Source of the DNA: a virus
Virus record (IMG/VR): IMGVR_UViG_3300042549_001642
Coordinates: 1 to 35,333 of that record
Strand: one strand, 5' to 3'
DNA: 35,333 nt
The position numbers and the translations under genes were made by a program. Of this stretch, positions 1 through 35,333 are shown piece after piece (positions within the stretch are counted from its first letter, which is position 1; each line of letters begins with the position of its first letter). The notes under the pieces were generated by a model. That model was not told where the DNA came from. It was given only the letters and a program-made list of their open reading frames with translations, and searched no databases.

Positions 1-99
1 GGCTCGTTGCCGTTATACGATGCAATCACTGCTTCGTACGATGATGACCTTGTACGATACGATGGACAAGAAGAATTCGGATACATACTTGCTTTCTAA
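1..99 (+). CDS. Minor tail protein, 3' end only (allele A copy)
   Basis: This is the C-terminal 32 codons of the minor tail gene that is complete at 32232-33539. It encodes the acidic, Tyr/Asp-rich end (YDAITASYDDDLVRYDGQ) and stops with TAA at 97-99. From base 7 onward it is identical to the complete copy. Bases 4 and 6 differ, turning the Ala of the full copy into Ser. The gene runs off the window's left edge, so this is a contig-end fragment and not a broken gene. The first tail-fibre gene follows 8 bases later, as it does after the complete copy. Confidence 0.9.
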   Translation, partial: GSLPLYDAITASYDDDLVRYDGQEEFGYILAF

Positions 100-107
100 G
101 GTGAACA

Positions 108-533
108 ATGCCAACTAATTACCCAACATCGTTGGATAACTTTACGAACCCAACGGCTAACGATTCTCTTAACCTGCCTTCACATTCAACGCAACACGCA
201 AACGCTAATGATGCTATTGAAGCCATTGAAGCAAAACTTGGACTTGGCGCAAATGTAATGCCTTTTGCATTTAGTGCAGGAACAGTTTCAGTAGTAACTT
301 CAGGTGGTGCAGGTGGCGTTACAGTAACTTATCCAGTTGGCAGATTTACTCAAACTCCAATAGTTACAGTTGCCACAGATAGCCCTGTTTTCTATGATCC
401 TTTTGGAATGGTCACCAGTCCTACCAGTAGTTCATTTATCTTTAGAGTCAGACAAACACAGACAACAGCAGGAGCAACCGTAGTAGGTTATTGGACTGCA
501 ATTCAAATGACATCAGCATCGGCATCGGGATAA
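108..533 (+). CDS. Tail fibre/receptor-binding protein 1, allele A
   Basis: The 141-aa product starts with an anchor module of about 40 residues (PTSLDNFTNPTANDSLN, then LPSHSTQHANANDAIEA) that also opens the protein at 33548-34177. After the anchor the two proteins are unrelated. Here the C-terminal part is a compact Gly/Thr/Val-rich beta domain ending in YWTAIQMTSASASG, a type of ending common in phage fibre tips. A conserved anchor with an exchangeable tip, placed directly after the minor tail protein, fits a host-recognition fibre. That role is inferred from context. AAGGTG a few bases upstream of the ATG is the likely ribosome binding site. Confidence 0.75.
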   Translation: MPTNYPTSLDNFTNPTANDSLNLPSHSTQHANANDAIEAIEAKLGLGANVMPFAFSAGTVSVVTSGGAGGVTVTYPVGRFTQTPIVTVATDSPVFYDPFGMVTSPTSSSFIFRVRQTQTTAGATVVGYWTAIQMTSASASG

Positions 534-535
534 TC

Positions 536-697
536 ATGGCAAACGAAACTTTTGAAATTGGTACATTTCTAGTGGTCTGCAAGAACGCAGACTGTGGAAA
601 CTTTGACATTGAACTAGAAGTGCAAGCCTACATTCCAGCAGACGTATGGTGTGGTGGTTGCTCTACCCAAATAACTGACATTCAATCAGTAAACTAA
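536..697 (+). CDS. Small four-cysteine (zinc-ribbon-like) protein in fibre cassette A
   Basis: The 53-aa product starts at the ATG two bases after the previous stop; an earlier in-frame ATG at 491 would overlap the fibre gene by 43 bases and is less likely. Four cysteines (VCKNADCGNF near the N-terminus, WCGGCS near the C-terminus) form a CX4C...CX2C pattern suited to one zinc ion. The same position in cassette B holds an unrelated 39-aa protein, so this gene travels with the fibre allele. Function unknown; a fold-stabilising or chaperone role for the neighbouring fibres would be speculation. Confidence 0.65.
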   Translation: MANETFEIGTFLVVCKNADCGNFDIELEVQAYIPADVWCGGCSTQITDIQSVN

Positions 698-723
698 GAA
701 CAGAACTTTAGGAGTAAAACAAA

Positions 724-1443
724 ATGGCTGGTGCTGGTAAAAAGACATTCACAGCAGGTGAAGTATTAACTGCTAGTGATGTGAACACATACCTAATGGA
801 GCAATCCGTTATGTATTTTGCAGGAACGGCTGCACGCGCATCTGCTATTCCTACACCTTCAACAGGTATGACTACCTACATTGGTGCAACTGGCACTGCG
901 AGTATTCCACAGTTAGAAACTTACACAGGTTCAGCGTGGCAGACACCTTATGGAATGACTTTGGTTGCAAACGTAACAACAAGTGCTGCAACATCTGTGC
1001 AAATCAACAACTGCTTCACTTCCGCATTTGAGAATTATTTAATTTTAATTACTAATTTTAACGCCACAGGTTCTATAAATCCTATTCTTCGACTTTCATC
1101 ATCTGGCACAGTTGACCCAACGGCTTCAAATTACGGGAACGTAGGGTCAGAACAATCATATGCAAACGCTGGTTTTGTTACTTTTGCAAATAATGGAACT
1201 GTAAACTATTGGCCAGTTGGCAGGTTTGACCTTGGTGGGGCTGGTGCTTGTATGGCAATAAATATATTTAGTCCACAAATAGCCCAAAGGACTTTTATGC
1301 AAACAGTTTTTGGTGATTTTGTTACCTACGGTTCTGGTGGTGGCATTAACAAAAGCACTACTCAATTCGATGGTTTTCAATTTAGCGTGCAAGGTACAGC
1401 GTTCACTAGCAATATTCGAGTCTACGGAATGAGAAATTCATAA
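724..1443 (+). CDS. Tail fibre protein 2, allele A (conserved N-terminus, variable tip)
   Basis: The 239-aa product begins with MAGAGKKTFTAGEVLTASDV and continues through AARASAIPTPSTGM and an ETYTGSAWQTPYG segment, an N-terminal module I recognise as widespread in actinophage fibre and minor tail proteins. Residues 1 to about 80 are nearly identical to the protein at 34306-35052. Beyond that only a scaffold is shared (CFTSAFENYLILITNF here), with a beta-rich tip of different sequence. The conserved part should attach to the virion and the tip should contact the host; this is inference. AGGAG lies just upstream of the ATG. It overlaps the next gene by one base (TAATG). Confidence 0.8.
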   Translation: MAGAGKKTFTAGEVLTASDVNTYLMEQSVMYFAGTAARASAIPTPSTGMTTYIGATGTASIPQLETYTGSAWQTPYGMTLVANVTTSAATSVQINNCFTSAFENYLILITNFNATGSINPILRLSSSGTVDPTASNYGNVGSEQSYANAGFVTFANNGTVNYWPVGRFDLGGAGACMAINIFSPQIAQRTFMQTVFGDFVTYGSGGGINKSTTQFDGFQFSVQGTAFTSNIRVYGMRNS

Positions 1444-1658
1444 TGAGCGAAACATTAAAAGCAATGATTGTTGATGCTGCAACAGGTGAAATAACAGAAC
1501 GCCCACATACAGCAGATGAACTGGCTGAACAAGCAGAAATTCAAGCAAACTTTCAAGCACGACAAGCAGAAGCAGATGCCAAAGTTGCAGCGCGTATATC
1601 TGCACTTGCTAAGTTGGCTGCCCTTGGTCTAACTGCTGACGAAGTGGCTGCACTGTAA
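1443..1658 (+). CDS. Small fibre-associated protein, allele A (assembly-chaperone-like)
   Basis: The 71-aa product has an N-terminal strand-rich part (IVDAATGEITERPHTADEL), an Ala/Gln/Glu-rich helix, and the ending ALAKLAALGLTADEVAAL. Short proteins with a TGE-x-ERP-x-T start and a KLAALGLT end often follow tail-fibre genes in phages, where fibre-assembly chaperones are expected, so that is the likely role. The last 20 codons are identical in cassette B (35052-35267), while the first two thirds differ. The start overlaps the preceding stop (TAATG), which suggests translational coupling. Confidence 0.6.
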   Translation: MSETLKAMIVDAATGEITERPHTADELAEQAEIQANFQARQAEADAKVAARISALAKLAALGLTADEVAAL

Positions 1659-1699
1659 ACTTGTTCTAACACCCTGCGCTTAAATCTTTTGGAGTTACA

Positions 1700-1942
1700 T
1701 TGAAGCGCAAGCAAGTCAAAGACATAATTACTCGTATGGTCGCAGTTGTTGTGGCATCTGTTATGGGAACAATCGGTGCTGGTTCTATTATCGGTGTTGA
1801 GTTGTGGAAGTCAGCAAGCATGGCTGCGATTCTTGGTGTGGCTATTGTGCTTGAAGGTCTGGCGCGTGCCTACATTGCAGACGGCAAACTTGATGAAACA
1901 GAAATCAACGATGCTTTCGGTAAGGCTAACGGCAAGAAATAA
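1700..1942 (+). CDS. Holin-like small membrane protein
   Basis: The 80-aa product starts at TTG, 5 bases after GGAG. It has a basic N-terminus (KRKQVKDIITR) and two hydrophobic stretches (about 13-32 and 37-58). The second, with ELWKSASMAAILGVAIVLEG, resembles the second half of r1t-type holins. A short acidic tail, DGKLDETEINDAF, looks like an EF-hand loop and is common in actinophage holin-like proteins. It opens the lysis module, two genes ahead of further membrane and peptidase genes. A membrane-pore role for endolysin release is inferred. Its first 25 bases recur at the right end of the window. Confidence 0.7.
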   Translation: MKRKQVKDIITRMVAVVVASVMGTIGAGSIIGVELWKSASMAAILGVAIVLEGLARAYIADGKLDETEINDAFGKANGKK

Positions 1943-3250
1943 ATGAAGCGCACAAGGGTTTTCCTAACTGCGCTATTGGTCGGAGCATTTCTGTTCGCAA
2001 CACCTGTTCAAGCAGATGTTGTTTGCAACACTTACACCTACAGAGGTGACGATGATTCAGCATTTGCTGCCAATCTGCCTTTTACTTTGTCACTGGGATC
2101 AACTGAGTACAGCAACGTGTTCATCTCAACAAATGGCACGCTGACTTTTGGCAGGCCTGATGGAACTTTCCACGACTATCCGCAAACACCATCAGTGTCA
2201 GTTGCAGGTTATGACTGGGTAACTTTCGGTGAAGGTGCGTATCTGTCATTCGGTTCAACTGCAAATACTTTTTGTGCTGAGTGGAGTGTTCGACCTTACC
2301 CACAATCAACTGGCGATCTAACTCAGATCAGACTTGTGATCAATCGCAGTGATGATGGTGGATGGCATGGAGAAGTTGTCACCTTTGGATGGACACCTGC
2401 AAATTTAAGACGGGGTATCCGCTTTGAACAGGGTCAGCCTGTAGTCCCAATTGCTGCTGCGTTCGATGTCAATGGTGGTGTGCCTATCGAAGTGCCACCA
2501 GCACCAGTTCCAACTTCATTTGATGAGCCGCCAGTTCTACCTACGCCAGTACCGACACAAACTCCAGAGCCTGAGCCGACTGCAAGTGTTGAACCAACTC
2601 TGAACCCAGAGCCAACGCCAACGCCAACGCCTGAGGCAACGCAAATTGCATCGCCTGAACCAACGCCAATAGATACACCACTGCCAACGCCAGAACCCAT
2701 AATCGAAGCCACACAAACACCAGAGTCTACTGCAACTGTCGAACCTGTTCCTGAACCAACACCAATCGCACCAGATTTGGAGCCAGATTTAGTGCCAGAA
2801 CCTGAGCCAACTATTGAGCCTGAACCGATTGATGAACCGACTGTTGAAGAACTGACGCAAGAAGTTATTGATGACGCTCTTGCTGATGGCGTACTTACAG
2901 ATGATGAACGTGAACTTGTTGCTGATGCGTTGCTTGCTGAGTTCATAGGTGAAGCAATTACATTCGAAGCCTTGCAAGAATCGGGTCTTGATTACGAGGA
3001 CTTGCCACCAGAAACTCCAGTGACTTTGGAAAATGGAGTTGTCTTGTCTGCTGAAGTTGCAGATGCTTTGGAAATCTTTGAGTCAGGCGCGGAAGTTCTA
3101 GCAACGATTTTCAAAAACCCTGCCAAAGCACTCAAGGCATTGGTCAGCATTGGTGCAGACATGACAGAAGAAGAACGTGAAGTTTCACAAAATACAGTTG
3201 TTGCAGCAGTTGTTGTAACGCAGGTTGCACAAGTTAGGAAAATGAAATGA
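1943..3250 (+). CDS. Secreted protein: nidogen-like beta domain, Pro/Glu/Thr linker, C-terminal helical domain
   Basis: The 435-aa product starts one base after the previous stop. Residues 1-24 are a clear Sec signal peptide with predicted cleavage after VQA. Residues 25 to about 183 form a beta-rich domain with two Cys (28 and 111) and a YSNVFISTNGTLTFG motif, as seen in nidogen-type extracellular domains. Residues 185 to about 297 are a low-complexity linker of repeated PEPTP/TPEP units. The acidic, helical remainder carries two DGxLTDDE/MTEEE stretches. The protein should be exported or displayed from the infected cell. Its place between lysis genes suggests envelope work, perhaps lysis, adhesion or blocking of superinfection; none is shown. 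No catalytic motif is visible. Confidence 0.75.
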   Translation: MKRTRVFLTALLVGAFLFATPVQADVVCNTYTYRGDDDSAFAANLPFTLSLGSTEYSNVFISTNGTLTFGRPDGTFHDYPQTPSVSVAGYDWVTFGEGAYLSFGSTANTFCAEWSVRPYPQSTGDLTQIRLVINRSDDGGWHGEVVTFGWTPANLRRGIRFEQGQPVVPIAAAFDVNGGVPIEVPPAPVPTSFDEPPVLPTPVPTQTPEPEPTASVEPTLNPEPTPTPTPEATQIASPEPTPIDTPLPTPEPIIEATQTPESTATVEPVPEPTPIAPDLEPDLVPEPEPTIEPEPIDEPTVEELTQEVIDDALADGVLTDDERELVADALLAEFIGEAITFEALQESGLDYEDLPPETPVTLENGVVLSAEVADALEIFESGAEVLATIFKNPAKALKALVSIGADMTEEEREVSQNTVVAAVVVTQVAQVRKMK

Positions 3251-3426
3251 AATGGTTGAAGAAATACCTGCGTGAGATTACTGGCGAAACGTACACGTTC
3301 GTTGGTCTCTTGATTGCGTATGCAACGCTTACAGGTTCAGCGCGAACAGTCACTGGTTACATCATTCTTATTGGTGCATTTGTCTGGCTGGTAACATTGC
3401 CTTTAAGACAAGATGATGAGGATTAA
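3247..3426 (+). CDS. Small two-helix membrane protein (second holin candidate)
   Basis: The 59-aa product is coupled to the previous gene by ATGA. The charged start MKWLKKYLREITGE is followed by hydrophobic segments at about 17-30 and 36-53 (TGYIILIGAFVWLVTLPL), ending in the acidic tail RQDDED. It directly precedes the M23 peptidase gene, with 2 bases between them. Size, topology and position fit a holin or antiholin partner of the protein at 1700-1942. I cannot tell which of the two forms the lesion. Confidence 0.7.
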   Translation: MKWLKKYLREITGETYTFVGLLIAYATLTGSARTVTGYIILIGAFVWLVTLPLRQDDED

Positions 3427-3428
3427 CA

Positions 3429-3818
3429 ATGGGCTTACCAATTAAAGATGGCAAAATCACAACCGCATATGGCAAAAAAGGCAAGATGTGGTCAAAGGGT
3501 TATCACACTGGTGTGGACTTCGCTTGCAAAGAAGGCACTGACATCATTGCAGTTGCTGATGGCAAGATCGAGAACGCTAACTGGGGAAAATCATATGGCG
3601 TGCAGTTGGTTCAGGCCGTTGAAGGTGGCTGGGTAATCTACGCACATCTTTCAAAGACTCTTGTTAAGGCTGGCGACAAAGTTGTGAAGGGTCAGCACAT
3701 TGCTGAATCTGGCAATACAGGCAACAGTTCTGGGCCACATTTACACTTCGAGCAGAGATCAAATATTAAGTGGAGTGCTGGCAAAGACATTGATCCAGCA
3801 GCGATCTTAGCGAAGTAA
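3429..3818 (+). CDS. M23-family zinc metallopeptidase, probable endolysin
   Basis: The 129-aa product is a bare M23 (LytM/lysostaphin-type) domain. It has the HxxxD zinc motif in HTGVD (His26, Asp30), a conserved His in YAHLS (His73), and HLHFE (His104, His106). The GNTGNSSGPHLHFE stretch is diagnostic of the family, which cleaves peptidoglycan peptide cross-bridges. There is no signal peptide and no cell-wall-binding domain, so export would depend on a holin; two candidates lie just upstream. It is the only recognisable muralytic enzyme in the window. The stop overlaps the next gene's ATG. Confidence 0.9.
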   Translation: MGLPIKDGKITTAYGKKGKMWSKGYHTGVDFACKEGTDIIAVADGKIENANWGKSYGVQLVQAVEGGWVIYAHLSKTLVKAGDKVVKGQHIAESGNTGNSSGPHLHFEQRSNIKWSAGKDIDPAAILAK

Positions 3819-4276
3819 TGTTCAGGCGATTAGCAGCCTGCGCTATCGCTTTCACTTTAGTCTTTACGTCACAAGTTCACGCTGAAGCAGTTGAACCTTA
3901 CGTTGTTGCAACTGCAAAGAAGTCTGGGTTGTGCAAAGTCGAAGCCAATCAAAAGGTCACAGGCAAGTGGCAGACTTTCAAAGATTGCGATCCATTTGTT
4001 CTAGGCGGGGATCGTTCCCTGTTCTTCGTTCAGTTGCACATCAACTGTGAGAAGCGACCAAAGTATGTCAAACTTCGTCTTGCTCGTTTGAAGCCTGATG
4101 GCACAAAAGACACAACAGGCACAACCACGTTTTCATTTACAGACGAAACAACTAAAGACTGGCAAGGAACTATGTGGTGGGAAGCAAAAACAAATCATCC
4201 GATCGTCGCTCAGTATAAAGTTGTTGGTGGTAAGTGTTACTCAGATCAACGACAATTCAAATGGTGGCAACCGTAA
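3818..4276 (+). CDS. Secreted four-cysteine beta protein, unknown function
   Basis: The 152-aa product has a Sec signal peptide (RRLAACAIAFTLVFTSQVHA, cleavage near residue 22). The mature part is beta-rich with four cysteines (CKVEA, DCDPF, NCEKR, KCYSD), enough for two disulfides outside the membrane. No family was recognised. It starts inside the stop of the endolysin gene and ends inside the start of a membrane protein gene, so it belongs to the lysis operon. A periplasm- or cell-surface-facing role in lysis or exclusion is plausible but not shown. Confidence 0.7.
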   Translation: MFRRLAACAIAFTLVFTSQVHAEAVEPYVVATAKKSGLCKVEANQKVTGKWQTFKDCDPFVLGGDRSLFFVQLHINCEKRPKYVKLRLARLKPDGTKDTTGTTTFSFTDETTKDWQGTMWWEAKTNHPIVAQYKVVGGKCYSDQRQFKWWQP

Positions 4277-4554
4277 TGGGCATTCTAGAACTTGGGCAAT
4301 ACGCAGCAGCGATAACAGCAATCTTGATTCTTGCAGGCATTGCAATCAAGTGGGCAATCGTTAAACCAATCAAGGCTTACATTGACACTGCTACTTATCC
4401 AATTCATCCAACTGCCAATGGTGGCAAGAGCCTGCCAGATGTTGTTGCAACTGTGAACCGTATTGAGTCGCGCATCCTAGAAGTTGATTATCGTCTTCTT
4501 GCAATTGAGGAACTGGTTACGAAACCGACACGCGCAAAGAAATCCACAACCTGA
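4276..4554 (+). CDS. Single-pass membrane protein with coiled-coil tail
   Basis: The 92-aa product has one hydrophobic helix (about 8-27, AAAITAILILAGIAIKWAIV). A short segment with HPTANGGKSLPDVV follows, then a helical region (VNRIESRILEVDYRLLAIEELV) with a coiled-coil pattern and a basic tail. This layout matches the small one-helix membrane proteins near the lysins of many actinophages (DUF2746-like), sometimes called holins or spanin-like accessories. I chose the ATG overlapping the previous stop (TAATG); an in-frame ATG lies 15 bases upstream. Exact role unknown. Confidence 0.65.
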   Translation: MGILELGQYAAAITAILILAGIAIKWAIVKPIKAYIDTATYPIHPTANGGKSLPDVVATVNRIESRILEVDYRLLAIEELVTKPTRAKKSTT

Positions 4555-4565
4555 CAGTGGCCTGT

Positions 4566-4581
4566 TCTAGACTTGTCTAGA
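4566..4581. promoter_or_regulatory. Palindrome TCTAGACTTGTCTAGA before an HTH gene (operator candidate)
   Basis: Seven-base arms surround a two-base centre. The arms contain two TCTAGA hexamers whose starts are exactly 10 bp (one helical turn) apart. A third TCTAGA lies at 4613-4618 in the start of the gene. The palindrome sits 15 bases before the GTG of a small HTH protein and in front of its AAAGGTGG ribosome site. Autorepression by that protein is a reasonable inference. A short RNA hairpin is the alternative. Confidence 0.45.
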
Positions 4582-4596
4582 CGAAAGGTGGTCACT

Positions 4597-4839
4597 GTGG
4601 CCTTACTTGACGATCTAGAAACTGTGAACAAAAGCAGTTATGAATGTGGCATTAGCCGCATCTTAAAAAAATTAGAACCTAAAGAAGCGCAAGCCTTAAC
4701 CAAGATCATTGATGACCCAGAAACTTCTGCAACAAGTCTTGCAAGAGTGCTGACAAAGAATGGATTTCCTGTCAGTCGTCAAACAATAAACAGGCATCGT
4801 GCTAGGGGTATCAAAGATACAGGATGTGTCTGCAAATGA
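4597..4839 (+). CDS. Small helix-turn-helix DNA-binding protein
   Basis: The 80-aa product starts at GTG 4597, placed 5 bases after AAAGGTGG. A TTG at 4573 would put the palindrome inside the gene and has no ribosome site. Residues about 45-72 (SATSLARVLTKNGFPVSRQT then INRHRARG) have the pattern of an HTH that reads sporadic DNA sites, like small HTH proteins common in actinophages. The end GCVCK holds two further cysteines. It overlaps the metallophosphoesterase gene by ATGA, so regulator and enzyme are one transcript. Target genes are unknown; the adjacent palindrome is the first candidate. Confidence 0.65.
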   Translation: MALLDDLETVNKSSYECGISRILKKLEPKEAQALTKIIDDPETSATSLARVLTKNGFPVSRQTINRHRARGIKDTGCVCK

Positions 4840-6014
4840 GTTTGAAAGATGATCTGTCTGCATTAGGTGACGATGCTCAACGCAAGCGCGTTGCCAAAGA
4901 AATTCCAAAGGGCTGGGAGCCATCGATTGAATACGATGCTTCTGGTGGAACACTGACATCAGTTCCTCGCACTGCAGGTGATGAACCTGATCACGCTGAA
5001 CTGCTTGCTGAGTTTGAACTTGATCCTGCCAAATGGCGAATCACTGGATTGCGTCGTTCGAAGTGGCAACGCTGGGATGGCGAATGGCTTGAAAGTTTCA
5101 GAGCGTCATTTGTACCCACAGCAGGCGCACGACACGTTCCAGTCGATGACTTACTCGAAACAATTGCAAAGTGGAAGCCACAGAAGGGCGATTCTAGCCA
5201 CACAGAGCAACGCTCAGGGGGTTTTGCATACGTTGTGGTACTTGCAGACACACAGGTTGGAAAAATTGATGGTGGTGGCTCTGATCAGATTATCGAAAAT
5301 GTCATGTCAAAGATCGATGCGGCTGTTATACGGCTAAAGGAACTGAAGAAAACTGGAAGGCAAATTGATGCCATCTACCTTCCACAATTAGGTGACTGCA
5401 TCGAAGGCATGAACTCGCAAGGTGGCAAGCACATCTGGCGAACTGATCTTGATCTGACTTCACAAATCCGTGTGTATCGCAGATTGCTTTTGCACATGGT
5501 CAAATCATTTGCTCCACACGCTCCACGAATTGTCGTGCCGTGTGTTGCAGGTAATCATGACGAAGCAGTTCGAGTTGGTAACTCAATGGCAACGACATAC
5601 ACAGATTCATTTGCGCTCGATGCTGCTTCTGCAGTTGCTGACGCTCTCGCTGATCATCCTGACTTCAAGCACGTTTCATTTGTGTTTCCTAAGTACGACA
5701 CACTTACAGTCACATTGGACATCTGTGGAACTGTTGTTGGTCTTGCTCATGGTCATCAATGTCGTGGCAAGGCTGTCGAATGGTGGAAGAACCAAGCACA
5801 CGGGCAACAAGACATTGGTGAATCAACAATTCTGATCACTGGTCATTATCATCACTTGCGAATTGAGCAGTCAGGTCGTAAGACTTGGATGCAAGCACCT
5901 GCACTTGATGGTGGATCAACTTGGTTTGAGAACTCATCAGGACAAGCAGCACCTGCTGGAATGCTGACAATGCTAGTTGGAAAGGGATGGTGGCAAGATC
6001 TCGCGGTCTTGTAG
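4836..6014 (+). CDS. Calcineurin-like metallophosphoesterase (MRE11/SbcD-type fold)
   Basis: The 392-aa product starts at the ATG that overlaps the previous stop; an in-frame ATG 12 bases upstream is less favoured. Metal-binding motifs appear in family order: DTQ (Asp138, in place of the usual DxH), GD (186-187), GNHDE (239-243), AHGHQ (His305, His307) and GHYHH (336-340). Residues 1 to about 125 form a separate N-terminal domain rich in Trp and charged residues. The family hydrolyses phosphodiesters or phosphomonoesters with two metal ions. Phage members of this size are usually annotated as DNA metallophosphatases or nucleases. The DxH to DTQ change could alter metal use. Substrate unknown. 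Confidence 0.8.
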   Translation: MSLKDDLSALGDDAQRKRVAKEIPKGWEPSIEYDASGGTLTSVPRTAGDEPDHAELLAEFELDPAKWRITGLRRSKWQRWDGEWLESFRASFVPTAGARHVPVDDLLETIAKWKPQKGDSSHTEQRSGGFAYVVVLADTQVGKIDGGGSDQIIENVMSKIDAAVIRLKELKKTGRQIDAIYLPQLGDCIEGMNSQGGKHIWRTDLDLTSQIRVYRRLLLHMVKSFAPHAPRIVVPCVAGNHDEAVRVGNSMATTYTDSFALDAASAVADALADHPDFKHVSFVFPKYDTLTVTLDICGTVVGLAHGHQCRGKAVEWWKNQAHGQQDIGESTILITGHYHHLRIEQSGRKTWMQAPALDGGSTWFENSSGQAAPAGMLTMLVGKGWWQDLAVL

Positions 6015-6021
6015 TCATGAC

Positions 6022-6102
6022 ATGTTGTATGTGAAATCAACTGAAGGCGATTACAAAGTTTGTCGCAAGTGTGATTTCTTGGAGTTGGTGTGTAATGACT
6101 AG
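6022..6102 (+). CDS. Possible 26-aa three-cysteine micropeptide
   Basis: An open frame 7 bases after the metallophosphoesterase stop encodes 26 residues containing VCRKCDFLELVC, a CX2C plus a third Cys. It overlaps the next gene by 8 bases. Many genes here are tiny and carry CX2C pairs, so it may be translated. There is no good ribosome binding site and the frame is short enough to be chance. Confidence 0.25.
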   Translation: MLYVKSTEGDYKVCRKCDFLELVCND

Positions 6103-6319
6103 CGAGGAACTATCTAATCAAGTCACCGACTGTGTTGAGTCTTTGCGCGAACGCATTCTTGGAACTGGTGATGATCAGTATTCACAAGGGGATCAGCAAG
6201 CCATTGAACTCAAATCCAACACGCAACTTGTAACTGAAGCAATCGAGGAATTAGACGACCTTATCGTTTATGCTGTTGTCTTACGCTCAAGGATGGACAA
6301 TCTGCGCTTGTCTATCTAG
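6095..6319 (+). CDS. Small helical acidic protein, unknown
   Basis: The 74-aa product starts at ATG 6095, about 10 bases after GGAG. It is acidic and helical. The segment ILGTGDDQYSQGDQQAIELK followed by TEAIEELDDLIVYAVVL recalls small MazG-like or dNTP-pyrophosphohydrolase-related phage proteins with an EEL-DD helix. The similarity is weak and no full EExxE...ExxD metal motif is present. It is the last gene before a strong terminator and so closes the lysis-to-metallophosphoesterase transcript. Confidence 0.5.
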   Translation: MTSEELSNQVTDCVESLRERILGTGDDQYSQGDQQAIELKSNTQLVTEAIEELDDLIVYAVVLRSRMDNLRLSI

Positions 6320-6339
6320 TCGCATCTTGGCGCGACGAC

Positions 6340-6377
6340 AAGAGGCCCTGTCTTAATCGGCGGGGCTTCTTGCTTTT
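6340..6377 (+). terminator. Rho-independent terminator
   Basis: An 11-bp stem pairs AAGAGGCCCTG (6340-6350) with CGGGGCTTCTT (6361-6371), with two G-U pairs and a 10-base loop. TGCTTTT follows. It ends the transcript that carries the lysis genes, HTH gene and metallophosphoesterase, and separates it from the small DNA-binding and replication genes. Confidence 0.8.
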
Positions 6378-6422
6378 GTAAAACAATCAACGTATGTTTT
6401 GTCTAACGAAAGGAGTCTGCCA

Positions 6423-6581
6423 ATGGCTGACGAACAAAAAGAGAACAAAGAGAACCTTGTTGCACTGCGTCTGAACAATGAACAGATGCTTGCAGTCCGA
6501 CAGTGGGCGCATCAACACAATGCCAACGTGTCACAGGTAATCCGTTCTGCAATCGAACTAATGACTGGAGCAAAGCAATGA
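6423..6581 (+). CDS. Ribbon-helix-helix (Arc/CopG-like) DNA-binding protein
   Basis: The 52-aa product starts at the ATG 8 bases after AAAGGAG; an upstream TTG at 6399 would place the ribosome site inside the gene. A short strand (LVALRLNNEQ) is followed by two helices (LAVRQWAHQHN and VSQVIRSAIELMTG), the arrangement of Arc/CopG repressors, which bind DNA as dimers through the strand. It is the first gene after a terminator, so it probably starts a transcript and may control the early genes downstream. The next gene overlaps by ATGA. Confidence 0.6.
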   Translation: MADEQKENKENLVALRLNNEQMLAVRQWAHQHNANVSQVIRSAIELMTGAKQ

Positions 6582-6883
6582 GAACACCATCAGAACAATT
6601 GGTGCAAACAACTTGGATGGCTGACCACCATCTGTTTCAAAACCACGACACAGTGACACCTGTGAACTGGAACAAAGTCTTTGAACTGGTAGATGACATT
6701 GAAGTCAATGAGTTTGATCATCACCAACTTGTCATGATTGCCGTTCTGGAATTCCTGTGTGGTTCAGACATGGTAGAAGTTAGCCTTGATGAGATCGCAT
6801 CGTTGCCAGAACTAGAACGCAACGCAGTCGTGGAAGCCTTGCGCCTTAAATGGTCAAAGGTTGAGTTCCAAGAGAACCTGTAA
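6578..6883 (+). CDS. Acidic helical protein, unknown function
   Basis: The 101-aa product starts in the stop of the ribbon-helix-helix gene (ATGA) and is presumably co-translated. It is acidic, with QLVMIAVLEFLCGSDMVEVSLDEIA and ELERNAVVEALRLKW helices and clustered His residues near residues 15-55. No family was recognised. Coupling to a DNA-binding gene suggests a partner or an unrelated early host-directed protein; neither can be decided from the sequence. Confidence 0.6.
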   Translation: MRTPSEQLVQTTWMADHHLFQNHDTVTPVNWNKVFELVDDIEVNEFDHHQLVMIAVLEFLCGSDMVEVSLDEIASLPELERNAVVEALRLKWSKVEFQENL

Positions 6884-6890
6884 GATAAGG

Positions 6891-6925
6891 AATAGGCTCA
6901 CGCCGTTTTGCAGTGTGAGCCTATT
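6891..6925 (+). promoter_or_regulatory. Perfect 11-bp stem-loop before the replication initiator gene
   Basis: AATAGGCTCAC (6891-6901) and GTGAGCCTATT (6915-6925) pair perfectly around a 13-base loop. There is no U-run after it, so it is not a standard terminator. It begins 8 bases after the preceding stop and ends 30 bases before the initiator ATG. Possible roles are mRNA 3'-end protection, weak attenuation, or a protein-binding site controlling initiator synthesis. Confidence 0.55.
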
Positions 6926-6955
6926 CAACAACTCCTTGAGATGGAAGGAGTCGCT

Positions 6956-7765
6956 ATGAGCGATTCTACTAAAGAACAAACAACTATCACAGTTGAAGCC
7001 ACGCCATTCACACAAATTCCTAATTGGATTCTTGATCAAGTGATTTCGGCACAAGCAATTCGTCTGTACGTCATTCTTCGTAGGCAAGGCCACAACGAAA
7101 GACACACAAGTTTCTACAGTCGAAGAAAAATTGCAGATGCCATGCAGTGCAGTCCAGCAACAATTGACAGAGCAAAGCAGGAACTCATTGACTGTGGAGC
7201 CATTTGCCAAATCAATCGCAAAAGCAAAGATGGCGACTGGACTTCAAACATGTACCACGTTCATGTAAATAAGAATCTGAAGTGCAAATACCTTCTCAAA
7301 TCTGATGAGACGTACCCCGCCAGTGATGACACCTATACCGCCAGTGATGACACGGGTCTACTCACAGGTGATGAACTAACTAAGAACCAATTAGAACTAA
7401 GAACCAAAGAACTTAATACTCACGCATCATTCGATGCTGAGGTTCATGATGCTTGTAATCTTCTTGCTGATCTAATTGCAGGCAACGGATCAAAGCGACC
7501 AGTGGTGACAGACAAGTGGCTTGCTGACATGGAACGACTTCATCGCATTGATGAACGCTCATGGGATCAGATAGCAAAAGCAATCATGTGGTGTCAGGAT
7601 GACGACTTCTGGAAAGCCAACATCATGAGTCCTGCAAAACTACGAAAGCAATACGACCAACTCAGATTGGCAGCGCAACGCACACAGAAACAATCACCTG
7701 CATCTGGATGGCTTGGAATTCTAAACAGAGTCAGAGAACAAGATCACTTGGAGTTGGAGCGATGA
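6956..7765 (+). CDS. Replication initiator (winged-helix/DnaD-like replisome organiser)
   Basis: The 269-aa product starts at ATG behind GGAAGGAG. Residues about 15-105 form a winged helix (SAQAIRLYVILRRQG, SRRKIADAMQCSPATIDRAK, then QELIDCGAI). Residues about 119-150 are a hydrophilic linker with a seven-residue repeat (SDDTYxA). The C-terminal part has WDQIAKAIMWCQDDDFWKAN and IMSPAKLRKQYDQL, typical of phage replisome organisers that bind the origin and recruit the helicase or its loader. The linker DNA holds iteron-like repeats (separate entry), as in lambda O. It is coupled by ATGA to an accessory gene. No phage helicase or polymerase is present, so it should recruit host enzymes. Confidence 0.75.
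   Translation: MSDSTKEQTTITVEATPFTQIPNWILDQVISAQAIRLYVILRRQGHNERHTSFYSRRKIADAMQCSPATIDRAKQELIDCGAICQINRKSKDGDWTSNMYHVHVNKNLKCKYLLKSDETYPASDDTYTASDDTGLLTGDELTKNQLELRTKELNTHASFDAEVHDACNLLADLIAGNGSKRPVVTDKWLADMERLHRIDERSWDQIAKAIMWCQDDDFWKANIMSPAKLRKQYDQLRLAAQRTQKQSPASGWLGILNRVREQDHLELER
7301..7417. other. Candidate replication origin: iterons within the initiator gene
   Basis: Four copies of a TGATGA-core repeat start at 7303, 7324, 7345 and 7369 (spacings 21, 21 and 24 bp). Copies two and three share the 16-mer CCGCCAGTGATGACAC. An A+T-rich stretch follows with two exact copies of ACTAAGAACCAA at 7379 and 7396. Iterons at about two helical turns followed by an AT-rich region, inside the initiator gene's linker, is the layout of the lambda origin. 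The alternative is that they only reflect a repetitive protein linker. Confidence 0.5.
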
Positions 7766-8100
7766 AGTTTGAGCATGTAGTTCAGTTGCTTGCAATGGCT
7801 TCTGTAATTGATCCAAGAGTTTCGCGCAAGAGCGATGCTGAGAAACTTGCAATGGCGGAAGCGTGGTTTGAAATCTTTGATGACAAGATGCCATTTGAGT
7901 TTGCAGTGAAGCAACTAAAGAAACACTATGAGCGTGAATCTGATGTTGTCATGCCAGCAACATTCATGGTTCCTTGGAAGGCTGAGAAAAGTTATCTGCA
8001 AGACAAGGCTCATGTGAAGCAACTAGAAACAAATCGTGGCTCTGGAATGCCTGATGATGTTAGACAGAAATTGAAATCGCTTGGAATACTGAATGAGTAA
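7762..8100 (+). CDS. Replication accessory protein (helicase-loader-type, tentative)
   Basis: The 112-aa product overlaps the initiator stop (ATGA). It is helical: FEHVVQLLAMASVIDPRVSR, AEKLAMAEAWFEIFDDKMPF, EFAVKQLKKHY, then VVMPATFMVPW. Proteins with this pattern follow initiator genes in many actinophages and resemble the small helicase-loading or inhibitor proteins of replication modules. No ATPase motif is present, so it is not a DnaC-type loader. Position and size support a replication role; the biochemical function is inferred. Confidence 0.55.
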   Translation: MKFEHVVQLLAMASVIDPRVSRKSDAEKLAMAEAWFEIFDDKMPFEFAVKQLKKHYERESDVVMPATFMVPWKAEKSYLQDKAHVKQLETNRGSGMPDDVRQKLKSLGILNE

Positions 8101-8260
8101 AACAATCTTTTGGGTGCAAGTGTTTACACATCAACTTGTTTGTGTCAGATGTGCTGGAAATACTCACATGTTTGGCTGGATGGCAATAAATAAAGAAATG
8201 CGACACCACATGTACAAAGAACAAAGTATTCGTTGCTCAGTGTGTGGTGTCTATCAATAA
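8093..8260 (+). CDS. Small zinc-ribbon protein
   Basis: A 55-aa frame overlaps the preceding gene by 8 bases and ends at TAA 8258-8260. It carries two CX2C knuckles (CVRC at 17-20 and CSVC at 48-51) with aromatic and His residues between them (THMFGWMAINKEMRHHMY), a good zinc-ribbon spacing. It fills what would otherwise be a 160-base gap between coding genes. Function unknown; such small ribbons may bind nucleic acid or protein partners. Confidence 0.6.
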   Translation: MSKTIFWVQVFTHQLVCVRCAGNTHMFGWMAINKEMRHHMYKEQSIRCSVCGVYQ

Positions 8261-8270
8261 AGGCTTACGC

Positions 8271-8285
8271 TGACATAATGGCAGG
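8271..8285 (+). promoter_or_regulatory. Extended -10 promoter giving a leaderless whiB transcript (predicted)
   Basis: TGACATAAT at 8271-8279 is TGn followed by CATAAT, one mismatch from the -10 consensus. A start seven bases past the hexamer falls on the A of the WhiB ATG at 8286. No ribosome site precedes that ATG apart from a too-close AGG. Leaderless mRNAs are common in Actinobacteria. No good -35 is visible, as expected for an extended -10 promoter. Confidence 0.45.
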
Positions 8286-8624
8286 ATGATTAAAGACTGC
8301 GACCATGAAGAATGGCTTGAGTCTGGCATGTGCTTAATTTGTTCGCCGCCAGATGGATGGCAACATCATGCAGTCTGCATTGATCATGATCCTGACACTT
8401 GTTTTCCTGAGAACGATGAGCCACATCTGTTTGCAGTTGCAAAGAAGATGTGCGAGGAATGTCCTGTGATTGGGTTCTGCCTTGAGATTGGGCTTGATGA
8501 CAAGTGGGGAGTCTGGGGCGGATTGGATCCAATCGAGCGACAGAAGTTGATCAGGTCTGGCAAGGTTCCAAGTGAACGTCTAGAAAAACGCCGATTCTTA
8601 AGGGTTTACGCCTACACAACTTAG
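8286..8624 (+). CDS. WhiB-family iron-sulfur transcription regulator 1
   Basis: The 112-aa product has the four WhiB cluster ligands (Cys31, Cys56, Cys59, Cys65, in CEECPVIGFC), the turn GVWGG (75-79) and the DPIERQKLIR stretch that follows it. WhiB proteins hold a 4Fe-4S cluster and bind the primary sigma factor to alter promoter choice. The N-terminus adds three cysteines (5, 16, 19), which is unusual and might make a second metal site. The gene appears to be leaderless. It probably redirects host transcription after infection; that role is inferred. WhiB genes are essentially confined to Actinobacteria and their phages, so this is a main clue to the host. Confidence 0.9.
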   Translation: MIKDCDHEEWLESGMCLICSPPDGWQHHAVCIDHDPDTCFPENDEPHLFAVAKKMCEECPVIGFCLEIGLDDKWGVWGGLDPIERQKLIRSGKVPSERLEKRRFLRVYAYTT

Positions 8625-8640
8625 AACATCTGTTCGAGCG

Positions 8641-8727
8641 ACACGCCAAAAAACTGAGTTGTGCAAATGGACTTGCAATCTGTTTTGGAGTGTGTATTGT
8701 TATACACATAAGGGAACCGCAAGGTTC
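8641..8727 (+). promoter_or_regulatory. Promoter/leader element P1 with 5' GNRA hairpin
   Basis: This intergenic element shares ACACGCCA (8641-8648), AAATGGACTTGCA (8665-8677), ATAAG (8708-8712) and a hairpin (8714-8727) with a second element at 26399-26484. From the 13-mer to the hairpin the two align without gaps. The hairpin is GAACC-GCAA-GGTTC, a GNRA tetraloop on 5 bp. TTGCAA could be the -35, with TATTGT or TATACA as -10; the latter would start the RNA at the base before the hairpin. An AGGAG ribosome site and the ATG at 8745 follow. Confidence 0.6.
8691..8708. promoter_or_regulatory. 7-bp inverted repeat overlapping the P1 -10 region
   Basis: TGTGTAT and ATACACA flank TGTT as a perfect inverted repeat. 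It covers the possible -10 hexamers of P1, the usual place for a repressor operator. The second element, at 26399-26484, has no such repeat in this position, so any repression would be specific to P1. Confidence 0.4.
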
Positions 8728-8744
8728 ACAACAGAGGAGTACAA

Positions 8745-8945
8745 ATGAAATCAAAGACAATGAATGGCATCTACTTTGTAGTGATGGGTGCTGGTGATTA
8801 CCGTTGCTACGGATACCGCATCTTCAAGAATCAAAAAACCAATCAATGGATACTTCAATCAGGAAGTGACAATGTTTCTGTGAAGCGTCTATCAGATGCC
8901 GTTGAAATTATTTCCAGCAAGCGTGCAGTTCAGGTTGGTGCGTAA
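8745..8945 (+). CDS. Small basic beta protein, unknown
   Basis: The 66-aa product is the first gene after P1, with AGAGGAG seven bases before the ATG. The sequence alternates as in a small beta fold (GIYFVVMGAGDYRCYGYRIF, then WILQSG, then SVKRLSDAVEII). It was not recognised. A one-base overlap (TAATG) joins it to the next gene. As the first gene of an early-looking operon of tiny genes it may act on the host; that is inference. Confidence 0.6.
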   Translation: MKSKTMNGIYFVVMGAGDYRCYGYRIFKNQKTNQWILQSGSDNVSVKRLSDAVEIISSKRAVQVGA

Positions 8946-9205
8946 TGAATCTGAAATTTCAAGGAAAATCACTTACAGGAATCATCAGCAACGATGGCCC
9001 ACTTTCAAGTGGATTGAGCCACGCTGTTATTCAAGGCGAAATGCAATGCAAATCAGGAATGAATTTCGGTAGTCGATACCTACATGTAAAGGCGTTGGAA
9101 AAAGCAACTTTCACTCAATTGTTGGCTTTAACTCAATGTGCAAAATGTCATGCAGAACTAATCAAAAAACAAGAAGCACGCAAAGCAGAAAAGGCTGGTG
9201 CATGA
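8945..9205 (+). CDS. Small protein with CX2C, unknown
   Basis: The 86-aa product starts in the previous stop. The first half looks beta-rich (LKFQGKSLTGIISNDGPLSS), the second is helical with a CAKCHAEL motif and a Lys/Glu/Ala-rich tail (KKQEARKAEKAGA). The single CX2CH could bind metal with another Cys at residue 35. No family was recognised. It is coupled by ATGA to the following gene. Confidence 0.6.
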   Translation: MNLKFQGKSLTGIISNDGPLSSGLSHAVIQGEMQCKSGMNFGSRYLHVKALEKATFTQLLALTQCAKCHAELIKKQEARKAEKAGA

Positions 9206-9402
9206 TGCTTCATCCAACTTTGTCCCAGATCGTCGCACCTGACATTTACGTCATCAACGACACACAAATTTTTTGGGGATTTGATTCCAACACTGGTTTC
9301 TACTTTGTTGCAGACACAGCAAAGGAAACAGTTATCAGTGGTGACTTTGAGAACTTCGAAGAAGCAGAATCATCTGCTCTTGCGTACTGGGAGCGTGGCT
9401 AA
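9202..9402 (+). CDS. Small acidic protein, unknown
   Basis: The 66-aa product starts at ATG 9202 overlapping the stop (ATGATG; the second ATG is also possible). The sequence (PDIYVINDTQIFWGFDSNTG, FYFVADTAKETV, then a short helix FEEAESSALAYWERG) suggests a small alpha/beta fold. No family was recognised. It belongs to the run of very small genes after P1. Confidence 0.6.
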   Translation: MMLHPTLSQIVAPDIYVINDTQIFWGFDSNTGFYFVADTAKETVISGDFENFEEAESSALAYWERG

Positions 9403-9404
9403 CC

Positions 9405-9518
9405 ATGAGAACTTGGAACTGGACACCACGCGCAAAGCGCATTGGCTATGCAATCACCATCACAGCATTCTTCATCGGTCTAGAACTGATTGAACGGGCT
9501 TTGGATGTGATCTTGTGA
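9405..9518 (+). CDS. 37-aa single-helix membrane protein
   Basis: A short frame starts two bases after the preceding stop. It encodes a basic start (RTWNWTPRAKR) followed by one hydrophobic helix (about residues 12-28, IGYAITITAFFIGLELI). Its stop shares one base with the next start (TGATG). Phages often make such micro-membrane proteins early; role unknown. Confidence 0.5.
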   Translation: MRTWNWTPRAKRIGYAITITAFFIGLELIERALDVIL

Positions 9519-9724
9519 TGTGGCATGACGATCCAGCAACTGACAAACAGATCAAGATGATCACGTTCTTGTTGGACAAGATAAACATCAAAGACGCAAA
9601 GCATCGCAGAAGTTTGATTGTGGCTTTAGGCAATAACACCTTCAACGTAAAAGACATCACAGTTGGACAAGCCAACACTGTCATCTGGAAACTTCAATAC
9701 ATAACAGCAAAGGAAATGTCATGA
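9518..9724 (+). CDS. Small helical protein upstream of the annealing protein
   Basis: The 68-aa product starts at the ATG overlapping the previous stop. The PATDKQIKMITFLLDKI start followed by VGQANTVIWKLQYI resembles the three-helix motif (xATxKQxxxLxxL ... ASxxIxxL) often found near recombination and single-strand-binding genes and in DUF3072-like proteins. It is coupled by ATGA to the Rad52-like gene, which suggests a recombination accessory role. Confidence 0.55.
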   Translation: MWHDDPATDKQIKMITFLLDKINIKDAKHRRSLIVALGNNTFNVKDITVGQANTVIWKLQYITAKEMS

Positions 9725-10284
9725 AACAAGAACAACAAGATGCGCTTCGTGCGCCATTCCCTAAAGAACACATTCAGAAACTTCCTACAGGTGGATTGCA
9801 ACTTGATTATGTTTCACACGCATGGGTGACTGATCGATTGCTTCAGGTCGATCCTTCATGGACATGGGAGCCTGTCGGTTTCGATGCTGATGGTCTGCCA
9901 AAGTTTGATGAGAATGGCGGGCTGTGGATCAAACTGACTGTGTGTGGCGTGACTCGCTACGGCTATGGAGAACCACAAGGTCGTGACAAGTTCGATCAAC
10001 GCAAAGGCGCAATTGGGAATGCCATCCGCGTGGCTGCACTCAGATTTGGAGTGGCTCTTGATCTGTGGGCTAAGGAAGCACCAGTGACAGAAGCAGCACC
10101 AGTTGCAAAGCCAAAGGCAGCATCAACAGCAGCAATGAAGATGATTGAACGCATTAAGAACTCAGGCAGTTTGATTGAACTGTCAGAGATAGTGCCATTG
10201 ATTCAAGGTGGCGAATTCACGGATGATGAGAAGCGCAACATGCGTCTGATCTTCAACAACAAGAAAACGGAGTTAGGCGCATGA
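9721..10284 (+). CDS. Rad52/Rad22-like single-strand annealing protein
   Basis: The 187-aa product has the core of the family: LQLDYVSHAWVTDRLLQVDP, WTWEPVG, GLWIKLTVCGVTRYGYGE, then KGAIGNAIRVAALRFGVALD in the last core helix. An Ala/Lys/Pro linker and a small helical C-terminal domain follow. The family binds single-stranded DNA and anneals complementary strands, which supports recombination-dependent replication and gene exchange between phages. RusA and SSB lie close by. Such an enzyme could drive the exchange seen in the fibre cassettes; that link is inference. It is coupled on both sides by ATGA overlaps. Confidence 0.8.
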   Translation: MKQEQQDALRAPFPKEHIQKLPTGGLQLDYVSHAWVTDRLLQVDPSWTWEPVGFDADGLPKFDENGGLWIKLTVCGVTRYGYGEPQGRDKFDQRKGAIGNAIRVAALRFGVALDLWAKEAPVTEAAPVAKPKAASTAAMKMIERIKNSGSLIELSEIVPLIQGGEFTDDEKRNMRLIFNNKKTELGA

Positions 10285-10424
10285 CATTTGTACTAGGAGC
10301 AGTTCTATTTCTACTAGGTGGATTCTTTGGAATGCTGACAATGGCATTTGCTCAGAGCATCAGCAGACTAAGTGAACCACCAGCATCACATCCAGTTTTA
10401 AAGGCTGTGAAGAACGATGAGTGA
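10281..10424 (+). CDS. 47-aa membrane protein
   Basis: The frame starts in the stop of the annealing gene (ATGA). An N-terminal hydrophobic helix (TFVLGAVLFLLGGFFGMLTM, about 2-24) precedes a short cytosol-like tail (SQSISRLSEPP type composition). It overlaps the next gene by 8 bases. Function unknown. Confidence 0.5.
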   Translation: MTFVLGAVLFLLGGFFGMLTMAFAQSISRLSEPPASHPVLKAVKNDE

Positions 10425-10788
10425 TCAGGCTTACTTGCCCTATGGCGGCACATCAGGTTGGTCAGGCTCATCAACCAGTTACGAGCGAGCATTGCGAAAC
10501 GATGAATCAGGAGTGACATCAAAGAACCAGATGTTGTTCATGTCAGATTTGTTGTTCAGCGGCGAATATGGAATGACTTCAAAGGAATGGGGAGAAATCC
10601 ACAACCTAGAACATCAGACATACTCATCAATTCCATCAGTGCTTCATGAAGGTGGCTTTGTGGAACGTCTTGCAAAAAGACGGGGCAGGCATGAAATTTA
10701 CGTTCTGCCTGAGTACGTCAATGGTCGTGAGACAAAACCGCATGGCAGAAAGAAGAAGCCTTGTTCAAACTGTGGACACACAGAATGA
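10417..10788 (+). CDS. Winged-helix protein with C-terminal zinc knuckle
   Basis: The 123-aa product has a winged-helix pattern (YGMTSKEWGEIHNLEHQTYS, VLHEGGFVERLAKRRGRHEI, YVLPEYV). This resembles the small phage DNA-binding proteins in which a type-specific helix is followed by a basic wing. The tail RKKKPCSNCGHTE adds a CX2C. It lies between recombination genes, overlaps both neighbours and may bind DNA, as an early regulator or a recombination partner. Confidence 0.6.
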   Translation: MSDQAYLPYGGTSGWSGSSTSYERALRNDESGVTSKNQMLFMSDLLFSGEYGMTSKEWGEIHNLEHQTYSSIPSVLHEGGFVERLAKRRGRHEIYVLPEYVNGRETKPHGRKKKPCSNCGHTE

Positions 10789-11204
10789 TCAGTTACTTCG
10801 TAGAAGGTGAACCTGCACCACAAGGATCAAAGACTGGAAAAGTCGTCAATGGTCGTGTGGTCATGTGGGAAGCATCAGCAAAGGTGAAGCCTTGGAGAAC
10901 TGCAGTGGCAGCACAAACGCAGGAATACCGCGCTTCACGCTGGCCGCATCCTGAGCAGTACACAATCACTAGACCAGTTGAGATAACACTTGTGTTTCAC
11001 TTACCAAAACCAAAGTCAGTCAAGCGCGACTTCCCTAGTGTGAAGCCTGACTTGGACAAACTTGTTCGCAGCACATTCGATGGACTGACAACAGGTGGAC
11101 TGTACGAAGATGATGCACTTGTCATCGCACTGAGCGCATCAAAGATTTACGCAACTGATCGGATTGGTTGCCAGATTATTGTTAGCGAGGAATTAAATGT
11201 TTGA
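10785..11204 (+). CDS. RusA-family Holliday junction resolvase
   Basis: The 139-aa product starts in the previous stop (ATGA). RusA features are the EGEPAPQGSK start, the acidic active-site stretch KPDLDKLVRSTFDGL (Asp89, Asp91, Asp99) and GLYEDDALV (Asp109, Asp110), followed by Lys120. RusA enzymes cut four-way junctions as dimers using Mg2+. In phages they resolve recombination and replication intermediates before packaging. The neighbouring annealing protein and SSB make a compact recombination set. Confidence 0.9.
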   Translation: MISYFVEGEPAPQGSKTGKVVNGRVVMWEASAKVKPWRTAVAAQTQEYRASRWPHPEQYTITRPVEITLVFHLPKPKSVKRDFPSVKPDLDKLVRSTFDGLTTGGLYEDDALVIALSASKIYATDRIGCQIIVSEELNV

Positions 11205-11499
11205 TACTGAACAAGCAAACTGCCTTGGAGTTGATCCTGAATTGTTCTTTCCAACAGGAGCAATCAACCCGCAAACAGAAAAGACATTGCGACGCATCTG
11301 TGTCAATTGCTCTGTCTGGCGTGACTGCTATGACTATGCGATGAACTATCGCGTTGATGGCTTTTGGGCTGGCACAACGTACCAACACAGAGAAGCACTG
11401 AGAAAAGAATTGGGCATCACGGCAAAGCGCATTGATGAACAGTATGAGAAAGAAATCAAAAACAATCGCGCTGAACAGCGCATGAGAGAAGCAGGATAA
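11197..11499 (+). CDS. WhiB-family iron-sulfur transcription regulator 2
   Basis: The 100-aa product overlaps the RusA gene by 8 bases. The WhiB ligands are Cys9, Cys35, Cys38 and Cys44 (CVNCSVWRDC). The turn is GFWAGTT instead of GVWGG, followed by HREALRKELG. A long charged helix completes the C-terminus. It differs strongly from WhiB 1 in sequence and regulation, being inside an operon with a GAGG site and not leaderless. Two different WhiB proteins could switch host sigma-factor use at different stages; that is inference. Confidence 0.85.
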   Translation: MFDTEQANCLGVDPELFFPTGAINPQTEKTLRRICVNCSVWRDCYDYAMNYRVDGFWAGTTYQHREALRKELGITAKRIDEQYEKEIKNNRAEQRMREAG

Positions 11500-11503
11500 A
11501 ACA

Positions 11504-11875
11504 ATGGCACTACCAACAATCACAGCAATTGGGAATCTGACATTCGATCCAGATTTCCAAGTCACTGCAAATGGCATCAGCCGTTGCAGACTACGCATCG
11601 CATGCAACGAACGCAAGAAGCAAGACGGCGAATGGGTAGATGGAGAACCAACATTCTTGGATGTGACACTATGGCGCGGGCTGGCAGAAGCAGCAGGCGA
11701 CAACTTCAAGAAAGGTCAGTCGATCATGGTCACTGGCAAACTTAAGGTTCGCAACTATGAAGATAAGAATGGCGCAAAAGCAACAGCAGTTGAGATTGAA
11801 GCCACAGACATTGCAGCAGTGGTCAAGCCTGCTAAGACAGCAGCAGCGGCTCCTACTGAAGACCCTTGGATTTAG
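11504..11875 (+). CDS. ssb: Single-stranded DNA-binding protein
   Basis: The 123-aa product is an OB-fold SSB. Visible elements are ITAIGNLTFDPDFQVTANGI, RCRLRIACNERKK, FLDVTLWRGLAEAAGDNFKK, GQSIMVTGKLKVRNYEDKNG and AVEIEATDIA. A short Ala/Pro linker leads to the tip EDPWI, close to the DDPWF/DDIPF tip that binds replication partners in bacterial SSBs. It coats single strands in replication and recombination, and could work with the Rad52-like protein. It starts 4 bases after the WhiB 2 stop. Confidence 0.9.
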   Translation: MALPTITAIGNLTFDPDFQVTANGISRCRLRIACNERKKQDGEWVDGEPTFLDVTLWRGLAEAAGDNFKKGQSIMVTGKLKVRNYEDKNGAKATAVEIEATDIAAVVKPAKTAAAAPTEDPWI

Positions 11876-11876
11876 C

Positions 11877-12068
11877 ATGGAAGTTCTAACAATAGTTTTG
11901 GCGACCATCGCAGTCACACTGGTTTCGATCTATGTCGGTTATCGTCTAGCGATTTACCACCAAGAGATGAAAGACATCAAGTGGTTGTCTGACATGACCT
12001 ATGAAGATCTAATGAGCGATGCTCCGATCTACAACAAACTAAGTCGCGAATATGGCTTCTATCAGTAA
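11877..12068 (+). CDS. 63-aa single-pass membrane protein
   Basis: It starts one base after the SSB stop. The N-terminal helix (VLTIVLATIAVTLVSIYVGY, about 3-24) precedes an acidic cytoplasmic part (EMKDIKWLSDMTYEDLMSDA). It overlaps the next gene by 17 bases. No family was recognised; role unknown. Confidence 0.55.
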   Translation: MEVLTIVLATIAVTLVSIYVGYRLAIYHQEMKDIKWLSDMTYEDLMSDAPIYNKLSREYGFYQ

Positions 12069-12315
12069 GTGCAACGGCTGCCGTCGATCATCCAAACAAA
12101 CGGATGGTTGGTGGACAGTCTATGAACTGCAACGTGAGTATTCTCTTTGTCCTAGTTGTTATAGGAACAAGAGCCTGCTCGCATACAGGGACACAATCAT
12201 TGAAGCCTTGGAAGCAATTAAGATAACTGATCAGGAGCCTGCGCTTCATGTGGCAATGCAAGTAATGAAACAACACTGCATTGGCAAAGTTAGGGACTTA
12301 CCTTTCAATGACTAA
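12052..12315 (+). CDS. Small zinc-ribbon protein
   Basis: The 87-aa product has CNGC (7-10) and CPSC (33-36) around a Trp-rich hairpin (QTDGWWTVYELQREYS), a zinc-ribbon of normal spacing, then two helices. No family was recognised. It overlaps the membrane protein gene upstream and the HNH gene downstream, so translation of the three is tightly packed. Confidence 0.6.
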   Translation: MASISKCNGCRRSSKQTDGWWTVYELQREYSLCPSCYRNKSLLAYRDTIIEALEAIKITDQEPALHVAMQVMKQHCIGKVRDLPFND

Positions 12316-12589
12316 ACCCATAAGACATCGTTCGAAGAAGATGGAAACCCTGTACGCAACTCAGCGACGTAAGTTAGTCAAAGAGTTGCTGCAGGACTTT
12401 CCTGCCTGCGAGCGTTGCGCCATCGCTTACGCCACTGATGTGCATGAGATTAAGACCAGAGCGCGTGGTGGAAGCATTGTGGACAGGAGCAACCTCGCTT
12501 TACTTTGCAGGCCATGTCACACTTTGATCACACAAAACCCAGCACAAGGCAAGGCTGAAGGCTGGCTGAAGAATAGTTGGGATGACTAA
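12308..12589 (+). CDS. HNH endonuclease domain protein 1
   Basis: The 93-aa product has Cys34/Cys37 (CERC), the HEI motif (His46-Glu47), RARGGSIVDRSNLALLC and Cys67/Cys70-His71 (CRPCH). This is a complete HNH with structural zinc. HNH proteins of this size make metal-dependent DNA cuts. It might be a free-standing homing-type nuclease or a DNA-processing enzyme. I chose ATG 12308, which overlaps the preceding gene by 8 bases; a TTG at 12281 is possible. Confidence 0.85.
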   Translation: MTKPIRHRSKKMETLYATQRRKLVKELLQDFPACERCAIAYATDVHEIKTRARGGSIVDRSNLALLCRPCHTLITQNPAQGKAEGWLKNSWDD

Positions 12590-12702
12590 TGGAATCAAAT
12601 GGCATCTGTCGTGCTGGTTGTAATACACAAGACCACGAATCGTATTGGGAATGCCTGCAGGCTGCGAACGTGTCAATAGACAAATCAAGCCTTCGACCTT
12701 AA
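12589..12702 (+). CDS. 37-aa cysteine-containing small protein
   Basis: A short frame overlaps the HNH stop by one base (TAATG). Three cysteines (7, 11, 22) and a His (16) could hold a metal: CRAGCNTQDHESYWEC. It covers the 125 bases between HNH 1 and the next gene. Short length limits certainty. Confidence 0.45.
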   Translation: MESNGICRAGCNTQDHESYWECLQAANVSIDKSSLRP

Positions 12703-12714
12703 TAGACTTAGCGC

Positions 12715-13008
12715 ATGAACTGGACAGACACTGTTGGCATCACGATCCACAATGAATTGGTTCGACATGCGCTGAAGAACAAACCTGATGCTGACATTCC
12801 AAAGTTAGAAAAGAGCATCACGCACATGTCGCTCAGTGTTGGCATTACCCGTGAAGCCATTAGCAAAGTCATTGATGCAGAAATAGAAGCAATGGTTGCC
12901 TACAGAGTTTTAGGTGACTCAAGCATCACACTTGACTATCTAGCAGGACTTCAGTCAGCATCTGATCTGGTTCGCTATGGCGTACACCTAAGTGATGTGA
13001 GTCAATGA
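12715..13008 (+). CDS. Helical protein, unknown
   Basis: The 97-aa product is mostly helical (VGITIHNELVRHALKNKPDA, ITREAISKVIDAEIEAMVAYRV, LDYLAGLQSASDLVRYGV). No ribosome site precedes the ATG. TAGACT lies six bases upstream, where a -10 would sit for a leaderless mRNA, but no -35 is visible. It overlaps the Ntn-hydrolase gene by 4 bases (ATGA), so the two are probably translated together. No family was recognised. Confidence 0.6.
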   Translation: MNWTDTVGITIHNELVRHALKNKPDADIPKLEKSITHMSLSVGITREAISKVIDAEIEAMVAYRVLGDSSITLDYLAGLQSASDLVRYGVHLSDVSQ

Positions 13009-13562
13009 CAACCATCATTGCAACAGTTGGAAACAACTCAGCAACCATGACAGCAGATCGTGGCATCACATCAGACTTAATTCATCCAGACATGCCAAAA
13101 ATTGTGCAGCAAGACTCATGGCTTATTGGCGTTGCAGGTAGTTCAAGAGTCTGTGATCAACTGCAGTATTCAATCGAATACCCAAAGCCACCACAAGAAC
13201 TGATCCGTGAATCACAAGACCATTGGTACGGATGGATCGTCACCAAGATCATTCCCCTAATCGATGACACAATTAAAGACACAGAGATGGAAGCAGAAGC
13301 CTTACTGATAACACATGGCAAAGCATTCCTTATCAGCGAGAACCTAAGCGTACTGTCTGCTGCTCCGTACTGGGCTATTGGATCAGGTGCTGAACTTGCA
13401 TTGGGATCACTGGCAGTGAGTGCCTATCATCCTGATTGGAACAAGAACCACGATCTTTCGGGGATACGGGCAGGGCAGGTGGCAGGGATGCACGACCCTA
13501 ACACCAGAGGAACGCTAGACCAATACATCAGTCATGCTCAAGGAAAAGTAATCAGACCTTAA
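13005..13562 (+). CDS. Proteasome/HslV-like Ntn hydrolase
   Basis: The 185-aa product begins MTTIIATVGNNSATMTADRG. Removal of Met would expose Thr2 as nucleophile, as in HslV and proteasome beta subunits. Asp18 and Lys32 stand near the family's Asp17 and Lys33. LIGVAGSSRVCDQL and YWAIGSGAELALGSLAVSAY match two further conserved blocks (GxAGs, GSGxxxAlgal). The length fits HslV. No HslU-type or other unfoldase gene is present, so it would act alone or borrow a host ATPase. Similar genes occur sporadically in phages, with unknown targets. It might degrade host or phage proteins, or be a non-proteolytic relative. Confidence 0.75.
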   Translation: MTTIIATVGNNSATMTADRGITSDLIHPDMPKIVQQDSWLIGVAGSSRVCDQLQYSIEYPKPPQELIRESQDHWYGWIVTKIIPLIDDTIKDTEMEAEALLITHGKAFLISENLSVLSAAPYWAIGSGAELALGSLAVSAYHPDWNKNHDLSGIRAGQVAGMHDPNTRGTLDQYISHAQGKVIRP

Positions 13563-13876
13563 TGGCATTTGCAAAACCATGCTTGGATTGCGGGGAACTG
13601 ACCCGCACTGGTAACCGCTGCGAGAAACATCAATCGATCATCGACAGCAAGGTGAACGCACGCAAGGCGCAACGCACGCTGTATGACAGTGACTACAAGA
13701 AGCAAGCAAAGTTAATCAAACAGTTTGCCACTCACTGTTGGCTTTGTAATGAACCGTTCACGGATAGATCGCAGATTCAAGCAGATCATGTGATGGCAGG
13801 TCGTAAGGACTCCATGCTCATGCCTGCCCATGCTCACTGCAATGCTCGACGAGGAAACAAACCAGTCGAGTTCTGA
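13562..13876 (+). CDS. HNH endonuclease 2 (packaging-type)
   Basis: The 104-aa product has an N-terminal zinc knuckle (Cys7, Cys10, Cys20, His23), a Lys/Arg-rich helix, then Cys59/Cys62 (CWLC), ADHV (Asp75-His76), His90 and CNARRG (Cys93-Asn94). This matches HNH proteins encoded just before terminase genes in HK97-like phages, where the HNH protein helps terminase cut DNA at cos. The terminase genes start 650 bases downstream. A packaging role is therefore likely, by family knowledge and context. Confidence 0.85.
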   Translation: MAFAKPCLDCGELTRTGNRCEKHQSIIDSKVNARKAQRTLYDSDYKKQAKLIKQFATHCWLCNEPFTDRSQIQADHVMAGRKDSMLMPAHAHCNARRGNKPVEF

Positions 13877-13886
13877 CAATCAATAG

Positions 13887-14044
13887 TTATCCACAACCCC
13901 ATGTGGTTATCCACAGGGGTGGGTTTTTTTCTCATATACAGCCACGCTGCTCACCCCGCGCCTATCCACCTGCACGTTGTCGCAGTTCAAAACAGTTTTT
14001 GAAAATGAGTGTCGGTGTGGATAACTTTGCGTTCCTGTGGAAAA
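13887..14044. other. Non-coding region with four DnaA-box-like sites (origin or cos candidate)
   Basis: Between HNH 2 and the ParB-like gene lie two perfect TTATCCACA boxes on the + strand (13887-13895, 13907-13915). There is a perfect box on the - strand (TGTGGATAA, 14016-14024) and a one-mismatch box on the - strand (TGTGGAAAA, 14036-14044). TTATCCACA is the high-affinity bacterial DnaA box. The inverted pairs about 100 bases apart look like a regulated site. Host DnaA could start replication or act on transcription here. The region next to terminase is also where cos could lie. Confidence 0.55.
13896..13930 (+). terminator. Rho-independent terminator after HNH 2
   Basis: ACCCC, a one-base bulge and TGTGG (13896-13906) pair with CCACA-GGGGT (13911-13920) around the loop TTAT. 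The T-run at 13924-13930 follows. The second DnaA box forms the loop and 3' arm, so DnaA binding and termination share DNA. It closes the long early transcript before the late genes. Confidence 0.65.
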
Positions 14045-14052
14045 CTAACTGC

Positions 14053-14517
14053 ATGAGCCTAAACATTCGGACCGTTGAAATTGGCAAGTTGCAGCACGAT
14101 CCTGACAACGCACGCAAGCATTCTGAACGCAACATCAAAGCCATTGCTGGTTCACTCGAAACTTTTGGGCAACGCAAACCAATCGTTGCCACTGCTGCCG
14201 GTGTTGTGATTGCTGGCAATGGAACTTTGGAAGCAGCGCGTTCTCTTGGTTGGTCAGAGATTGAAGTTGCTTACACTCCTGCAGGTTGGACATGGGAACA
14301 AGCGCGTGCATTCGCTCTTGCTGACAATCGGACTGCAGAACTTGCTGAATGGGATTCTGAAAAGTTAGCGGCGCAACTAATCGAACTAGATTCAGTAGGC
14401 TGGGAATTAGATAATGTTGGATTTGAAAAACTTCAACCACCGACAGAAGAACTTCCCGTTCCAAAACGCAGACCAGTCACTTGTCCTGACTGTGGTGCTG
14501 AGTTTGTGCCAGAGTAG
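14053..14517 (+). CDS. ParB/sulfiredoxin-like nuclease-domain protein
   Basis: The 154-aa product has the ParB/Srx fold pattern: IRTVEIGKLQHDPDNARKHS, then IAGSLETFGQRKPIV, then VVIAGNGTLEAARSLGW. The C-terminus ends in a CPDCG half-ribbon. The family includes partition proteins, nucleases and NTP-binding domains. Versions just upstream of terminase small-subunit genes are common in phages and are often fused to DNA methylases; here no methylase is attached. I chose ATG 14053. A GTG at 13903 would run translation through the terminator and DnaA boxes. No ribosome site is visible before the ATG. Confidence 0.75.
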   Translation: MSLNIRTVEIGKLQHDPDNARKHSERNIKAIAGSLETFGQRKPIVATAAGVVIAGNGTLEAARSLGWSEIEVAYTPAGWTWEQARAFALADNRTAELAEWDSEKLAAQLIELDSVGWELDNVGFEKLQPPTEELPVPKRRPVTCPDCGAEFVPE

Positions 14518-14522
14518 GAATC

Positions 14523-14966
14523 ATGCCCAATCCACCAAAGCCAACTGAGCAAAAAAGATTGCTTGGAAACCCATCGAAGCGACCTTTGCCTGACCAAAAC
14601 AAAGTTGTGATGCTTCCCGCGATTGACGCAATTCCAGAACCTGAGCGACAACTGTTTGAAGCAGGTCGTTCACTTTGGGATCGAACATGGGGCATGGGAC
14701 AAACTTGGATCAGTCCAAGAACAGATGTTGAACTCCTATTGATGACTTGTGAACTTGTAGATGAAAGAGTTCGCTTGCGGGCTTTGGTCTGGAACAATCC
14801 CGAGTCGTGGCGAGAACGCAAGGCTCTCAGAGATTTAGATTCATCGATAATCAGAAACCTGTCTTTGCTTGGTTTCACTCCTGTAGACAGAACTCGAATG
14901 GGAGTTGCTGAAGTGAAGGCTAGAAGCAAACTGGAAGAACTTCGTGAGCGTCAAAACCGAAATTGA
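14523..14966 (+). CDS. terS: Terminase small subunit (P27-like)
   Basis: The 147-aa product starts MPNPPKPTEQKRLLGNPSKRP, a start typical of P27-type small subunits. The helical core follows (PERQLFEAGRSLWDRTWGMG, LLLMTCELVDERVRLRALVW, and the LSLLGFTPVDRTRMGVAEVK end). Small subunits recognise the packaging site and hand DNA to the large subunit. It lies 5 bases after the ParB-like gene and overlaps the large-subunit gene by 23 bases. Confidence 0.85.
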   Translation: MPNPPKPTEQKRLLGNPSKRPLPDQNKVVMLPAIDAIPEPERQLFEAGRSLWDRTWGMGQTWISPRTDVELLLMTCELVDERVRLRALVWNNPESWRERKALRDLDSSIIRNLSLLGFTPVDRTRMGVAEVKARSKLEELRERQNRN

Positions 14967-16464
14967 ATCATGGCCGCCATCACTGCTGACTCCTGTTGAT
15001 CTGGAGTCGCTAGAACATTCGCGTGGCTGGGAAGCAACTGACTTCATAAACACATTCGCAATTCAGACAAAAGAAACCGTTGCAGGATACTCAGGTGATC
15101 CGATGCGCTTGCGTGAGTGGCAAGTTGAGTTGATGAAAAATCTTTTTGCAGTTGGTGCGGATGGAAGATTCAAACATCGAACTGCTCTTGTTGGCATGGC
15201 TCGAAAAAATGGAAAATCTGCAATCGGTTCTGGCATTGGCTTGTGGTCTTTGATTATGGGAGCGCATGGTGGTGAAGTTTATTCTTGTGCCGCTGACAAA
15301 GAACAGGCTCGCATTGTTTTTGGTGACGCAAAGAAAATGATTGAAGCAGAACCTGAACTGGCAGAACTTTGCAAGGTCTATCGCGATGCAATCGAAGTCC
15401 CTGCAACTGGTTCTGTGTATCGGGTTCTTTCAAGTGAAGCCTTTACAAAAGAAGGTCTTTCACCAACGATGGTGATTTTTGATGAACTTCACGCTGCACC
15501 AAATCGTGAACTATGGGACACCATGCTTTTGGGTATGGGTGCAAGACGCGAACCAATGGCAGTGGCAATCACTACAGCAGGAGTCAGATCAGATTCAACT
15601 GGTCAGGACTCAACTGCATACGCGCTTTATCAGTACGGCAAGAAAGTTGCTGCAGGTGAAATCTACGATCCCACATTCTTCATGGCTTGGTGGGAAGCAC
15701 CTAACGAAGCAGATCACACACTTGAAGAAACTTGGAAACTAGCCAATCCCGCTTTTGGTGATCTCAATGATCCAAAAGATTTCGCTGCAATGGTCAAGCG
15801 AACTCCTGAAGCAGAATTCAGAACTAAGCGATGCAACCAGTGGGTTTCATCTCAAACTGCTTGGTTGCCAAATGGATCATGGGAACCACTAGAAGCAGAA
15901 CGTGTGATCGATGATCAAGTTCCTGTCATTCTTGGATTCGATGGATCGTTCTCTGGTGACGCATCTGTTGTCATTGGTGTAACGCAAGAAGATCAGCCAC
16001 ATGTGTTCATGGTTAAGGCATGGGAAAAACAACCGACTGATGACGATGACTGGCGCGTTGATTCACTAGATGTTGAAAACACCATCATCGAGTTTTGCCA
16101 GAACCACAATGTTCGAGAGATTGCCTGTGACCCTTTCAGATGGCAAAGAACAATGCAGGTGCTGGACAATCTAGGGCTGCCAGTAGTTGAGTGGCCTTCT
16201 ACTTCTGCGAGTCGCATGGTTCCTGCATGTGCAAAGTTCTATGATGCAGTTGTGTCTGGGAAACTCACGCATGATGGCAATCCGTTGCTTGCAAGGCATC
16301 TCATGAACGCCGTAATCAAGACTGATCGACTAGGGCCACGAATTGTCAAAGAACATCGTGGCTCGCCACGCAAGATTGACGCGGCTGTTGCTAGTATCAT
16401 TGGATTTGATAGGGCAACAGTTTCGCGTGAAGAACCCGTTGTTCCTCAGTTCTTTAGTTTTTAG
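14944..16464 (+). CDS. terL: Terminase large subunit
   Basis: The 506-aa product starts at GTG behind GGAAG. The ATPase has Walker A MARKNGKS (85-92), Walker B MVIFDE (176-181) and a TTAG coupling motif (210-213). The nuclease half has GFDGSFSGD (around residue 333) and ACDPFRW (Asp396) as probable metal ligands, and a third acidic group near KIDAAVASI. It packages DNA into the prohead and cuts concatemers. The HNH protein upstream suggests an HK97-like cos mechanism, although the redundant contig ends could also suit a permuted genome. Confidence 0.95.
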   Translation: MSVKTEIESWPPSLLTPVDLESLEHSRGWEATDFINTFAIQTKETVAGYSGDPMRLREWQVELMKNLFAVGADGRFKHRTALVGMARKNGKSAIGSGIGLWSLIMGAHGGEVYSCAADKEQARIVFGDAKKMIEAEPELAELCKVYRDAIEVPATGSVYRVLSSEAFTKEGLSPTMVIFDELHAAPNRELWDTMLLGMGARREPMAVAITTAGVRSDSTGQDSTAYALYQYGKKVAAGEIYDPTFFMAWWEAPNEADHTLEETWKLANPAFGDLNDPKDFAAMVKRTPEAEFRTKRCNQWVSSQTAWLPNGSWEPLEAERVIDDQVPVILGFDGSFSGDASVVIGVTQEDQPHVFMVKAWEKQPTDDDDWRVDSLDVENTIIEFCQNHNVREIACDPFRWQRTMQVLDNLGLPVVEWPSTSASRMVPACAKFYDAVVSGKLTHDGNPLLARHLMNAVIKTDRLGPRIVKEHRGSPRKIDAAVASIIGFDRATVSREEPVVPQFFSF

Positions 16465-16471
16465 GAGTCCC

Positions 16472-16609
16472 ATGTTTGCCACAATTCTGCAATTGGTAGG
16501 TCTAACTGCAATCTCCATCGGTCTAGGTGTGTTTAGTTTGCCATTAGGAATCGTTGCTGCTGGTGCTAGTGCTTTGCTTATTGGACTAGCAATTGAGAAG
16601 GGTCAGTAA
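16472..16609 (+). CDS. 45-aa hydrophobic membrane protein between terminase and portal
   Basis: The frame begins at ATG after TAGGAG, 7 bases past the terminase stop, and its stop overlaps the portal ATG (TAATG). It is hydrophobic almost throughout (two helices: ILQLVGLTAISIGLGVFSL and IVAAGASALLIGLAI). Small membrane proteins are frequent here in actinophages; no function is known. The strong ribosome site supports expression. Confidence 0.65.
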   Translation: MFATILQLVGLTAISIGLGVFSLPLGIVAAGASALLIGLAIEKGQ

Positions 16610-18144
16610 TGCTCGGAAATTTATCAGGTGGCAACAAAGAAGAACGTGCCATAAGTTTTCAATCGATCTGGGGAGCAGGCGATTCATTCGCGTTCACTAC
16701 TCAGTCTGGCGCAAACATCGACCAACAGACATCGATGCAAATCAATGCCTTCTACGCCTGCGTACTTCTTATCTCTGACACCATCTCAACATTGCCAGTT
16801 GATTCTTTCATTCGTCGTGATGGTGATCGTGTTCCTTATCGCCCACAGCCTTCATGGATTCAACGACCAGATGTGGACTTGTTGAGAACTGAGCATTATC
16901 AGCAGGTTCTTATTTCGCTTCTTCTTGATGGCAACGCATTCATTCGCATCTACAGAGATAACTCTGGACAGGTTGCAAACCTTGTTGTAATTGATCCAAG
17001 TCGTGTCGAAGTAACACGCGAACCAGTGACAAGAGAACTTATCTACATCATCGACAGCAATCAGGAATATCCTGTTTACGCGCAAGACATGTTGCAGATC
17101 ACTGAAATGCGTAAGGCTGGCGATCTTCGTGGAATGAGCCGCGTTACAGAATTAAAAGACAACCTTGGTCTTTCATCAGCACTGCAATCATTCGCTGCTC
17201 GCTTCTTTGGTCAAGGCGCTACCACTTCAGGCATCATTGAAACTCCAATGGGTTTGAACTCAGAGCAAGCAAAGCAATTAGTTGAAGGCTTTGATGGCAA
17301 GCATCGTGGATACAGAAAAGCACACAAGACTGGCATCTTGACTGGTGGCGCAAAGTTTGTTCGCACTGGTGTAAATCCTGACGAAGCACAAATGCTTGAC
17401 TCACAAAAGTTTGCCGTTGAACAGATCGCTCGTATCTTCAGAGTTCCACCGCACATGATTGGCGTTACAACTGCTGGCGCGATGTCGTACAATTCTGTTG
17501 AACAACAAAACATAAACTTCGTAACACACACTTTGCGGCCTTACATTGCAAAGATGGAAGATGCGTACTCCACACTTCTTCCACAAGGCGCATTCATTCG
17601 TTTCAATGTTGATGGATTGTTGCGTGGCGACTTCTCCACAAGAATGCAAGGTTACTCAATTGGATCACAGGCAGGATTCCTCTCAGTCAATGACATCAGA
17701 CGCTTCGAAGACCTCAGACCTGTTGATGGTGGCGATGTTTATCGCGTTCCTTTGGCTAACGTGGATTTGGGTGCTGCTTCACTCGTTGAGACAGACAAGC
17801 GTGTCACGATGGCTTCGAAACTTATTCTTGCTGGGTTCGATCCTGCTGGGGTTTTGGCTGCTCTAGATTTGCCAACGATTACACACTCTGGAGTTCCAAG
17901 TGTTCAATTGCAGAGCGTTGCTCAGATTGATCCTGAAGCACCTGAATCTGTCTATGATGTACAACGTACACATGATGTGAACGTACAGATGCCAGAAACA
18001 ATTGTGAATGTTCCACCGGCAGTGATCAACGTCGCTCCACCTAACATCACAGTTGAAGCACCACAGCAAAAAACAACAATTCGAACAGTCGAACGTGACG
18101 ATAATGGTCACATCGTAAACATTATTGAAAGAGTTGAAAACTAA
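16609..18144 (+). CDS. Portal protein (HK97 family)
   Basis: The 511-aa product matches HK97-type portals: MQINAFYACVLLISDTISTL, LLLDGNAFIRIYRDNSG, GATTSGIIETP, then VEQIARIFRVPPHMIGV and SVEQQNINFVTHTLRPYIAK. A C-terminal extension has repeats such as INVAPPNITVEAP and a RTVERDDNG end. Twelve copies are expected at the head vertex as the DNA gate and the terminase docking site. It directly follows terminase and the small membrane gene, and shares one base with the next gene. Confidence 0.95.
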   Translation: MLGNLSGGNKEERAISFQSIWGAGDSFAFTTQSGANIDQQTSMQINAFYACVLLISDTISTLPVDSFIRRDGDRVPYRPQPSWIQRPDVDLLRTEHYQQVLISLLLDGNAFIRIYRDNSGQVANLVVIDPSRVEVTREPVTRELIYIIDSNQEYPVYAQDMLQITEMRKAGDLRGMSRVTELKDNLGLSSALQSFAARFFGQGATTSGIIETPMGLNSEQAKQLVEGFDGKHRGYRKAHKTGILTGGAKFVRTGVNPDEAQMLDSQKFAVEQIARIFRVPPHMIGVTTAGAMSYNSVEQQNINFVTHTLRPYIAKMEDAYSTLLPQGAFIRFNVDGLLRGDFSTRMQGYSIGSQAGFLSVNDIRRFEDLRPVDGGDVYRVPLANVDLGAASLVETDKRVTMASKLILAGFDPAGVLAALDLPTITHSGVPSVQLQSVAQIDPEAPESVYDVQRTHDVNVQMPETIVNVPPAVINVAPPNITVEAPQQKTTIRTVERDDNGHIVNIIERVEN

Positions 18145-18527
18145 TGGCAACAGGAATGAGCGCACATTTGGCAAACAGTTTGCTGAATGCTTTAGGAAAC
18201 AACACTGCTTTTGCAGTAACGGCTCCGTATGTGCAATTACACATTGGTGATCCTGCTGCTGCAGGTACTGCAAATCCTGCAACTGAAACAACTCGCAAGG
18301 CCGTTTCTTTTGCAGGTGCATCTGGTGGAGCAATTGCTTCTGATGCTGATGTTACTTGGACAAACATTTCAGGCAGTCAAGATGCAACATTCTTTACTGC
18401 ATGGGATGCATTGACTGGTGGAAACTTTTTGTTCTCAGGAACAATCACTGGCAACCCTTACACAGCAGGCGACACATACACAATCACTGCTGGCTCTTTC
18501 ACAACATCTTTGACACTGGCGAGTTAA
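18144..18527 (+). CDS. Structural beta protein (phage fibre-like domain)
   Basis: The 127-aa product has a short helical start (SAHLANSLLNALGNN), then a beta pattern with VQLHIGDPAAAGTANPA, RKAVSFAGASGG, AIASDADVTWTNISGS and TFFTAWDALTGGNFLF. This resembles a small domain, often annotated as phage tail fibre or minor structural protein, that occurs alone or at fibre ends. Its place between portal and capsid suggests a head or decoration component. I cannot decide between head and tail. Confidence 0.6.
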   Translation: MATGMSAHLANSLLNALGNNTAFAVTAPYVQLHIGDPAAAGTANPATETTRKAVSFAGASGGAIASDADVTWTNISGSQDATFFTAWDALTGGNFLFSGTITGNPYTAGDTYTITAGSFTTSLTLAS

Positions 18528-18530
18528 GTC

Positions 18531-19415
18531 ATGAGTTCGTCTGAACTCAACGACTTTGTTCTGAACACTGATCGTGTCGTTCGACTTGCTCAAATGGTGC
18601 TTGATGCACGCAAACTTGATCAATCTGTCGTTGGTGGAAAATCTAGTTATTCTGCAAATGATTTAACCTACGACGCAACTGTTTCGACTTATGATGGAAC
18701 ACTTGCAACTTTGGCTGGTGCATCAGCACCGCTTGGTTCTCTGACTGCATCTGTAAGTTCTACACCAGTAGTTGTTGTTTCCGCATCTGCAACTTTGGGT
18801 GCAATCCTCAGTTCTGCCAGTTCAAGAGTCACACATCAGGCTTCTGCTGCTGCTTCTCTGGGCGTTCTACAGGCATCCAGTAATGCACAAGTTAGTCATC
18901 AAGCAAGTGCTGCAAGTGACTTAGGATCGCTGTCTGCCACAGCAAACACCATTCCACAGATACTTCCAGTCTTTGCTTCTGAACTTAGTGGATTGACAAG
19001 TGTTTCGAGTGCTGTCGTTATACATTTGGCGGCGGCTGAGTCTGCTCTTGGAGCGATAACTTCCAATGCAAATACCTTGCCAATCATCAAACCCGTATTT
19101 ATGGGTTCACTTGGAACGCTCGATGCAAGTGCCACTGCAACTGTTATACCGCCAACACCACCAGAACCAGAGCAACAGGGTTACGGATCGAATCGACCTT
19201 ATCCAGCACCACCAAAGCGTCAACCAAAACCAGAACCAGAGCCACAGCCTGCACCAGTTGTCATCACGCAAACATTACCTGCAAGACCAGTCAAAGTTGC
19301 AGCAACTATTCTCGCCACGACTAGCAGCCTTCAAGCAACACTGAAGATTGATGTTGTTTCGCAGATAGAATGGTCAATACTAGAAGATGAAGCAGAACTG
19401 CTTCTAATGCTCTAA
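18531..19415 (+). CDS. Repetitive structural protein with Pro-rich linker
   Basis: The 294-aa product has a helical start (FVLNTDRVVRLAQMVLDARK), then about seven imperfect repeats of 19-23 residues between residues about 63 and 210. Their core is A-x-A-x-LG-x-L-x-A-S-x-N/S with a VTHQ/IPQI turn (for example SAAASLGVLQASSNAQVSHQ). A PPTPPEPEQQ and PKPEPEPQPAP linker leads to a final helix rich in acidic residues. The repeats could form a regular beta solenoid or spike. It was not recognised. Location in the head operon suggests an elongated head-surface or fibre protein. Confidence 0.6.
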   Translation: MSSSELNDFVLNTDRVVRLAQMVLDARKLDQSVVGGKSSYSANDLTYDATVSTYDGTLATLAGASAPLGSLTASVSSTPVVVVSASATLGAILSSASSRVTHQASAAASLGVLQASSNAQVSHQASAASDLGSLSATANTIPQILPVFASELSGLTSVSSAVVIHLAAAESALGAITSNANTLPIIKPVFMGSLGTLDASATATVIPPTPPEPEQQGYGSNRPYPAPPKRQPKPEPEPQPAPVVITQTLPARPVKVAATILATTSSLQATLKIDVVSQIEWSILEDEAELLLML

Positions 19416-19424
19416 GGATTCTGA

Positions 19425-19700
19425 ATGCCAATTTCCACCGCGCAATTTACTTTGACGGCAAATACTCCACGACAAATTGTTGGCCCTGATCGAATGAGCC
19501 AACATGTTTGCATTCACAATCATGAACACAGCCAGAACAAAGAGATTTACATTGGCAATTCATCGGTGACAACTTCAACTGGGATTCACGCAGTTGCAAC
19601 ACAAACGTCAATGATAACTATTGGTGCAGGCGATGATCTGTGGGCTGTGTCAGCAGACAATGGTGTTGAAATTCAAGTTCTAGTAGTGAAGCAGGACTAA
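19425..19700 (+). CDS. Small beta-sandwich virion protein (decoration-like)
   Basis: The 91-aa product has alternating strands: AQFTLTANTPRQIVGPDRMS, VCIHNHEHSQNKEIYIGNSS, VTTSTGIHAVATQTSMITIG and DDLWAVSADNGVEIQVLVV. I recognise this pattern from a widespread set of small phage proteins of head operons (strand, NxxxxxxIYIGnSSVTtstG, DdLwAvsa). It is likely a head decoration or fibre-attachment protein; the exact role is unproven. It shares one base with the protease fusion gene. Confidence 0.6.
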   Translation: MPISTAQFTLTANTPRQIVGPDRMSQHVCIHNHEHSQNKEIYIGNSSVTTSTGIHAVATQTSMITIGAGDDLWAVSADNGVEIQVLVVKQD

Positions 19701-21208
19701 TGCCGTACTTTATAACAGACAAAGCAGAAGGTTGCTCAGGATGGGCGACTATCAAAGACGATGGCGAAATCATGGGATGCCACACAACTAAGCAAGCAGC
19801 CATTGATCAGATGGTTGCAATCTCAATCGCTGAAGACATCGAAGTTGGTGGAGAACGTGCTTTGCCAGACAACTACAGGCCAGCACTTGCAGAAGATGTT
19901 CCAGAAGGCCGCGCATGTGGCAACTGCATGTTCTATGACGAAGATCGGGTCAATGAAGCAGGCGACAAAGCATGGTGTCAAAAGTGGGATGAATTCGTTG
20001 ATGGTGGTTTCTACTGCAACGCATGGGCAGAAGATTTAGATGACGATGACATGGATGACATGGATGACGATGACATTCGCGCCATCAATCAGGCTGCACC
20101 TGCATTCATGAGAGCCGCTGCAAGGCGTGGACTTGCTTTCTATGCTGATGGAAAAGGCGGGGATGGTCTTGTTGATCGCACCATTCGTGAAGCACGCCTA
20201 ATGGCAGATGGTCAAGTTTCGGATGACAAATGGATTCGTATTGCCGCATGGATTGCTCGGCACATGTCTGATCTTGATGCACCGGCTGCAAATCCCAGCA
20301 ATGAGAACTATCCAAGTGCAGGAGTTGTGGCACATTTCCTTTGGGGAAGTGGCGCGTCAAAGCAACAAGCAATGAGAACACAGAACTATGCTGAACGGGT
20401 AGTTGAACGAATTCGCGCACAAGAAGAAGATCGAAACACTTTGCAGAACGATAAGTGGAAGTCAATCGCGCTAAACTTAAACAAAGACGAAAGGCAACAA
20501 ATGACCACACAAGTAGAACGCCGCGTTAATACCGTTGAGTTCGATGTTCGCAATGGTGAAGCATCCAGCGACGGCATGAGTTTTACAGGATACGCAGCAG
20601 TATTCAATTCACCTTCAGAGCCATTGCCTTTCACTGAAGTAATTAAAGAAGGCGCATTCAAGCGTTCACTTAAGTCACGCAACGAAGTCAAGTTGTTTAT
20701 GAACCACAACACAGATGTTGTTCTTGGTTCAACACGCGCTGGAACTTTGCGTTTGACTGAAGATTCGCGTGGACTTCTTGCTCAGGCTGATCTGCCAGAT
20801 ACATCTGCAGGTCGTGACCTTTCTGTTCTTATGAAGCGCGGCGACGTTTCTTCTATGTCATTTGGTTTCAGCGTTCCACCCAAAGGTGACGCTTGGAGCA
20901 AAGACGGAGCAACCCGTGAACTTCATCAAATCCGTTTGCACGAAGTTTCAATTGTTACTGGGTTCCCTGCCTATGCAGCAACAACTGCATCAGTGCGTTC
21001 CTTAGACATTCTTGCGACTAGAACTGCTGTCGATGTTGATGCGTTATCAGATGCAATCACACGACTAGAAGCAGGCGAAACTCTAGAACCAGAACACGCT
21101 GATCTAATCAGTGAAGTGGTTTCCAAGTTACGCGCTACAGAACCAGCAAATCTTGCACTGCTAGAACTAAAGCGCAAGCAACTCGATCTAATGGCAAAGG
21201 TATTCTAA
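19700..21208 (+). CDS. Head maturation protease fused to N-terminal four-Cys domain
   Basis: The 502-aa product has several parts. Residues 1-45 form a CSGWATIKDDGEIMGCHTTK module seen in other phage head proteins. Residues 73-106 carry four cysteines in CX2C-X16-C-X12-C, matching the HiPIP-type iron-sulfur spacing. An Asp/Met tract (111-125) and a helical domain (NQAAPAFMRAAARRGLAFYA ... PSAGVVAHFLWGSG) come next. From about 265 there is an HK97-type prohead protease (S78/U35) with His336 (MNHN) and Ser387 (SSMSFGF) as likely catalytic residues. Met268 follows AAAGG with a 6-base gap, so a separate protease may be made from an internal start. It should process the capsid N-terminus. Confidence 0.85.
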   Translation: MPYFITDKAEGCSGWATIKDDGEIMGCHTTKQAAIDQMVAISIAEDIEVGGERALPDNYRPALAEDVPEGRACGNCMFYDEDRVNEAGDKAWCQKWDEFVDGGFYCNAWAEDLDDDDMDDMDDDDIRAINQAAPAFMRAAARRGLAFYADGKGGDGLVDRTIREARLMADGQVSDDKWIRIAAWIARHMSDLDAPAANPSNENYPSAGVVAHFLWGSGASKQQAMRTQNYAERVVERIRAQEEDRNTLQNDKWKSIALNLNKDERQQMTTQVERRVNTVEFDVRNGEASSDGMSFTGYAAVFNSPSEPLPFTEVIKEGAFKRSLKSRNEVKLFMNHNTDVVLGSTRAGTLRLTEDSRGLLAQADLPDTSAGRDLSVLMKRGDVSSMSFGFSVPPKGDAWSKDGATRELHQIRLHEVSIVTGFPAYAATTASVRSLDILATRTAVDVDALSDAITRLEAGETLEPEHADLISEVVSKLRATEPANLALLELKRKQLDLMAKVF

Positions 21209-21390
21209 TGAATCATGAAGAAGTTAAAAAGGCATATCTTGCCGCTGTTGGTAATCCTGAGTCTGGTGTTTTTGTTGATTTCGCCGATGCTATATCTGAA
21301 GCCATAGTCAAGGCCTGCTGTCCAGAAGAAGAAAAAGCAGTCGAACCAGTTAAAGAAGTTCGAGTTGTGAAGGTCGAAGAAACTCGCTAA
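21208..21390 (+). CDS. 60-aa small protein between protease and capsid
   Basis: It starts 1 base into the protease stop (TAATG). A helical start (HEEVKKAYLAAVGN), the segment GVFVDFADAISEAIVKACCP and a Lys/Glu/Val-rich tail were seen. No family was recognised. It is the last gene before a terminator. It might be a small scaffold or chaperone, but the capsid already carries its own delta domain. Confidence 0.55.
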   Translation: MNHEEVKKAYLAAVGNPESGVFVDFADAISEAIVKACCPEEEKAVEPVKEVRVVKVEETR

Positions 21391-21404
21391 CATTTTTACA
21401 AAGA

Positions 21405-21442
21405 ACAGGCTCAGATGTGGGGAAGCATCTGGGTCTGTTTTT
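21405..21442 (+). terminator. Rho-independent terminator upstream of capsid gene
   Basis: ACAGGCTCAGATG (21405-21417) pairs with CATCTGGGTCTGT (21426-21438), using two G-U pairs and an 8-base loop. A T-run follows. It ends the terminase-portal-protease transcript and leaves the major capsid gene as its own unit. Confidence 0.75.
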
Positions 21443-21447
21443 ATTTG

Positions 21448-21456
21448 TGCCATAAT
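21448..21456 (+). promoter_or_regulatory. Extended -10 promoter for the capsid gene (predicted)
   Basis: TGCCATAAT is TGn plus CATAAT, the same hexamer as before the WhiB 1 gene. It lies just after the terminator. A start at about 21463 would give a 90-base leader ahead of the capsid ATG. No clear -35 is visible. Confidence 0.4.
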
Positions 21457-21472
21457 TAAGTTGTGCAATTGA

Positions 21473-21508
21473 GTGGAGCCACCATTGTGCTTACTGTCGT
21501 GGAGCCAC
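21473..21508 (+). repeat. Two GTGGAGCCAC repeats in the capsid mRNA leader
   Basis: Identical 10-mers lie at 21473-21482 and 21499-21508. Each can fold on itself only poorly, but CCAC of one copy can pair with GTGG of the other in two alternative ways. They are inside the predicted capsid leader, 46 bases before the ATG. A protein- or RNA-binding control of the most abundant protein is possible. Confidence 0.45.
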
Positions 21509-21553
21509 GCAGATTTTCAATACCTCATCCAATCTAAGACTTTAGGAGTCCAC

Positions 21554-22744
21554 ATGTCTGACTACATTCGTCAGCAAGCGGAAGCACGCGCAAAGGCTTG
21601 GGAAGAAGCAAAGGCTCTTCTCGACACTGCAGCAGCAGAAAAGCGCGATCTTTCAGCAGAAGAAAACCAAACATACGACCGCATCATGGTTGATCTAGAT
21701 CAGCGTGCTGCAACAATGGAAACCATCAAAGCACAAGCAGAGCGTGAAGAACGTGCTGCTCAAGCAATGGCTGGTTTCGAAGCACAGGCTCGCCCAGAAG
21801 TTGCTGCTCCAGCAGTAAACGAAAACGACCTGATCCGTTCTCTTGCACGCGGCGAAATCCGTTCACATGAGTTCGAGAAGCGCGATGTGACCAAGGGTTC
21901 AACAGGCGCACCAGTTCCAACATCCTTCTACGATCAGGTAATCATGCTTGCTCGTCACGTTGGCCCAATGTTGGAAACATCAACAATCCTTAATACTGCT
22001 TCTGGTGAAAACTTGCAGATACCGTCACTATCTGCGTACTCAACAGGAACTGTAAGTTCTGAAGCCGCACTTATCGGTGAAAGCGATCCAACATTCAACG
22101 CCTTCAAAACTCTTGGTGCTTTCAAGTACAGTTTCTTGGTTCAGGTATCGAGAGAAATGGTTGAAGATAGCGGAGTGGATTTGCTCGGATTCCTCTCAGC
22201 CCAAACAGGTAATGCACTTGGATATGCAGTCAACAATGCTCTTACAGTTGGAACTGGTACAACCCAGCCAACAGGCATCGTAACTGCTGCAGGTTCAGGC
22301 ATCACTGGTGGAACTGGCGTGACTGGTGGATTCACCGCTGACAACCTAATTGACTTGGTTTACAGCGTTGACACTGCAGGTCGCACACTTGCAGGTTCAG
22401 GATGGCAGATGAATGCTCAGGCAATTTCCGCTGTTCGCAAGTTGAAGGACAATGCTGGTCAGTACCTGTTCAGCCCTTCACTTACAGCAGATGCCCGTGA
22501 CCTTCTTCTTGGTTACCCAATCTACGAAAACCCAGCAATGGTTGCTCCAGCAACAAGTGCAAAGTCAGTTATCTTCGGACACTTGCCTTCGTACTTCGCT
22601 CGCACCGTTGGTGGATTGCGCCTAGATCGTTCCGACGATTACGCATTCCAGAACGACCTAATTACATTCCGCGCCACAATGCGCGTGGATGGCAACTTGA
22701 TCCAGACTTCACATGTGAAGTACTTCGCAGGTGCCGCTTCCTAA
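21554..22744 (+). CDS. Major capsid protein (HK97 fold)
   Basis: The 396-aa product starts at the ATG after AGGAG; an in-frame GTG at 21473 would translate the leader repeats and is rejected. Residues 1 to about 110 are a charged coiled coil (delta/scaffold domain) with RQQAEARAKAWEEAKALLDT, RDLSAEENQTYDRIMVDLDQ and AQAEREERAAQAM. The mature domain probably starts near RDVTKGSTGAP. Family landmarks include VPTSFYDQVIMLARHVGPML, FLVQVSREMVEDSGVDL and GWQMNAQAISAVRKLKDNAG. It forms the icosahedral shell after cleavage by the upstream protease. The gene lies between two terminators, which suits strong independent expression. Confidence 0.95.
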   Translation: MSDYIRQQAEARAKAWEEAKALLDTAAAEKRDLSAEENQTYDRIMVDLDQRAATMETIKAQAEREERAAQAMAGFEAQARPEVAAPAVNENDLIRSLARGEIRSHEFEKRDVTKGSTGAPVPTSFYDQVIMLARHVGPMLETSTILNTASGENLQIPSLSAYSTGTVSSEAALIGESDPTFNAFKTLGAFKYSFLVQVSREMVEDSGVDLLGFLSAQTGNALGYAVNNALTVGTGTTQPTGIVTAAGSGITGGTGVTGGFTADNLIDLVYSVDTAGRTLAGSGWQMNAQAISAVRKLKDNAGQYLFSPSLTADARDLLLGYPIYENPAMVAPATSAKSVIFGHLPSYFARTVGGLRLDRSDDYAFQNDLITFRATMRVDGNLIQTSHVKYFAGAAS

Positions 22745-22758
22745 TTAGGAACAAAAAC

Positions 22759-22803
22759 GTAAAACCCCGCAGGAGCGCAGGCTTGCGGGGTTTTACTTTG
22801 TCT
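22759..22803 (+). terminator. Strong rho-independent terminator after capsid gene
   Basis: A perfect 13-bp stem (GTAAAACCCCGCA, 22759-22771, with its complement at 22784-22796) encloses a 12-base loop and is followed by T-rich DNA. It isolates the capsid transcript from the glycosyltransferase genes. Confidence 0.9.
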
Positions 22804-22818
22804 TTTTTTGCGTGTCTA

Positions 22819-22848
22819 TTGGGTTTTTGATTATGTTTCATGTACAGT
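22819..22848 (+). promoter_or_regulatory. Promoter candidate for the glycan gene cluster
   Basis: TTGGGT (22819-22824) and TACAGT (22843-22848) are 18 bp apart, close to -35/-10 consensus. They lie between the capsid terminator and the first glycosyltransferase gene, where a promoter is needed if the terminator works. Confidence 0.4.
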
Positions 22849-22872
22849 CAAACGACTGCGACAAGGAGCAAC

Positions 22873-24054
22873 ATGACAAAAGAATCCGGAATGCGAATCG
22901 GCTGGGTGTCCAATGCGCCTTGGGCTGCAACTGGTTATGGAACACAAACAGCACAAGTGACGCAGCGACTCAAAGAGATTGGTCATGACGTTGCCATCTT
23001 CAACAACTATGGTCTTGAAGGTTCCAACAATGACTGGAACGGAATTCCCGTTTATCAACGTGGCGCGGAAATGTATTCAAACGATGTTGTTCCTGCACAC
23101 ATGCATCACTGGTCATCGCAGAATGAAAAGCAATCACACTTCTTAATCACTCTTTACGATGTCTGGGTATTCAAAGGCCCGCGATGGGCTGACTGGAATG
23201 TTGCTTCATGGGTTCCAATTGATCACATTCCAACTCCACCTTCTGTTGCTGCTTGGTGTCGTCAAGACTTCGTGACTCCGATTGCAATGAGTCAGTACGG
23301 GCAAGCAATGTTGGAGAACGTAGGCATTGAATCTTTGTATGTCCCACACGGCATTGAATCTGTGTTCAAGCCGATGAAGCGACACAAGGGAACAACAGGG
23401 CGCGACTTTATCGGAATCAGTGATGACAGATTCGTTGTTGGAATGAACGCAGCCAACAAAGGTGTGTCACCTAATCGAAAAGCATTTGGCGAAAACATTT
23501 TGGCGTTCAGCATGTTCGCGCAAAAACATGATGATGCAATCTTGTACTTGCACACAGATCAACTAGGTGCTTTGGGTGGAATCAAACTCATGGAACTTCT
23601 AAGTGCAGTTGGACTCAAGGAACATCAGTTCAAGTTCATCGATCCGTACCTTTACAGAACTGGGATCGATCAGCAGACGCTTGCCACGATTTACACAGCG
23701 ATGGATGTCATGCTTGCAACTTCTTATGGTGAAGGCTTTGGAATTCCAACCATAGAAGCACAAGCCTGTGGAACTCCTGTGATCGTGTCTGAGTTCGCAG
23801 CATCAACTGAACTTCTTGGAGATGGATGGCTTGTTGATGGGCAGCCACTTTGGGATGCTCCACAGACTGCTTGGTTTCACATGCCATCAGTGCCAAAGAT
23901 TGTTGAGTCACTCGAAGCCGCTTATCAACGTGGTCGTGGTCGATCACAAAAGGCTCAGGATTTTGCAAAGGCTTATCAGGCAGATGCTGTGTTTGAAACG
24001 CACTGGAAGCCAACAATGAAGGTGCTAGAAGCCAAAGCCTTAGAAAGAGCGTAA
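22873..24054 (+). CDS. GT4-type (GT-B) glycosyltransferase
   Basis: The 393-aa product starts at ATG after AAGGAG; an upstream ATG at 22840 overlaps the promoter. The N-terminal half has IGWVSNAPWAATGYGTQTAQ (sugar-acceptor side loop). The C-terminal half has the nucleotide-sugar EX7E motif EGFGIPTIEAQACGTPVI (Glu287, Glu295). GT4 enzymes transfer sugars from activated donors with retention. It is the first of four glycan genes inserted between capsid and connector. Virion-protein glycosylation by phage enzymes is known in mycobacteriophages, so the capsid or fibres are likely acceptors. Modification of host surface glycans is the alternative. Confidence 0.85.
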   Translation: MTKESGMRIGWVSNAPWAATGYGTQTAQVTQRLKEIGHDVAIFNNYGLEGSNNDWNGIPVYQRGAEMYSNDVVPAHMHHWSSQNEKQSHFLITLYDVWVFKGPRWADWNVASWVPIDHIPTPPSVAAWCRQDFVTPIAMSQYGQAMLENVGIESLYVPHGIESVFKPMKRHKGTTGRDFIGISDDRFVVGMNAANKGVSPNRKAFGENILAFSMFAQKHDDAILYLHTDQLGALGGIKLMELLSAVGLKEHQFKFIDPYLYRTGIDQQTLATIYTAMDVMLATSYGEGFGIPTIEAQACGTPVIVSEFAASTELLGDGWLVDGQPLWDAPQTAWFHMPSVPKIVESLEAAYQRGRGRSQKAQDFAKAYQADAVFETHWKPTMKVLEAKALERA

Positions 24055-24057
24055 GGC

Positions 24058-24861
24058 ATGAAAATCGGTTGGTATACGCATCACATCGAGAACATGGTGA
24101 AAGTGGCTGAGAATGCTTCTGAGAGCGTCTCAGGGCTATTCAGAGGGCAGTTCGCAGGCGGGGCAGAAATGTCAGACTACGAATATCGACTTCAAGCACC
24201 TTTGGGTTTTGATATACAGATTGTCAGTCCTGACACATTCGATACACATGACATACACCAATTTGATTCAGTGGTTGTGACTGGGACTGATGCGTTCTCA
24301 GATCAGCAACTCAATAGGCTGAGTGAATACGATCCTTTTGTGTTTGTGCATCATCTGCAAACTCCAAGAGCAGGACTCAATGCTTTGATTCGCGGATCAA
24401 GAATGTTTGTGACTCACACTCCTGCACACATGCGCCGTGAATTAACTTGGTCAAAGCCACGCAGAACTGGTCAGGTTCTTTCGTACTTCGACACAAGCAA
24501 ATGCTACGACCATCTAGACAAGAAACCATTTGCACTTTGGGCTGCTCGCAGTCATCCGCTAAAGGGCAGACTCAAGGCAGAACTTTGGGCAGCACAAGCA
24601 GGTTATGAATTCAAAGCACTGACAGATGTACCGCGTGAACAAGTTCTTGATGCAATGGCAAGATGCGAATGGTTTGTACATTTGCCTTTGGCATTTGAGT
24701 CTGAATGTCGTGCAGTCATGGAAGCAGTTCTTTCAGGTTGCAGGATTCACACGAACGAAAATGTTGGAATTACCAGCGTTGAAGATTGGCAAGATGCAGA
24801 CGCATTGCGCCACATGATTGATAAGGCAGGCGACACATTTTGGAAACTGGTTCAACAATGA
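24058..24861 (+). CDS. Putative glycosyltransferase (GT-B-like)
   Basis: The 267-aa product starts MKIGWYTHHIENMVKVAENA and has PFVFVHHLQTPRAGLNALIR and KKPFALWAARSHPLKGRLKA. An EX7E-like motif appears in ESECRAVMEAVLSGC (Glu214, Glu222), which fits the donor-binding half of GT-B enzymes. It is shorter than usual for the family, with a reduced N-terminal half. It lies 3 bases after the first glycosyltransferase and overlaps the next by ATGA. Substrate unknown. Confidence 0.65.
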   Translation: MKIGWYTHHIENMVKVAENASESVSGLFRGQFAGGAEMSDYEYRLQAPLGFDIQIVSPDTFDTHDIHQFDSVVVTGTDAFSDQQLNRLSEYDPFVFVHHLQTPRAGLNALIRGSRMFVTHTPAHMRRELTWSKPRRTGQVLSYFDTSKCYDHLDKKPFALWAARSHPLKGRLKAELWAAQAGYEFKALTDVPREQVLDAMARCEWFVHLPLAFESECRAVMEAVLSGCRIHTNENVGITSVEDWQDADALRHMIDKAGDTFWKLVQQ

Positions 24862-25532
24862 GAATGCTCACGATTGTTCCCACGCGGGGAAGATGCGAAA
24901 ACGCACTTCGATTGTTCGAAGCGATCAACGCAACTGCTGACTTCACTGAACTGATCTTTGCAATTGATCATGATGATGTTGCTGAGTACAGCGACTTGAT
25001 TCACGCGACTGCAGGAGTCAACAACGTCAAGGTTGTGATCGCTGCTCGCATGGGCATGAACGGCACATTGAATCACTGGGCTAACTGGATGGCTCCTGAT
25101 TATGACTACATCTGTTTCATGGGCGATGATCACCTTCCAATCACTGCAGGCTGGGACACGAAACTTTGTGAAGCAATCGGCAAAGAAGCCGGCATTGCTT
25201 ATGGCAACGATCTGCTGCAAGGCGAGAATCTTCCAACTGCAGTTGTGATGTCTAGCAAAATCATTCGCGCTCTTGGATTTATGTCACCACCAGCACTGAA
25301 GCATTTATTCTTGGACAATTTTTGGCTTGCCATTGGTACTGCATTGGGCAACGTGAACTACTTGCCAGATGTAATCCTTGAGCATCTGCACTACATCAAC
25401 GGCAAAGCAGAACATGATGAGCGATACGCAGCCGTGAACAATTCAGAAATGCACAATGGCGATCAAGCAATCTTTGCTGAATACATGGCTTCAAAGTTTG
25501 CTGACGATGTAGAAAGTGTGAAGGCTTGGTAA
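24858..25532 (+). CDS. GT2-type (GT-A) glycosyltransferase
   Basis: The 224-aa product starts at ATG 24858 in the stop of the previous gene. MRMLTIVPTRGRCENALRLF is the nucleotide-binding start of GT-A enzymes. YICFMGDDH (Asp90-Asp91-His92) is the DXD-like metal motif that holds the donor sugar diphosphate. LFLDNFWLAIGTALG and a HNGDQAIF end follow. It likely adds one sugar in series with its neighbours. It is coupled to the epimerase by TAATG. Confidence 0.8.
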   Translation: MRMLTIVPTRGRCENALRLFEAINATADFTELIFAIDHDDVAEYSDLIHATAGVNNVKVVIAARMGMNGTLNHWANWMAPDYDYICFMGDDHLPITAGWDTKLCEAIGKEAGIAYGNDLLQGENLPTAVVMSSKIIRALGFMSPPALKHLFLDNFWLAIGTALGNVNYLPDVILEHLHYINGKAEHDERYAAVNNSEMHNGDQAIFAEYMASKFADDVESVKAW

Positions 25533-26398
25533 TGAAGATTCTGATTACTGGTCACAAAGGATTTGTTGGTCGTCACTTTGTTGCAGCATTACCTGACAGC
25601 GAGATCACAGGCATTGATCTAAAAGATGGACATGACTGCCGCGACTACTTCAAGAACAACAAGACCAAGTTCGATGTTGTCATTCATCTGGCAGCAATTG
25701 TTGGTGGTCGCGCAACTATCGAAGGCGAGCCATTAAGCGTCGCAACTGACTTGAGCATTGATGCTGAGTTCTTCAACTGGGTGCATGAAACAAAACCAAC
25801 TCATGTTGTCTACTTCTCATCTTCTGCTGCTTACCCAATCGAACTGCAGAAACCAGAACACAGATACCGTCTTGCAGAATCTGACATCAGACTTGATGCA
25901 GTGAGCAATCCTGACTTGACTTATGGATGGGCGAAACTAACGGGGGAGTATCTGTCACAGTTCATAACTGATTCAAAGATGTATGTGTTCAGACCTTTCA
26001 GTGGTTATGGATCAGATCAAGATGCTGACTATCCGTTCCCATCTTTCATTGATCGCGCATTGCGTAAGGCTGATCCTTTCGATGTCTGGGGAGATGGCGA
26101 ACAGGTACGCGACTTCATTCACATCGATGACATTGTTCAGGCAGTTCTCTGGCATGTTCAAACTGGCTACGACGGCACATGGAATCTGTGTTCAGGTATC
26201 GCTACAAGTTTCAACGACCTTGCAGAAATGATTTGTGAAGAAGCGGGATACAAGCCAGTGATCAATCACATTCGAGATGCACCTGTTGGTGTTCAGTATC
26301 GCGTGGGAAATCCTTATGTGTCACACCACTACTTCAAACCACAGATCAGTCTGCGTGAAGGAATTCGCAAAGCATTGCAGGAGCGAAAAACCCAATAA
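25532..26398 (+). CDS. NAD-dependent sugar epimerase/dehydratase (SDR)
   Basis: The 288-aa product has the Rossmann GHKGFVG (7-13), VVIHLAAIVGG, VYFSSSAAYP and the catalytic YGWAK (Tyr131, Lys135), then FRPFSGYGSD and WGDGEQVRDFIHIDDIVQA. This is an extended SDR acting on nucleotide sugars (GDP-fucose synthase or UDP-hexose epimerase type). It would supply the donor for the adjacent transferases, which makes the cluster a self-contained sugar-modification unit. Exact sugar unknown. Confidence 0.85.
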   Translation: MKILITGHKGFVGRHFVAALPDSEITGIDLKDGHDCRDYFKNNKTKFDVVIHLAAIVGGRATIEGEPLSVATDLSIDAEFFNWVHETKPTHVVYFSSSAAYPIELQKPEHRYRLAESDIRLDAVSNPDLTYGWAKLTGEYLSQFITDSKMYVFRPFSGYGSDQDADYPFPSFIDRALRKADPFDVWGDGEQVRDFIHIDDIVQAVLWHVQTGYDGTWNLCSGIATSFNDLAEMICEEAGYKPVINHIRDAPVGVQYRVGNPYVSHHYFKPQISLREGIRKALQERKTQ

Positions 26399-26484
26399 AC
26401 ACGCCATAAATTCAATGTGTGAAATGGACTTGCATTGTTATACAAACCATGATTAGATAAATCCATAAGCGAGGAGCGATCCTC
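26399..26484 (+). promoter_or_regulatory. Promoter/leader element P2 with 5' GNRA hairpin
   Basis: The element repeats the plan of P1 (8641-8727): ACACGCCA (26399), AAATGGACTTGCA (26422-26434), ATAAG (26465-26469) and a hairpin GAGGA-GCGA-TCCTC (26471-26484). From the 13-mer on, spacing matches P1 base for base. The stem sequence is wholly different but still pairs, so structure appears conserved. TTGCAT may be -35 with TAGATA as -10. It drives one gene. Confidence 0.6.
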
Positions 26485-26503
26485 TAGGACATAGGAGCAA
26501 GAA

Positions 26504-26950
26504 ATGACAAGGTACTTCAAAGCAGAGTTCGATGGTTACACACAAACACGTTCAACCAAGAGCAACGAATACAAGTTTGCAACCTTTTATGCACATGGTT
26601 ACACAATCCCAACTTTTCATTCACGCCGCGATCTAGCAGAACGTCAGAATGGCGCAGTTGCAGTTGTTGAAGCCATTGAGATTGAAGTTGCAGAGTTCAA
26701 AGAACTAACCAAGATCAACAAAAAGATTGTTGCTGAAATCCGCGCTGCCCGCAAAGCAGAATACCTAGCAGCCAACCCACTCATTGCCAGTCTTTATGAT
26801 CTAGACCCAGAAATAATCCTTGAACAGACCAAGTGGTCAACAACCCGCGTTGCTGAATTCACCAAAGAGATTGACAATGGCGTGGTTTATTCAGAAACTC
26901 GCACTGCTCAGATTGTTGCTCAAATGAAAGCCGCAACAATTAACGCATAG
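26504..26950 (+). CDS. Orphan protein with its own promoter and terminator (moron-like)
   Basis: The 148-aa product has a beta-like start (YFKAEFDGYTQTRSTKSNEY, FATFYAHGYTIPTF), then helices (IEIEVAEFKELTKINKKIVA, EIRAARKAEYLAANPL) and TKWSTTRVAEFTKEI. No family was recognised. AGGAG precedes the ATG. The gene has the P2 element in front and a UUCG terminator behind. Although it sits among late structural genes, it shares control elements with the early P1 operon. A gene built like this is often acquired and host-directed (defence, exclusion); this is inference. Confidence 0.7.
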   Translation: MTRYFKAEFDGYTQTRSTKSNEYKFATFYAHGYTIPTFHSRRDLAERQNGAVAVVEAIEIEVAEFKELTKINKKIVAEIRAARKAEYLAANPLIASLYDLDPEIILEQTKWSTTRVAEFTKEIDNGVVYSETRTAQIVAQMKAATINA

Positions 26951-26966
26951 CAGCCAATCGTACAGG

Positions 26967-26990
26967 CCCCTGCTTCGGCAGGGGTTTTGT
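26967..26990 (+). terminator. Rho-independent terminator with UUCG loop
   Basis: CCCCTGC-TTCG-GCAGGGG (26967-26984) is followed by TTTTGTTTTG. The very stable UUCG tetraloop makes a strong terminator. It closes the accessory island before the connector gene. Confidence 0.9.
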
Positions 26991-27001
26991 TTTGTCTGCC
27001 G

Positions 27002-27007
27002 TAGAAT
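27002..27007 (+). promoter_or_regulatory. Possible -10 (TAGAAT) before the connector gene
   Basis: TAGAAT is one mismatch from consensus and lies 27 bases before the connector ATG, downstream of the UUCG terminator. No -35 was found at the usual distance. The only support is that the tail genes need a promoter if the terminator is efficient. Confidence 0.25.
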
Positions 27008-27028
27008 AAGAACAGACTTAGGAGTTCT

Positions 27029-27634
27029 ATGGCAATCACAAATGGCTACGCCACACTTACACAAGTAAAGGCAGCATTACGCATCTCAGATACTGTTGAT
27101 GACTCATTGCTTGAAATGGCAATCGAATCCGCATCACGGGCTATCGATGGACATGCCATGCGTTCGTTCTATTCATTTGGAACTGCAACCCGCTACTACG
27201 CAGCAGACGATTCTTTCGTTGTTCAGACAGACGATCTTGCTGGAACTGCAATCACCTTGATGACTTCATCTGGTGGCGATGGCGTATTTGATACAACATG
27301 GGCTGTTGGCGATTACCAACTTGAACCATCTAACGGATACACCGATGGTCTAACTGTTCCTTACACTCGCATTCGTGCAGTTGAAAATTACTTGTTCCCA
27401 GTTGAGTCAGAGCAGAACCTTGTCAAAGTTACAGGTGTCTTTGGATGGCCTGCAGTCCCAATTGCAATCACTCAGGCTTGTGTCGTTCAGTCGTCACGTT
27501 TGTTCAAGCGTCTTGACAGTCCACTTGGTATCGCAGGCTTTGGCGACATGGGCGCAATGCGTGTGAGCCGTTACCTTGATCCAGATGTTGAGCAACTTGT
27601 TGCTCCGTATCGCAAACTAATGAACTTTGCATAA
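27029..27634 (+). CDS. Head-tail connector (HK97 gp6-like adaptor)
   Basis: The 201-aa product begins with the helical pattern typical of gp6-like adaptors (YATLTQVKAALRISDTVDDS, LLEMAIESASRAIDGHAMRS). A beta insertion and a terminal helix follow (PIAITQACVVQSSRLFKRLD, then YLDPDVEQLVAPYRK). It should form the ring under the portal. The ribosome site TTAGGAG precedes the ATG. In most relatives it lies next to the capsid gene; here the accessory island separates the two. Its stop overlaps the next ATG. Confidence 0.8.
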   Translation: MAITNGYATLTQVKAALRISDTVDDSLLEMAIESASRAIDGHAMRSFYSFGTATRYYAADDSFVVQTDDLAGTAITLMTSSGGDGVFDTTWAVGDYQLEPSNGYTDGLTVPYTRIRAVENYLFPVESEQNLVKVTGVFGWPAVPIAITQACVVQSSRLFKRLDSPLGIAGFGDMGAMRVSRYLDPDVEQLVAPYRKLMNFA

Positions 27635-28041
27635 TGGCTCTAGTATCTGAACTTCGAACTGGTATTGCAAACAACCTTGCAACGATCACTGGACTTCGTA
27701 CAACACCAACGATTCCTGACAATCCCAATCCACCGATTGCTGTGATCTTGCCGCAAGGCGTTGAATACGACAACACATTTGGTCGTGGAATGAACACTTA
27801 CACATTCGCAGTGACAGTCATTGTTGGTCGTGTATCAGAACGATCTGGTCAGAATGCCTTGGATGCTTACGTTTCTTCAACAGGATCGTCATCAATCAAA
27901 CTGGCGATAGAATCAGACAAGACACTTAATGGAAAAGCATTTGACCTGAGAGTGACCGACTCCCGCAACTACGGTGAACTTACCGTAGGTGAGGTAACAT
28001 ATTTATCAGCAGAGTTCACAGTGCTTTGCTACGCAAACTAG
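27634..28041 (+). CDS. Tail terminator/neck protein
   Basis: The 135-aa product has a helical start (VSELRTGIANNLATITGLRT), PPIAVILPQGVEYDNTFGRG, a YTFAVTVIVGRVSERSGQ strand pair and SSIKLAIESDKTL. This pattern matches small neck or tail-terminator proteins of siphoviruses, which cap the tail tube and join it to the head. Position between adaptor and tube agrees. Separate head-closure and gp10-like genes are not seen at the usual place. Confidence 0.7.
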   Translation: MALVSELRTGIANNLATITGLRTTPTIPDNPNPPIAVILPQGVEYDNTFGRGMNTYTFAVTVIVGRVSERSGQNALDAYVSSTGSSSIKLAIESDKTLNGKAFDLRVTDSRNYGELTVGEVTYLSAEFTVLCYAN

Positions 28042-28054
28042 GAGCAACAAAGAT

Positions 28055-28462
28055 ATGCCAAAATTCGCCGCGACTGATTACTCAATCAGCATCAACGGAA
28101 CATCCTTCTCGACATCCCTTAACAGTGTTGAACTTTCAATCGAAAGCGACGACCTTGAAACCACTGCATTCGGTGGCGAATGGCGTACTCGTATCGGTGG
28201 TCTAAAGTCTGCATCTGTAACTCTTGCTTTCATGCAGGACTTTGGTGCTGCATCTGTAGATGCAACCTTGTACCCGCTACTTAACACAGCAGCAACTGTT
28301 GTCATCAAACCGACTTCAGGAACTACTACTGCAACCAATCCCGCATATTCCTTCACAGCCTTGTGCAACCAATATTCTCCATATTCGAGCAGCGTCGGCG
28401 ATATCGCCACGCTATCGGTGACGTGGCCTGTATCGGGAACCGTAACACGGGCAACGGCATAA
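28055..28462 (+). CDS. Major tail tube protein
   Basis: The 135-aa product is beta-rich with YSISINGTSFSTSLNSVELS, then SDDLETTAFGGEWRTRIGGL and KSASVTLAFMQDFG, typical of short siphovirus tube proteins of actinophages. The ending DIATLSVTWPVSGTVTRATA is also typical. It polymerises as hexameric rings around the tape measure. A ribosome site AGGAGCAAC precedes it. It directly precedes the chaperone genes. Confidence 0.85.
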   Translation: MPKFAATDYSISINGTSFSTSLNSVELSIESDDLETTAFGGEWRTRIGGLKSASVTLAFMQDFGAASVDATLYPLLNTAATVVIKPTSGTTTATNPAYSFTALCNQYSPYSSSVGDIATLSVTWPVSGTVTRATA

Positions 28463-28465
28463 CTC

Positions 28466-28726
28466 ATGAGAATAAACCTGCGCGTTGAATTCATAGATGG
28501 CAATACAAAAGATGTCACCTGTTCAGCAAAAGACCTAGTTGCGTTTGAAGAAAAATACAGTCGCAGTGTGGCGCGTTTCGAACAAGAGATGCGCCTCACT
28601 GACCTGTTATGGCTTGCATGGCATTCAGAGAATCGCACCAAGGCTACAACTAAAGATTTTGACTCATGGCTTGACGATGTTGAAAGCATCGGACAAAGTG
28701 ATGACGACCCAAAATCCAAGGGCTAG
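28466..28726 (+). CDS. Tail assembly chaperone, short form (G)
   Basis: The 86-aa product has a beta start (RINLRVEFIDGNTKDVTC), a helix (KDLVAFEEKYSRSVARFE) and DLLWLAWHSENRT, the usual pattern of the short chaperone that binds the tape measure. It ends SDDDPKSKG. The slippery heptamer near its end lets some ribosomes make the longer form. Confidence 0.85.
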   Translation: MRINLRVEFIDGNTKDVTCSAKDLVAFEEKYSRSVARFEQEMRLTDLLWLAWHSENRTKATTKDFDSWLDDVESIGQSDDDPKSKG

Positions 28727-28875
28727 GCGACTCTAGTCAGCATTGGTTCATCGCTTATCTAGCGTGTGAAACAGGTATTGCTCCATCTGTGTTGTTAGAT
28801 CAGACAGATCGTATGTTGTTCACAATGGGAATGTACCTACGACACAAAGCACAAATGATGAATGGCAGGCAATAA
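28466..28875 (+). CDS. Tail assembly chaperone, long form (GT) by -1 frameshift
   Basis: The heptamer CCCAAAA at 28708-28714 is read as C CCA AAA in the G frame, an ideal -1 slippery site. After slipping, translation continues from 28714 with IQGLGDSSQHWFIAYLACET and ends RHKAQMMNGRQ at TAA 28873-28875. The total is about 136 aa (83 + 53). The extension has the usual T-domain pattern (FIAYLACETGIAPSVLLDQT). The pairing of G and GT is conserved in siphoviruses and needed for tail assembly. The extension has no start codon of its own. Its stop abuts the next ATG. Confidence 0.85.
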
Positions 28876-29466
28876 ATGGACAAGGTTCAGGTTTATGGAA
28901 TCGCAGAAACCATAAAAGAACTTGAACTACTGCCTAACAAACTTGTGAATAAGGCACGCGCTGATCTGCGAGTCGCTGTTGAACCAATGCGTGCTTCAAT
29001 CTCGTCTTACATTCCAGATGCTCCACCTTTGATGGGTCGCCAGTTTGATCGCAATGGCGGCATGAATCACAAGGGAAGAACTGGTTGGAATAAGGCTGCT
29101 ATCAAAGTCACTGTGAAAACTTCTTTTAGCAAACGAACACAAAAAAATCAGACCTCACTTGTATCTATTTATGTAGGTGGAAAAAAGGGAACATACGGAG
29201 CAGCAGGTTTGCAGATTGCTGACATGGCTGGTCGTCGTAACCGTGTGAAATCTGGTGGCAGAACCAGAGATTACGCTTACAAAGGTGGCACACGCTCCCA
29301 CGCCATCAATGGTCAAGGCAGAAGCATGATCGAAAAACTACAAGGCAGGCCATCGCGTTATGTCTGGCGAGCCGCAATGTTACACATGACAACTGTTCAA
29401 ACTTCAGTGCTTCAATCATTAGATAAAGTTAGTAAGCAAGTGAATCAGAATCTGGTGGTGAAGTAA
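28876..29466 (+). CDS. Tail/neck-associated protein (possibly gp10-like), unusual position
   Basis: The 196-aa product is basic, with a helical start (ETIKELELLPNKLVNKARAD), a glycine- and lysine-rich middle (VSIYVGGKKGTYGAAG, NRVKSGGRTRDYAYKGG) and a terminal helix ending KQVNQNLVVK. The start and end resemble HK97 gp10-type neck proteins, which usually lie before the tube gene. Here it falls between the chaperones and the tape measure, so it could be a minor tail protein. The middle is consistent with DNA or protein contacts. Assignment is tentative. Confidence 0.5.
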   Translation: MDKVQVYGIAETIKELELLPNKLVNKARADLRVAVEPMRASISSYIPDAPPLMGRQFDRNGGMNHKGRTGWNKAAIKVTVKTSFSKRTQKNQTSLVSIYVGGKKGTYGAAGLQIADMAGRRNRVKSGGRTRDYAYKGGTRSHAINGQGRSMIEKLQGRPSRYVWRAAMLHMTTVQTSVLQSLDKVSKQVNQNLVVK

Positions 29467-32231
29467 TGGCAATCATTGTTCCAATTGTTAGTGCATGGAA
29501 CCCTGCTGGACTTAACAAAGCACTTGCTGACATTCGCAAGGCTGAAGGTACTTTCAACAAGTTTGTTGCTGGAACTTCTGGCATCGGCAAATCAATGTCG
29601 AATGTTGGCAAATCCCTTTCGATGAATGTCACGTTGCCACTGACTTTGGTTGGTGCTGCATCTATCAGAACTGCTGCTGACTTCGAAGTTGCAATGGCAC
29701 AAGTTGCAGTTGCGACTGACACTCCAGTTTCAGGATTGAAGAACCTTTCTGATCTAGCCAAACAACTTGGTGCTGACACAATCTTCAGTGCTAACGAAGC
29801 CGCACAAGCAATGCTTGAACTTTCAAAGGCTGGCATTACTCCTGCTGAGATTTCATCTGGCGCATTAGCCAACACCTTGAACCTTGCCGCTGCATCTGGC
29901 ATGGCACTTGCTGATTCTGCAGTTGTTATGTCTGCAGGAATGAACACCTTCAATCTTGGTGCTTCAGACTCTGTATCAATTGTTGATGCTCTTGCTGGTG
30001 CGGCTAACGCATCGGCTGCTGATGTTTCTGACATCGCTCTTGCACTGCAACAGACAGGACAACAAGCAGTTGCATCTGGTCTGACTATTCAAGAAACCAC
30101 TGCTGCACTTGCTGCATTCGCTGACGCTGGCGTGCGTGGTTCTGATGCTGGTACTTCTTTCAAGACATTCTTGCAACGTCTGAATCCTGTATCGGCTGAA
30201 GCCGCAAAGACGATGAAGCAACTTGGAATTGAATTCTTCGATTCTTCTGGCAACATGAAAGACCTTAAGGGGATTGCTGCTGAAGTTGAAGATGGCTTCA
30301 AGGGACTTACACAAGAACAACGTCTTGCAGCGATGCAAACAATCTTTGGTTCTGATGCGCTTCGTGCTGCAAACATTCTTTACACTGAAGGCGCGGATGG
30401 AATTGCTAAGTACATCACAGCAACAAGTGAATCCGGTTCAGCAGCAGAAATGGCTGATGCAAGAATGTCTGGGCTTGCTGGTTCACTTGAATCCTTAAAA
30501 GGCAGCATGGAAACTGCTGCACTTGTTATCGGTGAAGTATTAGCACCCACAATCAAAACTGTTGCTGGTGTCATTCAAAGGTTCTTTAACAACTTCACTA
30601 ACTTAAACACTTCAACACAAAAAGCAATTATCTTCTTTGGTGGTCTTATTGCTGTTCTAGGCCCAGCACTTTTCATCTTTGGTGCATTCTTAGGATCACT
30701 TGCAAACATTGCAAAGGTAATGGGAACCGTGAACTTGCTCATGGGAACCCAGATCGGATTGTTCAAGGGAACTGCATTCGCAGCAGGACAAGCAACAACT
30801 GCTGTCACAATCTTTGGTCGCGCTGCTCGCATTGCTATCGCTGGCACTGGTATTGGTTTGTTGGTAATTGGTCTTGCTCAACTGATCATCATGATGACTG
30901 GTTTAGGTGATGCAACAACAACAACTGCAAACAAGTCAGTTGCTGCTGGTGCGCGTATGCGTAACTCTTTTGCAGGCGTACAAGATGAAATTGATGCAAC
31001 GATTGCAAAGAACAATGAACTCAAAAGATCATTGGCTTTCGGAAAAGAGTCACGCGATGTTGCACGTTCAACAGGTCGCAACAACGCACCTGCAAGAGTC
31101 ATCAGCGTCACTGATCAACTAAGAGATTTGAACCTTGAATTAGATAAGGTTGGCGGCGGCGGCGGCAAGGTAGCATCTGCACTCAAAGGTTTAAGCGCAG
31201 CAGGCAAAGCCGCACAAGAACGCATGGCAGGTCTGACATCTGAATTGAAAAAGGCCAATGATGATCTCAAGGCTGCGAATGATTTATACGACGCATTCAA
31301 AACAAATGTTACAACTGCAATCAAAGGCATCATTGACTTTGGTGGCGCAATGTCTAACTCTCGCAATACACAACAGGCTGCTGTTGATGCGACCAAGGCA
31401 CTTGCTGATGCTCAAACTGCTTACAACACTGCACTAAGCACTGGCGACATCAAGGATCAAGAAGAAGCCTTGTCCAGACTTAACGAAGCACAAGCAACTG
31501 CAACTGCTTCTGTGACTGGAAAGAAATCTTTTCTTCAAGTTCTACAAGAGCAAGCAGATCAAGCATCAACTTTCAGCAGTAAGGTTCAGACTCTTATTTC
31601 TATGGGTCTTTCAGAAGGCGCAATTGGTCAAGTGCTTGCCGCTGGTGCTGACGCAGGAACTGCTATCGCAGATGAAATTATTGCTGGTGGATCAAGTGTC
31701 GTTGCAAAGGTAGATCAACTTGTTGCTGCAACTGCATCAGCCGCTGAACAACTTGCAGCCGCTGGCAAGGTTCAGTTCTTTGATGCAGGCATTGCTCAGG
31801 GACAAGCACTTGTTGATGGTGTGAAAGCCGCTATTGCTGCTGCTAATTTCTCAATCAATGTAGAAGGCGCAATTGTTAATCAAGGCGCAATTGATCTAGT
31901 AAATTCGACACTTGCCAAATACAAGAAGTCAGGCAAGAAACTTACTAAGACTGAAAAGCAAAAGATTACTGACCTTGCAAATCAACTTGGTGTTGATGTT
32001 CCGGCAATGGCTAAGGGTGGCATTGTCACTGGGCCAACTCTTGCACTGATCGGTGAAGCAGGCCCTGAAGCAGTCATTCCTTTAAGTGGCAACAACATGC
32101 CAATGGGCGCAACATACAACATCAACGTGACTGCTGGCATGGGTGCTGATGGTGCTGTGATTGGTCGTGAGATTGTCGATGCCATCAAGAGATATGAGCG
32201 CACAAGTGGCCCAGTATTTGCGAGCGCGTAA
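29466..32231 (+). CDS. Tape measure protein
   Basis: The 921-aa product has the TP901-type core near the N-terminus (ADFEVAMAQVAVATDTPVSG, GADTIFSANEAAQAMLELSK, GVRGSDAGTSFKTFLQRL). Hydrophobic stretches (about 384-415 and 455-480) may insert into the host membrane. Long helices carry Ala/Asp/Gln repeats. The C-terminus has MAKGGIVTGPTLALIGEAGP and EAVIPLSG, a motif found near the end of many tape measures. At about 1.5 angstrom per residue it predicts a tail of about 140 nm. It starts in the previous stop (TAATG). Confidence 0.95.
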   Translation: MAIIVPIVSAWNPAGLNKALADIRKAEGTFNKFVAGTSGIGKSMSNVGKSLSMNVTLPLTLVGAASIRTAADFEVAMAQVAVATDTPVSGLKNLSDLAKQLGADTIFSANEAAQAMLELSKAGITPAEISSGALANTLNLAAASGMALADSAVVMSAGMNTFNLGASDSVSIVDALAGAANASAADVSDIALALQQTGQQAVASGLTIQETTAALAAFADAGVRGSDAGTSFKTFLQRLNPVSAEAAKTMKQLGIEFFDSSGNMKDLKGIAAEVEDGFKGLTQEQRLAAMQTIFGSDALRAANILYTEGADGIAKYITATSESGSAAEMADARMSGLAGSLESLKGSMETAALVIGEVLAPTIKTVAGVIQRFFNNFTNLNTSTQKAIIFFGGLIAVLGPALFIFGAFLGSLANIAKVMGTVNLLMGTQIGLFKGTAFAAGQATTAVTIFGRAARIAIAGTGIGLLVIGLAQLIIMMTGLGDATTTTANKSVAAGARMRNSFAGVQDEIDATIAKNNELKRSLAFGKESRDVARSTGRNNAPARVISVTDQLRDLNLELDKVGGGGGKVASALKGLSAAGKAAQERMAGLTSELKKANDDLKAANDLYDAFKTNVTTAIKGIIDFGGAMSNSRNTQQAAVDATKALADAQTAYNTALSTGDIKDQEEALSRLNEAQATATASVTGKKSFLQVLQEQADQASTFSSKVQTLISMGLSEGAIGQVLAAGADAGTAIADEIIAGGSSVVAKVDQLVAATASAAEQLAAAGKVQFFDAGIAQGQALVDGVKAAIAAANFSINVEGAIVNQGAIDLVNSTLAKYKKSGKKLTKTEKQKITDLANQLGVDVPAMAKGGIVTGPTLALIGEAGPEAVIPLSGNNMPMGATYNINVTAGMGADGAVIGREIVDAIKRYERTSGPVFASA

Positions 32232-33539
32232 ATGTCGAACCCAGAAACAAAGGTGTACATTGCCTTCGATCTCACTGCGTCAGGTGGGTCTTTCTTTGCT
32301 CTTGATGATTCAGTGCGCGGCGTTCTTGATAGCCAGTATGTTCTTGGTGGTGATGTTCTGGTTGATGTTACTGATTACGTCGCTAGTGCTTCTATTTCTA
32401 GAGGTAAGTCACGCGAACTAGATCGCTTCACTGCAGGTAACGCATCAGTTCTTTTGCACAACGATGATCGCACCTTTGATCCGTTCTACGAAGATAGTCC
32501 TTACCGTTCCCAGATTCTGCCGCGCAAGCAAGTGGTTATTGAAACCAACGGCATTCGCCAATTCACTGGTTACATTGATGACTGGGACTTGACGTATGAA
32601 CTAGGTGGAAAGTCTTACGCATCGATTAGTTGCGTTGATGGTTTCTTGCAGTTGTCTGCAACTCAATTGGCAGCCTTTACAAACATCGTTCAAAAATCTG
32701 GCGAGCGCATTGAAACAATTCTGAACAGACCAGAAGTTGCATGGCCTGCTGGTGAACGTGACATTGATACTGGTCAAGAAACATTGCAAGCAGATGCTGT
32801 TACTGAGAACACAAATGCACTGCAGTATTTGCAAGTCGTGGAATCAACTGAGCCTGCATCATTATTCATGTCAAAGTCTGGTGCAGTAACTTTCAGAGAT
32901 CGCATCACAGTGCCACCACTTGTGGACACACTTATCTTTGCTGATGATGGTCGTGCTGAGTCTGTTGGATACAACAACATTCAGGTAATCTATGGTTCAG
33001 AGAATTTATACAACCGTGTGATTGTCACAAGAGAAGGTGGAAGTCCACAGGTTGCTGACAATCTTTCATCTCAAGACATCTACGGCGTTCAGACTTTATC
33101 CCTAGACGGGTTGCTTTTAGTTGATGATGCTGACTCACTTATTTTGGCTGACTACTTGCTTGGTCGTTACGATCAGCCAGAACTACGTTTCTCAAGTCTG
33201 CAAGTAACCCTGCACGATAAGAACACAGCAGATCAGGCTGAACTTCTAGCAGTTGAGATTCAAGACGTTATCAAGATCGTGTTTACCCCTAACGGAATAC
33301 CACCAGCCATCGAGCGTTACGGCTTAGTTACAGGCATCAAGCACACCATTGGGATTGACACTCATACCGTCACGTTCGACTTTGGTTCGGTTCAGGACTT
33401 CCCTATTGTTCTGGATGATCCGATCTACGGCAGACTTGGTGGCGCATTGCCGTTATACGATGCAATCACTGCTTCGTACGATGATGACCTTGTACGATAC
33501 GATGGACAAGAAGAATTCGGATACATACTTGCTTTCTAA
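32232..33539 (+). CDS. Minor tail protein (baseplate/Dit-Tal-like)
   Basis: The 435-aa product follows the tape measure directly. The segment VDVTDYVASASISRGKSREL, DRFTAGNASVLLHNDDRTFD and RKQVVIETNGIRQFTGYIDD are typical of actinophage distal tail/minor tail proteins with a Dit-like fold. A second beta domain continues to the acidic tail with LYDAITASYDDD. The tail probably connects to the fibre proteins encoded just after. The last 93 bases of the gene, through the TAA, recur at the window start (7-99). Confidence 0.8.
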   Translation: MSNPETKVYIAFDLTASGGSFFALDDSVRGVLDSQYVLGGDVLVDVTDYVASASISRGKSRELDRFTAGNASVLLHNDDRTFDPFYEDSPYRSQILPRKQVVIETNGIRQFTGYIDDWDLTYELGGKSYASISCVDGFLQLSATQLAAFTNIVQKSGERIETILNRPEVAWPAGERDIDTGQETLQADAVTENTNALQYLQVVESTEPASLFMSKSGAVTFRDRITVPPLVDTLIFADDGRAESVGYNNIQVIYGSENLYNRVIVTREGGSPQVADNLSSQDIYGVQTLSLDGLLLVDDADSLILADYLLGRYDQPELRFSSLQVTLHDKNTADQAELLAVEIQDVIKIVFTPNGIPPAIERYGLVTGIKHTIGIDTHTVTFDFGSVQDFPIVLDDPIYGRLGGALPLYDAITASYDDDLVRYDGQEEFGYILAF

Positions 33540-33560
33540 GGTGAACAATGCCAACTAATT
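33447..33560. repeat. 114-bp block identical to window bases 7-120
   Basis: The block covers the last codons of the minor tail gene and the first of the fibre gene. It is the left shared anchor of the two fibre cassettes (offset 33440). Sequence diverges on both sides: bases 4 and 6 of the window differ before it, and the fibre genes diverge after it. Confidence 0.95.
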
Positions 33561-34177
33561 TTCCAACTAGTGTGGACAACTTTACGAATCCAACTGCCAA
33601 TGATTCGCTTAACCTGCCCTCACATTCAACGCAACACGCAAACGCAAACGATGCTATTGAAGCCGTTGAAGATTACTTGCTTAATGGTGCTGGTCGCAGT
33701 GGTCTACTTTTAGTCAAAACACAAACGATTGGAACTGGAGTATCTAGCGTTGTTGTAAGTGATGCTTTTAGTTCTACATATGAAAACTATAAAATTTTAG
33801 TTTCTAATGGTGCTTCATCTGCTAATCCTGAAATTCTATTTAGTTTTAATGGTGGAGCAAATCAATATAATGGTGGTTTTATTTTCAAACCATTTTCTAG
33901 TACCTCAATAACGGGAACAATACTAAGCAGTGGATCGTCTTGGAGCGTAGGCTTTTCACAACCTAGTGGAATCTCAGTAAACGTTGAAATTGGTTCACCA
34001 TTTTTGACAAAGGTTTCTACTTATTGCATAAGTTCATCTGTAAACAACACAGGTGGAAGTGTTATTTTTGCTAATGGCTTCTACAATGACACAACAAGTT
34101 TCACTGGATTTACTTTGACAACAAGCACAGGAACTTTAACAGGTGGAACAATTGCTGTTTATGGATATAGGAAGTAA
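33548..34177 (+). CDS. Tail fibre/receptor-binding protein 1, allele B
   Basis: The 209-aa product shares its first 40 or so residues with the allele A protein (108-533), with many synonymous changes. Residues from about 55 form a different tip (VKTQTIGTGVSSVVVSDAFS, STYENYKILVSNGASSANPE, then a SFTGFTLTTSTGTLTGG end). The F-S-S-x-Y-ENY-x-I scaffold of this tip resembles those in the second fibre genes of both cassettes, so fibre tips may be exchanged between genes as well as alleles. Receptor binding is inferred. Confidence 0.75.
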   Translation: MPTNFPTSVDNFTNPTANDSLNLPSHSTQHANANDAIEAVEDYLLNGAGRSGLLLVKTQTIGTGVSSVVVSDAFSSTYENYKILVSNGASSANPEILFSFNGGANQYNGGFIFKPFSSTSITGTILSSGSSWSVGFSQPSGISVNVEIGSPFLTKVSTYCISSSVNNTGGSVIFANGFYNDTTSFTGFTLTTSTGTLTGGTIAVYGYRK

Positions 34178-34179
34178 AA

Positions 34180-34299
34180 ATGAAACCGCTTATTCAAATT
34201 GACGATACTGTTCGAGAAATGACAGATGAAGAAATCGCACAGATTGAAGCGATTCAATCATCACACGTTCCATTAAACTTAGAAACAACACAGGAGTAA
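34180..34299 (+). CDS. 39-aa small protein of fibre cassette B
   Basis: A short frame (MKPLIQIDDTVREMTDEEIA, then QIEAIQSSHVPLNLETTQE) starts two bases after the fibre stop. VREMTDEEIAQIE resembles the short motif (R-x-MTxEE-x-A) seen in small fibre-assembly or baseplate proteins. Cassette A has an unrelated four-Cys protein in this place. Short, so moderate certainty. Confidence 0.55.
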   Translation: MKPLIQIDDTVREMTDEEIAQIEAIQSSHVPLNLETTQE

Positions 34300-34305
34300 A
34301 ACAAA

Positions 34306-35052
34306 ATGGCTGGTGCTGGTAAAAAGACATTCACAGCAGGTGAAGTATTAACTGCTAGTGATGTGAACACATACCTAATGGAGCAATCCGTTATGGTCTT
34401 TGGTGGTACGGCTGCACGCGCATCTGCTATTCCTACACCTTCAACAGGTATGACTTCCTACATTGGTGTTACTGGTACTGCGACTATTCCACAGATTGAA
34501 ACTTACACAGGTTCAGCGTGGCAGACACCTTATGGTTTGACGTTGGTTGCAACTGGAACAATCGGTTCTGGTGTAACAACTTTCAATATGGACAATGTTT
34601 TCACTTCTGCATTTAGAAATTACCAAATTGTAATTAACGGCGCACAAACTGCAACCATTGACGGTTATTTAATGCAGTTGCGCGGTGCTGGAACCACTCT
34701 TGGTGGTACAGGCTACTTTTACTCTGGTATTGAAACACAAGCAAGTGGTTCAACAATTACTCAGAGATTACTAAATGGTGGTGCTAACTGGCGTATTGGT
34801 ATTAGTAGTGGAACGAATGCTGCAAATTCATACAATTTCAATGTTGATGTTTTTCAACCTGCTATCGCTACTGCAACTAACATTTTTGCACGCGCTACAA
34901 CTCGTGACTCTGGTGCATTGGGCAATGTTTATCAAACAATGGCAGGCAGCAATTCAAGTGCGGTTGCTTATGATGGATTCACTTTGTCAATGTCTGGCGC
35001 GGTAACAATGACTGGTGGAACAGTGCAAGTTTATGGAATAAGGACAACATAA
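34306..35052 (+). CDS. Tail fibre protein 2, allele B
   Basis: The 248-aa product repeats the N-terminal module of the allele A protein at 724-1443 almost exactly, including over 100 identical bases spanning the ribosome site and start. After SAWQTPYGLTLVATGT it diverges to a tip with VFTSAFRNYQIVINGAQTAT, YSGIETQASGSTITQRLLNG and AMAGSNSSAVAYDGFTLSMS-like strands. The same role as allele A with a different specificity is inferred. Confidence 0.8.
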   Translation: MAGAGKKTFTAGEVLTASDVNTYLMEQSVMVFGGTAARASAIPTPSTGMTSYIGVTGTATIPQIETYTGSAWQTPYGLTLVATGTIGSGVTTFNMDNVFTSAFRNYQIVINGAQTATIDGYLMQLRGAGTTLGGTGYFYSGIETQASGSTITQRLLNGGANWRIGISSGTNAANSYNFNVDVFQPAIATATNIFARATTRDSGALGNVYQTMAGSNSSAVAYDGFTLSMSGAVTMTGGTVQVYGIRTT

Positions 35053-35267
35053 TGAGCGAAGTTTTAATTGCACAAATTGTTAATGCTGCAACTGGCGAAA
35101 GCATAGAACGACCTTTGACAGATGCTGAAATTGCAGATCTTGAAATTCAAAAGGCAGAACACGCAATACAAAAGACAGAAGCAGAAGCCAAAGTTGCAGC
35201 GCGTGAATCTGCACTTGCTAAGTTGGCTGCCCTTGGTCTAACTGCTGACGAAGTGGCTGCACTGTAA
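35052..35267 (+). CDS. Small fibre-associated protein, allele B
   Basis: The 71-aa product is the counterpart of the protein at 1443-1658 with the same length. The start (IVNAATGESIERPLTDAEIA) and the middle helix (LEIQKAEHAIQKTEAEAKVA) differ from allele A, while ALAKLAALGLTADEVAAL is identical. This matches an assembly chaperone whose N-terminal part contacts the variable fibre. It overlaps the previous stop by TAATG. Confidence 0.6.
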   Translation: MSEVLIAQIVNAATGESIERPLTDAEIADLEIQKAEHAIQKTEAEAKVAARESALAKLAALGLTADEVAAL

Positions 35268-35333
35268 ACTTGTTCTAACACCCTGCGCTTAAATCTTTTG
35301 GAGTTACATTGAAGCGCAAGCAAGTCAAAGACA
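35208..35333. repeat. 126-bp block identical to window bases 1599-1724
   Basis: It covers the end of the small fibre-associated gene, the short gap and the first bases of the holin-like gene, with offset 33609. It is the right shared anchor of the two fibre cassettes and marks the return to the start of the window. Confidence 0.95.
35309..35333 (+). CDS. Holin-like protein, 5' end only (second copy)
   Basis: The TTG start and first eight codons of the gene at 1700-1942 recur exactly here and run off the right edge. This is the contig-end counterpart of the fragment at 1-99, not a truncated gene. Confidence 0.85.

Follow-up and report, generated by a model that had tools for sequence, protein, structure and literature searches.

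Two putative host-recognition cassettes at the ends of an actinophage contig, read as alleles of a single locus

Introduction

Does a phage contig with two putative tail-fibre cassettes come from a genome that carries both, or from a single locus of which two versions were caught? The question is raised by an IMG/VR virus record of 35333 nt, analysed over its whole length and called the window here. It has one cassette version at each end, in the same orientation; the version at the left end is called allele A and that at the right end allele B.

Hypervariable host-recognition loci have been described as metaviromic islands in marine phages, where the gene content includes tail fibre, lectin-like, tail-fibre-assembly and XkdW-type genes (PMC3909814). 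A tail-fibre island was also found in phages E7 and F5 of Planktophila, a member of the freshwater Nanopelagicales (PMC10202952). The Alteromonas phages A5, V22 and P24 share modules made of a tail fibre and its cognate chaperone (PMC10579305).

The contig and its two cassettes

Exact matching recovered the 114 nt repeat reported by the initial annotation, bases 7-120 being equal to 33447-33560; beyond its left edge the copies mismatch at bases 4 and 6. A second repeat had been placed at 1599-1724 and 35208-35333; the repeat is real, but its extent had to be corrected to 1598-1724 and 35207-35333, that is 127 rather than 126 nt, and it extends to the last base of the contig. Chance is excluded by a wide margin for both. 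The repeat spacings, 33440 and 33609 nt, give the two lengths that had been proposed for a genome closed with allele A or with allele B. Between the end repeats the cassettes have more exact blocks in the same order, at 180-205, 710-813, 826-873 and 916-953 in the coordinates of A. The features of the locus are as follows.

1..120, + strand: left anchor, A copy; final codons of the tail gene and start of the first cassette gene (7-120 repeated exactly at 33447-33560; mismatches at bases 4 and 6 give TCG, the Ser haplotype)
108..533, + strand: A slot 1, predicted receptor-binding protein; stem 1 (first ~44 codons) and gamma tip with an H-type-lectin-like predicted fold (from sequence, Pfam and fold model)
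536..697, + strand: A slot 1 accessory; small protein of 53 aa with four Cys (C..C...CGGC), the type that goes with gamma tips
705..813, + strand: middle anchor, A copy; covers the leader and the beginning of stem 3 (exact 104-109 nt common to phages of other species)
724..1443, + strand: A slot 2, predicted receptor-binding protein; stem 3 and alpha tip
1443..1658, + strand: A slot 2 accessory, 71 aa, g4 type
1598..1724, + strand: right anchor, A copy; 3' end of g4, intergenic sequence and start of the holin-like gene (all 127 nt recur at 35207-35333)
1700..1942, + strand: holin-like gene, conserved; right flank of the locus
9721..10284, + strand: Sak-type single-strand annealing protein, candidate recombinase at the anchors
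32232..33539, + strand: tail gene, homologue of the phiPsal1 "putative tail fiber"; left flank of the locus
33447..33618, + strand: left anchor, copy of the core and allele B (exact runs of 130-163 nt common to seven contigs of other species)
33548..34177, + strand: B slot 1, predicted receptor-binding protein; stem 1 and beta tip
34180..34299, + strand: B slot 1 accessory, 39 aa, of the IQIDDxVREMTDEE type that goes with beta tips
34274..34418, + strand: middle anchor, B copy (exact 145 nt with L029; 127 nt, 34292-34418, with L018)
34306..35052, + strand: B slot 2, predicted receptor-binding protein; stem 3 and alpha-like tip
35052..35267, + strand: B slot 2 accessory, 71 aa, g4 type
35207..35333, + strand: right anchor, B copy; its 127 nt reach the last base of the contig and are interpreted as a vertex of a k=127 assembly graph

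The description of two versions of one four-gene cassette was correct, with all four genes present in both. Cassette A, of 1551 nt, has its genes at 108-533, 536-697, 724-1443 and 1443-1658, and cassette B, of 1720 nt, at 33548-34177, 34180-34299, 34306-35052 and 35052-35267. Protein identity between A and B is 45% for the first gene (in its N-terminal part), 49% for the third and 65% for the fourth. The stems are almost identical and the tips have diverged, and the second genes, four-Cys in A and MTDEE in B, are unrelated; protein comparison thus agrees with the tip and second-gene differences first noted.

Probably one locus with two alleles

Relatives were gathered from IMG/VR with three queries, the tail gene, the slot-2 protein and the holin-like gene. 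The tail gene and the holin-like gene are both present on 29 relative contigs, which are distinct and in some cases distant, and each has a single cassette. Between the flanks, stem 1 and stem 3 each occur at most once in all 29, never two of either. Single cassettes are found in L014 and L022 as well. The cassette itself is unlike in nearly every relative and the flanks are conserved. Relatives with the most complete genomes measure 33.7-34.9 kb, and the two ends of one of them (G006, 33722 nt) overlap exactly by 118 nt within the terminase region. The G006 genome therefore closes elsewhere, with a single cassette.

The right-hand repeat has the form of an assembly product. The 127-nt match begins directly after the last mismatch between A and B and halts with the contig itself, and a k=127 graph would place its first shared vertex at just this point. 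Exactly 127 nt at a contig end is also common to three pairs of relatives from the same sample: 3300028025_001185/_001544, 3300034073_000582/_002687 and 3300035670_000574/_000547. Members of the first pair are 80-84% (~83%) identical over aligned stretches, which shows that phages of different species can have a vertex of this kind in common. The assembler of the window presumably ran with k=127, as judged from the 127-nt signature rather than from a header; the G006 overlap, 118 nt and not 127, counts against this. The shared run on the left, 114 nt, is shorter than 127, so the left flank of A was not merged with the core and the contig begins there. As a stand-in for reduced read recruitment over the region, contig ends were counted in close relatives: 20 of 29 end within the length of tail gene plus cassette downstream of the tail-gene start, and 1 of 29 within the same length upstream. 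Bubbles of this kind are known in phage assembly graphs (PMC10563150). The assembler, on a k=127 graph, would have come in through allele A, passed once round the core and gone out through allele B, halting on the first 127-mer common to B and A. The contig would then be one pass of a ~33.5-kb genome plus a second copy of the host-recognition locus, from a sample with at least two alleles.

A and B are thus very probably alleles of one hypervariable locus in a circularly closing ~33.5-kb genome, joined by the assembler, and not a duplicated cassette. This preference for alleles over tandem duplication, already expressed in the initial annotation, is upheld by the 29 single-cassette relatives, the closure of G006 and the 127-nt end signature. 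It also means that "two fibre cassettes" on a contig can arise from a single locus.

The anchors and the origin of allele A

The repeats lie in segments that are conserved well beyond this phage. The tail gene is ~70-90% identical to that of close relatives over most of its length and 94-98% near its end. At 4-fold degenerate sites it is ~45% identical in the middle of the gene but 86% over the final 35 codons, so the conservation of the tail end is not at the protein level only. Identity in the right flank likewise climbs toward the locus. Exact runs in common with other species are longest at the left anchor (up to 163 nt), followed by the middle anchor (145) and the right anchor (103), and the three anchors hold most of the longest runs of this kind. 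The exact 114-mer is also present in two IMG/VR phages that are ~76-77% identical to the window over the longest aligned stretches. Anchor conservation could partly reflect constraint at the DNA or RNA level instead of recombination.

Allele A starts with GGCTCG, the Ser haplotype present in L006, L018 and L029. The core reads GGCGCA, and the final A is found in none of the aligned relatives, being private to the core. Since the anchors are exact across species and A has a differing haplotype, the repeats do not place A in an otherwise identical genome. The claim that the alleles sit in otherwise the same genome is therefore not supported as it stood; the repeats belong to anchors common to ~76%-identical phages, and A has TCG where the core has GCA. 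Because the anchors are common to several species, exact end repeats of more than 100 nt are, as a warning, no proof of same-strain origin in these phages.

Whether allele A belongs to a near-identical strain or to a more distant co-existing relative is about evenly balanced. If A came from a different co-existing species, of about 75-85% identity, the contig would be a cross-species chimera joined at an anchor and would be uninformative on diversity within a population. The probability of this form of the allele reading falls a little short of even. In its favour, the anchors are exact across species, and the first bases of A have the TCG haplotype of other phages where the core has its private GCA. 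L022, another species over most of its genome, has 147 nt exact with the left end of A, and the 127-mer common to the ~83%-identical phages of one sample is a precedent. Against it, the differing bases outside the shared run are only two, A passes into the core without a break on the contig, possibly backed by paired reads, and neither A tip was found on any other contig. The IMG/VR searches gave no relative of the A tips, and for the B tips no close copy was found among the searched sequences, the best being 49% and 47%. Neither allele could therefore be placed in another genome by these searches.

Duplication and programmed switching

A real duplication would put both cassettes in one genome: a linear molecule could have them in long terminal repeats that are not identical, or tail end, cassette and holin start could be copied in tandem. 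The same contig does hold both cassettes in the same orientation, and the tail-to-holin interval in distant relatives can reach 4.9 kb. Yet those longer intervals still hold one stem 1 and one stem 3, with two copies in 0 of 29; G006 circularises elsewhere with one cassette; the exact match of 127 nt at the contig end bears the mark of the assembler; and a duplication leaves the haplotype mismatch at bases 4 and 6 without reason. Duplication is therefore improbable.

A programmed switch, in which an invertible or diversity-generating cassette yields A and B from a single clone, is barely credible: conserved stems with variable tips are the typical output of such systems, but the window lacks both inverted repeats and a template/variable repeat pair, the 20 main proteins scanned (a set that covers part of the small proteins) include no integrase, invertase or reverse transcriptase, and point diversification cannot explain tips that differ along their whole length or second genes that are non-homologous.

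A two-slot structure with paired tips and accessories

Two slots make up the locus, and both follow one plan: a conserved stem carries a divergent tip, and a small accessory gene comes next. The tips fall into classes (alpha, beta, gamma and others), and the accessory tracks the tip class in either slot. Allele A has gamma with four-Cys, followed by alpha with g4; allele B has beta with IQIDD, followed by an alpha-like tip with g4.

For 29 of 32 tips, the nearest-neighbour tip from another contig comes with a matching accessory type; 10,000 shuffles gave a mean of 11 and at most 24. The accessory types had been set by motif before the pairing test, although the pattern had already been noticed in part of the same loci. 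When the comparison is restricted to the other slot, the accessory type matches in 24 of 28 (null 9.7). A separate set was fetched by the beta tip alone. In it an IQIDD...MTxEE accessory follows in 47 of 63 loci and a g4 or four-Cys accessory in 0 of 63; several of the remaining 16 have, by eye, a weaker form of the IQIDD motif.

In freshwater actinophages, either stem may take any tip class that is given its own mini-accessory (36-40 aa IQIDDxVREMT, 71-aa g4, or four-Cys), with the three near-identical cross-species anchors as standard joints and the phage species of one water body sharing a tip library. This general reading stands at an even chance. If true, it is a simple grammar for spotting host-recognition swaps in freshwater actinophages, and it yields uncharacterised mini-proteins as candidate tip-specific folding partners.

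Pfam and PHROG searches with the accessories gave only non-significant matches, with no recognised family and no tail-assembly or chaperone match. By likeness to the Alteromonas phage modules (PMC10579305), a chaperone-like role may be suggested for them.

Two further observations concern the accessories. The beta tip and an IQIDDxVRxMTxxE mini-gene occur together in many phages with quite different stems (L175-L254), far wider than this phage group. At L116:4790-5023 a fused accessory, with an IQIDD...MTDEE start and a g4-type end, comes after a beta-type tip.

Predicted fold of the tips

The gamma tip of A slot 1 is predicted to form a six-stranded β-sandwich, with strands between residues 53 and 134. 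The fold resembles those of Helix pomatia agglutinin, AP22 gp53, the pyocin R1 fibre and phage tailspike domains, with matches among both solved and predicted structures. Foldseek matches include 2ccv (E 4e-3) and 4mtm (E 3e-2), with probability 1.00; the matches to the PDB are weak (E about 1e-3 to 1e-2) and come from a partial model with mean pLDDT 69.6. The predicted fold is thus like that of H-type lectin and gp53-like fibre tips (H_lectin PF09458, Gp53-like_C PF21882), and similar folds are predicted in actinophage proteins of the Microbacterium phages Efeko and Floof. Unlike H_lectin members, the window protein itself (108-530) matches no Pfam family at E<=1, H_lectin included; one member of its family matches Pfam H_lectin at 6e-5. 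A fold search with the beta tip of B slot 1 gave no convincing PDB match, and there is no fold support for the other tips. The locus comes after the tape measure and tail genes. Taken with the predicted fold of the gamma tip, this position makes receptor binding a likely role of the cassette.

Probable exchange at the anchors

Homologous exchange at the three anchors (tail-gene end and stem 1, stem 3 start, g4 end and holin start) is the simplest and probably the correct mechanism. Related phages of one water body would in this way trade a single slot or the two together. The phage has a recombination gene set consisting of Sak (9721-10284), a RusA resolvase (10761-11204) and an SSB (11504-11875), and the swaps would plausibly run through its own Sak, the presumed recombinase. 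Swapped tip-plus-accessory modules would alter the surface glycan or receptor that is bound and hence host recognition, so that an effect on host range may be expected.

Comparison with known systems

The locus belongs with the known metaviromic host-recognition islands and is a clear example of known tail-tip exchange, with an unusually clear modular structure. As in the marine islands (PMC3909814) and in E7 and F5 (PMC10202952), host-recognition genes vary among co-existing phages around a conserved core, here too in a freshwater actinophage context. Those islands were demonstrated by read recruitment, whereas here two alleles were caught on one contig. What the present locus adds to them is the resolved two-slot structure of stem, tip and accessory with exact anchors; the likeness to E7 and F5 is at the level of the island. 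As in the modules of A5, V22 and P24 (PMC10579305), a predicted receptor-binding gene keeps the gene downstream of it as a companion when it passes from one phage to another, even a distant relative. The accessories of those phages are chaperones of 176-239 aa, with DUF4376 in two of three, whereas the accessories here are about 36-78 aa and of three dissimilar types.

The nearest cultured relative found is Pontimonas phage phiPsal1 (MG835450), with 57% identity in the terminase, 41% in the tail gene and 53% over 73 residues of stem 3. Its slot-2-like gene has only the stem in common with the window, and other genes come after it.

The phage group and neighbouring genes

Two genes for WhiB-like transcription factors (8286-8624 and 11197-11499), together with the relationship to phiPsal1, identify the phage as an actinophage. 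A freshwater origin is suggested by the phage group rather than by the sample label. A search of isolate genomes with the tail gene gave no match, so no prophage or host was identified.

Genes for a glycosyltransferase and an NAD-dependent epimerase, and two more whose products match nothing in Pfam, lie between the capsid and tail genes at 22840-26398 of the window; they possibly serve in glycan modification of the virion or the host surface. In L014, L022, L042 and L043 the conserved holin-like gene is absent after the cassette, and in L022 and L042 an unrelated short hydrophobic protein (MEQLQIWFATSP...) is in its place; exchange may extend to the lysis side as well. The holin-like gene of the window is directly followed, at 1943-3250, by a Pro/Thr/Glu-rich protein of 435 aa that is poorly conserved in relatives.
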